Assembly: GCA_027577595.1 (NCBI GenBank)
Contig: JANBRJ010000066.1
Span: 1-64,000, forward strand
Origin: Coemansia sp. RSA 487
Lineage: Eukaryota > Kickxellomycota > Kickxellomycetes > Kickxellales > Kickxellaceae
DNA length: 64,000 nt
Direction of reading: 5' to 3'
Below, one piece after another: positions 1-64,000 of the stretch; positions within the stretch are counted from its first letter, which is position 1, and each line of letters begins with the position of its first letter. The notes beneath the pieces are model-generated. The model saw nothing but the letters and a program-made list of their open reading frames with translations, made no database searches and was not told the origin of the DNA. The translations under genes and the position numbers were made by a program.

Positions 1-1
1 A

Positions 2-310
2 GAAGTCCTCTGCCACGGCCTCCTTAAGTGCACCAACGAACTATGTATGGGGCCCGTGGAAGTGGATGGTGTTTTGGCTCCTCGTTCTCGCATGTACAAC
101 CGAGATCTCGCCGCCGTTCTCAACTTCAGGCATATTTTCCATGGCCTTCGCGATCACGGTGAGACTCCAGAGCGCTTCTGTCGCAGTCAGCCTTTTGCCA
201 TTGCCACCACTGACGAACAGCAGCCCAAGAAGAAAAGGAAGACGGCGAGGACGAAAAAAATAACAACCACCACGACATTCAGCTACGGTTATAGCCGCGG
301 CAAATCCTAG
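2..310 (+). CDS. C-terminal end of a Fanzor-type (eukaryotic TnpB-like) RNA-guided nuclease, 5' part outside window
   Basis: An open frame runs from the window edge to a TAG at 308-310 without a stop. It encodes a cysteine knuckle (KCTNELC, Cys at 29-31 and 44-46, another Cys at 11-13), then RMYNRDLAAVLNFRHI, then GETPERFCRS. This order matches the end of the RuvC domain in TnpB/Fanzor proteins: a zinc ribbon, then the NRD-x-x-A-x-x-N helix that supplies the last catalytic Asp (codon 114-116). The tail carries PKKKRK at 224-241, a classical nuclear localisation signal, as expected for a protein acting in the nucleus. Family knowledge: Fanzors are guided by an omega RNA encoded at the 3' end of their gene or transposon. 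The rest of RuvC and the N-terminus lie upstream, so activity cannot be judged. No terminal repeat could be assigned downstream. The identification rests on about 60 residues. Confidence 0.72.
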   Translation, partial: EVLCHGLLKCTNELCMGPVEVDGVLAPRSRMYNRDLAAVLNFRHIFHGLRDHGETPERFCRSQPFAIATTDEQQPKKKRKTARTKKITTTTTFSYGYSRGKS

Positions 311-470
311 TTCTAGGACAGGATGCAGTCCCTTTTGCAGGTAGGTGCTCGAATGAGAGCTGAAGAGATAAACATCTGTGACTGTTTTTTTTTTGGCAAT
401 GGCACTAATCATTTTGTGTTTTCTCTTGTGTTTTCCTGTTTTGCACTGACCCATATGCTACGCCAACCAA

Positions 471-584
471 CGCAAACGACTTGCCACGCCTGCGCAAACG
501 ACCTTTTCTTGGAACGCAGAATGCATTACTGCCACCGCAAACCTTTCACCATTCGACGCATATACATTTTTCTCATTCGACGCA
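471..584 (+). repeat. Paired short direct repeats upstream of the PIN-like gene
   Basis: Two short words are each repeated: CGCAAACGAC at 471-480 and 493-502, and CATTCGACGCA at 550-560 and 574-584. They lie within 140 bp upstream of the start codon at 607, so they may be duplicated promoter elements or simply local slippage. No known factor is assigned. Confidence 0.35.
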
Positions 585-606
585 ACTAGCTTTGCAAAAC
601 ACTGCA

Positions 607-2084
607 ATGGGCTTGCTAAACTACATGGTCATTTCGACCCAGGCGCTGTCGTCGATATTCTTTATCGGCGCAACCGGATACTTTTCAAAGTTGGGAGCCA
701 GTGAGCTACAGGTAAGGCATTAGATTCTCCAAACCGCTCTGCAGACAGACAGGGAATACTGGAAGCAATACTACACATCAACAGATCTGCAGGGCTAACG
801 AAAGGCAAAATGTTTAACCATCGCTTTCCCTTTTAGATGCTGGCGCGGATCAACGTCTCGGTGTTCACGCCTGCGCTTCTTTTTTCAAAGATCTCCAAGT
901 CGCTAGACAGCGAAATGCTCTACGATCTCTGGTTCGTACCGATCCTATATTTGATCCTAGGATCAGCCGGGCTGGAGTGGACACGCTTAGGCGGTCGCGC
1001 TCTGGGGCTCACTGATGCATTCCGCCGGCTGTGTTCGGTGGCTGTCTACTTTTCGAATGTCAACACGATCATGATTCCGATCATCGAAGGCATTGCGGCC
1101 AGCCCCGACTCGCGATTCCTGTTGCGCGACAAGAACGACACGCCGCAAAGGATGGCTGACCGAGCAATTGCCTACGGCATGATCATCGGCATAATGAACA
1201 ATCTGCTGAGATGGAGCGTCGGCGTCGCAATAATGTCGCCGCCAAAACGCAATAGTAGTCACGTAGATACAAGCAGCAACGCTAGAATTGTCCCAACAGC
1301 AGTTGACTCTAGTGAATCGCTGACTACGCTAAGCTCACACCCACACACAACGCCATATTCCGAGGGAACTGCCCACAATCTGCGGCCGTCCTGCGACGAG
1401 CAGACGTGTTTGCTTGTTGGCGACGCTGTTCAAGCTGAGTCTGGTATCGCAGTTGCCGCCAGCCGGCAAGCCGTGCTTACTCGCATATGGAATGTCGTGC
1501 AGCCGTGCTTGACGCCGCCACTGTGCGCTGTTGTTGTGGCCCTGCTGGTTGTCCTTGCGCCGCCGCTGCAGGAGGCGCTCCTGCGTCAGGGATCGTACGC
1601 GTATTGTCTGTGGACGGCCATCGATATGTGTGGACAGGCGTGCATCCCCGCAACGCTGCTTGCGCTTGGTGCGCAGCTGGCGATAAAACGTAAACCTAGA
1701 TCACAGAGCAGCGACGACACGTCCAGCATCGAAGAGGAACACCACGTCTCTGAAAAGGAGCAGAACAGGGGGATCATGCTGGTAGTGCTGGGCCGTTTTG
1801 CCGTTGTGCCAGCATGCTGCTGTGGTATTCTTTTCGCAATACACAGCTTCGCGCCCTGGCTGGTGCCGCTGCTGCGAACGGATCCGATGCTGTTCCTCAC
1901 ACTGGCGATTGTTTCTGCCACGCCGCCAGCTATCAACCTCCTCACCGTGGCACAGAGCCTGAAGATGTATGAGGGCGAGTCAGCCAGGATTCTGTCGTAC
2001 TCGTACGTCGTTGGGATGCTAGTGCTGTCCGTTGAAGTGTCAGTGTTTTTGTATCTGGCGTCGCTGTTGAGCAGCAACACGTAG
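607..2084 (+). CDS. PIN-like (auxin efflux carrier family, Mem_trans) membrane transporter
   Basis: Two exons, 607-711 and 837-2084, joined across a 125 nt intron (donor GTAAGG at 712, acceptor TTTTAG ending at 836) in phase 0, give 450 residues. The join restores the conserved family start: a helix (SSIFFIGATGYF) followed by LARINVSVFTPALLFSKI. The family signature PALLFSKI, a helix-rich first half, a hydrophilic loop at roughly residues 175-250 rich in Ser/Thr, and about five C-terminal helices match fungal ECM3/YNL095C-type PIN-like carriers, thought to sit in the ER or plasma membrane. The substrate is unknown in fungi. ATG 607 was chosen because it is the first ATG of exon 1 and begins the first helix. 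The SATPPAINL motif near the end is typical of the family's last repeat. Confidence 0.87.
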
Positions 2085-2438
2085 TATAGCCCCCAAGGTG
2101 AGAAGAGAGGAGGTTCCCCTTTTTTCATCTGGAGAGAACCAAAAATGTAATTTTCTCTTCCTTTTCCTACTTACAGTTGTGCAAGACCAACTTTTCGCTT
2201 GCCGCACAGTTGCCTTTTGCCTTTCCCTTTTCCCTTTTCCTTTTGTTGAAAATTGAATCATTCATTAATTACCGCCTTTATGTTATTTTTTCCAGTGGTG
2301 GGAGTTTGCATTGGGGTTGCTAACAAACTTCTATCTTTTCTTTACATTGCGTTTACTGCTGTACCAATTATTATTTTATTACACTTTGTTGAACATTTAC
2401 GGAATTCGAGCTCGAGAGGTTGACATAAACTGCCTTAA
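2085..2438. other. Intergenic region between the PIN-like gene and IRE1
   Basis: About 350 bp without a gene. It holds a strongly pyrimidine-rich stretch (about 2150-2245, repeats of CCTTTT/CCCTTTT) and then AT-rich sequence just before the IRE1 start. It should contain the PIN-like 3' end and the IRE1 promoter. No specific unfolded-protein-response element was recognised. Confidence 0.5.
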
Positions 2439-2447
2439 TTGTGGGAA

Positions 2448-5400
2448 ATGGAGTGGCTAAACACAGCCATTTGGAACCTGTGCATCTCGCTGCTTCCGCA
2501 TCGCAACACACGCGCCCTCTTGGTCCCTCTTCTATGCGTCGCGCTCCTTGCTCCTCTTGCTGCTTCGACAGCAGCCACAGCCATGGGCGCCAACACACCC
2601 GTGCCCTCGATAGCAACAGCAACGCCAGCGTTTGACGGGTTAGCTGCTGGCGATGCTTTGGGAGGAGGGTTGGTTGTCTCTATGACTTTAGCGCCAACCA
2701 CAAGCATTGACCATCCCTCAGAAGTTATTGTAGATAGCATGTTAGAACTTTCGCAGCAAGCACAATCGAGAGGCGGCGGCCAGGTGCCCACAGCTTCTCA
2801 GTCGTTTCTTGAAGCGCCGACGTACACAGAGTGCCACCATAACTCTGACGATGCAGACTCGTTTTGCATGGCATACGGTGGCCTTGAATACCCTTTTATA
2901 GACGCTAGGGCGCTTAAAAAGCCTGCAGGTGCAGGGTCTGCTCACAGTGTCTTAGGTTCTGGTGCTGCAGAGCACAACGGCAGGTTTGAACCTCGGCACG
3001 ATACCAATGTTCGGCGACAAAAGATATCCAAGCGGCTTCCGCGCCAAAAGCAAAAAGAACGAGCGCAGAACCAGGGCGTCGTTATTCTCAACAAGGAGAG
3101 CAATGGAATAGTGCCGCGCAAGTTCACAATCCCCGAACCATCAGTCGTGGCGGACGCTGCGGATAACCCTATTGAGATGCTCCCTGCAAAGCCGTACACG
3201 GCAGCGACTTCGGAAAGTATGCTTCTTAAACGCAGCATGCTAGAGCGCTCTGGTGTTTCGCTCGTAGATACTATGGTTGTGGTGACTGTAGATGGCAGTA
3301 TGTACGGAGTGAGTCGCTATGACGGGTCTATCGTCTGGAGCCGCCCCAGTTTGCTTGATTTGGCGGCTGAGCACAATTCAAAGCACTCGTTCCCAGTAGG
3401 CATGGTCTGGACAAAGCAAAGGGTGGATAGGTCGCTTGTTGATGTTCCATTGTCCGAACGAACATGCCAGAAAACAGACAATACCAACAGTGCTCGAGTC
3501 TCCATAGACCCTAGTATTGACCTAGGGGATGGTGTGGCTATTGGTGATTATGATGACTACAACAATAGCGATGACGACGGCGAGGAGGAGTGGCTTCTGG
3601 AACAAGGTATCGACTGGCGATCTGATCCGCAGGTTCTTGAGAATCAGCGCCAGCGGCGGCGCGAATGGCTAGCTCAGCACAGGAATAATGGCGTTGGGAG
3701 GCCCACAGAATCATATTCAAAGGCAGTTGTAGATGAGGTTCCAGAGGCAATCTATATCGCAGAGCCAGGCAACGACGGTGCGTTATACATATATAGCACT
3801 GAATTCGGCCATAAGAAGCTTCCGTTGACGATAAAAGATTTGACAGATCTGTCGCCAGTTCAGATGCGCGGGGTTTTGTACACAGGAAACAAGGAAGCAC
3901 GCTTTTCTGCAATCGATTTGAACACGGGCAGGCTGCTCAAATCCTATGGCGATGAGCACGAACACAGCAGTAGCAGTAGCAGAAGCAGCAGCAACAGTGC
4001 TTATCATACAAACAAGCGCTTCAGTGGAAAGCGAAAGCCCATCCGGCTGCTATTGGGTGAAAAGCTTAACCGGGTGCGAATCTTCCCTGACACGGACAGC
4101 AACGCTGCTGGGGTTCGCGGTAGCGATGTGCCACAATGGGAGCTTTATCACCGGTCCATTCACGCGCCTACGCTTGACCCAGAAATCGATGATATCCTTA
4201 CGGAGCTAAGTGACGCTATCGAAGCTCTGGGCTCTGCCTCTGCGCATAACGACAACGACAGTGGTGATAGCACGATCATTTCGGCATCCCGTGGCCCAAC
4301 CAAATTTGTCATGACCCATGATGGCGGGTTTGTCATGGTTGAGGCAGCGACTGGGATCCCGCTCTGGGCGCAGGAGTTTGACTCGCCTGTTGTCAGTGTC
4401 TTTGATGTGTTTGGAATTTCCACCCCAGACCCGGACTATGGCGGATCTGATGAAAAAGACAGCAATGCGCATGTGGAGTATGTGGCGCGCAAGCGCGACC
4501 TCAGTCCAGCAGCCCAACAGTTGCGCTACCGACGCTGGAGGCAGCTCCATGCACTGGACGACCAGGTGCGGTTTTACGAACAGTTTTCATCTGGGCGGTC
4601 GCAGTCGCAAGGCGGCAAGTGGCGTACTGGATCCGCAGGCGGTAACATTCTTGCTGGGTCGTTCTGGGAGCGCTCGGGTAAAACAGCGTCCTCCATCCCA
4701 CAGATTGCGTACATTGGCAAGCTCCAGGACACTCTGTACACTATGACATTCGATGAGTTTCCGCTAATAGACCACGCGTCGTTAACGTCATCTCTTCTTT
4801 TAGCTCTGGCCCAAGCCAAGCGCAACCAGCAACGATATCCCGAACTTCAGCACGCAGACTGGTGGGACCGCTGGAACTTCCTGACCCATGACGCAACCGT
4901 ACTCCGTGTGCTTCAGGAAGCCCGGATATGGTGGGTCGGTACAGCTGCGTCTGAGAGTGGGTTGGTTCCCGAGAACAGCTTTGAAAAGCTCCTGGACATG
5001 ATTAGGCTGCACCAAGAAGCCAATAATGACCAGGCACCAGACACAGGGGCTACTGATCGGCTGATGTGCGACGCTAAGAACGACGACCGCTGTCACTACG
5101 GTGCGCTTATTGGAATCCACCCGGTTGAGCCGTTGACAGCGCATGGCCTTCCTGCACTCGAAGGCGCGCCGCTACACAAGCTTGGGCTACCGTCGTCGAA
5201 TGAGGGAGTGCCAGTAGACGACCACATGAATGCAGGAGCGATCGGCCGCGAGCATGCCGAGAATGACAATGACTATGACAACCACAACACAAGATTGGAC
5301 CATGGCAGAAACCTGCGCCTGCCCTGGGATGACGAGGAGCTGCACCCGTCGTCGGCTGACGGCTCTAGCACAACCGCACAGTCCCGAGAAGATATCGAGG

Positions 5401-8327
5401 ACTGGCCGTGGTGGAGGTATGTCGGTCACTATGCAACACGCCTAGCAGCGCTCATCGGGTACGTGGTAACCATTGCAGTACTACTGGTGTTTGCAGGCGC
5501 AATGTACTTGCTTAGGCCGCGCAACAAGCGGAGACCGCGCATGTGGGTCGACGCAGCAGGCGATGACACAAATGCACCGGGCCGGCGTGCGCGGCTGCGG
5601 ACCTCATGGGCGCTGATGTACAGAATGTGGGCAACGCTGAAGGAGGAGTGGCAAATGGCTCTCGAAGAGGCGTGGCGGAATCCGAATGCCGCTGCGGTGC
5701 TACGACGCACAGGCGTTCCACACAGATCGGGGCTGCGCAAGGAAGATGAAGACAGAGATAGCAGCAGTGAAGAGGGCAGCGCCAGTAGTAGTAGCGTCCT
5801 TGGCAGAAGCAGCAGCTCTAGTAGTCTCATGCTACATCAGCAAAATGGCGACGCTTTTGGGCCAGACATTAACAACGGCGGTGGCGGCGCTGAGAGCAAC
5901 CGCAGCAGCCGTCAGCATAGCCTGTCGCGCCGCGGATCCGCATCGGTATCGCCAGCGTCATTGGGTATTTTTGGACGTGATGACAGCGAGCCATCGTCGC
6001 TGGAACGGCTGTCTTCAGGGATGATAACACCGCGGCGGAATTCCACTGGAACGCTCTCGATGACGCCGATAAAGAGAGCATCAGCCGAAGGCGACAGTAT
6101 CGAGCGGATGCAGCAAGCATCATTGTTTCGTAGCAACCAAGGAACACAACAGCAGCAGCAACAGGTGCGTCTAGGCGCGATCAGCATGTCTGACCAAGTG
6201 CTTGGGTATGGCAGCCACGGGACCGTTGTGTATCGCGGCGAGTTTCAGGGGCGAGCAGTAGCAGTGAAGCGGCTGCTTTTAGACTTTTACGATGTTGCGG
6301 ACCATGAAGTGCAAGTGCTTCAGGAGAGCGATACACATCCTAACGTGATCCGGTACTTTTGCACCGAGCGACACGATCACTTCATGTACATTGCGCTGGA
6401 ACTCTGTTGCGGATCCCTGGCAGATGCGATTATGCGCTCACCCAAGGCGCGGCTCGCCAACCAGCTGCTCTCTGCAATCCCAAAGAAAACCGCCTTGTAT
6501 CAGCTGGCTCGTGGCCTACACCACTTGCACGCGCTTAAGCTGGTCCACCGCGACATCAAGCCGCAAAACATCCTTATAGCGCCGCCGCCGCACCGACGCC
6601 GCCGTCGCCGGGCTCCAAGTATGCAGCCTAACGGCGATGGTGATGCTGATAGTGAGCTTACATTTGAAGATTCCAACATTGTGGCTGGTGGCGTGCCGCG
6701 TGTCCTGATAAGCGACTTTGGGCTGTCAAGGATTCTCGACGACGATGAGAGCTCGTTTGCAAACACTTTTACGATGCATGGCATGGCGGCGTTTGGCGGC
6801 GGTGGATCGAACGGACCAATGCCTGGTGGTATGCCTGCAGGAATGATTGGTGGCATCGGTGGTGGCACTGTTGGTTGGCGCGCCCCCGAGTGCTTTGACT
6901 CCCCGGATACACGTGCTGCTCCGGGATCGGTGGTCGGTGCGTCTGTCAGTACTGAGCACAACGACGAGCCGCCGTCGTGGCCCTCACTGCGTGGTGAACC
7001 GTCCAGAGTGGTAGACGAGCCACCTAGTCCCTATGTCAGTCGCGGAACTCGCTCGCGTCTGCGCAACCTGGCTATGGCTCAGATTGGCCAGAATCCTGGT
7101 ATGAGTGCCGCCTCTGGCCAAGAAGAGCCGCAGCAGCAACGGCAGCAGCAACGGCAGCAGATAGTAGATTGCGATGATCCAGATAGCATAGGAACCAGCA
7201 TAACCAGCACAACAGACCGGGCGGGGTCGTCGATACCGTTTGCAAACAGCAGCGGTGCACGCAGGCGGATGACGCGCGCAGTGGACATTTTCTCGATGGG
7301 ATGTGTATTCTACTACGTTTTGATGGACGGCGACCATCCATTTGGCGACCGTCTGAGCCGTGAGCAACGCATCCTGGCTGGCACGCCCGACCTGCGGACG
7401 CTAGAGACCAGTAGCAACAGCATTCCGTCGGCTGTCGAGGCTGTCGACCTCATTGCTCATATGGTAGCACGCCAAGAGCGCGATCGCCCGAGCGCTGCTA
7501 GCGTCCTTGTACACCCGTACTTTTGGGACGCCACGCAGCGGCTGAACTTTCTGCAGGACGTGTCGGATTGCCTGGAAGCCGAGGCGAGACTGATCAAGGC
7601 TGCCCGCGAGGACGTACCAGAGCCACCGCCTGCTAAGAAGACCAAAGGCGCAAAGAAGAAGGGCGGTGGAGGGCAATCGACAGGTTCAGGCGCCGGAGGC
7701 AACGCTGGAGGAGGCGTAGAGAAGGAAGTGGCAGCGGGAGGTGGCGGATCATCGTCGCATGTGATGTCCAAAGAGTCGATCGAGGATATCATTGCAAAGC
7801 TGCCGTCGCAGCAGGCTGCGGCTGTGCGTAGAGCTATAACCCTCCTCGATACATTCGAGGAGAACAGCGGCTTTGTCATGGAGGGGGCGCCGCCGTCAGC
7901 CGATGGGTTCCAGGTCGTCGGCATGCCGCCGCCACCAAGCAGCCATGCAGCGGCTGTCGACGCAATGGCAGCGGCCGTTGGCTCCGCAGGTAGCAGCAGC
8001 GATAGAGACAAGGACCAGCGGCCGCGCAGGATTGCCTGGGACCGCAGGCTTGATCCGCATCTTCGCCGTGATCTAAGCAAATTCCGCAAGTACGATAGCA
8101 CCAGACTGCGGGACCTGCTGCGCACCATCCGTAACAAGAAGAACCACTACCAGGACATGCCGATAACGCTACGTGACACGCTTGGCGACATACCTGACGG
8201 CTATCTGCATTACTTTGAGTCCCGCTTCCCTTACTTGCTGCTGCATTGCTACTATTTTGTGCTTGAGGATGATAGTCTGCGCACAGCGACTGTCTTTAAA
8301 CCGTACTTCCGGCCACCAGCACTCTAG
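2448..8327 (+). CDS. IRE1: IRE1 unfolded-protein-response sensor: ER kinase/endoribonuclease
   Basis: Single uninterrupted frame of 1959 residues from the first ATG (the frame extends three codons upstream only through a TTG). A hydrophobic signal (about residues 22-40) precedes an ER-luminal sensor with PQQ-like strands (VTVDGSMYGVSRYDGSIVW). A transmembrane helix lies at about 999-1021, followed by a basic stop-transfer stretch. The kinase shows GYGSHGTVVYRG, VAVK (K1274), HRDIKPQN (D1369), DFG (D1423), WRAPE and DIFSMGCVFYY. The KEN RNase domain starts near 1862 and has LLRTIRNKKNH with R1895, N1896 and H1900 at the positions of the catalytic RNase residues. Family role: it senses misfolded protein in the ER and splices a HAC1/XBP1-type mRNA. 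It is much longer than yeast Ire1 (about 1115). The extra length lies in acidic and Ser-rich luminal and juxtamembrane stretches, in kinase loops, and in about 120 residues of Lys/Gly-rich sequence between kinase and KEN. Confidence 0.97.
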   Translation: MEWLNTAIWNLCISLLPHRNTRALLVPLLCVALLAPLAASTAATAMGANTPVPSIATATPAFDGLAAGDALGGGLVVSMTLAPTTSIDHPSEVIVDSMLELSQQAQSRGGGQVPTASQSFLEAPTYTECHHNSDDADSFCMAYGGLEYPFIDARALKKPAGAGSAHSVLGSGAAEHNGRFEPRHDTNVRRQKISKRLPRQKQKERAQNQGVVILNKESNGIVPRKFTIPEPSVVADAADNPIEMLPAKPYTAATSESMLLKRSMLERSGVSLVDTMVVVTVDGSMYGVSRYDGSIVWSRPSLLDLAAEHNSKHSFPVGMVWTKQRVDRSLVDVPLSERTCQKTDNTNSARVSIDPSIDLGDGVAIGDYDDYNNSDDDGEEEWLLEQGIDWRSDPQVLENQRQRRREWLAQHRNNGVGRPTESYSKAVVDEVPEAIYIAEPGNDGALYIYSTEFGHKKLPLTIKDLTDLSPVQMRGVLYTGNKEARFSAIDLNTGRLLKSYGDEHEHSSSSSRSSSNSAYHTNKRFSGKRKPIRLLLGEKLNRVRIFPDTDSNAAGVRGSDVPQWELYHRSIHAPTLDPEIDDILTELSDAIEALGSASAHNDNDSGDSTIISASRGPTKFVMTHDGGFVMVEAATGIPLWAQEFDSPVVSVFDVFGISTPDPDYGGSDEKDSNAHVEYVARKRDLSPAAQQLRYRRWRQLHALDDQVRFYEQFSSGRSQSQGGKWRTGSAGGNILAGSFWERSGKTASSIPQIAYIGKLQDTLYTMTFDEFPLIDHASLTSSLLLALAQAKRNQQRYPELQHADWWDRWNFLTHDATVLRVLQEARIWWVGTAASESGLVPENSFEKLLDMIRLHQEANNDQAPDTGATDRLMCDAKNDDRCHYGALIGIHPVEPLTAHGLPALEGAPLHKLGLPSSNEGVPVDDHMNAGAIGREHAENDNDYDNHNTRLDHGRNLRLPWDDEELHPSSADGSSTTAQSREDIEDWPWWRYVGHYATRLAALIGYVVTIAVLLVFAGAMYLLRPRNKRRPRMWVDAAGDDTNAPGRRARLRTSWALMYRMWATLKEEWQMALEEAWRNPNAAAVLRRTGVPHRSGLRKEDEDRDSSSEEGSASSSSVLGRSSSSSSLMLHQQNGDAFGPDINNGGGGAESNRSSRQHSLSRRGSASVSPASLGIFGRDDSEPSSLERLSSGMITPRRNSTGTLSMTPIKRASAEGDSIERMQQASLFRSNQGTQQQQQQVRLGAISMSDQVLGYGSHGTVVYRGEFQGRAVAVKRLLLDFYDVADHEVQVLQESDTHPNVIRYFCTERHDHFMYIALELCCGSLADAIMRSPKARLANQLLSAIPKKTALYQLARGLHHLHALKLVHRDIKPQNILIAPPPHRRRRRRAPSMQPNGDGDADSELTFEDSNIVAGGVPRVLISDFGLSRILDDDESSFANTFTMHGMAAFGGGGSNGPMPGGMPAGMIGGIGGGTVGWRAPECFDSPDTRAAPGSVVGASVSTEHNDEPPSWPSLRGEPSRVVDEPPSPYVSRGTRSRLRNLAMAQIGQNPGMSAASGQEEPQQQRQQQRQQIVDCDDPDSIGTSITSTTDRAGSSIPFANSSGARRRMTRAVDIFSMGCVFYYVLMDGDHPFGDRLSREQRILAGTPDLRTLETSSNSIPSAVEAVDLIAHMVARQERDRPSAASVLVHPYFWDATQRLNFLQDVSDCLEAEARLIKAAREDVPEPPPAKKTKGAKKKGGGGQSTGSGAGGNAGGGVEKEVAAGGGGSSSHVMSKESIEDIIAKLPSQQAAAVRRAITLLDTFEENSGFVMEGAPPSADGFQVVGMPPPPSSHAAAVDAMAAAVGSAGSSSDRDKDQRPRRIAWDRRLDPHLRRDLSKFRKYDSTRLRDLLRTIRNKKNHYQDMPITLRDTLGDIPDGYLHYFESRFPYLLLHCYYFVLEDDSLRTATVFKPYFRPPAL

Positions 8328-8599
8328 CTAATTTACCTCCTTGTGCTATTTGTGTCCAAATGTAACCTTTTCATGTACGCTGCTGTTTATATTGTGCAAT
8401 CATGAGCCACAGACAGCATCAAAATGCTGGTCGGATTTTATCGTTTGATTTTTTTTTGGTTTCGTTCTTGATTTCTTGTCTGGTAGTTGCCAAATTCGCT
8501 CTTTTATCCCTTTCTTTTTTGGCTCCTTCATTCGTATAAACACATTCCAATATTATATCTGTTCATCGCTCGTGTATTTGCATCGTACTATAACGGAAA

Positions 8600-9463
8600 A
8601 TGAGCAACGGTCAGAAACCCAATCAAGACTACAACATTGTCGTTGATGTCGATGATGATGAACCAACACTCGAATTCCAGGACTTTGCTACATCGAACGC
8701 ACAGCAGGGGCGCATGAACACAGGGGGTCCGGCAGCGCCGCCATACCAGCCGCCAGGAGCAGTCGGCGAGGCGTCGCAATCAAACGGACATTCGATTTGG
8801 CAAGTTGAGTACTGGGCGCAGTACTTCAATGTGGACTCACGCGACGTGGTGCAGCGCTCGTACCTGGCTATTGTGCCCAAGGACAGCTTCCTCGATGTCT
8901 ACAACAACAACCCCGACCTGTGGGGCACATTCTGGATCCCAACATCCGTCATATTTGCCATGTTTGTCACTGCGTCGATGTCGCGGAGCATCTCCGAAGC
9001 CTTGGCTGGTGCAAAGCGCGAGTACGACTTCACGATGCTGACGTTTGCTGTGGTCACGATATACACGTACGTCATGGCTGTCGGCTCGTTTGTCTATGGC
9101 GTCACAAAGTACTTTGGCAGCCAGCCCGGATTAATGGAGTGTCTCAGCGTCTATGGCTACGCGATGGCCGTGTGGATCCCCATTTCCGTGCTCTGCGTCA
9201 TGCCGTTTGACTGGTTCCGGTGGGTCATGGTGGCCATTGGGTTTGCATCCTCGGGTTTCTTCATTATGCGCTCGGTGAACCAAATCGTCGGTCGCTCGAA
9301 CGGCAAGCTCCACAAGGCCATCATTCCGTTGCTTCTAATCGCACATGCGTTGCTTGTTGTCGTATTCAAGCTCCGGTTCTTCAGCTATGCAGTGTCTGCC
9401 ATCCCAGGATCGGATGGCATTCCAAACCCAGAACAGCCAGCCCCAACCTCCACAACAACGTAG
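8600..9463 (+). CDS. YIPF1/YIPF2-type Yip1-domain Golgi protein (yeast Yip5-like)
   Basis: Intron-free, 287 residues from the first ATG. The acidic N-terminus (DVDDDEPTLEFQDF) is followed by the family hallmark: an amphipathic WQVEYWAQYFNVDSRDVV segment, a proline-containing link, then NPDLWGTFWIPTSVI entering the first helix. Five membrane helices follow (about residues 113-130, 150-172, 183-203, 209-229, 237-257). This is the YIPF1/2 subgroup of the Yip1 family, which binds Rab GTPases and works in Golgi vesicle traffic. The gene is 272 bp downstream of IRE1 on the same strand; fungal genes are monocistronic, so this is read as adjacency only. The C-terminal 20 residues are Pro/Thr-rich. 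Confidence 0.88.
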   Translation: MSNGQKPNQDYNIVVDVDDDEPTLEFQDFATSNAQQGRMNTGGPAAPPYQPPGAVGEASQSNGHSIWQVEYWAQYFNVDSRDVVQRSYLAIVPKDSFLDVYNNNPDLWGTFWIPTSVIFAMFVTASMSRSISEALAGAKREYDFTMLTFAVVTIYTYVMAVGSFVYGVTKYFGSQPGLMECLSVYGYAMAVWIPISVLCVMPFDWFRWVMVAIGFASSGFFIMRSVNQIVGRSNGKLHKAIIPLLLIAHALLVVVFKLRFFSYAVSAIPGSDGIPNPEQPAPTSTTT

Positions 9464-9745
9464 TACTAACACCATTTCCAGACAACAAAAACAATATACC
9501 TTTTTATACTCTAGCCATTTCCTCCGTTACAGCTTCTTTGCTAACAGTGCTACGTGAATATGCACACCAAAAGAGTATCACTATCACTTTCTGCAGTCAT
9601 GTTATTTCTTCGATTTTCTTGGCTAAAAAAGCCAGCACGCGCAACCATTGTCTAGATCAAGATACAGTAAAATGGAGGAGAGCGTGTTTTGGTTTACGCT
9701 TAAAAACAAGAGAACAAAGTAGAGGAAAACAGGCTACACACTTTT

Positions 9746-10081
9746 TTACTTCTTTGCCTGAGCCTTCATGACCTTCTTGACGATCTTCTGCTCCTCAATA
9801 AGGAACGCACGGACAATGCGGGTGCGAACGCAGGAGCCGCAGCGCGAACCACCGTAGGCACGGGACACATTCTTCTGAGTCTTGCTCAGACGCGAGTACT
9901 CACGCGGGCGAAGAGCAGGGATACCAGCAAGCGACAGACCGCAGTCACCGCAACGGGGGCCCTTGGCCGGCTTCTTGACGTGCAGGTAACGCAGATTGCC
10001 GCCAGGGGTCTTGCTGATGCGGACCCGGTTGGACTTGGTGTTGTACGAAAGGCGACGCCTGTAGTTGACACGCTGAACCAT
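9746..10081 (-). CDS. RPL34: 60S ribosomal protein eL34
   Basis: 111 residues starting at the ATG complementary to 10079-10081 ([15 protein letters not shown]) and ending KAQAKK. It contains the conserved [14 protein letters not shown] and [23 protein letters not shown], with two CxxC pairs that can hold zinc. Length is just below the usual 115-122. eL34 is a structural protein of the large ribosomal subunit and acts in the cytoplasm. The upstream frame (10082-10210) has no ATG and no eL34-like sequence, so the short start is preferred. Many fungal ribosomal-protein genes have an intron just after the start; none is needed here. Confidence 0.96.
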
Positions 10082-11266
10082 CTTTAATTTTGCTACTCTA
10101 CTGAAGTGTTTGCGACACAAAGCAAGCAGTTCGTAGTGAAGAGCGAGTTTCCCAATGCAAAAGTCGATATAGAAATCGTCAGAATACGCCAGCGCAGTAC
10201 GATTAAGCACGTCAATTTAAACGTAAAACGCCAATTTCAAGCATGCATTTCCAATAGCCAAGAAAACCATGTTTTTGTAGCGATAATCCCCCCGATAAAA
10301 CGACCAACAAAGCCAATTTAAAACCCGCACATTCCCCATTCCATAAAATTTCGCCAATGAACCGAATTCAACGCCAATTTCGTCAATAGCCCAAATTCAC
10401 AATATTCGCCAAAACAAAAAAAGCCAAATCCATCGCGCAATACGGTTACATACAAGAAAGATATTTTCAAATAGAAACACCATAGATAATGAATCAATTC
10501 AGTTAGTATCATGGTCAGGAAACAGTTATGTTCAAACGAATCCAAAAACTTGACGCATCCATCCTCGAATCCGCGCCATATCATCCAGTATCCGTCGTCT
10601 GCACTTTTACGGTTTCGCGAATCCATCCACTTTGGCACGTACCCACAGAGGTTTTTCCTTTTAATAAGAAATAGAGTGTGAGAGGGAAAAGGGAGAATCA
10701 AGTGTCCTCAAAACCACAGTGGTATTTTTGATGCTTGCCTTTGGATATGAAAAATAAGAGTGAGATTTATAATTATCGAGCCATGCTGAGCCGAACCGAA
10801 CCGTTTGTTCTTTGTATTTTTCTATCAGAAAAAAACAAGCTGTTTTCGAGTAACTAGTGGCTGCGCTAACTGCGGTGTTGCTCAACATACCATATGACAA
10901 ATGGTTTATATAGGTAATAGGTTCAGAAAATATGGTCAATAAAGCGATCACCTTCCCCTTTGTACTCAATTCGTGCACATGTATAGTACTAAACCGAATG
11001 TGTATGTGGTCATGTATACCTATTATTCCATTATAAGAGTATATTTCAGTTGATGTCACTGCACATCATCACTTTTGCGCTACGCTGCGTCTGCTATCAC
11101 ATTCAACCACGTTGATGAACCATATGCAGTGAGCTAGTAACGCCAACTACACAGCCTTCTACATGCTCCTGAAAATAACCATCCATTGCCTAAACGACCT
11201 TCTTGAAATAATAAACATGTTAAAATAATCATAAAACTATAGAAAAGATGAAAAACACATTATTCA
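10082..11266. other. 1.2 kb gene-free AT-rich region upstream of RPL34
   Basis: No open frame here looks like a protein: the two longest, on the minus strand at 10318-10701 and 10661-11059, have no recognisable domain. The RPL34-proximal part (10200-10440) repeats GCCAAT and close variants. The distal part is plain AT-rich sequence between the 3' end of the four-helix gene (11267) and the RPL34 promoter. Confidence 0.5.
10230..10378 (+). promoter_or_regulatory. Cluster of four GCCAAT words upstream of RPL34
   Basis: GCCAAT occurs at 10230-10235, 10312-10317, 10353-10358 and 10373-10378, all in the same orientation. Related words GTCAAT and AGCCAAAT lie nearby (10211, 10383, 10421). CCAAT boxes are bound by the HAP/NF-Y complex. 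The cluster lies 150-300 bp upstream of the RPL34 start. A regulatory role is an inference; the run could also be a decayed short tandem repeat. Confidence 0.35.
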
Positions 11267-11713
11267 TCAGTCGGCTTTTCGTGGGTTAATTAGCTCGCTT
11301 GATAAATAGATCGCTATAAACACTATACACATGATAAAGTATCCAACTGTGGCTACAAATGCAAAGTGCCCAAGATTGTCCGTTTCTTCAAGGATAGCTT
11401 GAGTTATTGGGTCAAAGTAGTGCACCCCACATGCTACAATCAGAAACAAGCTATGCTGGACCCCTTTAAAAAGTCTTTTCCATCTTGAGGGACCTTTGGG
11501 GGAAAAAATAACTTGATAAGTTATAAATGACATGGATATTATGTTGATTGCTCGAGTAAGATAGAAGAATATATACCACCATTGTACTTTCGCTACGCCG
11601 CTTGTGCCTTTACTATCAAAGTAAAAGTATAAAATTGCTAGTATTAGCTGCGTGTATGCCAAAAGTGACATTGACCCACGTATAATCTCTAGTCTGTACT
11701 GCAAGAATCCCAT
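11267..11713 (-). CDS. Orphan four-helix membrane protein, paralogue of the next gene
   Basis: 148 residues from the first ATG (MGFLQYRLEIIRG). Four hydrophobic helices are visible (about residues 15-32, 46-66, 86-106, 115-138) with short polar loops. It aligns along its whole length with the product of 12125-12790: RLEIIRGS / RFTIVKRF, WWYIFFYLTRA / WYYVCYVFRVA, and QHSLFLIVACGVHYFDP / QLSVYILIIACTAFEDP. I do not recognise the family; the layout recalls small MARVEL-like four-helix proteins, but no signature supports that. It lacks the longer acidic C-tail of its neighbour. A missing upstream exon cannot be excluded. Confidence 0.62.
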   Translation of the reverse strand: MGFLQYRLEIIRGSMSLLAYTQLILAILYFYFDSKGTSGVAKVQWWYIFFYLTRAINIISMSFITYQVIFSPKGPSRWKRLFKGVQHSLFLIVACGVHYFDPITQAILEETDNLGHFAFVATVGYFIMCIVFIAIYLSSELINPRKAD

Positions 11714-12124
11714 GCTTTAAGAAATATAACTAAGAATAATATAATATACTTTATAGACAAAAAGAAGAAAACAAAAAGAAAAGAAAACCTGCCATGTTTA
11801 GAGATGAAGCAATTTAATGCACCAAGCCTACCAAATAAGAAAAGAGCTTGCCCACAAGCAATATATAGAAAAGGAAAATCACACTGCTCAAAAGAATCAC
11901 ATTTCATTGCCATAGAGAATCAAAAAGAAAAATAGAGCACAAGCAGGATATGGAAAAAGATAACTGTTTATTCTGAATAGTGATTAAATATCTGAAAGTA
12001 AAAAATGAGAACCACTTGTAATGGAATGGGTTGTAGCCGTTGTTTTTAGTGGCCTTGGTTAGTATTATTAACCATGGCGACTTCTAGACCCTGTATATGA
12101 ACTTGTTTAGTCATAATTGCAATT
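11714..12124. other. Spacer between the two four-helix genes
   Basis: About 410 bp of AT-rich sequence, with A-rich runs at 11755-11790. No open frame or structure of note. It should hold the promoter of the downstream paralogue and the 3' end of the upstream one. Confidence 0.45.
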
Positions 12125-12790
12125 TTAGCGTGGCATATATTCATCAGTAAACATATGGTCACCAACAATTTTCCCTTGATCATAATCACCATCTTGAGAT
12201 TCGACATCGTCATTTGCCTGGATACTTTCCTTTTGTCCAGATCTGCCTTTACAATTGCTAAAAAGATAGACCAAGATGTATACTAGAGCTACAATCAAGT
12301 ATGCACTTGGTAAAATCTTGCAAGCCTTTGCTAATGAACCAGAATCATTTCCATCTAGTATATATGTGAACACCGGGTCTTCAAATGCTGTACAGGCAAT
12401 AATAAGAATATACACGCTCAGCTGAATAGAGCTTAGTAATCTATGTATACCTTTATCCTCTCGACCAGACAAACATATCATAAAAGCAGTATAAATCGAA
12501 AAACAACCAGCTGCAACACGGAATACATAGCATACATAGTACCAGCGAGGTTCGCCAAAAGTATCTGGGGAGGCTTTGTCATACCAGCAGAACAGCGAAA
12601 TTGATGCAATCTGCAAAATACCAACAAATATAGAAAACCTCTTTACTATTGTAAAACGTTTAGCTCTAAGTCTTGTCCAAATGCTTGAATCGTTGGTCAT
12701 TTTCTCAACCATGGTAACTTGAATAATAGTAAAATATTGGGAAACGAAAAAGTAATGAGAACGCTTTAACTCGTGAGGCAAAGTTGGCAT
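12125..12790 (-). CDS. Orphan four-helix membrane protein with acidic C-tail
   Basis: 221 residues from the first ATG; M27 (12712) or M31 (12700) are possible later starts, and MTNDSSIWTRLRAKRF at M31 looks like a natural cytosolic N-terminus. Four hydrophobic helices follow (about residues 48-68, 83-108, 122-142, 161-183). A 38-residue tail is rich in Asp/Glu/Gln (NDDVESQDGDYDQG). It is similar over its membrane part to the neighbour at 11267-11713 on the same strand, so the two arose by tandem duplication. No function is known to me. Strong predicted helices, reading-frame integrity and conserved aromatic/Arg positions between the copies argue that both are real genes. Confidence 0.66.
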   Translation of the reverse strand: MPTLPHELKRSHYFFVSQYFTIIQVTMVEKMTNDSSIWTRLRAKRFTIVKRFSIFVGILQIASISLFCWYDKASPDTFGEPRWYYVCYVFRVAAGCFSIYTAFMICLSGREDKGIHRLLSSIQLSVYILIIACTAFEDPVFTYILDGNDSGSLAKACKILPSAYLIVALVYILVYLFSNCKGRSGQKESIQANDDVESQDGDYDQGKIVGDHMFTDEYMPR

Positions 12791-13149
12791 TATTTGTATT
12801 CAGTGCTGTGTGTTTTCCGTGTTGTGCATGTTCTTCTATGCTCATTAAGTCACCAATGTATTTTTTACACCTTTTACATAGGCCATAGCCTCGTTGGAGA
12901 ATCCGTTTCAGGCTACAAATTTTCGCCTACTCCCCTTTTCATGTGATACATGACTACAAAAGATGAACCTGTTTGATCATTTATCATTGGCAAAGCTCCG
13001 ATGTACCTATCAAATTTTAACATTCTTTGAAGAGCACAAAATCTAATCCTAGGCTCCATGTTTTTACACGCGAATGTCGCTTTTCTTTCTATCACGGCAT
13101 ACGAGAGCAAAATGTAATTTATAGAAAAGAAATGCAAAATATAAATATA
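12791..13149. other. Intergenic region between four-helix gene and NIPA-like gene
   Basis: About 360 bp. A 74-codon minus-strand frame (12913-13137) is present but resembles nothing known and lies directly behind the NIPA-like stop, so it is probably 3' untranslated sequence. Nothing else seen. Confidence 0.45.
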
Positions 13150-14751
13150 CTATGTACTTTTTAGACGATTGGCTAGTAGTCCAACACCCGAGAATATCAC
13201 TGCTACACCTAGTGTAAACAGCACGTATTTAACTGTTGTAAACAGCTTAAACTCGTTAAAATATATACCACCACCAATAATGTCGAGAACTGTCCACACA
13301 ACATAGAAAACAGGGACCTGCAATAATGCGTCGTAGCGCAAAAGCCCCTGGTTTATCCAGTATACTTGTGATGCAGCAGTAAAAACCGTGACAAGAAGGA
13401 TGCACCAGGGCACAAAACTGGTAAACTGGTTTTCATGGTCAAAAAGTGAGGTTGACAGTAGGTTTACCAGTGACTTTGCGAATAATGTAGTAAGTGCCGC
13501 CATTAGTGATCCCATGCTTGCATAAGCCAGCGGCAAACCAAAGCGAACATAGCGCGATGACGGTGAGACTGGACGAATCCACTTGTTAAATATTGTGAGG
13601 TTTGCATCTTCTGATTCATGGCGCTTTAATGCTCGCTCAATGCTCCAGAGAAACATATATGTGGCAGCAATAGCCACAGAGATAATACACAGGTATATTA
13701 CAGTTGGTCGTGCGCGGAGAAGTTGTATCAGCATGCATAATCGCAAGTTTTGCTGGACGATTCCGCTGAAAACAACGACGATTACGCAACCAGCTATAAT
13801 CAGCGCAATGCCGCCAACATCAAATAAGCCGATTCGTTCGTTATTGAGCAGTGGTGCGATGATCACATTTGTTACCAGCGCTACAGCGCCGAGCGGAGCT
13901 ACCAACGACTGTGGTGCAAACTGTAGAGCGATAAAGTTTGTCGCATTGCCAAGCACAAAAACCACAAGTCCGATCGCCCAGTACGGACTGCCTATCGGCA
14001 AGCTTTGGAGTTTGTTGCGAAACCGACAGATAGGGCTAGCTGGCTCTGGTACTGGCGATTCGTCTTCATCCTTGTCATCTGCTGTTTCTTGAACTGGCAG
14101 CCGAGACTGGTGCTTACGAAATGCATACTTTTGTAGATTTAGCCCAATGTTGAGTGTTGCGCCGCCAACAAGGACAAGTAGTACACCTATCCACACCTGC
14201 TGTTGATGTGGCTCTTGGTTTATGCATAGATTGCGGGAGTCGCACGCATAGCCGCTGCCACACGTGTCAACCGATGCACTGATCAGCGCGCATTGACTGT
14301 TGGCTGGCAACCCGCGGCAGCAGGTAACCGTGCCGTTTGTTACTGGTCGCCGCGACTCAGCATCAGGGGGAGCATCTTCAGGGGCACCGGGGAGCGTCCA
14401 CGCGCCTCCGCATGTGGATTCCAGCGAGCAAAACTGTGGAGCACACCACGAGGAGGACGAAACGTTCAGGTCGAGTCTTTGGTTTGTGTGGAAAGCAGCG
14501 CAATCGTTGGCAGTCCGGCACAGCTCGCCGGCTTGGACTGTATAGCGACATGCGCCATTGATGCACGCGTACTCGCCGAGCCGGGAAGTCTTTTCATGCT
14601 TGGAGCTTCTGACAATCTGGTCGCTGCGGAACTGAACACATTGTGTATCTGACGTGCATGCGCGTCCGGAGACTGGCTGTGTGTCTCTTTTGTGCAATCC
14701 AAACCTACTACTGCATGATGATGCAGGACTCGCCGTAAGTGATAATTGCAT
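13150..14751 (-). CDS. NIPA-type (DUF803) magnesium transporter-like protein with cysteine-rich N-terminal ectodomain
   Basis: 533 residues from the first in-frame ATG (14751); the frame continues open upstream to a GTG, so the true start may lie in an unseen exon. Residues 1 to about 185 hold about 16 cysteines in short CxxxxxC-type spacings (ACTSDTQC, LCRTANDC, TCCRGLPANSQC) and an N-glycosylation site (NGT), which suggests a disulphide-bonded luminal or extracellular domain. From about 186 onward are nine hydrophobic helices of the NIPA/EamA fold: NIGLNLQKYAF, then ALQFAPQSLVAPLGAVALVTNVI, and NQGLLRYDALLQVPVFYVVWT are the NIPA signatures. Animal NIPA proteins carry Mg2+; the fungal substrate is not proven. 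No clear signal peptide is seen at the chosen start, which is a reason to doubt it. Confidence 0.82.
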   Translation of the reverse strand: MQLSLTASPASSCSSRFGLHKRDTQPVSGRACTSDTQCVQFRSDQIVRSSKHEKTSRLGEYACINGACRYTVQAGELCRTANDCAAFHTNQRLDLNVSSSSWCAPQFCSLESTCGGAWTLPGAPEDAPPDAESRRPVTNGTVTCCRGLPANSQCALISASVDTCGSGYACDSRNLCINQEPHQQQVWIGVLLVLVGGATLNIGLNLQKYAFRKHQSRLPVQETADDKDEDESPVPEPASPICRFRNKLQSLPIGSPYWAIGLVVFVLGNATNFIALQFAPQSLVAPLGAVALVTNVIIAPLLNNERIGLFDVGGIALIIAGCVIVVVFSGIVQQNLRLCMLIQLLRARPTVIYLCIISVAIAATYMFLWSIERALKRHESEDANLTIFNKWIRPVSPSSRYVRFGLPLAYASMGSLMAALTTLFAKSLVNLLSTSLFDHENQFTSFVPWCILLVTVFTAASQVYWINQGLLRYDALLQVPVFYVVWTVLDIIGGGIYFNEFKLFTTVKYVLFTLGVAVIFSGVGLLANRLKST

Positions 14752-15658
14752 TGCAGATAGAATATGAGAATATGAAAGTGAAAAACGACAAGAAATAAAA
14801 CTAGGGAAGAAAGAAGCACGCGTTGCAACGCTTGTCAATGTGGTGGCTGTTTCTCTCCTCTGCCTACCCCCGCAAAATAATGACAGTGATGTCACAGTGC
14901 TACTGTTTCACGTATAATATACGAATCGTGTTTGAACCCGCAACACAGCGACCAAAGCAGTAGATTAGCGTGTAAGCGTTAGAAGTGTTATTTTTGATCG
15001 TGGTTCAGCGAAAAGACAGTAAGCAGCATAGTTGCAAACAATGGGAAGCAGCGCAAACGTCATTGCGTAAAGCTAAAGACCAAGAAAACCCGATAGCATA
15101 CCCAAAGTAAACTATCCAGCAGCGTCTACACAGGACAACCACACAAACGCCACAGCTTTAGTTGTTGAAAGGTGCGATAAAGAAAGCAGCATCCACAGAA
15201 CACAGCTACTGAGCTAGCATCTGGCTGTGGATGGTGTTGCTGGTTAGAAAGCTGGTAGGCTTCCATATGGGCGATAGTACAGTGGTTATCTAATGTTTGT
15301 CCGTTTAGCCTTTCAATATTAGCTCATTCCCTCTAGTTCCTTTTATTCTATAAAACAATAAAAGACAACAATAAACACATGCCGCTTCTACAAACGTTAC
15401 AAGTTTATCATATCTTGGTGTCATGCCATGGGTGAAAGAAATAATAAATATATCAAGAGTGAAATAACATTGGCTCAGCACTATCTGGTTCACAGATATG
15501 CCTTGTTTGTAAATCTTGCCGAAATGATCCGTGGGATAAGATCCAAGTATGTACTAGATAAAAAAGGCACGTATTTGAATTCCAAAATAAAATAAACAAA
15601 AACAACACCATGCTTAATCAGAAAAGATAAATGAAGATCAAAAATTGCTACATATTGA
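14752..15658. other. 0.9 kb intergenic region containing a dispersed repeat
   Basis: No gene found between the NIPA-like start and the uS4m stop. The NIPA frame stays open to 14895 without an ATG, so an upstream coding exon could end here. The segment 15273-15480 is a copy of the dispersed repeat described separately. The rest (14900-15270) is unremarkable, mixed-composition sequence. Confidence 0.5.
15273..15480 (+). repeat. Dispersed repeat copy A, possible tRNA-derived SINE
   Basis: This segment shares about 80% identity over some 145 bp with 58650-58795 and a nearly identical 42 bp core (15385-15426) with an inverted copy at 45241-45285. Its 5' end carries TAGTACAGTGG at 15275-15285, which fits the RNA polymerase III A-box pattern exactly and sits in a tRNA D-arm-like context (GATAGTACAGTGGTTA). 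A weak B-box-like GCTCATTCC follows at 15322-15330, 36 nt on, close to normal tRNA spacing. The 3' end is set where similarity to the third copy stops (AACATTGGCTC). The SINE reading is an inference; the repeat itself is seen directly. Confidence 0.6.
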
Positions 15659-16360
15659 TCACTTTCTGTTACGACCACGGCGAAGGTAGAACTCGAATGA
15701 CAGTGCATGGAAATCGGGTGGGTATGGCGAGGGAACCTCTGTGACGGTTGGTCGGGTCATTGGCTCACGCAGGAAGACAACTGAGCAAGTGTTATAGTTA
15801 ACCTCAAGATAATCGGGGATGAACATCCAGGGCTGCTGGTACTGCTGAGGGGTAAACTCCAGCTCCTTTGAGCCATTCTCCGGCTTTTTCAGAGTGACCA
15901 CCGATTCTGGGTCTACTGAAATGACATCGCCATCCTTAACCTTGTGGCTCGGATACGGGAGCTCCTTACCATTGACTTTGACTTTGCCATGGACCACTAG
16001 CTGGCGCGCCATCCAAATTGACGACGCAAAATGGCTACGGAACACAATAAAGTCAAGTCTTCTCTCCATACAAGCGTACATCAATGATGCGGCATTCGGG
16101 TGGTTGGGTCTATTTCCAAGCTTGACATTGTAAGTGGGCAGCTGAGGATTGAACATCCGGAGCCACTGCTTTTCGGTGATGTTAGCATCGTGGTATCCTC
16201 GTGTATCGCGCTTTGCCTTCCACATGTGCTGGAATAGTGTCTTTTGCTTGAGTGTAAACAGTCTCTTCTTGCAGTCCAACTGGTACAGGTTGCGCGGGTT
16301 CCAAGACATGGAGATTAGCTGGCGCGATAGCTTTAGGCGCCTCTCTGCTTTGCGGGGCAT
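15659..16360 (-). CDS. NAM9: Mitochondrial small-subunit ribosomal protein uS4m (NAM9)
   Basis: 233 residues, ATG at 16360. The N-terminus is basic (MPRKAERRLKLSRQL). The S4 RNA-binding domain runs from about residue 100 to 160: MERRLDFIVFRSHFASSIWMARQLVVHGKVKVNGK, with the typical R-x-L-D...A-R-x-L-V-x-H-G-x-V-x-V-N pattern, here split by the reader at about 100, 117 and 125. A C-terminal extension with PDYLEVNYNTCSVVFLREP matches fungal NAM9 proteins rather than bacterial S4. It is a component of the mitochondrial 37S subunit. It is divergently transcribed from ZUO1, with a 377 bp shared upstream region. Confidence 0.9.
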   Translation of the reverse strand: MPRKAERRLKLSRQLISMSWNPRNLYQLDCKKRLFTLKQKTLFQHMWKAKRDTRGYHDANITEKQWLRMFNPQLPTYNVKLGNRPNHPNAASLMYACMERRLDFIVFRSHFASSIWMARQLVVHGKVKVNGKELPYPSHKVKDGDVISVDPESVVTLKKPENGSKELEFTPQQYQQPWMFIPDYLEVNYNTCSVVFLREPMTRPTVTEVPSPYPPDFHALSFEFYLRRGRNRK

Positions 16361-16737
16361 TTTCTATTATCGATTTGCGGGCAAGCAAATCTGAATGACT
16401 AGTTTTTCAAATAATAAAGAAAATAATAAAAGAATGTGTAAATCAACCTTTGAGCAAATGAAAACTGATTTGTAGAGTTTGAAAAGAGATAACAGCAACA
16501 GTTGGTTTTTTTATTGATCTGCTTGTTTTTTCTCTAGAATTTTGAACATCTAAAAGCTGATCTGATGGGGGTGTGTGATCAACAGAATGACTAGTTTTGA
16601 TCAGGCCAGACAAGGAAACGTGTCTGTCTGGCTATGCTGCTTCACGTACCAAGCTTTGTGCTTTCCCCCCTAGAGCGTGCCTTCTTTTTCAATTCACATC
16701 AACTCGACTTTTTTTTTGTATTTCTGAAGCCTTGAGA
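16361..16737. promoter_or_regulatory. Divergent promoter region NAM9/ZUO1 with a 14 bp direct repeat
   Basis: The 377 bp between the two start codons should hold both promoters. GAATGACTAGTTTT occurs at 16393-16406 and again at 16585-16598, about 190 bp apart in the same orientation. It could be a duplicated factor site or the remains of a target-site duplication around the AT-rich interior. Poly-T tracts precede the ZUO1 start. Confidence 0.45.
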
Positions 16738-18654
16738 ATGACAGCATCCAAACTGCCCAGTGCACCACTAGCGCTTTCAATTGACAGCACTGTCGTTCAT
16801 GAAGCGATTAGCAGGCCAGTCGTTGTAAATTTACTGGCAGTGGGTTCACAATATAGCTCATATCTGCGACGTCTGGAACACAACAGTACCGAGTTTGATG
16901 ATTACGAGAACCACGTCCTTCCAAGCGAACTGGCAAAGGCAACCCTTAAGAATTCTGCAAGTAGAGACGAAAAGCTGGTTTTGGACGATGTGACTGAAGA
17001 TATGCTGGAGCTTGATCCAGCGGATTGGAAAGAGCAGGACCATTACAATGTGCTTGGGCTTTCAACGCTGAGATACAAGGCAGAGAGTTCACAGATCAAG
17101 CAGGCATACCAGATGCGTGCGCTTCAGTTTCACCCAGACAAAAGAGCAGCAACCGGCGGCACCCACGACGACGCGTTCTTCAAGTGCGCGCAAAAGGCAT
17201 ACAATTTACTTAGCGATCCGGTTAGACGCAGACAGTTTGACTCGGTCGATCCAGCCATACCGGATGCTATTCCGAAGGGCCACTTGGAAGATGGGCAGGA
17301 CTTTTTCAGTGTATATGTGCCGATATTTGAACGTGAGGCCAGGTTCTCAAAGAAGCAGCCAGTCCCGCAGCTCGGAAAGATGGATTCATCGCGCGAGGCA
17401 ATGGAAGCATTCTATCGGTTTTGGACTAGCTTTGACTCATGGCGCTCTTTCGAGTACTTGGATAAAGAAAAAGAGCATGTCGAAAACCGCGAAGAAAAGA
17501 GATGGCTAGACAAAAAGAACAGGGCTGAGCGTGCCCGACGCAAAACTGAAGACAATAAAAGAGTTTCGACCCTAGTGCAGCAGGCAATGTCTCTCGATCC
17601 ACGCATAGAGATGTACAAAGAGCAAGGGAGACGGGAGAAAGAGAAGAGGCGTCTGGCGAAAGAAGCAGCAGCCAGGCAAACAGAAATAGAGCGCAAGCAA
17701 GCAGAGGAGGAAAAGAAAAGGCAAGATGAATTAAAAGCAGCTCAAGAGCGCAAAAGAGCAGCCGAGGAGAAGCGCGAGCGGGAAGCAAAGAAGCAGGAGC
17801 TCCGGACAATGAAAAAGTCGGTACGTGTGCTTGTTGCAAACAACAACTACTGTCTAGATGAAGGCCAGCAGAACGCAATGACAGTGGCAGCCCGTTCTGC
17901 CGAGATTGACATATTGCTAGACAACATGCAAAAGGAAGCTGTCACCAAATTCCACGATACACTTGTGGATAATCAAGACAACCATGCACAAATACTCGAG
18001 GCGATTGTAAGTCGAATAAATGAGGTTGTATGGCGCATTCCTGCTGTTGGCTCGAGCTTTACTTCGTTTGTTCGCGGCAGAGAAATCGCCGAGCGCGTGC
18101 GAAGTCAGCTTGAAGCAGATGCCAGTTGCCAACCATCGACAAAGACAAGGAGTAAATGGTCTGCTGATGAGCTAGAGTTGTTGATAAAGGCAACAAACAA
18201 GTTCCCTGGAGGAACAGGTCGCCGCTGGGAGACTATTGGCAAATGGTTATCGCAACATGGCGGTTTTCCTCGTCGGACAGAGCACGAGCTCATCGCAAAA
18301 ACGAACGAACTACGTAGTGGTGCCCAGTCGGGAGGCGGCCAGATCGTCAAGAATCTTCAAAGCAAAAAGGTACATAACGATGACAAGCGTATAAAGAATG
18401 AGGCATCCGTTCGATATGACGGTCCGCAGCTGCAGCAACAACAACAGCAGACAAAGGACTTGTCCAAACCAGACAGACCGTGGGCCTCTGAGGAGCAGTC
18501 CCAGCTCGAGCGGGCGTTGCAAGCGTACCCGCCAGCTTACAAGGGCGCCGACCGATGGGATAAGATCGCCGAGTCTGTTGTTGGCCGTACGAAAAAGGAA
18601 TGTAAGCTTCGGGTTAAATTTTTGATCGAGCAGGTACGCAGCAAGAGCAAGTAG
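16738..18654 (+). CDS. ZUO1: Zuotin, ribosome-associated J-protein with two SANT domains (DNAJC2/MPP11-like)
   Basis: 638 residues from ATG 16738; the longer frame upstream begins only at a TTG. The J-domain (about residues 100-170) has YNVLGLSTLRYKA, then HPDKR with H132-P133-D134. The zuotin homology region follows (FSKKQPVPQLGKM, FYRFWTSFDSWRSFEYLD). Next comes a long charged helix (about 255-365) rich in Glu/Lys/Arg that in this family contacts the ribosome near the tunnel exit. Two SANT/Myb-like domains end the protein (about 468-525, SKWSADELELLIKATNKFP; about 580-632, RPWASEEQSQLERAL). Role: with a specialised Hsp70 (Ssz1) it forms the ribosome-associated complex that stimulates Ssb. 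Yeast Zuo1 lacks SANT domains; this copy keeps the animal/plant layout. Confidence 0.96.
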   Translation: MTASKLPSAPLALSIDSTVVHEAISRPVVVNLLAVGSQYSSYLRRLEHNSTEFDDYENHVLPSELAKATLKNSASRDEKLVLDDVTEDMLELDPADWKEQDHYNVLGLSTLRYKAESSQIKQAYQMRALQFHPDKRAATGGTHDDAFFKCAQKAYNLLSDPVRRRQFDSVDPAIPDAIPKGHLEDGQDFFSVYVPIFEREARFSKKQPVPQLGKMDSSREAMEAFYRFWTSFDSWRSFEYLDKEKEHVENREEKRWLDKKNRAERARRKTEDNKRVSTLVQQAMSLDPRIEMYKEQGRREKEKRRLAKEAAARQTEIERKQAEEEKKRQDELKAAQERKRAAEEKREREAKKQELRTMKKSVRVLVANNNYCLDEGQQNAMTVAARSAEIDILLDNMQKEAVTKFHDTLVDNQDNHAQILEAIVSRINEVVWRIPAVGSSFTSFVRGREIAERVRSQLEADASCQPSTKTRSKWSADELELLIKATNKFPGGTGRRWETIGKWLSQHGGFPRRTEHELIAKTNELRSGAQSGGGQIVKNLQSKKVHNDDKRIKNEASVRYDGPQLQQQQQQTKDLSKPDRPWASEEQSQLERALQAYPPAYKGADRWDKIAESVVGRTKKECKLRVKFLIEQVRSKSK

Positions 18655-18891
18655 AGTGGTGATACAAAATAATTAATACCACTAGTGTAGGTCCGCCTAA
18701 TGGCTCTTTTTCGTCTCAGATTATAAGACTAACTTTTGTTTAAAAATTCAAAAAAAATCCAGCTGATATCTCATTAATTCTGCTAAAAGGACATCCCCAT
18801 TCTTAAATATGGAGAGTTGAGTGCAAACCAAACTGAGAATCTGCCAAGATGCCAGGAACTATGAGAAACCTAAATATATATATTTCAATAT

Positions 18892-19668
18892 TCACGCACT
18901 CCCAACCCTCTCAATGTCGCCCGGCCCTAGTATTCCTGCTATATCGGGATTATCTATTGCGTTGACAATAGCACGAGCCACAGTCTCGCGATGCACTGCC
19001 GGGCTCGCCACCTTGCTAAGAGGCGTATTCTTTAGAATGCAGCCCAACGGTGTGCGGTGATAGAGGGCGTTAAATACAGAAACCCCCGCAGCAACAGGAA
19101 GTGTTGCTATGCGTGCTGACGAATATATCAACCCTGGACGCAAGATAACTGGACGCATTTGGTCTTTGTGTGCAAACAGATCGTCTTCCACTTCGCGCTT
19201 TGTTGAGATATATCTTGGGTTTAGTACTGGCATGACATCAGACGCCGACATGTAGACGATTGTAGACAGCCCGTCGATATTGCGAGCCGCGCGTGCAACA
19301 GACAATGCTGTGTCCCTATTTGCGCTTTCAAATGTAGTGGTATTCTGCGATGCTGTTGTATTGTAGCCAAGGTTAATAAACTTTTTGTAGTTTGCTTCCA
19401 TTATTATACCGACTGAGTGCACCACAGCACTACATCCTACCAGATGCTCTTTATATGTCTCTGGTTTCAGCGCATCTCCTTTGATCCATTTTACCGTGTT
19501 AGTAGAAGAGCCTGTTGATGCGGCTCTGTCCAGGGCTTTCCCAGGACCACCATGGCGACTAAGACTCAGAACCTTCCACCCTCGTGCAAGCGCATTGGAA
19601 CAAACAGCCTGGCCGATAAATCCGGTTCCGCCAACTACAAAAATCTTACGTGGAGCAACGCTACCCAT
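18892..19668 (-). CDS. COQ11: COQ11-like mitochondrial NAD(P)-binding protein (coenzyme Q synthesis)
   Basis: 258 residues, ATG at 19668. It starts with a Rossmann motif, KIFVVGGTGFIGQAVC (GxxGxxG, about residues 10-18), and shows VVHSVGIIMEANYKKFINLGYN, the YISTKREVEDDL segment and ILRPGLIYSS of the atypical short-chain dehydrogenase branch that holds Coq11 and NDUFA9. Size fits Coq11 (about 260-280) better than NDUFA9 (about 370). The Tyr-x3-Lys pair is present as YISTK. Family knowledge places it with the CoQ synthome at the mitochondrial inner membrane. It faces ERG8 head to head. Confidence 0.82.
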   Translation of the reverse strand: MGSVAPRKIFVVGGTGFIGQAVCSNALARGWKVLSLSRHGGPGKALDRAASTGSSTNTVKWIKGDALKPETYKEHLVGCSAVVHSVGIIMEANYKKFINLGYNTTASQNTTTFESANRDTALSVARAARNIDGLSTIVYMSASDVMPVLNPRYISTKREVEDDLFAHKDQMRPVILRPGLIYSSARIATLPVAAGVSVFNALYHRTPLGCILKNTPLSKVASPAVHRETVARAIVNAIDNPDIAGILGPGDIERVGSA

Positions 19669-19988
19669 CGATCCTCTCTCCTGATAGTTCCGTATGTTAG
19701 TAGGCCTCTGCTGTTTGCAAAGTCGTCAGAACAAGGAAAGCTATTCAGTAAAAAGCCCATACAAAGACAGTCGCTGTATAGGTAATAATTATAATGTTTT
19801 TGAAAATAAATGAAATGTAAAAAAATGGAAAGAAAAACGTGCTGGATCGAAAGCTGCGCTCACACTGTGTTTGAATTGGGGCTTTTTTCTTTTGTTTCTT
19901 GTTTTCATTTCTTTTATTTCTTGCAAGCTGCATTTAGTTTTAATCTTTATTTTTAAAAGGAAATCCAGAAGAAAAGATATCTGCAATA
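19669..19988. promoter_or_regulatory. Shared divergent promoter of COQ11 and ERG8
   Basis: 320 bp between the two start codons, strongly AT-rich in the ERG8-proximal half (19785-19980) with several poly-A/T tracts typical of nucleosome-poor fungal promoters. No specific binding site was recognised. Confidence 0.5.
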
Positions 19989-21530
19989 ATGGTTGATGCT
20001 ACGACCGCAAATAAATCTGCAATTACGCTTACATCTGCACCTGGCAAAGTTCTTGTATTAGGCGGCTATCTTGTCCTTGATCCCAACTACAGTGGCCTGG
20101 TTGTTGGAACGGATGCCAGTCTATATGCCGCTGTTCAGGAGCAGGACATCGATTTTTCCGATGCAGACAGTTCAGCAGGAGATGAAAATGTTCCTATTCT
20201 GGCTGTCTCGCCGCAATTCACTTCAGCATGGTGGAAATACGTTTTCGACGCAAAGAGCAATAAGCTAGCACAGCTTGACAGTGCGGACGGCAGTGAAAAC
20301 AGATTTGTGCATGTGGTGCTTGCAGTTACACTTGGATTGGTGAACCACTACACGTCGGATTCGTTGAAGCGCTTCTCGACGCAGAGGGATGGTCAAGATG
20401 CGTCAAGGGGTTTGAAAATAGTCCTTTCCGCGGACAACGATTTCTATTCCCAGCGGGTGGCACTTGCTAAGCTGAGGCTGGATCTCAGCTCAGAGTCTCT
20501 TCGACGTCTTCCACGCATGTGCGAGACAGGTACAAAGCTAAAGAATGTCCATAAGACAGGGCTTGGCAGTTCGGCGGCCATGGTGACGTCACTTGTTGCC
20601 TCGATCTTTGTGCACTTTGGAATTGTTAGCTCTCATATCCTAGGACCCGACAGGTGTTTCGACTCCAAAAGCATGAGGGGCTTGCAGCTGATACACAACG
20701 TGGCTCAGTTTGCACATTGCTTGGCGCAAGGTAAGGTCGGGTCAGGCTTTGACGTTTCTGCAGCCGTCTACGGATCCCACGTCTATTGCAGGTTTGCGCC
20801 AGCCGTAATCAACGATGCAATGGGAGATACCCAAACTGTTGCCGATATTGCTAAAGCAGTCTCTCCAGAAAACCCTGGATGGAACGGTGCCGTTGGCCGT
20901 GTTGATATTCCGCCTAGATTTCTTCTTAGACTTGCCGATGTCGATTCTGGCAGCAACACTCCAAGCATGGTCAAGAAGGTCCTGCAATGGCAAGAGGCAC
21001 ATCCAGAAGAATCAAGTAAACTGTGGAAATCTTTGGATGCGGCAAACAGCCAGATTCGTGACATATGGACTAAGCTTGCAAGCAGCCACAAAAAGGACGC
21101 AGTCGAATATAACAAGGCGATCGATTGGTGCTCAGTCCACAAGAGCTCCGAATGGAAAAGCGCACCTGGGCTATCAAATAGTCCTACACTAGCATTGCTC
21201 TGTGGTTTGGTCGAAGAAATTCTGCGTGTACGAAAGTTTCAAAGGGATCTAAGCAGGAATGCAGGCGTTCTGATTGAACCACCAGAGCAGACAGAGCTCC
21301 TAGATGCTTGTATGGAAGTGCCTGGGGTTTGTATGGCTGCGGTTCCTGGAGCAGGCGGCTATGATGCTATATTCTGCGTGACGCTTGGTCAACGTCCAAG
21401 CAAGGATGTTGAGCGCCTGTGGGCTGACTGGAAATCTATGCGTGTTGGTCCACTGCTTGCTAACCAGGCACACAGTGGTGTGTGTGTTCTTGACTCTAAA
21501 GCGTTTCCAGAGATTTTGGCAAAATTCTGA
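19989..21530 (+). CDS. ERG8: Phosphomevalonate kinase
   Basis: 513 residues, intron-free, ATG at 19989. The N-terminus has the GHMP-kinase substrate strand SAPGKVLVLGGYLVLDP. The glycine/serine-rich ATP loop is KTGLGSSAAM (about residues 189-198). The C-terminal GHMP motif is MAAVPGAGGYDAIFCVT (about 445-461). GKVGSGFDVSAAVYGS in the middle is a fungal Erg8 signature. The enzyme phosphorylates mevalonate-5-phosphate to the diphosphate in the cytosol, on the way to isopentenyl diphosphate, sterols, dolichol and the coenzyme Q tail. Length is in the expected range (450-520). Confidence 0.97.
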   Translation: MVDATTANKSAITLTSAPGKVLVLGGYLVLDPNYSGLVVGTDASLYAAVQEQDIDFSDADSSAGDENVPILAVSPQFTSAWWKYVFDAKSNKLAQLDSADGSENRFVHVVLAVTLGLVNHYTSDSLKRFSTQRDGQDASRGLKIVLSADNDFYSQRVALAKLRLDLSSESLRRLPRMCETGTKLKNVHKTGLGSSAAMVTSLVASIFVHFGIVSSHILGPDRCFDSKSMRGLQLIHNVAQFAHCLAQGKVGSGFDVSAAVYGSHVYCRFAPAVINDAMGDTQTVADIAKAVSPENPGWNGAVGRVDIPPRFLLRLADVDSGSNTPSMVKKVLQWQEAHPEESSKLWKSLDAANSQIRDIWTKLASSHKKDAVEYNKAIDWCSVHKSSEWKSAPGLSNSPTLALLCGLVEEILRVRKFQRDLSRNAGVLIEPPEQTELLDACMEVPGVCMAAVPGAGGYDAIFCVTLGQRPSKDVERLWADWKSMRVGPLLANQAHSGVCVLDSKAFPEILAKF

Positions 21531-21614
21531 TTGATAGTTTCTCTTCACTCAAGAAAAAACAAATATAACTGGAAAAGTGTCAACAAATACGTTGGCAAAA
21601 AATTGCTGACAAAG

Positions 21615-22652
21615 CTACTCCTCTTCCTCGTTGCCCTTTACAGCCTTTTCGAGTGCTCCCTTTGAAATGTCGCATTTTTCTATCAGAATGTCAAGTGCTT
21701 GGCTTACCAACGCCTCCGGAGAAATGGTTCCTGTTGACTCAACGTTAAAGATAAAGTGATCACGCACGCGAGTGAGGCGAACCTTGCCGTCAAACTGTTT
21801 GTGGCGGAGAACCTCGCGACTTACAGTATCTTTGCGTGGGTTGACAATTTTGGCCTTGCGTACACCGTTCTCCTCGACAACACTAACCACGCCTGGCGGG
21901 AAGCAGCTGCAGAAAAACTCTGCATCCTCTCCTGTAATGTCGTCTAGAATTTGGATGTCAGGAAGCAACCTATATGATGCAGTTGCAACAGGCGAAAATT
22001 TTGCATGATCTTTGCCAACACCCTTTTCACAATGTAGTTCACAGCTGATTATCTGCCCTGGACGCAGCTTTGTAATCAGAATATCGTCGTGGATCGGTCG
22101 GACAGGGCTGTGAGCAAACCTGGTTTCTTGATCGCCCTTGGGATCCCACAAAATATGGCTACTGTAGATCGAGCTGTTTTCATATTTTTTCTTTGGATCG
22201 GTCTCTGTTTCGGGAACATTAGGAATTCTTTTGCACGCTACGTCGAGTTTAAATACAATTGTGTTCTGATCGGTTGGCGGATCCCCCGGCCGCTTCCACT
22301 GGAACTCGTTTGGATCAGCAAGAATGGGGATGAGTCCAAGTCTATGTGCTAGAACTTCATCTTGCATGATTCCAGTATTATTTATCATATATACCTTTTC
22401 AATGGCCATCGTTGGGATCTCTGCAATCAAGATACGGCGCAAAGCATTAGCAATCGACGCATCTACTCCTATCAAATCAAATTCAATATCTGTTGGCGTC
22501 ACGCGTATAATTTTGATATCAAGACCATCTCTAAAGTCCTCCAGATGGAACGGAACGTCCTCACCATCAAAGCCCATAGGAAAATCCGCTCCAGAAATAT
22601 TCTCAACGCGGTCTTCAAGAATCACCACGCGATTGCGATCTTCCAGCGCCAT
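21615..22652 (-). CDS. RPC40: RNA polymerase I and III shared subunit AC40 (RPAC1)
   Basis: 345 residues, ATG at 22652, stop followed closely by the convergent ERG8 end (84 bp). The alpha-like dimerisation motif is clear: DLIGVDASIANALRRILIAE then MAIEKVYMINNTGIMQDEVLAHRLGLIPI. The C-terminal part (HFIFNVESTGTISPEALVSQALDIL) is the second half of the alpha-subunit fold. The insert between them (HSPVRPIHDDILITKLRPGQ) matches AC40, not the Pol II subunit Rpb3, which carries a zinc-binding CxxC set that is absent here. It pairs with AC19 to nucleate Pol I and Pol III assembly in the nucleus. Confidence 0.95.
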   Translation of the reverse strand: MALEDRNRVVILEDRVENISGADFPMGFDGEDVPFHLEDFRDGLDIKIIRVTPTDIEFDLIGVDASIANALRRILIAEIPTMAIEKVYMINNTGIMQDEVLAHRLGLIPILADPNEFQWKRPGDPPTDQNTIVFKLDVACKRIPNVPETETDPKKKYENSSIYSSHILWDPKGDQETRFAHSPVRPIHDDILITKLRPGQIISCELHCEKGVGKDHAKFSPVATASYRLLPDIQILDDITGEDAEFFCSCFPPGVVSVVEENGVRKAKIVNPRKDTVSREVLRHKQFDGKVRLTRVRDHFIFNVESTGTISPEALVSQALDILIEKCDISKGALEKAVKGNEEEE

Positions 22653-22908
22653 TTTCTGTGCAATTAAAATATACGGCTGTTGAATTCTTTATTTTTCCAA
22701 GTTGCCTGCAACAACAGGGACAGAATGACAAGGGCGCGGGCACAGGTGGTTTTTATAAAAAAAATGTATGATAGAAAAATGGAATAAGGAAGCAAAAGAC
22801 GATGTGAATACCAAACAATTTTAACCCGCAATTTTGTGCTATGCCTTTGCAGCCAAAACTTTTTTTCTTCAAATTTCTATCATTTTAATCATGATCTGAT
22901 CTGATCGC

Positions 22909-24441
22909 CTATTGTTTGTCTGCTTTTTTCACCGAAATCTTGCCCTTGTCGTCAACGTCCATTTGGAACCCAGATGCAGCGATGCTTGGATCAAGCATCG
23001 GCTTGCTAGCCTCCATGTTCTTAACATACTCGTGGCTCTCTTTGTTGTTATCCAGAAGCCATTTGAGTGCGACTATCGCATACTCCTTGATAAACGGATG
23101 GTTCTCGTCGATTCTCATGTTGTCCAACACGAGCGATAGCCCGTCTAACTCACGCATCAAATCTTGTATCGCTTTGTGCTTGTATGATATGTTTCCGATA
23201 ATCTGGATTAAGTCACATTTGAGCATAAACAGACGCTCGATCGACTTGGTTTGGCCTTCCTCTTTATCCTGCTGTTGACGTTCTTCGGTTGCGGTGGAGG
23301 ATCGGGTGCTCAGTCGCTGGATACGAGGAAGATTTATGTTTAAAAGACCAAGAAGCTCGACAATGCGATGCGCGAGTTTGCAGTCAATGGCCAAGTCTGC
23401 TAGCTTCTGGTTGTGACTTGCCGTAGCAGTCTCCAAAATAGATAATAGCGCACAAAGACAGCGATGTGCTGCCATTGCCGATTCCATATCCAAACTTTTC
23501 CCAAATTCTGGATTTCCCGGCGCGGCCACCTGCCATAGGCTTGACAGTACGTCGTGTATCTGTGCAAAGCTGCTGCTTATACTGAAAACAAGCTTTTTAT
23601 CAAATACAGAGCTGATAAGGTCGGCTTTATCTGAATGGGCCCTGCAGTATACCGCTAGTGACTCGTAAAGTCCATACATTTCCAATGTGCGATCGGCTTC
23701 AACCAGTGTATAAAAGTAGCCGCTTTCGATTATCCTACTCAGTACAGTGTATACCACTTCTTTTTCTTCCGATTCGTCGTCCTGAATATTACCAAACAAT
23801 GTTCCAAACATCCTGACTACCTGTTGGCCGGATGAGGCGGTGCAGATGAGTCTAACAAGTTCAGGATCGCCATTAATGCTGTTTAGGACAAGAACAAGGC
23901 CAGCCAGGTTTGTCTTTCGATGAGCCGACGCAAGTAACTGCCAGAATACAGTTTTGTTATCAGACGAACCAGGTATGAGCTCTTGTTCCAACAATTTCCT
24001 CTGCAGTTTTTGGTTTCTGGTCACAATATTGGAAAGAGCTTGTCCGGCTATAGTAGCGCATTTCATGGCTTCCGGATGTACAAGTTCGTGTGCAATCATG
24101 GCAAATATCGTTTTGCGAACATCAGTCGTAATATTCGAGCTATCTATAGCATGTTGATTCTCATGATCCATTGCCGCTGCGTTGCGCACAAATGTGCACA
24201 GATCGCAAAGTGCATTGGATTTCTTCGCAATAAAAGTCGCCTGCTCGTCCTCGCTTGCAATGTTTTGCGTCTCCTTGGCAAAAATGCATTCAAACAAATA
24301 GTGAATACTCGACAATGTGGTAGGCTCAACAGCTTTTGGTATGTGCGGGCGCGATGGATGTGGCGATTTCAGTTTGAGCTCCGCACACAGCTCACATAGC
24401 CTTTGAAAGCTTTCCATTTTAAGATCTTGGATTTCGCTCAT
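22909..24441 (-). CDS. ATXN10: Ataxin-10 family armadillo-type protein (yeast Ctr86-like)
   Basis: 510 residues from the first ATG (24441); the upstream frame opens only at a TTG. The body is all-helical and leucine-rich, as in armadillo repeats. The diagnostic ataxin-10 domain is near the C-terminus (about residues 395-490): CDLIQIIGNISYKHKAIQDL, then NHPFIKEYAIVALKWLLDNN, which matches the family pattern N-P-F-I-x-E-W-A-I...L-x-x-N-x-x-N. In fungi the protein is essential in several species and was described as Ctr86. Its molecular role, possibly cytokinesis or signalling scaffolding, is not settled. No introns were needed. Confidence 0.88.
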   Translation of the reverse strand: MSEIQDLKMESFQRLCELCAELKLKSPHPSRPHIPKAVEPTTLSSIHYLFECIFAKETQNIASEDEQATFIAKKSNALCDLCTFVRNAAAMDHENQHAIDSSNITTDVRKTIFAMIAHELVHPEAMKCATIAGQALSNIVTRNQKLQRKLLEQELIPGSSDNKTVFWQLLASAHRKTNLAGLVLVLNSINGDPELVRLICTASSGQQVVRMFGTLFGNIQDDESEEKEVVYTVLSRIIESGYFYTLVEADRTLEMYGLYESLAVYCRAHSDKADLISSVFDKKLVFSISSSFAQIHDVLSSLWQVAAPGNPEFGKSLDMESAMAAHRCLCALLSILETATASHNQKLADLAIDCKLAHRIVELLGLLNINLPRIQRLSTRSSTATEERQQQDKEEGQTKSIERLFMLKCDLIQIIGNISYKHKAIQDLMRELDGLSLVLDNMRIDENHPFIKEYAIVALKWLLDNNKESHEYVKNMEASKPMLDPSIAASGFQMDVDDKGKISVKKADKQ

Positions 24442-24667
24442 GGCTTTTCTGATAATGTTGAATGTAAGAGATACACAAATATATAATCGATTCAAGCAGC
24501 TGCGTTATAATCCCCCAGCATTTTTACTTGGCCAATCGCTGTTATAAGAAACATGAGCATTTCGGTCAAATATGGTACAAAGTGCGGTGTGCCATCGTTG
24601 TGATCTGATGTTTTAAATTTTTATATCCATGTCAGCCAAACCTCTACTGAAAAATTGCAAAACAAAT

Positions 24668-25643
24668 CTACACGTAAATGACCTTAGTTGACTTCATTTC
24701 CATAAACACGCATAGTGGTGAATACTTTGCCAAGGCACCTCCAAGAGCAGTCCTATCAATCACAACCGCCTTCCAGTATGCTAGTCTTGTCTGCAAAAAG
24801 ACGGTGGTGGCATCGTGGTTACAGGCAAACACGATATCTTGGCAATCCATACTTTCAACGCTCATACCATGGCTGTATATTGTCCACGCTGTGAAGCATT
24901 TATTATATCTCGTTTTGTCAGATATTGAGCGGATCCAATCTAACAGTCCAGGTTCTGTGCTGATGACAAGTACCCTTTCTTTGAATTTTTTGCCTTTACC
25001 CCAGGTTTCGCACCTGTTTGTTTTTTGCTCTATAAAGGCATCTAGGGTATGTGATATGACCGTTTCGCGTTTATCGCAGATATCAATGCTTTTTTCATTA
25101 TTTTGTTGTTTGTAGTCTGATCTGCTGCTCTCAGAGTAAATGCTATCCATATATCCACGACTAACAGCATGGTGTGGAAGCTCCAGCTGCCACATGCTCC
25201 AAAATGTACCAAGCTGCTTTTTGACATAGTCAACGTTGTTAGGTCGAATATAAAATTTGATTGTAATTGGTGTCACATAGACGTTTCCTACGCCAGATAC
25301 GATGCCTACTGTATTTAAAGAGCTTGAAATGTCAGCAATGACTGATGATCTGGGCTTAAGTATTTTTTGAGTTGGTAAAATACGCGCTTGTTTACTGATT
25401 TTCCAGGTTACCTTGCAGTTGACATTGGGCATTATCCACACAAGGCGCAAGAACAGCAGCAAGCCAGCGAGGTATATAGCCAAGTTTCATGTTTCTGCCA
25501 CTAAGCACTACAATTGCATTTTTATCATGTCTGTTTTGTACTTCTCGTTGCAGGCTGACAGTTTCATTGAGTTGAGTTGGTGACACATAAAAGCGTCTTC
25601 CGACGATGAGAGCACTAAAATGCCCTAGACATGCAAAACTCAT
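24668..25643 (-). CDS. Small stand-alone HIRAN-domain protein with a degenerate helicase-like tail
   Basis: Two exons, 25643-25412 and 25341-24668, joined across a 70 nt intron (donor GTAACC, acceptor TCATCAG, phase 1), give 301 residues. Exon 1 is a HIRAN domain: ALIVGRRFYVSP, SLQREVQNRHDKNAIVVL, KLGYIPRWLAAVLAPCVD. The join continues it as CQLQVIADISSSL and then VYVTPITIKFYI. HIRAN domains bind single-stranded 3' DNA ends and normally sit in front of the SNF2 helicase of Rad5/HLTF. The C-terminal part (VLVISTEPGLLDWIRSI, TAWTIYSHG, QDIVFACNH, YWKAVVIDR) reads like strands of SNF2 helicase lobe 1, but I see no Walker A (GxGKT) and no DEAH box, and the RING and second lobe are absent. It may be a reduced Rad5-like protein. 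The splice is predicted, not proven. Confidence 0.68.
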
Positions 25644-26015
25644 TGTGGTTATGTTAGTATCAATAGTGCTGCTGATAAACAATTGGAAGAATTCTCAGTT
25701 TCTTGTGCTATTCTGTCTACGAAAGGAGAAATGCATTTACAGATTGGATGCTCCTAAGTATTGGGTTTGTATGCCAGCCAACACGCATACATTTTTGCCT
25801 GCACAAAGCTAGCTCCATCAAGAGAACTTGGCCTAGAAACGATTTTATTTTATTTTTGCACTTGCGCAAGGAGGCGAGATATCTGTAGCAAACACATCCA
25901 AAAACACAGTCTACAAACTAAAAGCATGTCAAGATTAAAAAAGCCCAAGGAATTCCACTAATTATCTATCGTTCTATCGACCATAATATAGCTTTATTTA
26001 GGGAGGTTCGTGTAG
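25644..26015. other. Intergenic region between HIRAN gene and TIM23
   Basis: About 370 bp. The HIRAN frame stays open upstream to 25682 without an ATG. Nothing else is recognised; the plus-strand frames here are short and featureless. Confidence 0.45.
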
Positions 26016-26831
26016 CTAGCTCAGCTGAGGCTCCGATGGCGACGATAGAGACACAGACTCTGCGTTCTTCTTTTGCTTGTAAGTGTTGTATGCAGTGAGG
26101 CATGCCTGATAGGTGCCAACAGCGCCGGTGCAAATAAGACCAGAGATAATGCTAGCACGTGGACCACCTCCAATCTTGAACAGCAAGCCGCTGATAGCAG
26201 CAGCACCGATGCTGTTGTACTGATCTCTTTTTCCACGATAGCTGCCAATCGAGTAGTTTATAGTGTTGTAAAACATTGCCAACACACCAAGAGAATTTGC
26301 AACAAATGGTCCACGACGTGTCATCGAGTTAAGGACGCTGTTTAGCCTCAGCTTAAAGTTGTGGCCATGCTGCGTGCGCATACCCTCAAGAAGTCCCCAG
26401 ACTCCACCTGTCGACAGGCCCATGACATACATGGTCCCAGTGCCATAGCACAGATCATCGCTCCATCCGCGGCTGGGTACGATGCCTCCAGTGTGTGTTG
26501 GCCCATCTTCGATAGTCAAGTATTCAATACCGCCAGGGCTGGCAACTGGGTTCAGCTCTGAGGACGAAAAATCAACCTGGCTTAGGAAGTCTGAAACACC
26601 GCTGCTCTGAATTTGGCTTGTTCCAAGTGACGAAGAAGGTACTGACTGCTGTGTAGACTGAGGCACTGGTGCCGTTTGGTAGTACCCTTTTGCAGCGCTC
26701 TCCACCTGGCTGTCGCTCATTAGATTTGTGCTGCTAGCCATGTCCGACGAGGTCGTGCTTTCATGTTGCTGCTGATGCTGTTGATCTTGTTGCGCCTGCG
26801 CGTTGCGCGAAAGAACAGAAAAGATAGACAT
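26016..26831 (-). CDS. TIM23: Mitochondrial inner-membrane translocase core subunit Tim23
   Basis: 271 residues from ATG 26831. The Gln/Ser-rich N-terminal half (residues 1-100, QQDQQHQQQHE) is the intermembrane-space domain. The Tim17/Tim22/Tim23 domain occupies about residues 110-250: GRGWSDDLCYGTGTMYVMGL-type start, then GGVWGLLEGM, LNSVLNSMTRRGPFVANSLG, RGKRDQYNSIGAAAISGLLF and a final helix. Glycine-zipper spacing in the helices and the RxGP loop are family marks. It forms the presequence-protein channel of the inner membrane. The longer hydrophobic N-terminus that the open frame would allow (to 26996) was rejected because it has no ATG support and no family precedent. Divergent from RPT2. 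Confidence 0.94.
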   Translation of the reverse strand: MSIFSVLSRNAQAQQDQQHQQQHESTTSSDMASSTNLMSDSQVESAAKGYYQTAPVPQSTQQSVPSSSLGTSQIQSSGVSDFLSQVDFSSSELNPVASPGGIEYLTIEDGPTHTGGIVPSRGWSDDLCYGTGTMYVMGLSTGGVWGLLEGMRTQHGHNFKLRLNSVLNSMTRRGPFVANSLGVLAMFYNTINYSIGSYRGKRDQYNSIGAAAISGLLFKIGGGPRASIISGLICTGAVGTYQACLTAYNTYKQKKNAESVSLSSPSEPQLS

Positions 26832-27256
26832 TTTTGTGAATTCTCGCGTAATGGCCTTGGAACCAGCAAAATGCACCAAAGATATCAGGAGAAGATAAAA
26901 TGGCACCAACACTGTAAAATAGCGCCTAAAGAAAAAGAAGAAAAAGAGATAATAAAAACAAAAGATAAAGAAAGCTGTGGTTCTTTGAAAATACACTGCT
27001 ACCCGTAAACTTCAAAAAAATTATAGATCACAAAGATTTGAGTAAGCGTTAATTTAATTTTTCGAATCACTAGTGATGATCAAACTGGGATGGAGAAAAT
27101 ACGTAAGCAGCAAATGATGTTTTTTCTGCTGCCTGCTTTCAGCTTCCATTCGTTTACACATCTTTTATGCTTTGTGTTTGCAGCAAGATTTTTATTTTAC
27201 ATTTTTAAATAATCTTACCATATAGCTTTTTTCTTTGCTAGAACTGAGTCTTCACG
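26832..27256. promoter_or_regulatory. Divergent promoter region TIM23/RPT2
   Basis: 425 bp between start codons. It has A-rich runs near TIM23 (26920-26975) and T-rich sequence near RPT2. No clear proteasome-associated control element (GGTGGCAAA) was seen on either strand. Confidence 0.45.
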
Positions 27257-28735
27257 ATGGTACGTTTTACAATTCCTGCATTTGACCTGTAGAGATGGAC
27301 AAAGCCGAGGATAGAATTCCAGAGCTTCATTTTCTTGTATTTACAACTTCTAGCTCGTGATGCTAAACATTGCTCTTGTTTTTTTGCTGTGATTGTATTT
27401 TTTCTTCATTAAAAATAGGGTAATGCACAGTCTGGTTTTCCAGGTGGCCCTCCGGGCGACAAAAACAAAAAGGACAAGAAGAAGAAGTGGGAGCCGCCCG
27501 TACCAACCACTATTGGCAAGCGCAAGAAGAGAAAGGGCCCCGACGGAGTTGTAAAGCTACCCAAGGTGCATCCGACAATCCGCTGCAATCTAAAACTACT
27601 CAAGCTAAACAGAATCAACGATTATCTGCTCATGGAAGAAGAGTTTATTCAGAATCAACAACTTCATAAACCTCAAGAAGAAAAGACACAGGAAGAGCGC
27701 ACGCGTGTGGATGAGCTGCGTGGCACTCCAATGGCCGTCGGAACGCTTGAAGAGGTTATTGATGACAACCATGCTATTGTGTCAATGACAACTGGGCCAG
27801 AGTATTATGTTTCGATGCTTTCGTTTGTGGACAAGGATCAACTAGAGCCCGGGTGCTCTGTTCTCTTACACAGCAAGACACAGGCTATTATCGGTGTGCT
27901 ACAGGATGATGCGGATCCAATGGTTAGCGTGATGAAGCTAGAAAAGGCGCCAACAGAGTCCTATGCAGATGTTGGTGGTCTGGAGCAGCAGATTCAAGAG
28001 ATAAAAGAGGCTGTCGAACTCCCGCTCACACACCCAGAGCTTTATGAGGAGATGGGAATCAAACCACCCAAGGGCGTTATTCTTTATGGTGTGCCCGGTA
28101 CTGGCAAAACACTGCTTGCAAAGGCGGTCGCTAACCAAACATCTGCCACTTTCCTTCGCGTTGTTGGCTCAGAGCTTATTCAAAAGTACCTTGGCGATGG
28201 CCCCAAGCTCGTGCGCGAGCTCTTCCGTGTGGCAGAGGAGAATGCTCCTTCTATTGTCTTTATCGACGAAATTGACGCTATAGGCACAAAGAGGTACGAT
28301 TCAAATTCGGGCGGCGAAAAAGAAATTCAACGCACCATGCTGGAACTCCTCAACCAGCTTGACGGGTTTGATTCACGTGGCGATGTAAAGGTTATCATGG
28401 CTACCAACAAGATCGAGTCTCTTGATCCGGCGCTCATTCGTCCTGGCCGTATCGACCGCAAGATCGAGTTCCCGCTGCCAGATGTGAAGACAAAGCGCCA
28501 TATCTTTGGAATTCACACGTCGCGTATGACGCTATCTGCTGATGTGGATCTCGAAGAGTTTGTTATGTCAAAGGACGACCTTTCTGGTGCAGACATCAAA
28601 GCAATCTGCACTGAGTCAGGATTGTTAGCACTACGCGAGCGCAGAATGAAGGTCTGCAATGACGACTTTAGAAAAGCTCGTGAAAAGGTTCTCTACAGGA
28701 AGAGCGAGGGCACGCCAGAGGGGCTTTATCTTTAA
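27257..28735 (+). CDS. RPT2: 26S proteasome regulatory ATPase Rpt2 (S4)
   Basis: Exon 1 is only the ATG (27257-27259). A 159 nt intron (GTACGT ... AAATAG) is followed by exon 2 at 27419-28735, giving 439 residues, the normal Rpt2 length. The spliced N-terminus [11 protein letters not shown] restores the family glycine at position 2, the N-myristoylation site of Rpt2. Then come the coiled coil, the OB domain, Walker [16 protein letters not shown] (about residues 225-240), Walker [12 protein letters not shown], and the arginine-finger region [14 protein letters not shown]. The protein ends in LYL, the HbYX motif that docks into the 20S alpha ring and opens the gate. It unfolds substrates in the cytosol and nucleus. 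Every position expected in the family is filled only if this splice is used. Confidence 0.97.
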
Positions 28736-29046
28736 ATTCCAAACAACTTTTTTATCTATACTATTGGCAACAGCTTTGCTTACAAACAACTTTTTTGCGT
28801 GTTGTGGCGTGTGGGGTTTTACTGTTGCTTCTTGCGCCTATCTTTTTTTTAGATCACTGAATAACTTAGTGTGCTTTGGAAACATTGTACATGTCAGCAG
28901 CAATTTTACATTTTGCCCATATGTACAATAATATCCACTACAAAGCAAAAAAAACATTTGCGTTTTGCCTGTTTGCCGCATTCTGTGGCTGGTTGGATCA
29001 AAAGTTTTATTTGCTTTATTTTTATCCACGGATTTGTGCATGTTCA
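28736..29046. other. Intergenic region between RPT2 and the three-exon unknown gene
   Basis: About 310 bp, T-rich behind RPT2. The frame of the next gene extends upstream to 28876 through a hydrophobic, cysteine-rich stretch that looks untranslated. Nothing else seen. Confidence 0.45.
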
Positions 29047-29735
29047 ATGTTGTCACCCGAAAAGCAGGAAGTACAGATACAGCTGAAAGATGCACTGCAG
29101 GGCATAACACATCCTGCAAGCAGTATATCATTTGTGTTTGAAGGAGAGCCAGCACCAGTTGGGACCGACGGTAGGGAAATGGTTGTCCTTGTCGATATGT
29201 CCGAGGATGGCAAGATGCCGGTCGATGTGCGTTCTCTATCTTCATCTTTTGCAGTGTCAGGCTTTGAATGGAGGCCATCTGCAGCATCGAATGAGCAAAC
29301 GACAAAACTTTCAATCAGCGGCGTCTCTTTGGATAGGTAAGTAACAAAGAACCCTAACAATTATTTATAACAACGTTTCTTTTTCTTTCATAAAGCCTTT
29401 TAGATGACACGTAACATGCTACAATAAGTTATATGTGCATCCCCGATTGTAGCTCTGCTGGTGACGATACTGACAGCCCACCAAAGCGTTCAACGAAACC
29501 AAAGAGCCTATTTGCAAGCATTCAGCAGGATGCGCACTATTTGTCCAAACGGTAAGAGTTTTATCAATGTATAAGGCCACTTGAATGCGTGTTTTATATT
29601 TCATACGATTAGACAATGATTATATTGCAAAATGTATGATCCATACTAACTTCTCCCAGTATCCAAATCATTACTTGCCATAGAACGCAATTGCTCAAGG
29701 AACTCCTTGATGAGTCCAGCTCTACCAAAGCTTAG
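29047..29735 (+). CDS. Three-exon small protein of unknown function
   Basis: Exons 29047-29336, 29453-29551 and 29660-29735 are joined by introns of 116 and 108 nt. Donors are GTAAGT and GTAAGA; the second intron has a textbook branch site CTAAC ten bases before its CCCAG acceptor. The product has 154 residues with frames agreeing at both joins. Residues 1-95 look like a small beta-rich fold (EVQIQLKDALQG, SISFVFEGEPAPVG, MVVLVDMSEDGKMP, SGFEWRP). The middle is Asp/Lys/Pro-rich (DDTDSPPKRSTKPK). The C-terminus is an amphipathic helix (LFASIQQDAHYLSKRI, LLKELLDES). I do not recognise the family; the tail resembles short assembly helices of complex subunits. Earlier in-frame ATGs exist (28876) but give an implausible N-terminus. 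Confidence 0.6.
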
Positions 29736-29935
29736 CGGAGTACCACACTTTAATTATAATAGTTTCTGCCATTCGCAAATGGTCTTTAATCAATGATGTT
29801 TATATAATGAAAATCTGCGCATATGATAACACTAGAGCAAAAGAAAAAAGAAAACAAAGTATAGACTTATAATCATTCAACATAAGAGAAGAAGCGCAAC
29901 AGCAGCAACAACAAGAGCTTGCGCAAATCGTTGCA

Positions 29936-30704
29936 TCAACGAGACAGGAATATCGAATAGTGCTTTGTTGCTTGTTTTTGACCAGCGTCCTGTGTTGGCG
30001 AAGTTGGAGGAACCTGCTGATCGCCAGAATCGCCAAACAGCGCCTCGGGCTGCCATTCGGTGGCCAAAGTCTCGATATCCACCACGTTCATTCCTGACTG
30101 AAGAACTATTTCGTATGCATAGCCTGCACTCTTGGCTAACAGCGAGACGGAACCTGCATCGTCCTTGTCTGCTTCGTCGCTTGTGTGCGATGGTGCATCA
30201 CCGCCTGAGCTGCTCTCACTTTGCTGGTTTAGGCTATCTGGAATGACGCGAGGAAGAAAACGGCGTCCGTTTGCCGAAACCGATAGTAATACCTTGCCAC
30301 TTGCGCTAAACGGACCAGGAACCGGACGCAGTAGCACCGTCTTTGCTGACGACGGCATCTGGAGCGCATGGTTCGATTCGTCATTGTTTAGGCCGACGTG
30401 CATAAACATGGAAGCATCGGGTGTAGCGATTTGTATCGCAAGCCCTTTCATAATACGCTGGTTTCCATGAGAAACAAAGATTCGAGTTGATTTCCTCCAA
30501 AGCTCAATTGCATCCTGGCTTTGCGGCTGACCAAGGACTTGCAAAGAGGATTGAGTAGGGGTGGTCATTGGGCTATCGTCATGCGAAGTTGCTCGTTGCC
30601 CATTTGCATACGACATATCAGGACTCAGCGGAGTGTGTGTTGGTTTTGGGGGGTTCAGTTGCTGCTGTAGCTGCTGCTGCTGCTGTTGTTGTTGCTGCTG
30701 TTGC

Positions 30705-30755
<51 letters not shown>

Positions 30756-33700
30756 AAAAGCATGGCCATCATTGCCTGCGCGTTCACGCCAGACGCCAAT
30801 GGCGATGACATACCCGGTTGACTCATGACGGCATTGCTTGAAGGCATCGATGGTGTAGAAGGTCTTGCCATGGAATTGAAGCCTGTCATATCGGTAGAGT
30901 TGAACCCTTGCGACAAAAGCGCCGGCGACATTGTCATTCCAGGCCGAACCATTGCAGCTTGCGGGGATCCTAACATATTATTAGCCGAAGAAGTCATTGG
31001 CACCGATAAGGATGCTGAACCAACTGCTGGCAAAGACATTTGCATCTGCCCAAGCGGTGACATTGGAATGGCCATCGACACATTCACTGGTCTGACGGAA
31101 TGGGGAGACGAAATGGCCATCTGGTTCATGGCTGGATTAAGCGTCATTGTTGTAGGAGACGCAATGCTATGGCCACCGCCCACAGACTGGATCGGGAGCA
31201 TAGACGCCATTTGTTGGGCATACATACCCGCCTGCGATGCACCAGACTGGGCTTGCTGCTGTAACGTCTGGTTAATAACCTGCATTTGTTGATTATACAT
31301 CTGCTGCAGCTGCTGGATCTGCGTCAAGTAGGACTGCTGCGATTGCTCAACTAACTGAGACTGCTGCTTCATAAGCGCCTGATGGTGAACAGATCCTATA
31401 AAGCTTGGATTCTGCTGCTGGACAATTGTGACCTGGTCCATGAACTGCTTGCGTATGGCGTTTTCACGCTGAGAAAGTTGAGCCTGTGCCTTGGCCATAT
31501 TCTGCTGATGGTTCATCGTGAGCATCTGGTACGCCTGAGCGAGGTTACCCTGAGGAGCCATGGCCTGTTGACCATTGATCGGAAGCTGCATGTTGGTTTG
31601 TGGCCGCATGGCTGCAGGCGGGGAAAACATGGAGGTTTGTCCTTGCTGGAAAGAGGAAACTGGCGACTGAGCTACCGCTGACGTCTGCATTGCTGGCCTC
31701 ATCTGTATCTGTGACTGTGACTGCGCTTGCGCGTTTGCTCTGGCCTGGGACTGAGCACGCGCTGCGGCATCGCGATTGAGAACCGTTAGTCCCAGATGAG
31801 GAAGCATGTGTGTGCTATTCCATAGCGCGGCGGGCTGCTTGTTGGGCACAAACGGCACAATGTAAGGAATGAACGAAGGTGGCTTCATCAGTGGCGTTTT
31901 GAACTCGTGCGCCCAATTAGTCAGTGGCTTGAGTGTTCCAGGTTGACCCACAACGGTGCTGGGTTCGTATCTACTTTCGCAGATAAACAGATCAGCTGGC
32001 AAGAAGCCCTGGGGATAGACCCGAGCGTAGACATTGGGCAGCAATACATAGCACTTGCCGCATATACCACGGACGCCCAAACCTTCAAAGGGCGGACCAA
32101 CAAAGAGCTGATGCGGATAGAACGTCTGGCCAATAAGTTCTGGCACTTCAGCAGGCGTCAGCAGCCAGTAGCCATCAATAAACTTTCGCCGATCACTGAC
32201 CCCACCGACGCGGATCTTGCTTATCATTGCCACCCTTCTGTCTGTCCCTGACTTCACATATATAAAGTCGCCCACAAACAGATCGTTGTCACCTGTGGTG
32301 ACGCGGCTGACGTATCGGCCCTCGGGCGGCACCGCATCGATGTACGACGTATCAAACGGAATACCATGTTTTTCGATTGCCGCGTGACATATACGCTTAT
32401 ACTCCTTTTCCAAAGCTATCGCAGACAGATAAATGTCAGACTCCGCTTCGTTAAAGAACGTGGCATTGTTGAATATCCACAGGATATCATAGTTGAATGC
32501 GTCAAAACTGCGATACCCAGCCTTAATCCTTTCTTTGACCAGGTTGAACGCCATCGGGTGAAGGATAACCTCAAAGTACTCTGGATACTCGTCCTTGTCG
32601 GGAAGATCCTCAAACGGCTCGACTATCCGCTCGCCATCACTGTCTTTGATTTTGCACAGTTCTTCAACAATCTCCCTCATCGCGTCAGCCATTTTGGGAT
32701 GAGAGGTCTCTTGATGACCGATGCCTCCAATGCACTGTGGAATATTAGGGCCGCTTGAAGGGACTGGGGTACTTGAGCCTTGTGCCTGGATTTGGGTTGT
32801 AAATGGCGTGGCCAGGTGCGTTGGTAGGTTATGCGCCATCGAAAGATCGGCAGTCCGAGCTTGCGCTGCGCCCTCTGCAGCTTGAAGCCGTGCCTTTCTT
32901 GATGGAAGCTTTTTGGACTCATGACTAACTTCCTTAACCTCACGTTCAAGCGGCTCCGGCAGATCAACTTTGGTACCATCTGTTGGCAACAGGAACTCGG
33001 CCCAGAGCGGATTACCCGGGTCCATTGCAATTTCGATCGGGAGCTGATCGTGCGCGTTACGAGAGTTAACGTCTGCATGGCATATACGAACAAGGAACTT
33101 TGCCAGACGCTTGCGCCCGGTATATGCAGCCCAGGATAGCGGGCTCGATTTGTGCATTGTATCCACAGCCTCGATATCTGCTCCCTTTTCGCAAAGAATC
33201 TGCGCGACCTTGAGTCGTCCATAGCATGCAGAGGCGTGCAGCGGTGCCCACGTGAACTCGTCGTTGTCGATATCATTGCCATCCGCATCCTTCATGACTA
33301 CCTTGCGATACCCGTTGATAGGAAGGTCTGGCGTCTTTAGCAAACGGGTAGCCTTTGACAGGTCTGCATCGTATATAGCTTGGAACAGCTCATCCAGCGC
33401 AGCTTCGGCCCGACTGTCCTTTGATTTGGAACCAGCCCCCTGGCTGCCTCTCTGCACTTCTTCATTATCGTCGCTATTGTCTTCGTCAATGTTGTGCTCG
33501 TCATGGAAATCCTCATCTTCGCTGCTCTCCAAATCACGCTTACGCTTGACTGATTTCGTACGCTGCCCCGACGGCGCACTGCCACCATCCTTGCGCGACC
33601 CACTGGTTTCCGTGCTGCGATGGCTCTGGTCAGAGGCTGACTTGCGGATCTTGAGTTTCAGTCCAGCTGATGGTGTGGAAGCAGCCGCCTCGTCGACAGG

Positions 33701-34353
33701 AGCTAGTCTATGCACAAGCTCTCTGATATCTCCTGCAGCTTCGTATATATACGACTCAGGCATGTTGTACGTCTGGGCATTGCTGCACATCAAATCGATA
33801 TCCACAATAAAGTTAGAGACGCTGGTATAAACGCCACGTGTGATTTTTCCTTTGATAATATCCAGAGCAATGGGCTTCTTAATCTCTAAGTAATAGTCTG
33901 GGTACTCCTTTTTCGGCGGTTGCTTGTTGAATGCTTTGCAAAGCAACTCGCCACTACAGATCCGGTAAAAAGAAAAGAACAGGTTGGATAATGGATAAAA
34001 AGCACAGACAATACTCCAGGTTATTAGTAAAAGTTATCGCCGCAAACAAAGCAGGGTGGATCATATCAGTGACCAGCTTGCATGACAGGCAAATGCGTAA
34101 CTTACTCTTTTTCCATCTCCTTGACTGCCTGGTACAGTCGCAAGCATTCATCCTTTACATTAGCAGAGCCATCCAACGCGCTGCCGCTACCACCATGCTT
34201 GTTAGAATCCAATGACGCATCGGACTTGCGAGACCTTTTGGGGCGGCTGGTAGCAGGGGTCGTGCTTCCCTTTCCATGTGAGGTCATTTTCTGTGAATCG
34301 TCATTCGTGTTATCGACTTCCTTACTGATAAGCCGCAATCGAGGTTGACCCAT
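29936..34353 (-). CDS. RSC-type chromatin remodeller subunit: bromodomain, ankyrin, bromodomain, BAH, polyglutamine
   Basis: Two exons, 34353-34106 and 33953-29936 (152 nt intron, donor GTAAGT, acceptor TGTAG, phase 2), give 1421 residues. The join completes the first bromodomain (about 70-175; helix QAVKEMEKDGELLCKAF, then NAQTYN with the acetyl-lysine-binding Asn). Ankyrin repeats lie at about 315-400 (APLHASACYGRLKVAQILCEKG, SPLSWAAYTGRKRLAKFLV, each shown in part). A second bromodomain at about 505-610 ends in NNATFFNEAES. A BAH domain at about 634-740 has VGDFIYVKSG and a Gly/Tyr/Trp-rich core. The rest is Gln/Met-rich with a pure glutamine tract of about 27 residues near 1150. Bromodomain plus BAH is the Rsc1/Rsc2/polybromo layout; these read acetylated and nucleosomal histones in the nucleus. 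Ankyrin repeats between the bromodomains are the odd part. Confidence 0.88.
30657..30756 (-). repeat. CAG/CAA trinucleotide repeat coding for polyglutamine
   Basis: About 33 consecutive Gln-type codons (read CTG/TTG on the plus strand) with interspersed CAA. The longest pure CAG run is nine or ten codons, at about 30727-30755. It lies inside the RSC-type gene. Mixed codons suggest selection against expansion or an old tract; length is likely variable between strains. Confidence 0.85.
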
Positions 34354-35012
34354 TGTGAAATTCAAGTTGAATAAATCCCCGAAATGTAGAGCACTGAAAG
34401 TAAGAAAGATTTCAAATCACCAATGCCTCGCACGCGTCTTTGCAATAGAAACAGTACAAAGAGCAGAATATGGAGTGTATTTGGTGCTACTAGATGCTAC
34501 GAGTGACGAAATGCCAAAAAGAAAAAACAAATAAATAAATCGCGAAACAAAAAAAAATCAAAGAAATTTCAAAAGCGGAAGAAAGTGTTCTGTGGGGCCT
34601 TTTTCGCACAACTTTTTTTTTTCAGCAACCTTTCGGCTTTTTTAAGCTTGCAAAAACAAGAGACAGAAAGTAAAGAAGAATCGTGTTCCCTGTTTTGTGA
34701 AAGATATAAACCATGTGTGAACGAACGCGTCCAAAAACAGGAACTGCTTGCCAAAAATAAAAACATTCTTAAAAGTCAAAAAAATTACAAGGCACGTGCT
34801 TTCACCCAGAACACGTCATTGCTAGTGCTTACATGAACAAAAGTTTTATATGTAGCGGCGTATGGCGCTTTTTTGGGACCCTCATTGACTTTTTCAAATA
34901 AACAGCTAGCAGAATTAGGTTCACATACTTTTTTGTACTTTTTTTGTTGTTTTGGTTAAAACACTCTTCTCTTTTATTTGCTGCTGCTGGTTTCTCAAAA
35001 GAACAACACACG
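34354..35012. promoter_or_regulatory. Divergent promoter region RSC-type gene/WBP11-like gene
   Basis: About 660 bp without a gene. Long A and T tracts (34540-34640, 34925-34960) dominate. The in-frame extension of the WBP11-like frame to 34944 is T-rich and not protein-like. No specific site was recognised. Confidence 0.45.
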
Positions 35013-36350
35013 ATGGGCAAAGACGCGCAGCTGGGAATGAACCCAACCGAGCATCATAGAAAAAAAATGCACGAACGGGAAAGGAAGAAGAATAAGGAGA
35101 CAAAGAAGCGGATGCACGATGCCGCTATGCTCTGCAAGGATACTTCAAAGCTGGAAAAGAAAATCGAACAATACCGCAACATAAAGCGCAAGCTGACAAA
35201 TGTAGAGACCGAAAAGCTGCATGGTTTAGAAGCTGAGCTGAAGGAGACAGTTAAAAGGCAAAAAGAAGCAGGGATTGAGCCAATAAAGAGACTCCACATT
35301 GAGGGCCAGGCCATTGGGTATGATCCGCTGGCTGCTACTGAAGATCAAAGTGATCTTGTAGATTACGGCTCGTCGCTCGACGGTGAGAGTATCGACGAGG
35401 AGGCCATCGGCAAGGAAATATATCTTGACGGAGAAGAAGGAGATCGAGAACCAGTTGTCGGAGATGGTCCTGAGATTGGAATGGATGAAAGGGGGTCTTC
35501 TTTAGGAGGACATGAGAGCGACGCATTAGACGATGAGCAGTTTCCTCCTATGCCTGCAGAGACCCCACCACCTTTACCAGAAGACATGGATAGCGAGGGA
35601 ATCTGGCCAGTTGTTCCCAGCGGACCATCACCACAATTCCAAGCCCACCATCTCCAGCCCAACATCCAGAGAAAAAATAACAGCTTTGGAACTCGTGGCC
35701 GCGGTCGTCAATATCCAAATAACGGCGAAAGAGGGGGCGGGGCACAGAGAGGCCGCGGTCGTGGACGCGGAAACACTCACCATCAGCATTATATGCAAGA
35801 ACCAACACGACCCATACAAACTAGAACAGGTCAGTTTCCGCCACAGCCACCACCTGCTCCGCCCTTTGCTGCCTCTACCCAGAACCCAGCGATACGACGA
35901 CCACCACCACATCATCCGCAACCTTCCACTTCGTCGGGAACTGTACTGGCTGCTGAACCTCAAGTACGCGATCTTAAAAAGGAGCTTACAACACTTGTCC
36001 CATCAGCAATTGCTCGCAAGAACAAACAGAAGGATAGACAGCGTGTCTTGGAATCAGTACCAATGGCGCCCCAAATGGTCATCAACTCAGCACCTGATGT
36101 TGGCATTGATCAAGCCGACCCTGCCAACAGATCTGAGCAAAAGGATGTATCTTCAACCACTAGAGACATCATAGGAAACGTCAGACCAGCTGCAGGCATG
36201 AACTTTAGTGCGGCCCTTAAATCTAACTCTAACTCTAACTCATCGAGAAATGGATCCAAGCCACCCAAGAAAGAAGTCGACAAAAACGACTCGGGCTCTT
36301 TGGACAACCAGTACCAAAAATTCATGTCCCAGATGGACAAAATCCTGTAG
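35013..36350 (+). CDS. WBP11: WBP11-like splicing-associated protein
   Basis: 445 residues from ATG 35013. The N-terminal Wbp11 domain is clear: MNPTEHHRKKMHERERKKNK is followed by a charged helix to about residue 105 (NPT...RKKxxKxxELKKNK is the WBP11 signature). Next comes an acidic segment, then proline-rich stretches (PPMPAETPPPLPED, PPQPPPAPPF) that in this family bind WW domains of splicing factors, and an RGG-like region (RGRGRGNTHH, GERGGGAQRGRG). The C-terminus contains PSAIARKNK and a closing helix YQKFMSQMDKI. Nuclear; in animals it is linked to pre-mRNA splicing with PQBP1, and the fission yeast relative is Saf1. Orthology is good at the N-terminus, weaker elsewhere. Confidence 0.8.
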   Translation: MGKDAQLGMNPTEHHRKKMHERERKKNKETKKRMHDAAMLCKDTSKLEKKIEQYRNIKRKLTNVETEKLHGLEAELKETVKRQKEAGIEPIKRLHIEGQAIGYDPLAATEDQSDLVDYGSSLDGESIDEEAIGKEIYLDGEEGDREPVVGDGPEIGMDERGSSLGGHESDALDDEQFPPMPAETPPPLPEDMDSEGIWPVVPSGPSPQFQAHHLQPNIQRKNNSFGTRGRGRQYPNNGERGGGAQRGRGRGRGNTHHQHYMQEPTRPIQTRTGQFPPQPPPAPPFAASTQNPAIRRPPPHHPQPSTSSGTVLAAEPQVRDLKKELTTLVPSAIARKNKQKDRQRVLESVPMAPQMVINSAPDVGIDQADPANRSEQKDVSSTTRDIIGNVRPAAGMNFSAALKSNSNSNSSRNGSKPPKKEVDKNDSGSLDNQYQKFMSQMDKIL

Positions 36351-36534
36351 AATCTGCACGTGATAATAGCCCGTAAACGCCAGATGTGTCTTTTGCGCAT
36401 TTCGCGCTGAAAACGATTTTTGTCTTTTTTTGTTTCGGTTGTCAACATTTTGTCCTTTTCATGCTTTTCGGTTTCGTGTAAAAAAACGATATTGCTATAC
36501 TTTTGTTGACAAGCATCTTTTACAAGCAATAAGA

Positions 36535-37548
36535 ATGTCATCTGCGCTATATGTACCCAGTGCAAGCATCGAGCCAGCACACGAGGATGACATATGGAAC
36601 TCGCGCTGGGTTCCAGGAAGAAATATCCTGGCGACCGCAGGCTCAGACGAAGTTGTAAAGATTTGGGATGCGCAGACTGGTGAATGCATAAAGTCGCTAA
36701 AGGACGGCGATTACGCCATAACATCGCTTGAAACAAATGCACAAGGAACACGGGCGCTTACCTCGTCAATGGACGGTAAGATCCGTGTCTGGGACATTGA
36801 AAAGCTTGACAAGCGGACATCCAAAGCGGACAGGCCAATTATTACAATTGATGCAAAGAGCAGCACCAATGCCTGGAAAACGTGTTTCGTTGGCAAAACA
36901 CCCAGCAGTGATAGCGGCACACAGAACGGCGAATCAGATTCGGCCGTAAGTCAGATCGGGCTCATAGCATCAAGCACCGACCGTGGCGTCATCAAGCTGT
37001 GGTCCACTAACGATGGTCGCGAGGTTGGCGAGCTAGACACCTCGCGCCCAAGCTTTTTGTCCTCGCTTGCGGTAAGCCCCGATTCCACAAAGATTGCTTG
37101 CGGCAGTGCCAGCGGCGACATTTACGTTTTTGATGCGGCTGCCGGCAGCTTGCACTGTACCTTTTCAAGCCATTCGGGGAATATCCGATCGATATCCTTT
37201 TCCGAGGACTCAGGTCTCTTAGTTACCAGCTCCGATGACAAGCAGATCCAGGTGCATGATGTGCGCTATGGAAGTCCTGTGGCAACACTTCTTGGTCATT
37301 ACGGCTGGGTCATGTCGGCTGAGATGCACCCGAACGGAAAGTACATAGCGTCAGGGTCGGTTGATGCAAAGGTAAAAATCTGGGATGTTGCGCAACGAGC
37401 CTGCGTAGAGACGCACAATCAGCATTCGCAAGCAGTTCTGAGCGTAGCATGGCAGCATTCGTCCGAGACACTGACCATTAGCCGGCCCATGCTCGCATCC
37501 GCGGGCGAAGACTGCAATGTTCAGCTCTACGATCCACTACTTGCTTAG
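36535..37548 (+). CDS. SKI8: Ski8/WDR61 WD40-repeat protein
   Basis: 337 residues from ATG 36535 (the upstream frame begins at 36430 with a non-homologous basic stretch). Seven WD40 blades fill the whole protein: HEDDIWNSRW...VKIWDAQTGE, ITSLETN...IRVWDIE, the central DRGVIKLWSTNDG, LAVSPDSTKIACGSASGDIYVFD, SHSGNIRSISFSED...IQVHDVR, GHYGWVMSAEMHPNG...VKIWD, and a last blade ending in VQLYDPLL. Size and blade order match WDR61/Ski8 (305-400 residues). It belongs to the Ski complex that feeds mRNA to the cytoplasmic exosome. In animals WDR61 also joins the Paf1 complex, and in yeast Ski8 has a separate meiotic role with Spo11. Confidence 0.9.
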   Translation: MSSALYVPSASIEPAHEDDIWNSRWVPGRNILATAGSDEVVKIWDAQTGECIKSLKDGDYAITSLETNAQGTRALTSSMDGKIRVWDIEKLDKRTSKADRPIITIDAKSSTNAWKTCFVGKTPSSDSGTQNGESDSAVSQIGLIASSTDRGVIKLWSTNDGREVGELDTSRPSFLSSLAVSPDSTKIACGSASGDIYVFDAAAGSLHCTFSSHSGNIRSISFSEDSGLLVTSSDDKQIQVHDVRYGSPVATLLGHYGWVMSAEMHPNGKYIASGSVDAKVKIWDVAQRACVETHNQHSQAVLSVAWQHSSETLTISRPMLASAGEDCNVQLYDPLLA

Positions 37549-37687
37549 CTACCAGAAGTACTAGTACATTTTCTGTGATCTGTCGAATACCAAGACATTG
37601 CTTTCCCGCTTAACGCAAAACAAGTGTATGAAATATAAGACAGGCGCAAATAAAGTTTTCAGTTGTTATTTGATAATTAATGGCTGC

Positions 37688-40600
37688 TCATATAGCCTCC
37701 GCCTTTCTTTTGCCCTTTGCTTTGTGCGATGAGATGGCGCTCCCGACGCGCTTGCTATGCCTTTGCGTTTCAACAATCTCTGCTACGGCTGGTGTAGCCC
37801 TGGAAAATGCGCTTTCAATGGTTGTCTGGCGCTGTCGTGACCTATCCTCTTCCGTCTTCGCATTATCCACAATCTTTCTGGCGAGAGGAACAAGCGTCTC
37901 GTCTGTCCTTTCCACAGACCATCCAAGCTTTTCGCCAAGAAACTGCCGGAGGAGATCCAGCCTTGGAAACCCCCACTCGAACTTGGCGTCTGATCTGTCG
38001 ACCTGAGGATGGAAATAAGCGTGAGCAACCCGCGGATCTGGAAACGATGCAGCAACTCCGGACCTGCGTATAACCTGTGCCAGTCTACGACGCCTAGCCG
38101 TGTCAACAAGCTCTGCCGGGATCTCGATCCCTGGAAGAATATCGAGTATTGCATCGCACCAGCACTTAAATCTGCGCAACGACCCAAGCACTTTTTGTTC
38201 ATCGTCTTTGCTGCTGTCGGAAGCGCCATCCATGACCTCATCATCTCTGTCAACGCCACCACTTCTTGGACTGTTCATGCTGTTGTTTTCCAATTTGTCG
38301 GAATTGGGCCCAAATTCGGCCAATGCCTCCATGGCCAGAACAGGGCCAATTCCCTTGATCCCGACAGTGTAGTCGCTGCCCATCAGATATGCCAAAAACA
38401 CATGGTCGCACTGCGTCAAGCTCGAGTCCTGGTATATTGCACCACTGGAATACATCTCAACATACTTGTCCTTTTGGAAAAAGTGACGATAAACCAGCGT
38501 GGGTCTTGCAGAGTTGGGGGCAAATAGAAAAGAGTCAGAGTCGTCGGTCACCATTCCATCTACCAAGCTCTTAGCTATGAGTGTTGCGCACTGTGCCTCG
38601 GCTTCCATCGGTGCAGTTATGTACGGAATCCCAAACAAGGTAAGCAGCATTCGTATATCGTCTACCATATCACTCTCTACGCCAGAAGCGTCCCGCTTGC
38701 TATTTTTCACCCGCGAGCGCAGTACTTCAAGCTCGCTCTGCAGCTCTGCGCGCATGTTACTGCATGATGTTTGAATCAAGGTTGGTGCTGCTACGGAATC
38801 CTGCGCACTGGACTTTAGCTTATCCAAAAACCGCGCATACTCATTCTGTTCGTCGCGCAAGAGGCCAATGCGCTCATTATTGGTAATATCCAGGTCGATA
38901 TCGTCATCTTCATCATCGCCTTCATTTCCGCCATGTGCCATGCCTGTAAAATCATGTCCATTAGCCGCACTAGCAGTACTTGCGTCAACGGTGCCTCCAT
39001 CAAGCACAGACTTATCTTCATCGGCGCTACCCTCGCTTCCGCTGTCAATGTTGCGGACTCTGGTCTTCGTATCCGCCTTGATTTCGTTCTCCTTATCCGC
39101 ACCATCCAAGTTAACCGACTCCATGCCAAGATGGCGAGCCTTTTCAAATATCGTATCATGATATGCTCTGTCTTTCACGACATGGTGGTCATTATAATCA
39201 CTCGCATTACTATTGGTAAGATCGACCACATCGCCACTTGCATTCGGTTGTTTAAGATCAGCGGTTACTCGATCAAGTCCGTCGGCATGCTGCTGCACAT
39301 AGGAGGCAAGTGGACTGCTGGATTTGAGGTCCATAGCTTCCATGTCCCTGCTCTCACCACTGCTTTCAGAATCAACGCTCACAATATCTGGGCTTCCCTG
39401 AATGCCCATATCCTCCGTCTCAACACCCCGTTCATAGTCTGGCTGATTAGCCATCGGCATATCTGAAGCCTGCGCCCGGCACTGCCGCCACCTTACAGCA
39501 AATGACAAGTAGTTGGACATGAACGTCAGATATGAGGTCTTTGTGCGTAGCATATTCAGCTCCCTTGTATATATTGCAGCCGATGCGCTCTGTCCATTGT
39601 CTACAGAAGTATCGCTATCTGAATCGTTGTCTATGTCAAATACATCTGGCAGCTTGTCAAGCCGCCTGTTTGCACGCCACAGAGCATTCTGCAATCCAGC
39701 CAAATCACATTCAAGCAACCAGCAGCGAATGCTATCATGAATAGCTGGGTCATATCCGGCAACCTGCTGAGGAACAGCACGCATCCAGACATCCAAAAAT
39801 TCCGCCGCAGGCATTGCAAGGATGGCCTGCTCCTCGCGCTCGCGCTGCAAGCGCATCTCATCCTGTGCGTGATCAAGATACTGATCCTGAGAGCTTTGCG
39901 AGTAGCCGTAGTCATAATCGCTATACACTTCTTCAGTGCCTGGATAGAAGTCTACGTTGCTGCCGTCGTCGATATAGCTGGCCGCACTGCTGGTGCTAAT
40001 GCTCATGATGTCGTCCTCTATACCAGTATTTCTCTCATCATTTAGCTGCACGAGCTTTTGGGGTGCAAGCCCGCGGCCCTGTGGCAAGCTCTCTGCTATC
40101 TGTGTATGTCCTTGGCCCACAAGCGAATCTCTGGTGATACTCGAGTTGTTATTCATGATATTTGCATCTGACTGTAGACGCTGGTGTTCAAGCGAGAGTT
40201 CTGTAGATACATCCTCAAACTCAACCGAGTTGACGCTATCATCGTCGTCATCGCCAAGCTCGCTACCCTTGCTCTCCTGGCTCCCAATGCTGCTATCATC
40301 TAATGTAATGGCCCTTGCAGTGGGCTTTCTGCCAACCCTTTCGTTCTCATTGCTACTCTGAGAACCAGACTGTGCAGAGCTCATTTTTAGAGTCCATCCA
40401 CCACCCGCCTCATCGCTTTTAATCAACGTATACTGGCGGTTGCGCTCAGCAGCAATCCGACCGCTAGTTTCAACCTGGCCGTTGGCGCCGGGCTGTCCAA
40501 GCTCAGTAATGCGGTGTGCGTTGCCGGTGACTTGTAGCCACTGTTGAGTCAACGTGTTGCGCTTGACTAAAAGATCGATTTGCTGCTTGCTAAAGTCCAT

Positions 40601-41338
40601 TGCGTCCTTAGAGGACTCGAGCATGTACTGAAGGCGGTTGTGAGAGGTCTGCCGTGATCTGACTTTGAGCGCAACAATGATATCGTGTTGGTTCTCTGGA
40701 GACAGAGATTTAAATGCGTCAGATTCAATGTCAATTGTGTCTATATCGCCGGTGCCGCCAAATGATTCGGGGTATTTTGTTGCCAGGGCCACAAGCTGGC
40801 GCAGGTCGTCTGGATGCGCCATACGCAGGTCGCGCTCATTCTCCTCACGCGTGGAAAGGGCGCCGCGCTGTATGGGTGGTAGCTCGTACTCGTCACGCTT
40901 GCGCTTCTTTGTCGGGCTGGTTGAGCCATCAGGGCTGTTTCCTTGCTTCTGGGCGTTTGCCGGACTGGCATGGTTTCTTTCAAGAGCGTGCAGCTTGAGT
41001 TGTGTCTGAAGAAGCTGGTGAGCGGTGTGCCTAGCGTCTCTGGCCCTTATATCTCTCATTGCCTGGCGCTCGGCAATTGTTGTGCGCTTAAGTTCCGGTG
41101 CACCGCCATCAAACACAAACACTGGTTTTATGCCATAAAACAAAAGTTTGCAGATGCGCCGGTAGAACCCTACTATGTGTGCGTCTTCGAGCGGGTTGCC
41201 TTCTGCATCCGTCATGGCCTTGAGCAGCTGATACAGCCATATGGAGGCATCGATTGCCAGCCGTTTGTGCCCTAGCGACTCTAGGCGCACTGGACGTGCT
41301 GCGGGCTCCAGCAGCGTCCATAGACCCTTTACGCCCAT
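37688..41338 (-). CDS. RAD2: RAD2/XPG structure-specific endonuclease (nucleotide excision repair)
   Basis: 1216 residues, no intron, ATG at 41338. The N-terminal nuclease block is at residues 1-100 (MGVKGLWTLLEPAARPV, IDASIWLYQLLKA, PVFVFDGGAPELK with catalytic Asp residues). A long acidic, low-complexity spacer of about 750 residues follows, as in all XPG proteins and unlike FEN1 or EXO1. The internal nuclease block is at about 880-1000 (GIPYITAPMEAEAQCA, VTDDSDSFLF, YLMGSDYTVGIKGIGP). The H3TH DNA-binding motif follows. Near the end QTTIESAF is a partial PCNA-binding box (the aromatic pair is incomplete), then KAKGKRKAE as a likely nuclear signal. It cuts 3' of DNA lesions in TFIIH-opened bubbles. 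Its 3' end converges on SKI8 with 139 bp between. Confidence 0.96.
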   Translation of the reverse strand: MGVKGLWTLLEPAARPVRLESLGHKRLAIDASIWLYQLLKAMTDAEGNPLEDAHIVGFYRRICKLLFYGIKPVFVFDGGAPELKRTTIAERQAMRDIRARDARHTAHQLLQTQLKLHALERNHASPANAQKQGNSPDGSTSPTKKRKRDEYELPPIQRGALSTREENERDLRMAHPDDLRQLVALATKYPESFGGTGDIDTIDIESDAFKSLSPENQHDIIVALKVRSRQTSHNRLQYMLESSKDAMDFSKQQIDLLVKRNTLTQQWLQVTGNAHRITELGQPGANGQVETSGRIAAERNRQYTLIKSDEAGGGWTLKMSSAQSGSQSSNENERVGRKPTARAITLDDSSIGSQESKGSELGDDDDDSVNSVEFEDVSTELSLEHQRLQSDANIMNNNSSITRDSLVGQGHTQIAESLPQGRGLAPQKLVQLNDERNTGIEDDIMSISTSSAASYIDDGSNVDFYPGTEEVYSDYDYGYSQSSQDQYLDHAQDEMRLQREREEQAILAMPAAEFLDVWMRAVPQQVAGYDPAIHDSIRCWLLECDLAGLQNALWRANRRLDKLPDVFDIDNDSDSDTSVDNGQSASAAIYTRELNMLRTKTSYLTFMSNYLSFAVRWRQCRAQASDMPMANQPDYERGVETEDMGIQGSPDIVSVDSESSGESRDMEAMDLKSSSPLASYVQQHADGLDRVTADLKQPNASGDVVDLTNSNASDYNDHHVVKDRAYHDTIFEKARHLGMESVNLDGADKENEIKADTKTRVRNIDSGSEGSADEDKSVLDGGTVDASTASAANGHDFTGMAHGGNEGDDEDDDIDLDITNNERIGLLRDEQNEYARFLDKLKSSAQDSVAAPTLIQTSCSNMRAELQSELEVLRSRVKNSKRDASGVESDMVDDIRMLLTLFGIPYITAPMEAEAQCATLIAKSLVDGMVTDDSDSFLFAPNSARPTLVYRHFFQKDKYVEMYSSGAIYQDSSLTQCDHVFLAYLMGSDYTVGIKGIGPVLAMEALAEFGPNSDKLENNSMNSPRSGGVDRDDEVMDGASDSSKDDEQKVLGSLRRFKCWCDAILDILPGIEIPAELVDTARRRRLAQVIRRSGVAASFPDPRVAHAYFHPQVDRSDAKFEWGFPRLDLLRQFLGEKLGWSVERTDETLVPLARKIVDNAKTEEDRSRQRQTTIESAFSRATPAVAEIVETQRHSKRVGSAISSHKAKGKRKAEAI

Positions 41339-41880
41339 ACAAGCAAGGTAGGTGTCGTCAAGGCTGTGGCGCTTGGGCTAGGAACGAGAAATATAGAGTA
41401 GAAAGGCAGCGCTGTTTGAAGTTCTACCCTGAAGAAGAGAAAAAAAAGAATGATGAAAAATAACAAAAGAAAAAAACAGACGATACCCAGCCACGGATGC
41501 GAAACAGTGGAGCACGGCAAAGCCAGAGCAGTAGGGTTTAGTGGTTCTCCCTGTCAACTTAGAATCACTATTTGGAAGAAAGGGAGGTTTGCTGTTTTTA
41601 GAGATAGAAATAAAAATGGCAACAGAAGGAAAAGAAAGAAAAGCTTGCTCTTGCCCAAACTTTAAACAAGGAATAACCTGTCTGTGGAAGCTCTTTCTTT
41701 TTCGTTTTTTTTTTTTTGCTTTTTTTTTGCCCTTTTCCACCTTTTTACGTCGATTTGTATTTTTGGCTGTGCATTCTTTTAATGTCTTTAATTATATTCC
41801 TTTTCATGCATTTATTCTTCTGATAAAACCCCCTCCCGAAGAATTAAACACAAAGTTACTTTAATTTTCGAATCAGCAAC
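41339..41880. promoter_or_regulatory. Divergent promoter region RAD2/M6PR-like gene
   Basis: About 540 bp. An A-rich run (41440-41480) and a strong T-rich run (41695-41735) flank a mixed centre. Several open frames exist on both strands but are low-complexity Lys/Phe translations of the homopolymer tracts. No gene seen. Confidence 0.5.
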
Positions 41881-42855
41881 ATGAACCATCATAATTTGAA
41901 AATACGACCTTCATTTTCATTGCACCCACACATTTTGTTCTTATTGTTGCTTCCAGCTTTGCTGTTGCAAACTGTATTAGCCCTCCAGCCCACAGCAGCC
42001 GATTCGTCCGACTGCACGATACGAAACGTCTCTGGTCAGATTGAATATGACCTGCGGTCGCTTCAGCTGAAGAGCGGCAGCTATGCGGTTGATGGTTTGG
42101 AGAGCGGATACAATTTTGAGCTTAATATATGCCTGCATTTGCCAGGATCCAACAGCACATCCATTGCTGCTCGGTGGCAGACGTACGAGGAAAGGGGCAC
42201 TCTAGGGCTAACAAACGACCGCTTAAGACTGCAAGGTGAAAATGTCATCTTAGAGTATACTGATGGAGATATATGCGCAAACATACCGCAGAAAAGGCAG
42301 TCTGCTCAAATTACCTTTATTTGCGATAATGGCGTAACTGGCCTTGGAAAGCCCGAGTTTATTGGCGAATGGGAGCAATGTGCGTTCATGTTTCTATGGC
42401 GAACTTCTGCTGCTTGCAAAGTCAGCATCGACGACAGCAACAAAGCGTCTGGAGATGGAATTGCAGCCGACGATGGCACTGAGGACGACGCACGGGGCAC
42501 GAGCAGAGGGGCTGTGGTGTTTGTGGCGGCATTTGTTTTTGGAAGCATATACATGCTTGGTGGGTTTCTGTACAACCGCGTGTTGAACATGTCGAGCGGC
42601 CTACGTGGCATTGAACAGCTTCCAAACTACAGGTTCTGGCGTGCCATATATCTCTTTGGAAAGCGGGTCGTCGTTAGTGCAGTCAGTGGGGCAATGTATG
42701 TTGTTGATCTGGTTAGAGGGCGTCCAAGAGGACTTATTCGCATCGACTCTGCGGAACTTAATATGCGGAGCGAGATATTTGATTCAGCGAATGAATTCCC
42801 AGACGACGATGACGATGCTAACTACAGCGATGACCGCGGTTTATCGCGAGTATAA
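41881..42855 (+). CDS. Mannose-6-phosphate-receptor-like (MRH domain) type I membrane protein
   Basis: 324 residues, ATG at 41881. Signal peptide at about 17-36 (ILFLLLLPALLLQTVLA). The luminal part (about 37-190) has paired cysteines and strand motifs typical of the MRH/Atg27 fold: ISGQ-like start with YDLRSL, GYNFELNICLHL, GDICANIP, ITFICDN, and WEQCAFMFLWRTSAAC. One helix lies at about 211-233. The cytosolic tail carries GLRGIEQLPNYRFWRAI, found in cation-dependent M6P-receptor relatives, and ends in an acidic Asp cluster that could be a sorting signal. It probably cycles between Golgi and endosome/vacuole. Whether it is the Mrl1 or the Atg27 orthologue cannot be told from sequence alone. 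Confidence 0.78.
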   Translation: MNHHNLKIRPSFSLHPHILFLLLLPALLLQTVLALQPTAADSSDCTIRNVSGQIEYDLRSLQLKSGSYAVDGLESGYNFELNICLHLPGSNSTSIAARWQTYEERGTLGLTNDRLRLQGENVILEYTDGDICANIPQKRQSAQITFICDNGVTGLGKPEFIGEWEQCAFMFLWRTSAACKVSIDDSNKASGDGIAADDGTEDDARGTSRGAVVFVAAFVFGSIYMLGGFLYNRVLNMSSGLRGIEQLPNYRFWRAIYLFGKRVVVSAVSGAMYVVDLVRGRPRGLIRIDSAELNMRSEIFDSANEFPDDDDDANYSDDRGLSRV

Positions 42856-43071
42856 ATATTCCTATCTTTGTTTGCGTGTATTTGATTTTCGCTGTTGAGC
42901 GCTCATCTTTAAGCATCTGCCGCGTACTTTCCAGCGGTGCTATAAGGGAAGCTTATTTGAACAAGATAATAATTTGGTAATAATAGAACGCAATTAAAAT
43001 ATAACATAATAACTAAACCATTGGAAATAGAAAAAAAAACACTTGCTGAGCAATGCTTTTTTCTACTCGGG

Positions 43072-44157
43072 CTACAGGACATGGGTCCTTCCTGCTGCAT
43101 ACACTGCCTCAGGAGGCTTAAAGCTAAGTTGTATGTTGGAGTCAATTTTGTGGATGTGGCTACCCATGTTTTCGCCAGCCAGCTCTTCGCCATTGCCGTA
43201 AGAGGAGTGCGCGTAAATCTCGTTCTCGGACACGCCATAAACCTGCGACTCGAGACCAAATGCGCGTGTCTGCTGGGCAATTAGAGCGTCCTTGTGCAAG
43301 CTGTTCATAAATGTGCGCATGGTATGTTCACGCCAGAACATGTGTCCGAGGACTGGAACGCCAAGAATAAACCATACATAGCCGTTGAATAGCACCATGT
43401 TGCACAAGGCAATTGTTACGCGGCCCCAGGTAGAATTCGAGCCCTTGACTATGTTGATGGTCATGTTTATGACGAGAGCAGCTGTAAACACAATCAGCGT
43501 CCAGATTGCAATGCGGAACCCGTTGAACGCCTGTGCTACACTGCGCATGCGGAGATACAGGATCCAGGACAGGACAATCTGTGCGGCAAAATACGCATAG
43601 ATCCAGTACAGGTAACCATGGCTAAAGTCACACGCACTCAAGCCATGGTCCTTCAAAAGCCATGCTCCCCGTGGACCAGGAAGAGCAGATATCACAATGC
43701 TTGAGATAACAGCAGGCGTCCAAAGAGCGAAGAATGGCCAAAAGCGGCGGAAAAAGTTGAATGCGCTAAACTTTGACCGTGTATAGGTGTTTCCTGTGAC
43801 AAATATCCTGTAAAACAAAACAAGCCGCATGTTGATTGCTGACAGAAACAGCCCAACCCCAAATGTCATGATAACCCATGCTCCCCAGAACTTGCAAACA
43901 CCAAGGAACCCATGGTATTTGGCCATCCCTTGCACAAGGTTGTTTGAGATATTGAAGATTATACTACCAATCCCAATTGAAGCCGTGATGCCCACATGCT
44001 GGGCGCGCATAGGCGGATACGAGCGGAACACAAAGGCATAGATAATGAGAAGAATACTGGAAAGATTAATAGCGAGGGACACATAGAAAACTACTGTTTC
44101 TGCATTTGTTGGAGGGACAAAGATGTCTTGTGCCGTTTCTAATGATTGATCAACCAT
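43072..44157 (-). CDS. Seven-helix receptor-like membrane protein (fungal GPCR, class C-like core)
   Basis: 361 residues, ATG at 44157. A short N-terminus of about 18 residues precedes seven hydrophobic helices at about 20-44, 54-77, 91-120, 137-160, 180-203, 214-238 and 248-275. Helix 3 ends in NMRLVLFYRIF and helix 7 runs through NGYVWFILGVPVLGH. The cytosolic tail of about 80 residues has no RGS domain and no kinase. Helix placement, a Cys in the second extracellular loop (GLSACDFSHG) opposite a Cys before helix 3 (GVCKFWG) and overall length suggest a G-protein-coupled receptor of the family expanded in early-diverging fungi. Ligand and G-protein coupling are unknown. A large venus-flytrap ectodomain is absent. 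Confidence 0.68.
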   Translation of the reverse strand: MVDQSLETAQDIFVPPTNAETVVFYVSLAINLSSILLIIYAFVFRSYPPMRAQHVGITASIGIGSIIFNISNNLVQGMAKYHGFLGVCKFWGAWVIMTFGVGLFLSAINMRLVLFYRIFVTGNTYTRSKFSAFNFFRRFWPFFALWTPAVISSIVISALPGPRGAWLLKDHGLSACDFSHGYLYWIYAYFAAQIVLSWILYLRMRSVAQAFNGFRIAIWTLIVFTAALVINMTINIVKGSNSTWGRVTIALCNMVLFNGYVWFILGVPVLGHMFWREHTMRTFMNSLHKDALIAQQTRAFGLESQVYGVSENEIYAHSSYGNGEELAGENMGSHIHKIDSNIQLSFKPPEAVYAAGRTHVL

Positions 44158-45191
44158 TTTGGAATGGCTAACTTGTGGTGGAGCTAAAGTTTAAACAGCA
44201 GATGTGAGCTAGTATTTCTGTGCCAGATATAGACTCAAAGAAAAAGAAAAACAGGAGGGCAAAAAAATTAACCTTTTTTAGCTATAATAGCGTGAAGAGT
44301 AGTCACTTCTAGAGCAAATTAGGATTTGAAAAAGAAATACAGAGGCATTAAATATGAACAACGACAACAACAACAACAAAAGAGAATGGTATCTAAGCTT
44401 TCTTGCTAAAGTTGCCAGCTTGGTTTATTTATATTACAAGCAAAAAAACAGCTTGCTCAAATCTTGGTTCCTGCGACAATATGTCAAAGAAGGCAAGGTA
44501 TTTAATTGGCATCCGCAACTGTCATAAGGATCCAGCTTTAGTTTATCCTTTCATGTTTTTTTTAGCAGAAAGGGTGATCACCATATTTGGCCAATGCAAA
44601 CTGCGCATGTGCTCCGTTACAAAGGATCTTTGCGTTTTTTCTTTCACAAAGAACAGGTGAACTGAAAAGGACTTTCAAGATTTCTCCATCAACCACTTTT
44701 TTCCTTGGCCAGAAATGATGAACAGCAAAGCAGGTTTTTGCGTATGCTCTCGCAATTTTGAATCATTGCCATTATCACCCCATGCATAATGCGCCATGGG
44801 CATCATATGATTGAGCACTTTGATTTACACAAGGAGCTTCTTGTAGAGGCGTAAAGGACTTTACCTTATTTCATTGCCTTTTCTAAAAAATCGATAGTCG
44901 ATCAATTGGCCAAAATATAGCTTGTGAAAGCAGCGGCCCACGCCGTGCAATCCATTTATTGCTGCTTTTGTGGATTGACCGATTCACGACAATCATGCCT
45001 TTAAGATCCAAACCTTTCCTTTAGATCTGTAATTTACAAACGTCTTTTTATAAACCAAAACGTATGTAAAGCTCCCAATGTTTCTTTTCCACAGTTGCAA
45101 TTACAACGATCTGCAATACCCAGCAATTGAGTAGAAAATCTAATTTAAATGCGTGGAAATATGCACCAGTGCTTTTCCTTTTTAGTACAAT

Positions 45192-45345
45192 TGCGAGCCA
45201 ATGTTTTTTACTTTCAATATGCTTGCTTCTTTCACCAGTGGCATAACACCAAGATATGATAAACTTGTAACGTTTGTAGAAACAGCGAGTATGATAGATT
45301 GTTTGTAGTATTATTATTGTTTTATAGCTATTACCGAAAAAGCTC
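45192..45345 (-). repeat. Dispersed repeat copy C (inverted)
   Basis: On the minus strand this segment matches copies A (15273-15480) and B (58622-58802). The 42 bp core at 45241-45285 is almost identical to copy A. Outside the core, CTATAAAACAATAA and the 3' AACATTGGCTC are also shared with copy A. The 5' part, where copy A has its A box, has diverged beyond recognition. The coordinates mark the detectable match, not a proven element end. Confidence 0.6.
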
Positions 45346-45901
45346 CTTGATTGTTTGTGTTCTTTGTAGGTTATAGCTTGGGGTATTTGGCAGTGGGTAG
45401 GGATACCATCATTCATATAGGCTATCTTGCTTTAGCTGGAACATTTTATTGGTAGTGGACATGGTTAATTGAACATTCCTGTCTGGTATTTGTCTGGTCG
45501 CTATCTTTTTGGCTAAGGATTCGTTTCTAGTTGAAGAGATAGTGGATGGAGCCAACTGACTAGTTCATATATGATCAGAACCTGCTACTGTCTCTTTATA
45601 AGAAGCTTTGGCGAGTACCTGTGAATTGTGGCATAATACTGGTCGAGAGTGCTGTGCAGACCTGCTTTCATTGCTTAAGCTAATCGTCGAAAGCTACCAT
45701 CTAGTCGCCAGGCGAATTAAATAAAATTCTGGACTTGTAGCCTTCGATCCTTGTGATTTATTGATTTGATAAAAAATAATAAAACTAAGAGAAAACGGTT
45801 TAGTTGTTTGGCAGGCACGGTTTTATGTCTTCGTGTATCGGGTTCCTTTATATCAGGAATCATGAGAGTATCGCTCCAGATCACCACATCTTACCCAGAT
45901 A

Positions 45902-45971
45902 GCACCCATAATTATTGAAGTCATACCTCCCAGGCAGTACCCATAATTGTTGAAGTCAAGCCTCCCAGACA
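45902..45971 (+). repeat. 35 bp tandem direct duplication upstream of HST2
   Basis: Two adjacent 35 bp units (45902-45936 and 45937-45971) differ at five positions; both contain ACCCATAATT, TTGAAGTCA and CCTCCCAG. They lie 86-155 bp before the HST2 start codon, so they fall in its promoter or 5' leader. No matching factor is known to me. Confidence 0.75.
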
Positions 45972-46056
45972 GGCTAGCCGAAAGTACATCTGTTCGAGAT
46001 AATTTACAAGCCAGGCTGTCATTGAGAACTTTTGCCTACAATCTATAGCCTGAACT

Positions 46057-47280
46057 ATGACTCAAAGCGACGCAGCGATCAATGAGCTGGCTGAAAAGCT
46101 GGATGCCGCGTTGAACCTTGAGAATAAAGATGTGGCCTTTTTAAAGGAAACCGCTGAAGTTGTGGTCGAAACGGATTTCTCTGTTGTTGTTCCAGATCAG
46201 ATCAGTGGCGAAGAAAACGATGTAGACAGCGTACCAAGCGATACAGATTATGTTTCTCCTATATCTGATTCCGATAGTGATAGCGATGTAGATGATACAT
46301 ATGAAGGACCTGCTTCTCCGTTAACCGTGCACAGTCCTCTTATCGCCAAGGGTGTGGATTCCGTGTTCACGAGCGAAATGTCGACGCTTGACTCTATAGC
46401 GCAGATGATAAAGATGCGCTCAGTAAAAAATATTGTAGTGATGGCCGGCGCTGGGATCTCGACAAGTGCGGGTATACCCGACTTTCGCTCACCTAGAACG
46501 GGTGTATATGCCAACCTAAAGCAGTTCAATCTGCCACACGCAGAGGCCCTATTCACAATCGATTATTTCCGCAAGAACCCAAAACCGTTCTACGTTCTAG
46601 CAAAGGATCTTTATCCGGGACAGTTTTCTCCTACAACAAGCCACTTTTTTATCAAGCTTTTGGAGCGGAAGGGGATTTTGCAAAGGCACTACACGCAAAA
46701 CATTGATTGCTTGGAACGAGTGGCAGGGCTAAGTCCTGACCGTATTGTTGAAGCACACGGATCCTTCCACACTGCACACTGCATTGAGGGATCTTGTAAC
46801 AAGGAGCACTCGCAGGATTGGGTCAAGAAGAAGATAATGGACAACAAGATCCCACACTGCACAAAGTGCAAGTCTCTTGTAAAGCCTGACATCACGTTTT
46901 TTGGAGAGAATCTTCCTTCTCGGTTCTTTGAGCTATCGGAGGACGACTTTTCATCGTGCGACCTTTTAATAGTCATGGGCACATCGTTGCTTGTGCAACC
47001 ATTCGCTTCTCTTGTCAACGAAGTCAAGAGCAACGTGCCTCGTCTGCTTATCAACCGCGTGCGTGTAGGCGAATCAAGCGCACCAAATCTAGGGTTTGAT
47101 TTCGACGGAAAGCGCTCCTCCAGAGGAAGCAGGGGTACGCGTGGGCTACACCGCGACGCTCTTATCCTTGGCGATTGCGACGAAGCTTGTACATTGCTTG
47201 CCGATCGCTTGGGATGGAAGGACGAACTTTTGGACCTTAAAAGGTCTTTCTGTTTTCGACAAAAACTAGGCCAAGCGTAA
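46057..47280 (+). CDS. HST2: NAD-dependent protein deacetylase, Hst2/SIRT2-type sirtuin
   Basis: 407 residues, ATG at 46057. An acidic, Ser/Asp-rich N-terminus (about 1-110) precedes the sirtuin core at about 120-370: VVMAGAGISTSAGIPDFRSP (NAD binding), HYTQNIDCLERVAG, VEAHGSFHTAHC with catalytic H234, and the zinc cysteines C242, C247, C268 and C271. The Cx4C...CxxC spacing and VKPDITFFGENLPSRFF are those of SIRT2/Hst2, not Sir2/SIRT1. It deacetylates tubulin/histone-type substrates in the cytoplasm and nucleus. The start is the first ATG, and the acidic leader is plausible though longer than in yeast Hst2. A 35 bp tandem repeat lies just upstream. Confidence 0.95.
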   Translation: MTQSDAAINELAEKLDAALNLENKDVAFLKETAEVVVETDFSVVVPDQISGEENDVDSVPSDTDYVSPISDSDSDSDVDDTYEGPASPLTVHSPLIAKGVDSVFTSEMSTLDSIAQMIKMRSVKNIVVMAGAGISTSAGIPDFRSPRTGVYANLKQFNLPHAEALFTIDYFRKNPKPFYVLAKDLYPGQFSPTTSHFFIKLLERKGILQRHYTQNIDCLERVAGLSPDRIVEAHGSFHTAHCIEGSCNKEHSQDWVKKKIMDNKIPHCTKCKSLVKPDITFFGENLPSRFFELSEDDFSSCDLLIVMGTSLLVQPFASLVNEVKSNVPRLLINRVRVGESSAPNLGFDFDGKRSSRGSRGTRGLHRDALILGDCDEACTLLADRLGWKDELLDLKRSFCFRQKLGQA

Positions 47281-48265
47281 TATATTTGGTAAAAAAAAGT
47301 TGGACTCGCTTTAGACATTTAATATATGGTATGGTTCTAATTGCTAAATGCTGTCATCACAGTAACAGCTATAAAATTCAAACCAATCGCCGATCCAATT
47401 GACCGGGTTGAGGGCGACGAGCCAATGAATGATACCGGCGATAAAGAAAAAAGAAAGGACACATTTCATTTAATGAACAAAGTGGGCTCTTCTAGACCTA
47501 CTCTTGTCAACAACAGTGGGGAGCCTTGGTGCCGACTTTTTTTTTTTGGTTCAAGCACCCATTCATCAGTTACTTAGTGAATGTGGTGGGCTAGACCACG
47601 GTCGCCAATATATTTAGTCAAAGTCCAACAGGGTGCTTTTGCAAAGGAGTTGGCCAACTAGAATGTACTTGTAGTATCTGTAGTCTAGAGCATGAAAGTG
47701 CGTGCATTCCTACACTTTTTACTTTATCAAAAAAGGACATCTGTCTGGAAACAGATTGTAAATGAAAAAGTTACATGTTTGCATGTATTTAACTCAAGCG
47801 ATCCGCACTCGTGGTATGCTGTTTGGTAAAATTAAAAATACTCTTACTATTAAATATAACTAATCCATACCACTTTGCTTTACATACACATATATACACG
47901 TACTATAAAGAGATTCGCTATCACTATATATTAGCTGGTTGTTTTTACTTCAAGGTAATTATTCTGTTTCTGCTACACGACTGTTTTCTCCCAGCAATCG
48001 CTCTCCCTTTGAGCTGCTGATATGTTCCGCAGTACTGGTTATGTAAAAAAAACATTTGAAACTAAGCTATATCGACAGGATCTTACTACGCCAGAAATAT
48101 AAAGATAAATAAGAACCCGAAAACCCTAATATATTCAATATTGAAACCCAATTGCATGCACTTGTTTTGCAAAGTGTAGACTATTCCTACTTCCTTTCTG
48201 TTATCCCCAGCGTCGTATATTTACACCTGGAATATTCTTCGCACTGCTTTGTTGAACGAGTAACA
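47281..48265. other. 1 kb gene-free region between HST2 and the C2H2 gene
   Basis: AT-rich, without a convincing frame. A 78-codon plus-strand frame at 47341-47577 starts at TTG and resembles nothing. The C2H2 frame is open from 48152 but without an ATG until 48266. No repeat copy and no RNA gene were recognised. Confidence 0.5.
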
Positions 48266-50221
48266 ATGACCTTTATCGATGAGCTAGAAGCACTTATCGC
48301 CCCTTCAACGAGCTGTAGCTCATATACAACGCCACCTTTTAATAAGAACATTCCATCACCACCGGAAAAGGATCTTTTGTTGGACACCGCAAGGAGTTCA
48401 GACAGTTCAAGCAGCACTTTTTCAACCACACCATCACCAAGCGCACAAATATACCAAACAAACACACAGCCATATACAGGTGCCAATGGAATGTTGGCAA
48501 CCCTCGCTGAAAATAGCAACAAGTGCCCAAAGCCTCAACCCCTTTCGTTGCTCGAGGAATTCCCTGCGCATACCATGCCAAGCGGTGTTTTAGATTCGCT
48601 AAACGATAAGCCTAGTAAGGGCAACATCTCTAAAACAGAGCCGATTTTCGTCCAGTATACGGAAAAGGAGAAACGTGAACGCAAATACGAATGCGAATAC
48701 TGCAGGAAGCGCTTTTCTCGGCCAAGTTCTCTCATGTCGCACATCTACACGCACACAGGTGAGCGACCCTTTGCCTGCGACTTTCCGGAGTGTACCAAGC
48801 GGTTTTCGGTGTTGAGCAACCTCCGCCGCCATTATCGGGTACATTCAAACTGCCGACAACGCAATGGCAAAAAGCGGTGTCGCGGAAGACCACCGGCAGT
48901 TTCTAACCAACTTGTTGGACACAACCACCTCGGCCCTTCGTATTTCGGCAACAGTAACAGCAATACCATGCAGTCGCTGGACAACTTTATCTCCACTAGT
49001 CAATTCCTTGTCGGAAACACGCTCCCAAACTCGATCACCGACGGCGTCGGTCGGAGCAGAGGCATATACTACCAGCCATTTAATGCCAACCACTCCACTG
49101 CGTCGTCAGAATTACTACAGACCCCGCTAAATTCGCAGGCACTTTTCACTACCAAGGGCCAAGATTACATGCAGTGCTCGTATGCTCCTAGCTTTAGAGC
49201 CACCGCAGCAATACATCCACCCAATGCGTCGCTAGCTAGCATGTGCAATCCATCGACTAACCCTGAATGTATTCTAGGCGCGAGTATGGAAGCTGGGGGA
49301 TGTGTGCCTCCTGCATCTCAAATGCCGTTCACCGAAAGGCCTATCCTATACAATAGCAAGCCAATATTGCTCTCAGCCCAAAATGATTTCAGACAAAACG
49401 GAACAACATCGCCTAATTCCAAATACTGCAAGTCGCTGCTATCGTCGCTTTCTACAAGTCCAGACAACATTGTACACGGCGGTGCTAGTCACAGCAATGA
49501 TACGACAGGCGGCAGCTACAAAGCGGATATCACAGCAGCCCAACTCGAAGCGCTTTTCAACAGCACATCTGCAGGTCCTGGATGCACCAGCAACAAAATA
49601 AGCAGCATAAGCAGCATCAGTAGTCGCAGCAGCACGAGCAGCAACGATGGCGGATGCAATGATTTGTTATCCGCCAGTATGTGGCCGTTCTCGGCAGAAG
49701 GGGCTGGTGTCACATCGAAAGGGATGGATTCGCTCGAAACATTAACCACCGTTGCCTCAAATGCCACAAACGATTTCTTGACAAACGATAGTTGTAAGCG
49801 TCAGCAATTTCCTCCAGGAATAGCTGAGGATTGCGATGCACTATCAATTGCTCGACCAGCGATTGCAACAAACAATTTTGTCACAACCAAGGCCATGAAC
49901 GCAGGCATCCATGTTCTCCCGGAAAGCAATATGCTAGACAGCGACAGAACAAATAACCTATTCTCATTTCCGCAGCAGAAACATGGCCCTCACGAAAGCA
50001 ATTTGAGCCAGTTTACAAACCAACAGCTCTCATCCACGCGCACCGACAAACATAATCCAACTGTGGCACATATTGGCGCCATTGGTGGTATGGTTTTGGA
50101 TCACTATGTTCAGAATCCAATGGCCAACGTGCAAGATGGGTTTTCGGATCCACTGCTGCGGAATTTAACCAAGCAACAAGATAGCCATCATAAGTATACT
50201 AGTAGAGGAGCACCTTGGTAG
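48266..50221 (+). CDS. C2H2 zinc-finger transcription factor
   Basis: 651 residues from ATG 48266. Two tandem Krueppel-type fingers lie at about residues 137-192: [23 protein letters not shown], linker TGERPF, then [23 protein letters not shown] (each shown as one finger of C-x2-C-x12-H-x3-H and C-x4-C-x12-H-x3-H type). A basic patch ([13 protein letters not shown]) follows and could serve as a nuclear signal. The rest is Ser/Asn/Thr-rich low complexity, as in fungal activators. The pair of fingers with a CxxxxC second finger resembles a fungal group of developmental/stress regulators, but a specific orthologue cannot be named. Its stop is only 102 bp from the convergent coiled-coil gene. Confidence 0.9.
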
Positions 50222-50323
50222 ATTCTATATCAGCTAATCAGATGTGGGCCTCTTTTCAAGCCACATAAATGGTATCATCAAAAAGCACTCCAGTTATAAA
50301 AACAGACAACACTCTCTTTGGAT

Positions 50324-52641
50324 CTAGAGAATGTCTTGCAACTTGCGACATATATCAATAATTTGCTCCTTTTCCGCAATAGCTGGCGTGTCCCTTCCAC
50401 TACCAGAAGCCGACTTGGATGGCGGGGTTGGGCTTGCGATTAGAGAGCGAACAGGTGTGCTCTCTGAGGCGACGCCAAAGCTGCTGATTCGGGTGCTTGC
50501 AGATTTGACTGGAGCCCGTAAACCGACTTTCAGCGCGCTTGGTGGTCTGCTTGAATTAGAGGTTGCTGCCGATGCTGAGCCTGCCCGCATCGGAATGCGT
50601 GAGTTAATTTTTGTCTGGTTTGTGGATTCCTGTGACGCCAGCGCCAGAACCATCAAACGAGCAACAAGCTCGCGTGCCTCCTGAATCTTTTCGTCTCTGG
50701 GATCTGGAAGCGTGTCTGTGTCCGCTGGCACGTCTTTGGTCTTATCTGCGGAAGAAGTACCCTCGCCACCATCATTTTCAGAGCCGGTATCGTCTGTGCT
50801 GTCGTTTTCTTTCTTGGCCTCCCTCTCTTCTCCGTCTTCGCTCGCTACATCATTTGCACCGCGGGTTTTGCTGGCGCTGATTTCGCTCGTTGGCTTTTGG
50901 CCCAATTCGTTTCCTGCACTCTTGCCGATCGTTAGCTGCGAATCTCCTACACCTCACAAACACAAATAGATTGGAAACAGTATATTTTAAGACAGTCGTG
51001 CAAAATGCGACATATATATACCCTTTCAGATATAAAATCGCTGCTCTATGGTTTGCACACACATAAACATACCTTCATTTAGATCAGCCGCGCTGATGAC
51101 CTTGCCCGCAGCGATCGTCGATCGATATTCGAGAGCAGCCTTCGCATCCTGTATGAGGTGATCCAAATTAGAAATCAGGCGTTCAAACACTTTGTCCTCC
51201 TTAAGCGCCGATCTCAGAGCCTACTGGCATGTATGAGAAGCGGGTTTTATGTGGTGTATAGCAAGTCTGTGCTTGGTTTCTATCTTCTGTCTCACCAGCT
51301 CTCTAATATCTCTCCTCCTCACAAAAGGCTGAGAGAAAGAGAATTAAAAATAGAGGCCTTGAGAAGTAGAGGATTTGAAAGTCCCAAAATAAAATAAATA
51401 CTTACCTCGTCAGATATTTCATTGTCAGCAAGCGGATCGGAGATGAATGGTGCCTTCATCTGAAGTTGCTTCTTCAATTCGTTTATTTGCTCGCGTTGCG
51501 ACTTGACGCGCGACTCCAGTTGCGTGTTGATCGTCATTAGAGAGTTGTTTGATATCTCCAAGTCCTGGATCTTGCGACTAACACGTGCCTCTGCCGCCTC
51601 CATAAACTCTTCGGTTGGTGGTAGGGCGCTGTTGGAGCGGCTACGCCCAGAGCCAAGCGAGCTATTTGAAAGCGCCGAATGTGCGTTGACTTCGTCGCTA
51701 GCCCCCTTGTCTGGTTTGGCGGCACCAGGGATCCTCACTCCCAGCGCGGATGATGGCGACTGAGGAATAGGGTTCAAAAAGGAAGGCGTCTCAGTAGAGG
51801 TCGCCTTTGCACGCATCGGCCCAATTACCCGGGCACCACCGCGAGCAACATTCACCACAACCGGGCTGTCACCATTGGTATTGGTATTGGTATTGGCATT
51901 GGAACTGCGAAATCCGGCTGAAGATGCAGATCTTGCCGGCTGAGACACCTGGAGAGAGCTTCCAGGGCGGCTTCCAGGCAGATTAACAAAAGGCTGCTGC
52001 TGTTGCATTGGCATCTGCATTTGCTGGTACCGCTGGTTCATTGGGGAAACCGGCCCGAAATCTCCGCCCATGGATCCAAATCCGCCCCCAAACAACCCGT
52101 TAATGCCCATCTGGCCAGGAGCACCGCCACCAGCCCACATGGACGCACCGCCGACGCCAGGGCGCCCGGCACGTGAGGATGATCTAGGCTGCAGTTGCTG
52201 GTTTTGGTGCTGAGGCTGCATTCCTTGCCCTGGCACTAATTCGGCACGGCTGCCTGAACGGCTTAGAGAGCGGGTTGCGCCCGACGGATCAACCATGGGC
52301 ATGGTGTTCTCAAAGTATGTGCTTGCCCGCTGCTTGATCATACCTCCTCCATTTCTCGTCAGCTGCTGCTGATCAGCAGAATGGCCCGTATGGTGCGCCA
52401 AATCAAGTTGCTGGTTGAGGAACTGCGACGCCGATGGAGGTCGCCTAAGCATTCCAGGCACTCCAGAAGAGGTAGCCCCGCCCGTCCCTATAGAAGCCCC
52501 TGCCGTTGGGACAACAAACCGAGGCCCGCCAGGAGGAGCAGTGCCACCCAGTGCAACGTTGCCGCCATAGGAAGGTGTCTGCGCACTGCTGGATGGTCGT
52601 AGGATATTCGTGGCTTTTGCTCTGCTGGGCGCTCTTTCCAT
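50324..52641 (-). CDS. Three-exon coiled-coil, Ser/Gly-rich protein of unknown function
   Basis: Exons 52641-51406, 51220-51073 and 50946-50324, introns of 185 and 126 nt (donors GTAAGT and GTATGT, acceptors AGTAG and TGTAG), give 668 residues with frames agreeing at both joins. The N-terminal 330 residues are Gly/Pro/Gln/Ser-rich and disordered. A coiled coil lies at about 345-400 (ARVSRKIQDLEISNN, QREQINELKKQLQ). Exon 2 encodes a compact helical segment, LKEDKVFERLISNLDHLIQD then AALEYRSTIAAGKVIS. The C-terminus is acidic (about 460-520), then Ser/Pro-rich, ending in a short helix EKEQIIDICRKLQDIL. The layout recalls cytoskeletal or spindle-pole adaptors, but I cannot name the family. Exon 2 is too short to be obvious without the splice joins. 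Confidence 0.7.
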
Positions 52642-53050
52642 TTGCGCGTCTCTTGCTTGTTCGATTCCGAAACAATAAAAAACTAACCAGTGCAAGAAAT
52701 GACTAGAAACCAAACACTTGAATGAGAGAGGGAAGGGGGTATCACAAATAAAGCAACAGAATGCGCTATATGCCTTGTTAATCAGAATGTGCGCTAAAGT
52801 GGCAGTTTACAAAATGAATAAATGCTTCTCGTCGTCCGCTGAGAGAACAAGGATGTTGAAAGGATTTGTGCAAGAAAGGTGGTGGAAATGTATTAGAATA
52901 AGCAAAGTTAAAGTATGTAGAAAAATAACAAAGGGGAGAAAGGAGCTGTTGCGATTTTTTGGAGCATTTGTTTTCCAATGGGAAATTCACACAAAGAAAA
53001 ACAATAGCACCAAAGACGCCGAAAGGACACCCTCCAACAGAGCTGGTTTA
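52642..53050. other. Intergenic region between coiled-coil gene and NPR3
   Basis: About 410 bp; both neighbours are on the minus strand, so this holds the coiled-coil gene's promoter and the NPR3 3' end. Nothing else recognised. Confidence 0.45.
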
Positions 53051-56000
53051 TTAGACGTGCTGTGGTAGGTGAATGATTCCTTCAAACTCACGCAGTATAC
53101 TCTCAACACGCGCGATTGAAGCCTGCTCGCTCTCAAGCAGCTTGACCAAGTGAGTTTTGCCAGTGAAGAGGTGCGAGTGCCGGATGAACCAGTCCTGAAG
53201 ATTCGCCGGCTTTCCCTGGACAAGGCTGTCCATAAAGACCTTCTCTGCTTCTGTGCGATGTGCCAGATCATCGGCAGGGACAAAGGACACGTACTTTTGT
53301 GTTATCTCCTTGGCCAAATCGCCAAGGACCGGGTCACTTTGAACAAAGCTGTACCACTTGTGTAGTTGCGTGTCTTTGCCTGGACGCACAGAGTCGTCGG
53401 GAATGCCTCTTCCGCAGCTGCGCCTTGACTGTATGCGCTCTAGACGCGTGCGCTCAAGAACCGAGTCGCGCTGGCTTTTGGCAAGGATCCAAGCCTCCAT
53501 CCGCTCCCTTTCTATGCGATTGCAGAACGCATGGATCTTGTCCTCCTCCTCGGCCATCTGCTGCTCAACCTCCCGAAGCCGCCTGCCGTGCTTGCCGCGC
53601 TTCTTTGCTTCCCATATGTCGCGCATTCGCCGCAGCGCAAGCTTGCGCATGACACGGCACAGCATTGCCTTGTGCTCAGCCTCACGCGATGCTTGCTCCA
53701 CAAGCTCCATGTCCGCCTGCTCTCGGAGCTCGTCGCTACACCAGCACTCAAACTCTGCCTTGTCCAGCAGCGCTTGCGGGTATGCGCCCAGCAGATCGGG
53801 GTGCTCTGTGTGCAGCGAACGGAACCATGCTATCGAAAGTCGCATGAACTGCTCCTCACTAAGGTTGTACTTCACATAGTTAGGGACAAGGACCACCGGC
53901 CATGTGTGATACTGCGCAATGATCTCCTCGCTAAGCAGAAACGCAAGCATATCTTGAAGCTCTGCTCGGAATACGTGGGCCTTTGCATTGCGTGTTTCTT
54001 CGTTGCCGCTAAAGCCGAGGGCAACCGCGCCTGCATTGTCGTCACTGCAGCTCGTTGCAGACGCAACAAGTGCCTCGAACACCTGCGAGATAGGCCGCGG
54101 CGGATGCATTGCGGCAAAAAGCTGTGGAAGCGTGCAAAGCTGGAACGACTTTTTGCGGAATTTCCCAGATATCTCGCGTGTAATGCGCGTCACTGCTGGA
54201 ACATACGTGTACGCCATTTTGATCGGACAAATGAGCCTAGCAATATTCCAGTACACAAGATGTGCGACAAGACGGCATAGCTGAGCATACGAGCAGTCGA
54301 TTATATTGTGCAGCGTCGACAGAGCACGTGTGGGCTGGATGGCGTCAATCAGTGTCAAAAGAGTGGGGGACACATCGGAATATAGAAGGTGGTTCCGTAT
54401 GTTCTCCATGGTATCAAGAAGCAAAATAGCATGGAACGGCTCTATGCGCGGGTATCTATTATACTCCCCAGGATGTAGCTCGCTGTCTGCGACAACAGAG
54501 CCACATCCATTGCGCGCTGTGAGCTTCTCGCCAGCCATAAACAGCGACTGCTTCGAGGATAAGATGTTTGCGTCCAGCGACGCATGTCCATTGCAGTCTC
54601 CGACCCCATTCTTTGCGTCAGAAAGATGTGCGTCTTTGGAGAAGAACAAGGGTCCGCTGTAGTTTTCGACCGCAGGAGCAATCGACTGTGTAGCTTGCGA
54701 TGTCTCTGGTGCTGCTGCGGTCGCAGTGCCATCTGCGGGGGTTGTTGGGCGAGGGGTGTGCGTCGCTGATGCTGCTGTACTGGTGTTGGCTGGTGTTGTG
54801 CTACTATAACCAGCTATATTGTAGCCGGTGTTAAGAAATGGCCTTGGCCTTGCTATCGGCAACGGCCTGTCCAGTCTTGGGCCGCGTGGGATTTGCAGTG
54901 AAAGCATAATACGCTTGTGCACATGCAAACATACACGACCGCCCTTGCGTAGACCATTGTACAGCCGAATAAGGTCTGTAGCCAGCGTTGAGATCCGCAG
55001 GGCTTTCTGGATGTAGCGCGCAGATGTGTAGCTTTCAGACAACGCTGCGTCATTCAGCTGGCGGATCAGCCGCGACTGAATCATAACATAGTTGCTGTCC
55101 ATCTGCTCAATCATCAGCGCTTTGGTCAGTCGCTTCAACACATCTTCGTAGAGGCGATCGGCAAGACACTCGACTCCAGGATACGTGTTGTCAAGCATGA
55201 ACACAATATTGAACAGCTTTGGGTACACTCGCTTAAGGTAGCCACGCCGCTTCCATTCCCGGCTGTCGCGCACTGCACGCTCACCCTCGGATATGGTGCT
55301 ATCTCCGGTCTCGCTTGGCTCGCGGCTTAGCATTAGGTTCATCAAGCCAAGATCGGCCAGCAGCTTCGTTCCCTGCTGGTTTGACCCATGGCTCATCATG
55401 ATGTCAGATCTCACTTTCCATCCATCCTGCTCTGCAATCGATGCTAGCTTTAGCATGGTTTCATCGTCGTCCTGTTCGGCATCATAGTAGTCTGGATCCC
55501 TAACCTTTTCCTTTGGGTCATCCCTAAGCGGATGGCCTACAAATAGCACATTGTCGATTGCTACCTGGAACCGCCGGTCGCTCATCGATGGTCTAGGAGA
55601 GAATAGCTGTGCTAGAAATTTTGTATCAAACCCGTGTGTATCTTTCGTCATGTACGGATGATGGCTGGCGTCCTTGCTCATGTCCCCAGACACCAGCTGG
55701 TCGTCTGTAAACGCACGAGTATCGGAACTGGAGCTGGGAAGATGCTCGCCTCCAGCCTGTCTGCTCTCAGTTTTGGAGTCTTTTTTGTGCTTAGAGGTCC
55801 CCGTTCCATATGGCAGCGCTTGGTTCTGGTTGCTTGTCAGTGCTGCCAGATTTGTCTGGCCAGATACAGTCGACTTTGAGGTGCTCGAGCTCGCATTCGT
55901 GACAGAGGTATAGCTTGCATTGCGCGAGGGCGGTGCTTTACCTGATTCAAGATCGGGTGCGTAGCTATCTGCAGAAATGGCGGAGCCACCTTCGCCTGCT

Positions 56001-56305
56001 TGTGCAACGGAGCCATTTGTCACATTAGTGCTAGATGAGTCTTTAATGCTAACCCCTGCGTTGCCGCCGCCTTTACGTTCGGACGAAGCAGCGGCCGCAC
56101 CTCCAGCAATGGTGGTATTTCCGCTAGTGCCAAATCTTTCTTTACGAGCATTGCGTTTGCGTGTCTCCTCGTCTGCTGCGGCCCTTAGTGCTGACTCTGC
56201 ATACTCGTAGTCAAACTGGGACAAGGGATAGCGCAATGGTAGATAATCACCCTTTGACGAGTATGTGGCCAGGAAAATGCCAAGAATAGCATCACCTTCG
56301 TGCAT
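53051..56305 (-). CDS. NPR3: Npr3 (NPRL3) subunit of the SEACIT/GATOR1 TORC1 inhibitor
   Basis: 1084 residues from the first ATG (56305). The N-terminus GDAILGIFLATYSSKGDYLPLRYP is the longin-like start of the family, shown here in part. A Ser/Ala-rich insert (about 40-220) is followed by FDTKFLAQLFSPRP and FQVAIDNVLFVGHPLR, then FNIVFMLDNTYP with ALMIEQMDSNYVMIQSRLIRQL as the longin/TINI core. The C-terminal winged-helix part includes LVYWNIARLICPIKMAY-type helices and ends LLESEQASIARVESILREFEG. Npr3 with Npr2 and Iml1 forms a GAP complex for Gtr1 that turns down TORC1 on amino-acid loss at the vacuole. Length is at the upper end for fungi (yeast 1146). Confidence 0.93.
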   Translation of the reverse strand: MHEGDAILGIFLATYSSKGDYLPLRYPLSQFDYEYAESALRAAADEETRKRNARKERFGTSGNTTIAGGAAAASSERKGGGNAGVSIKDSSSTNVTNGSVAQAGEGGSAISADSYAPDLESGKAPPSRNASYTSVTNASSSTSKSTVSGQTNLAALTSNQNQALPYGTGTSKHKKDSKTESRQAGGEHLPSSSSDTRAFTDDQLVSGDMSKDASHHPYMTKDTHGFDTKFLAQLFSPRPSMSDRRFQVAIDNVLFVGHPLRDDPKEKVRDPDYYDAEQDDDETMLKLASIAEQDGWKVRSDIMMSHGSNQQGTKLLADLGLMNLMLSREPSETGDSTISEGERAVRDSREWKRRGYLKRVYPKLFNIVFMLDNTYPGVECLADRLYEDVLKRLTKALMIEQMDSNYVMIQSRLIRQLNDAALSESYTSARYIQKALRISTLATDLIRLYNGLRKGGRVCLHVHKRIMLSLQIPRGPRLDRPLPIARPRPFLNTGYNIAGYSSTTPANTSTAASATHTPRPTTPADGTATAAAPETSQATQSIAPAVENYSGPLFFSKDAHLSDAKNGVGDCNGHASLDANILSSKQSLFMAGEKLTARNGCGSVVADSELHPGEYNRYPRIEPFHAILLLDTMENIRNHLLYSDVSPTLLTLIDAIQPTRALSTLHNIIDCSYAQLCRLVAHLVYWNIARLICPIKMAYTYVPAVTRITREISGKFRKKSFQLCTLPQLFAAMHPPRPISQVFEALVASATSCSDDNAGAVALGFSGNEETRNAKAHVFRAELQDMLAFLLSEEIIAQYHTWPVVLVPNYVKYNLSEEQFMRLSIAWFRSLHTEHPDLLGAYPQALLDKAEFECWCSDELREQADMELVEQASREAEHKAMLCRVMRKLALRRMRDIWEAKKRGKHGRRLREVEQQMAEEEDKIHAFCNRIERERMEAWILAKSQRDSVLERTRLERIQSRRSCGRGIPDDSVRPGKDTQLHKWYSFVQSDPVLGDLAKEITQKYVSFVPADDLAHRTEAEKVFMDSLVQGKPANLQDWFIRHSHLFTGKTHLVKLLESEQASIARVESILREFEGIIHLPQHV

Positions 56306-56998
56306 TTTTCGCAAAGCGGGACTGTTTTCTGTATGTGTCCCCAGAAAAGTTAAAGAGCGAGAGAGGGGGAATGGATAGAACCTGCTGCCAATCTAGTATT
56401 GCTATTTGTGATAGCAGAAGCAGTAAATATAGCCTCAATACAAATACTCGCAACAGAAAATAAATGCAATTGTTACAGTCGCAGTTAAAAAAAAAAAGGC
56501 AGACCATGGCAGATCGGAGAAATATGGCAAAATTTTGCTTCAATTATCACTCATGGGATATGACCACGGGAGGTAAATGGAACTTTAGGAAAGAATGTGT
56601 GGGTGCCCAGTTCGTGGGGGTGGATATGACAGAACAGGTCACTCTCTGAGCCCTCAGTTTACTGTGAATGAGAAAGGGATCGTCATCGACCTGAAATGTT
56701 GACAAAAGGGCGGAAAATTCCCCACCTTTCTTGTGTACTCATTTATCTGCACGATTGATGCATGTAACTTTTGTGGAAGCAATCTTTCCTTCTTTCGAAA
56801 AGACAAAAAAGACATCAAAAAAGGCGTTTGTGTTCCCTTTTTTTCGTTCCTTGAATGTTCTTCGCTCCTTCCTTTTCTTTTCCATTCTGCCAAAGTAGTT
56901 ATTTTTTCACCCAGCTGCACACTATCAGACTTTTTCTCTCATATCAAGAGTTCATTTGCCTCTTTTTACTAAGCCGATTCAGCTATATTTTCTCTTTA
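56306..56998. promoter_or_regulatory. Divergent promoter region NPR3/CTR-like gene
   Basis: About 690 bp, T-rich near the CTR-like start (56820-56990). Short frames on both strands (for example 56464-56649) show no protein character. No copper-response element (such as the HTHNNGCTGD core) was confidently placed. Confidence 0.45.
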
Positions 56999-57484
56999 AT
57001 GTCCACTACATCAGGGCTTCTTGGCTTGTTCCACGAGTCTCATCAACGTCTGGTTGCTCGCTCAGGCTCCACAACAAGAGCGCCAGTCTATCTAGGACTG
57101 GTCTTCAAGGCATACTATCTGCGCACAACCGGACAGTTTGCACTGGCATACTTCTTCCTGATTGTGCTTGGCATAGCTGAGAGACTGTTCTCGCTGTCAA
57201 TCGACTCCATTCCCGATAAGCGTGGCCAGCCGTGGAGGATATTCCTTCGTGCGTGTCTGTACTTTGTGGTGACCATGATTCGCTATGTGCTGATGATAGC
57301 GATAATGGGTGGGTATATTCCAATGTTTTTGGTCATCTGCCTCGGTCTTACGCTTGGCCAAATTGCTGTGGAGGTCATAAGATACTTTGCAATGTTACGG
57401 CGCATCAAGCGCAGCAAAACCACCAATTCATCGTCCGAGACAGAGATCCTAAAGACGAGTCACGTCAGCGAGTCCTGCTGCTGA
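56999..57484 (+). CDS. CTR-family copper transporter-like protein
   Basis: 161 residues from ATG 56999. Three hydrophobic helices: about 45-65 (FALAYFFLIVLGIAERLF), 84-104 and 108-128. The second helix contains MIAIM, the MxxxM copper-selectivity motif, and the third contains GLTLG, the GxxxG packing motif. Spacing between the two is the very short loop typical of CTR proteins. The protein ends SESCC, so a Cys pair replaces the usual HCH-like tail. The N-terminus has no Met-rich clusters, which suggests a Ctr2-like vacuolar or assembly subunit rather than a high-affinity plasma-membrane importer. Function as a copper carrier is inferred from motif positions; the sequence is otherwise divergent. 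Confidence 0.72.
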   Translation: MSTTSGLLGLFHESHQRLVARSGSTTRAPVYLGLVFKAYYLRTTGQFALAYFFLIVLGIAERLFSLSIDSIPDKRGQPWRIFLRACLYFVVTMIRYVLMIAIMGGYIPMFLVICLGLTLGQIAVEVIRYFAMLRRIKRSKTTNSSSETEILKTSHVSESCC

Positions 57485-57578
57485 ATAGAGTACATTCGAA
57501 TGCTATATTTTTTTTCAGAACCAATGCTTAAATAAATATTTATAACCCCCCACATTTCACTATTTCTTGCTTTGCTCT

Positions 57579-58469
57579 CTACTTTCTTCCTTGTTTATAC
57601 TCCAGGAATGCCCTCTTGTCAAGCCGCTTGACCTTGCGAATGTCTGCGTTGCGTTCCTTCCATGTACTTTTACGTAGCTTTATTGGCCGGCTACCTACAT
57701 ATTTGCCGTTAAACTCCTTCCACGCTGCCAGAAAATCGTCGGCATCTCCAAAGCTCAAAAATCCATACCCACGGCTCTTGCCTGTTTTCTTGTCCATAAC
57801 CACATGTGTTCTTTGTAGCGTTCGGAACTTGCCAAACGCCTGCTGAAGTACCTCGCCAGTAACTTCGGGCCCCAGGTCACCTGCAAACAGTCGGTAATCG
57901 TTTGTTGGCCAGTCATCCAACGTCGAGTCCTCCCACACCTGCCCGCCTGCTAGCCGCACAATCCGCCGTTTATTTTGTGGCTTTCCCCGTTTTGTTTCTC
58001 CATGGCTGTTGCTATCTCCGTCAGGTTTTGCTGCCTCTGCTATCCCAGAAGCCGCAATATGTGTCTGTGCATCAGAATAATAGCTGCTATCTGTCGCGCC
58101 TTGTTGGCTATACGGGATATATGTGCCTTGCACACTGTCGTAATAGTAATACTGTCCATATACGTTGTCATACAGCCATGTATACCCGCTCTCGTCAGTA
58201 ACATATGTATACTGCTGTCCTTCAAATGCACTCTCGTTGCCAGTCTCAGTGGCGCTTGTAGTAAAGGGTGTTGTTATAGCAAGGGTTTTTGAGGCAGATG
58301 TGTTGTCTATCGATTGAGTGCACTGTGTTTCTTTGCTGCTGGGTTCTCCAACCCCTTTCTCCTTCTCCTTCCCTTTTTCCTTAGTCAGCACAGGTGCTGA
58401 CGAGAGCACGACCGATCGGGAGCTCTGAAGGATCTTTTTCGCCTGTAGGCGGTTCTTCGATGGCAACAT
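57579..58469 (-). CDS. RBM42: RBM42-like RNA-binding protein
   Basis: 296 residues, ATG at 58469. The N-terminal half is low complexity with a Tyr-rich patch (TWLYDNVYGQYYYYDS). One RRM lies at about 195-275: RNP2 is RLFAGDL and RNP1 is RGYGFLSF, preceded by WEDSTLDDWPTNDY. After the RRM, PIKLRKSTWKERNADIRKV is the conserved RBM42 C-terminal signature that distinguishes it from other single-RRM proteins. It is nuclear and associated with the spliceosome in animals (tri-snRNP) and absent from budding yeast. Its stop is 94 bp from the convergent CTR-like gene. Confidence 0.92.
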   Translation of the reverse strand: MLPSKNRLQAKKILQSSRSVVLSSAPVLTKEKGKEKEKGVGEPSSKETQCTQSIDNTSASKTLAITTPFTTSATETGNESAFEGQQYTYVTDESGYTWLYDNVYGQYYYYDSVQGTYIPYSQQGATDSSYYSDAQTHIAASGIAEAAKPDGDSNSHGETKRGKPQNKRRIVRLAGGQVWEDSTLDDWPTNDYRLFAGDLGPEVTGEVLQQAFGKFRTLQRTHVVMDKKTGKSRGYGFLSFGDADDFLAAWKEFNGKYVGSRPIKLRKSTWKERNADIRKVKRLDKRAFLEYKQGRK

Positions 58470-58883
58470 TATTATAGCTTTTATGTCTTGTCCCCAGCTT
58501 TAAACTATAACTAAAAGGCGGTAATACATAAAACTAATTCATTTTGTTTGTGCCTCACAAACCGCATAATATTTTTTAATTCTGGTATTAAAGTACGAGA
58601 CGTCTAAAAATAATGATTTACGGGATTTGCCCAGTGATCTCTATCGCTTTTCTCATTCTCTCTAGTTCTTTTATTTTATAAAACAGTAAAAGACAACAGC
58701 GCATACCTGCTGTTTCTACAAATGTTACAAGTTTGTCATAGCTTGGTGTCGTGCCACAGGTAAAAGAAATAATGAATATATCAAGAATGAAAAAAACATT
58801 TATTCGCTCCTGCATAAAAGAGGAAAAACATATCTTGGCCACTAATACAAATAAATTAATACATATAGTTCATGCCTGCATCA
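58470..58883. other. Intergenic region between RBM42 and the DHHC gene, with a dispersed repeat
   Basis: About 410 bp. Both neighbours are on the minus strand. Almost half of it is dispersed repeat copy B (58622-58802). The remaining sequence is AT-rich and featureless. Confidence 0.5.
58622..58802 (+). repeat. Dispersed repeat copy B
   Basis: Same orientation as copy A; about 80% identical from CTCATTCTCTCTAGTTC (58652) to the ATATATCAAGAATGAA stretch (58779-58794). The upstream GATTTGCCCAGTGATCT (from 58617) aligns with the A-box region of copy A but is degraded. It lies in the 3' flank of the DHHC gene. Copy A and copy B share a frame-compatible peptide on the minus strand, which I attribute to the DNA similarity, not to coding. 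Confidence 0.6.
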
Positions 58884-60668
58884 TCATGGTGATCCTGGAG
58901 ACATAACCGACTCGCCAGAACCAACAATCAATGTGACGCCTTCGGTGTGCATACAAGTGATATCTGGACCAAGTATAGCACTCCCAGAGGGCATATGACC
59001 GCTGCTTCCTGATGGAAGCGAATCACCGCCGATCGTGCGATAGCGTCTTGTGGTCTGAAGCCAGGACGTGTTTCCACGCAGGTTCTGTGAGTGCGAAAGG
59101 TAATCAACGGTTCGCATGCAGTACCACCACAAACGAATGTGGAAACCCAGCAGCAGAGACAGTCCTAAAAAGGACGTCAGAGCCATTAGCATACACAAAA
59201 CTAGAGACGCCAAAAAAACGACCAGAGTTACCTCTGCCAGCAGAGATGATGCAGGCAGCGAGAACGGAGATCCAACTGCGCGCCATAGAACCTCTTGGAA
59301 CGATCCTATATCCTTGCCTGTGCCGATGGCAACATATGTGCCGCATATCAGGACCAGGATTGTGTATAGCAGCGCAGCGACCACAAACCCAAAAAAGATC
59401 CTATAGTTTGCATCGCCTATACACGTATTTAGCCAACGGCAATGGTGGTCGTATCCCGAAATGCACTTGTTGCACAACTTGCAGTGCCGTGTCCCAGGGT
59501 TAACAAGCACACAACACACACGGCATGTGCTTGTAGCTGCGCTGACTGCCGGCACACCCCGCTCAAATACATAGCTTGGGTTTCTCCGCGATAGCTGCAC
59601 ACCTGCCAGCGCTGTCTGCATGTTGCTTGTCGCTTTTGTTTCTGGTGCCTCAACGTCGCGAGCTGCCACAGCAATGTCCAATATAATCGCCAGTGTCGCC
59701 AGAAATATGTCAATTCCCAGGACAGCATACCATCCCGAGATGCTGCGAGATTCGGCAACCCGCAGATACAGCGCTAGCGTAACATTAAACATTGCTACTA
59801 GCATCACCGTAACTACCCAGTGGATAACAAACAGCGGATCCCACGGTCCAGAGAACCCGTTTTTACGAAACCAGAAAATCGTAGCATCTTTGGGGACAGA
59901 TGCAGCTGGTGGCACTAGTTGTACAACTTGCGACAGCGGTGTATGGGCTATTGCGCTGATACTGGATTCAAACCGTCCAAGTAATAACCGATCGCTTGTA
60001 GCATCACCACCAGCACAGGCACCATTTCCCACACCACCATCTGATGTGACAAGTGTGGATGCATCTGAGGAAGTTGGACCACCTTCTGCAGACGACTTGC
60101 TTTGTGTCTTTGATACTGACATCCCCGAAAATTTTAGGGAGTGTGTAAAGTAGCCATAGCTAGTCTGGTTGCTGATACGACTAGCACTGCTGCTTACGTT
60201 GGTGCCATCGTCAGGAGCAGATCCATGTAGAGCAGGAGAGAAACTGCAAGACGAGTCAGAGAACTTACTATATATGGACTCTTCATCCTCGCTAGAGCTG
60301 GAATAGCCATCATCCATTGAAAGACAGCCAGTTGACATCTCGTCGTCTGATCCAAGAACCGAGACAATATCGAATCTATGCAGAGCCTGCGTTGATGCAG
60401 TACGCTTTCGAGAAAATGTAGGCACAAACTCAGTTCCAAGCCCTATACTGCAGTGCTCCGCCTGGTCGGTGTCGCTGTACTGGTCATCCTTGTTGAGCTC
60501 ATCATACTCTTGGTCAAATGGTTTCCACTGCCTTTTGCTACTGGTGCTGCACCTGTTGCTGTTCCCGTATTCTTCTTGGACTTGCAACATGGCAGGCAGC
60601 TTTGACTGGCTCTTTAAAGCACCCTTAGACATATCGTCCTCGTCCTTCCCATGGTCAATGTTTGTCAT
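58884..60668 (-). CDS. DHHC palmitoyltransferase, ZDHHC1/11-like
   Basis: 594 residues, ATG at 60668. A Ser/Asp-rich cytosolic N-terminus of about 265 residues is followed by two helices (about 280-305 and 318-342) after [14 protein letters not shown]. The cysteine-rich domain (about 378-425) reads [20 protein letters not shown] then [12 protein letters not shown], with catalytic C410 inside D-H-H-C. Two more helices follow (about 425-450, 465-500). The W-L-N sequence after DHHC instead of W-x-x-N-C with Pro/Val, and the N-G-x-x-x-P-x-D/H start, are marks of the ZDHHC1/11 branch. It attaches palmitate to cysteines of membrane-associated proteins, probably in Golgi or endosome. Substrates unknown. 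Confidence 0.92.
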
Positions 60669-61056
60669 TTCAAAAGCCAGCAGCGACTTTTGTGGCGAAT
60701 TTTCAAAAACAAATGGAAAACTTAAAATGTGAGCGGCTCTAACAGATAAATTACTAAAGTAAAATAGTGTAAAAGGTCGTGGAAAAGAAAAAGTCTGTCA
60801 ATTGCTGTTGGCAATATCCCTTCTGTCCACCCAGAATTCTGGAAAACACAAGCAATAGGAACAACGATAAAAGTAGAGAAAAAATATAAAAATCAGTTAC
60901 ACACAGGAACACAGCAGCCTTTATACTCATGCACCTACGCCTCATCTACATAAAAAAAGGCTTACTCATCAGCTATGTGCTAACAAAGATACACTACCAT
61001 CTGCTCAGCTTCACTGCTATGTATGGCGTGAACGACCTGAACAAGCTGTGCTGCTT
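60669..61056. other. Intergenic region between DHHC gene and EF-Ts
   Basis: About 390 bp with the DHHC promoter and the EF-Ts 3' end. Nothing recognised beyond AT-rich sequence. Confidence 0.45.
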
Positions 61057-62079
61057 TTATGCAAGCTGCTGGCGAATCTCTTCGGCAAAATCTGGTTTTG
61101 CGGGTTTTTCGATGCCTTCGCCACGCTCAAAGCGCACAAAGGACGCGATCTCCACGGGCGCACCAATCTCATTGGAAACCTTTGCAAGCACCTCGCCAAT
61201 GGTCCCTCCACCAAAGAGAAACTGCTGCGCCTCAAGGACCACAACCTCGGGGCCTTCGTTCCCATTTTCAACACCACTTGTCCGAGCGCGCTCCCACTCT
61301 GCAATCGTTGCATATCGTGGAGCATAGCCAACCACCTGCTGTGCAAGACGCTTGGTTAGCTGATTGAGCGCATGTCTGTGCTGGCTGTTGCAGATACTGC
61401 TTCGAACCGCAACAAGGCCGCCAATCTTTCCGGTTGAGACACCGCTACTCCCAGAAACCCCGCCGTGTACATAGCCGCTGACTACAATGCTATCCACCGC
61501 ACCAGGAGATCCGACAGTCTTCCCTCTGCGCAGAACAATGTTCTCTCCAAGTCGGCCAATTGTCTCTGTGATTGTGTCTGCAACATTGTGGTTATCCAAC
61601 ATCTTCGTTGCTAGTTCCTCGGTCTCAATGTTGGCCAGAACACCGTTTCTGTCGCTTTTGGGAGACTGCTCCATGGCTGATCGAGCGATGGCTGAGGCTA
61701 GCTCAACAAACATTGCGTTACGTGCAACAAAATCGGTCTCACAGCCTATCTCAACGATCGATGCAACAGTCAGATCCTCGCTAATGTGCACCGCAATGGC
61801 TCCCTCAATTGCCGCTCGGTCCTTGACCTTTTCAGCCTTCTTTGCACCTGATGTGAGTGCATCCTTATCTAACCACTCTACCGCCTTCTCAATATCGTTT
61901 CCCACGCTAATAAGCGCTTCTTTTGCTTTGGTGATCGAAACTGGGTTTATTTCGCGAAGTCGTTTGAGTGCCTTGATATCGACCTTGGTTGCGTACGCAC
62001 GCACGCTTGAAGCGCCTGCCCGTCTCAGCGCGGCTGGGAGTTGGTTGCACAAGCAAAGAATCTTGCCGCTAGATAACAT
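61057..62079 (-). CDS. TSF1: Mitochondrial translation elongation factor Ts
   Basis: 340 residues from ATG 62079. A basic, Ser/Ala-rich presequence (LPAALRRAGASSVRAYA) suits mitochondrial import; cleavage is likely near residue 28. The UBA-like N-domain follows (LKRLREINPVSITKAKEAL, VEWLDKDAL). The core begins with EGAIAVHISEDLTVASIVEIGCETDFVARN, where the TDFVARN motif that displaces GDP from EF-Tu is intact. Two core subdomains follow, and the protein ends in EEIRQQLA. It recycles mitochondrial EF-Tu. Budding yeast has lost this gene while fission yeast keeps it. Divergent from ADE8. Confidence 0.95.
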   Translation of the reverse strand: MLSSGKILCLCNQLPAALRRAGASSVRAYATKVDIKALKRLREINPVSITKAKEALISVGNDIEKAVEWLDKDALTSGAKKAEKVKDRAAIEGAIAVHISEDLTVASIVEIGCETDFVARNAMFVELASAIARSAMEQSPKSDRNGVLANIETEELATKMLDNHNVADTITETIGRLGENIVLRRGKTVGSPGAVDSIVVSGYVHGGVSGSSGVSTGKIGGLVAVRSSICNSQHRHALNQLTKRLAQQVVGYAPRYATIAEWERARTSGVENGNEGPEVVVLEAQQFLFGGGTIGEVLAKVSNEIGAPVEIASFVRFERGEGIEKPAKPDFAEEIRQQLA

Positions 62080-62391
62080 TCCAATTGCAATATTTTTATA
62101 CAAAATAGTTTTCCAAATACGAAATGAAAAAAGGCTGCAGCCTTGTCGCAAACCCCCAGAATAGTGAGCAAATGGCAAATGAAAGAAATTATAGAATAAA
62201 ATCGAGAGAAGGAAAGATAAAGCTGATCAATCCAGCTATAAGAAAAGTTGATGGTGAAAATCACGGTAACAGGCAAGTGTTTCTTTTTTAGCTTTGCATT
62301 TGTCTTTTGTCTGTTGCTTTCTTTAATATACTGCTTGGCCGACATTTAGTTCGTACAAACTCATTTGCGTACTTTTAAATTTGCTTCTCAA
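62080..62391. promoter_or_regulatory. Divergent promoter region EF-Ts/ADE8
   Basis: 312 bp between start codons, AT-rich throughout, no recognised site. Confidence 0.45.
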
Positions 62392-62994
62392 ATGGACAAA
62401 CGGATTGTTGTGCTAATCTCGGGCAGCGGGACCAATTTGCAAGCCCTAATCGACGCAGATAAGAAAGGACAGCTCGGCGGCAAGATCGCGCTTGTGGTGA
62501 GCAACAAGAAGAGCGCATATGGACTGGTTCGTGCTGCAGATGCTGACATACCGACGTTTACACAAACGCTAAAGGAGTACAGGGATGCTGGGAAGAGCCG
62601 TGAGGACTTTGATCAGGACCTTGCCAAGCACATTGCCTCAACGCAGAATCCAGACCTCATTGTGCTTGCGGGCTGGATGCACATCCTTTCGCCTGCTTTC
62701 ATTGACGCCTTTAGCGGCAAGATAGTCAACCTACATCCTGCGCTGCCTGGCGAGTTTGACGGCGCGCATGCGATTGACCGAGCGTACAGCGAGTTTTTGG
62801 ACGGCAAAAGGACGGGGACTGGTGTCATGGTACATTATGTTATTCCGGAGGTTGACAAGGGCGAGCCAATTCTTACCCAGAAAGTCCCTTGCGTGGAGGG
62901 CGATTCGCTGCAAGACTTGGAAAACCGCATACATGCTGTTGAACACGAGATTCTTCCCAAAGCAGTTAAGCTTGTGCTAGACCATAGCACATAG
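62392..62994 (+). CDS. ADE8: Phosphoribosylglycinamide formyltransferase (GART)
   Basis: 200 residues from ATG 62392, the usual length of a monofunctional enzyme. The phosphate-binding start is RIVVLISGSGTNLQALI. The folate/active-site block is AGWMHILSPAFIDAF then NLHPALPG with N113 and H115, and D155 sits in VIPEVDKGEPI, completing the Asn-His-Asp catalytic set. It transfers a formyl group from 10-formyl-tetrahydrofolate to GAR in purine synthesis in the cytosol. The intact catalytic residues and length indicate a working gene. It is not fused to GAR synthetase or AIR synthetase, as usual for fungi. Confidence 0.96.
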   Translation: MDKRIVVLISGSGTNLQALIDADKKGQLGGKIALVVSNKKSAYGLVRAADADIPTFTQTLKEYRDAGKSREDFDQDLAKHIASTQNPDLIVLAGWMHILSPAFIDAFSGKIVNLHPALPGEFDGAHAIDRAYSEFLDGKRTGTGVMVHYVIPEVDKGEPILTQKVPCVEGDSLQDLENRIHAVEHEILPKAVKLVLDHST

Positions 62995-63200
62995 ACGGAA
63001 ACAATCCAGCAGGCACTACGCGCTCTGTAACACAGCTCGAACAGCACACGGTTTTTTTTAAAAAAAAAAAAAGAATTCTGGCTACATTTGCGTATCTTAT
63101 CAAGTAAATACTCTAGTGGACTTTTGGTGGATAGACACAGAGCTCTAGAAATCTATTTATTCGCAGATGCACACGTAACCGCGGTGCCAAAAAGCACATA

Positions 63201-64000
63201 CTAAATGTTTGCTGTCTTATCGTTGCTCTGCTCGCAATCTACAAAAACCTGGTCCAGATCAAGATCGTCAAAGTCATAGTTGACCTTGGCAGTGGTGCTT
63301 GGTCTAGATAGGCGAGGGTTTGCGGCTGGAATTGCGCTGTCGTAGCGAATATATCCCTGCTGGTGCTTTGAGTGGAACTGTTTTCGTGGCACGGCAGCAT
63401 ACTCGCTTTGAATGAGGTCATAAAAGTACTTGTAGAAAAACATGAGCGCATCATACTCGCCGTCGTAACCACCAGACATGCTATCGCGGTAAAGAAAATA
63501 GATAGCCTCAATGGTGGCTAGATAGCTATCATCAAAGTTCTGGTACCTCCAGAACCGCGTTTTCCGTGGGCTTATTGTAACTTTTTGCATCCGTCCAAGC
63601 TCGGGATTGTCTCGAACCATCATCTTGGCTTGTGACCATGTGCCGTCAATAACAATCGCCTTATCAATCTGCTCAACATTCATTTCTGAAATGTTTTTTG
63701 CATCCTATATAATACATGGTAGCATCCTGGTTCAAATTCTGCAAAGGGCAACCATTTAGCGAGCCAGTCAGGTCAAGGGTTGAAGCTACAGTAGACATCA
63801 GATATGTTCATACGAGAATCGCAAGACACTTTACCGGCCCAGGAAACAGCAGTACAGTTCTGCTCGTGTCTACTCCGCTCATGCAATCTTCGGAATACGG
63901 CACTATCTCCACATCCTCGGGTGCAATGACCTTGGCATGCAATGCTGTCGATTTGCCGTTAACCTCCTTTGGGTGTTTTATGACATCTAGCTTGAATGGA
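63201..64000 (-). CDS. DTWD1: DTWD1-like tRNA-uridine aminocarboxypropyltransferase, 5' part outside window
   Basis: Exon (3') 63704-63201 and an upstream exon running from 63835 to beyond the window edge, with a 130 nt intron (donor GTAAAG, acceptor ATATAG, phase 0). The upstream exon reads PFKLDVIKHPKEVNGKSTAL, VIAPEDVEIVPY, TVLLFPGP; the next continues DAKNISEM then AIVIDGTWSQAKMM, FWRYQNFDDSYLATIEAIYF. This is the DTW (here D-G-T-W) fold that forms acp3U in tRNA D-loops with S-adenosylmethionine as donor. The K-H-P-x-E and F-P-G-P motifs fit DTWD1. The acceptor was chosen because an upstream in-frame stop excludes other joins and FPGP-DAK matches the family. The C-terminal tail of about 60 residues is acidic and not conserved. 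Confidence 0.88.

Follow-up and report, generated by a model that had tools for sequence, protein, structure and literature searches.

What does the reading frame at the left edge of this sequence belong to, and is it a gene at all? The window, i.e. the whole stretch of 64,000 nucleotides from Coemansia sp. RSA 487 analyzed here, starts at base 1 of contig C66 in a genome of 17.8 Mb and 184 contigs. According to the ORF listing, its first frame is open from the contig edge. Fanzors are eukaryotic relatives of the CRISPR enzymes that are carried by jumping genes; they are programmable nucleases. The initial annotation had read the frame as the RuvC C-terminus of such a Fanzor/TnpB-type protein. 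With a probability of about 85% for the whole explanation, its mechanism included, we consider the feature to be the 3′ terminal part of a single member of a Fanzor1 transposon family that is present in many copies in this Coemansia genome.

The reading frame at the contig edge

A phmmer search of the PDB set with the 102-residue fragment retrieved the C-terminus of Parasitella parasitica Fanzor1 (PDB 9cf0) with E=1.3e-8 and Spizellomyces punctatus Fanzor1 with E=0.015. Searched with the fragment, its own genome gave at least 146 matching stretches at E≤1e-3, with 150 of the 214 first-look candidates scored, and the same stretch in long Fanzor1 paralogues of this genome is up to 93% identical to it. 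The motifs KCTNELC, NRDLAAVLN and GETPERFCRS are all present in the window frame. An unrelated zinc-binding protein could resemble the end of TnpB by chance, and a Pfam scan of the fragment gave no match over cut-off, which would suit such a protein. The matches to solved Fanzor1 proteins and the high identity to the paralogues rule this reading out for practical purposes; its probability is vanishingly small.

Because the contig starts at window base 1, the Fanzor1 C-terminal piece is cut. As the window copy begins so far into the protein (Table 1), RuvC-I and RuvC-II are not visible in it; what it does show is the tail, followed by the RNA candidate and the right terminal inverted repeat (TIR). 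The proposed zinc knuckle is accordingly half represented: its second Cys pair is encoded in the window (codons 29–31 and 44–46), but the first pair, CPNC, lies upstream of the contig start. The last catalytic Asp is present as predicted, although its codon is 104–106 and not 114–116, which is not in frame. The description of the 3′ coding end as intact could not be maintained. In sister copies a TAA stop follows right after ...ART-N/K-K, and one extra base in the stretch with the 7-A run moves the stop of the window frame from 261–263 to a TAG at 308–310, 47 bases (16 codons) further on. Nor does the treatment of the window copy as a gene stand, since among the related copies there are minis with an internal deletion in which this tail alone is left. 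The basic run close to the end is presumably nuclear-localization-like.

Table 1. Features at the left end of the window
Feature	Position	Strand	Remarks
Right-hand part of the Fanzor1-bearing TIR element	1..606	+	Matches the right-hand portion of the complete 6442-bp copy
Fanzor1 C-terminal coding end	2..310	+	102 aa, 5′ side open; first residue is 642 of 733 in P0001 numbering
Second Cys pair of the C4 zinc finger, in KCTNELC	29..46	+	C651 and C656 of P0001
Third catalytic Asp of RuvC (NRD)	104..106	+	D676 of P0001, D606 of SpuFz1
PKKKRK basic run	224..241	+	From the sequence; also in P0001 at 716
7-A run	254..260	+	Stretch one base longer than in L043; stop codon shifted
Candidate guide (omega) RNA region	264..340	+	Directly after the usual stop; ends CCTTTTGCAG
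Right TIR, ~108–114 bp	493..606	+	Ends ...GCAAAACACTGCA; reverse complement forms the left TIR
Exon 1, host transporter gene (PF03547)	607..711	+	Start codon directly abuts the element
Exon 2, same PF03547 transporter gene	837..2084	+	PF03547 match of the joined exons starts at residue 12

The full-length sisters supply what the window lacks. A stop-free sister (L041, C19) matched P. parasitica Fanzor1 (PpFz1) with E=2.7e-103, S. punctatus Fanzor1 (SpuFz1) with 1.4e-43 and GtFz1 weakly (0.0021), so that the proposed comparison of the full protein with Fanzors, carried out here on a paralogue, came out in favor of the call. The catalytic residues of SpuFz1 are D383, E541 and D606 (PMC11423790). 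With the SpuFz1 residue offset derived by hand, these align with D428, E608 and D676 of the full-length sister P0001, i.e. the Asp of DPGR, the Glu of DEF and the Asp of NRD. The expected order of RuvC Asp, Glu and Asp is thus found in full-length sisters, the window copy showing its last member. Among 46 homologues, the three columns are reached by 44, 26 and 23 proteins, respectively, with 0 substitutions. The published Fanzor/TnpB motif D-X(125,275)-[TS][TS]-x-x-C4-X(5,50)-RD (Bao and Jurka 2013) fits 20 of the 46, P0001 among them; the 26 that miss it include shorter or partial proteins, and the window holds the motif end only. Together with the matches to solved Fanzor1 proteins, these results bear out the assignment to a Fanzor/TnpB-type RuvC C-terminus.

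The suggested check against PF07282 had a mixed outcome. There was no match in the fragment, and the long proteins were marginal, with 16.4–20.7 bits against a cut-off of 26.3 (E=4.6e-4 to 0.01) in four of the seven scanned and no match in the other three. However, one of nine matched genome loci exceeded the cut-off (28.4 bits). A PF07282 score over cut-off is not taken as defining for Fanzor1. The AlphaFold model of P0001 (21 rows) had a mean pLDDT of 43.6 and was unusable.

PpFz1 (PDB 9cf0–9cf3) resembles the Coemansia sister over nearly its whole length, and its C-terminus is the part matched by the window tail. The sister lacks about 100 residues that lie between the two RuvC blocks of PpFz1. 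PpFz1 has a cyclophilin-binding FRI domain (PMC11423790), and the additional residues are probably its site. For PpFz1 the TAM is known to be 5′-ATN. Close homologues of the full-length paralogue are annotated in Coemansia RSA 487, 1813, 986, 1646 and 1843, while the more distant ones (35–38% identity) come from further Coemansia as well as from Martensiomyces. In the literature covered by our search we found no description of a Fanzor in Coemansia, and the genus name is absent from the main text of three of the papers compared.

The transposable element and its ends

The complete copy of the element (L041+L059) is 6442 bp long with TIRs of ~110 bp at both ends. Between these follow a DDE_3 transposase of the Tc1/mariner type (E=3.5e-19), an antisense Ty3/gypsy-type reverse transcriptase (RVT_1, E=6.9e-32) and Fanzor1, after which comes the right TIR. 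A DDE transposase and TIRs, the two marks of a Tc1/mariner element, are therefore both found in this copy. Since several copies share the gypsy part, at about 83–90% identity, it was carried along with the element. In one further copy (L046) a weak match to a retroviral protease stayed below cut-off (E=0.0038). Elsewhere in the genome, the match to the window extends to 600–609 in 14 of 29 other places and ends earlier in the remainder.

The target duplication expected for a mariner element is TA. We counted 41 right and 19 left ends, with 2 more ends whose side was ambiguous. At the right ends the dinucleotide is CA in 27 cases, TA in 11 and another in 3; at the left ends it is TA (11), CA (7) and CG (1). 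This left/right difference is weaker in the full end count than in an earlier partial count. The complete copy has TA on both sides; the end dinucleotides overall do not seem to be accounted for by plain TA target duplication. In the seven elements with both ends, no target duplication longer than 2 bp was seen by eye.

At its right end the window copy borders a host gene. The spliced PF03547 product is the annotated protein P0047 (450 aa, 100% identity), and its start is the same in three of four relatives (P0048, P0050, P0060), the remaining one (P0053) being annotated from a later Met. A right end immediately before an ATG occurs twice among the 41, at window 606/607 and at L043, and both are host gene starts; in L043 the junction, at 2707/2708, lies directly before the start codon of a gene for a cyclophilin (PF00160, E=8.2e-14). 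Two of 41 right ends are too few for a rule of gene-start targeting, which we rejected. Downstream of the transporter, window positions 2439–8324 hold a frame of 1962 aa with protein kinase and Ribonuc_2-5A domains, which is ordinary and which we take to be IRE1-like.

Several parts of this anatomy have precedents. Mariner-type transposase, Fanzor1 and TIRs occur together in PGv-1, PUl-1 and PUl-4 (Bao and Jurka 2013, PMC3627910), and the Coemansia element is thus a further member of a known family. These three have TA target duplications (PMC3627910), whereas the Coemansia right ends mostly have CA. Spu-1, the SpuFz1 element, likewise has Fanzor1 between inverted repeats and many copies, and its ghost loci, which retain the 3′ end but no ORF, resemble the Coemansia minis (PMC10432273). 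Spu-1 is, however, only ~2.1 kb long, with 30-nt inverted repeats, and no transposase was found in it (PMC10432273), in contrast to the 6.4 kb, the ~110-bp TIRs, the DDE transposase and the captured gypsy fragment of the Coemansia element. The Mucor Fanzor1 MCi-2 has constant 3′ parts with varied 5′ parts, and the Cyanidioschyzon Fanzor1 CMe-1A has about 150 copies (PMC3627910). Unlike the Coemansia element, both are without recognizable TIRs, and a mariner transposase does not figure in what PMC3627910 says of them. Fanzor1 with a transposase in Tc/mariner elements, a family of ~150 copies and ORF-less ghosts are hence already known (PMC3627910, PMC10432273). Gypsy/Ty3 elements inserted in or near some Spu-1 loci have been interpreted as a sign of past transposition (PMC10432273). 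The main text of PMC3627910 makes no mention of a gypsy fragment between transposase and Fanzor, the word itself being absent there, and we found no description of one carried in this position in those portions of the literature that were compared.

Copies, deletions and selection

The Fanzor tail is found at 90–100 loci of family A, grouped by eye from at least 146 matches, and the central domain of the protein has 74 genome matches, which were grouped by eye into about 30 family-A loci. Among 36 tails, 19 are of the full type, i.e. they reach the Fanzor body, 7 are minis and 1 is rearranged (L028); the other 9, including the window, are cut off before the copy type becomes visible. L078 is an example of the full type and L076 one of the tails without visible type. 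In the minis, a left arm (to ~320–432) is joined to element position 5757–5812. Window base 1 corresponds to element position 5834, about 20–80 bp downstream of these junctions.

The window copy could therefore itself be an internally deleted mini that never had a Fanzor body and was moved in trans, consisting of a left arm of ~320–430 bp, the last ~100 codons, the RNA region and the right TIR. The 7 minis among the 36 copies and the closeness of their junctions to the window start speak for this reading. Yet the 19 copies of full type weigh against it and, of the five tree rows nearest to the window, L027 and L021 are full while three have no visible type, so that we hold the mini reading as tentative and somewhat less probable than its opposite. 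The tree of the tails was also considered as a classifier of full and mini copies and was discarded: it is star-like, with a median end branch of 0.07 and hardly any resolution, and gives no decision for the window copy.

Stops or frameshifts are present in many copies, and the star-like tails look as they would after an old burst. Both points would fit a Fanzor that is a passive passenger here, one that decayed while hitch-hiking in a mariner element and lacks any RNA-guided function in this genome. Against this, nine family-A loci have frames of 665–794 aa that are stop-free in the matched part. Some of the nine lack one protein end, and at least four family-A frames are complete from start to stop. 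A second Fanzor1 subfamily, B, is 37–41% identical to A and has several long open frames (L056, L057, L058); the genome as a whole has about 17 long frames of 665–816 aa, stop-free in the matched part. Pairwise dN/dS was 0.23–0.33 in all six pairs among four chosen intact family-A copies and 0.20–0.28 in all three family-B pairs. Values well under 1, for family A among these four chosen copies, indicate that the protein has been under selection while copying. A strongly structured candidate RNA is, moreover, kept at the family-B right end. On balance the passenger reading appears unlikely to us, and we prefer the explanation given at the outset. One family-B locus (C66:76898–78316) lies on the same contig as the window, beyond it, and just upstream of L057 there is another piece of a Tc1-like transposase (DDE_3, E=1.1e-6).

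Candidate guide RNAs and proposed mechanism

The family-A candidate for a guide RNA contains a nested GCC/GGC stem, a 15-bp repeat unit and a GGAC/GTCC hairpin. Pairwise conservation is 0.88–0.92 in the blocks at positions 271–350 against 0.82–0.91 in the coding end, so that the 3′ stretch is no less conserved. The alifold z-score was −3.6 to −4.4 for stretches starting at 255–275 and −1.5 for the one starting at 285. No compensatory changes were found in this candidate, and the opposite strand folds equally well (same z). In window 1–900, Rfam gave two chance matches far below cut-off and none over it. The right-TIR region (window ~457–606) was rejected as a structured RNA, as it has a 4-bp stem only and no compensatory change. 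That two copies, L029 and L046, break off exactly at window 340 is suggestive of a family-A omega-RNA ending at TTTTGCAG. At the end of the RNA candidate, window 330–346 (CCCTTTTGCAG followed by GTAGGT) resembles a 3′ splice site immediately joined to a 5′ splice site; this is kept in most of 33 aligned copies, and L029 and L046 break off there.

Family B gives the clearer picture: its 3′ stretch has 21 genome matches, 10 of which we read. The right-end stretch of about 129 nt folds with −36.2 kcal/mol in alifold, for which shuffling of the alignment columns gave z −5.4; over the entire alignment the value was −36.6 kcal/mol. The fold is closed by TGCCAG/TTGGCA pairs, with double changes in 2 of 37 pairs. 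The end reads TTGGCA in 8 of the 10, TTGGCT in L093, and is missing in L097; the flanks beyond it differ, apart from those of L056 and L092, which are alike. As far as sequence and predicted folding go, the family-B right end looks guide-RNA-like, its layout being that of an omega-RNA with the guide attached downstream.

By analogy with the family, the element would be moved by its mariner-type transposase, in cis for complete copies and in trans for minis. The Fanzor protein would bind an omega-RNA transcribed from the element's 3′ end and would be directed to a short adjacent motif together with a target matching a guide of ~15–20 nt, where its RuvC domain may cut the DNA. Repair from an occupied sister copy could then keep or restore the element, as has been proposed for TnpB.

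A further, more speculative reading concerns the deleted minis, possibly including the window copy: they might serve as guide-RNA-only satellites for the few intact Fanzor1 genes. As the minis keep the 3′ RNA region and the right TIR, these few proteins would be programmable by dozens of dispersed guides. If the scaffold ran to the end of the element, the guide of the window copy would be the first codons of the host transporter gene, whose ATG follows the element without a gap; for L043 the satellite reading would imply the same situation at the cyclophilin gene. We regard this reading as improbable. Independently of it, guides and TAMs could well be read from a small 17.8-Mb genome such as this, in which two Fanzor1 subfamilies are well populated. 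The many right ends with different flanks and the clear family-B 3′ RNA fold should be useful for guide work, and the same genome is suited to tests of what Fanzor contributes to copy maintenance.

Finally, more diverged Fanzor1-like frames occur at L055, C29:4313–5671 and C18:47111–48457, the first of them 34% identical to P0001. Judged by their divergence, these frames suggest a third Fanzor1 lineage.
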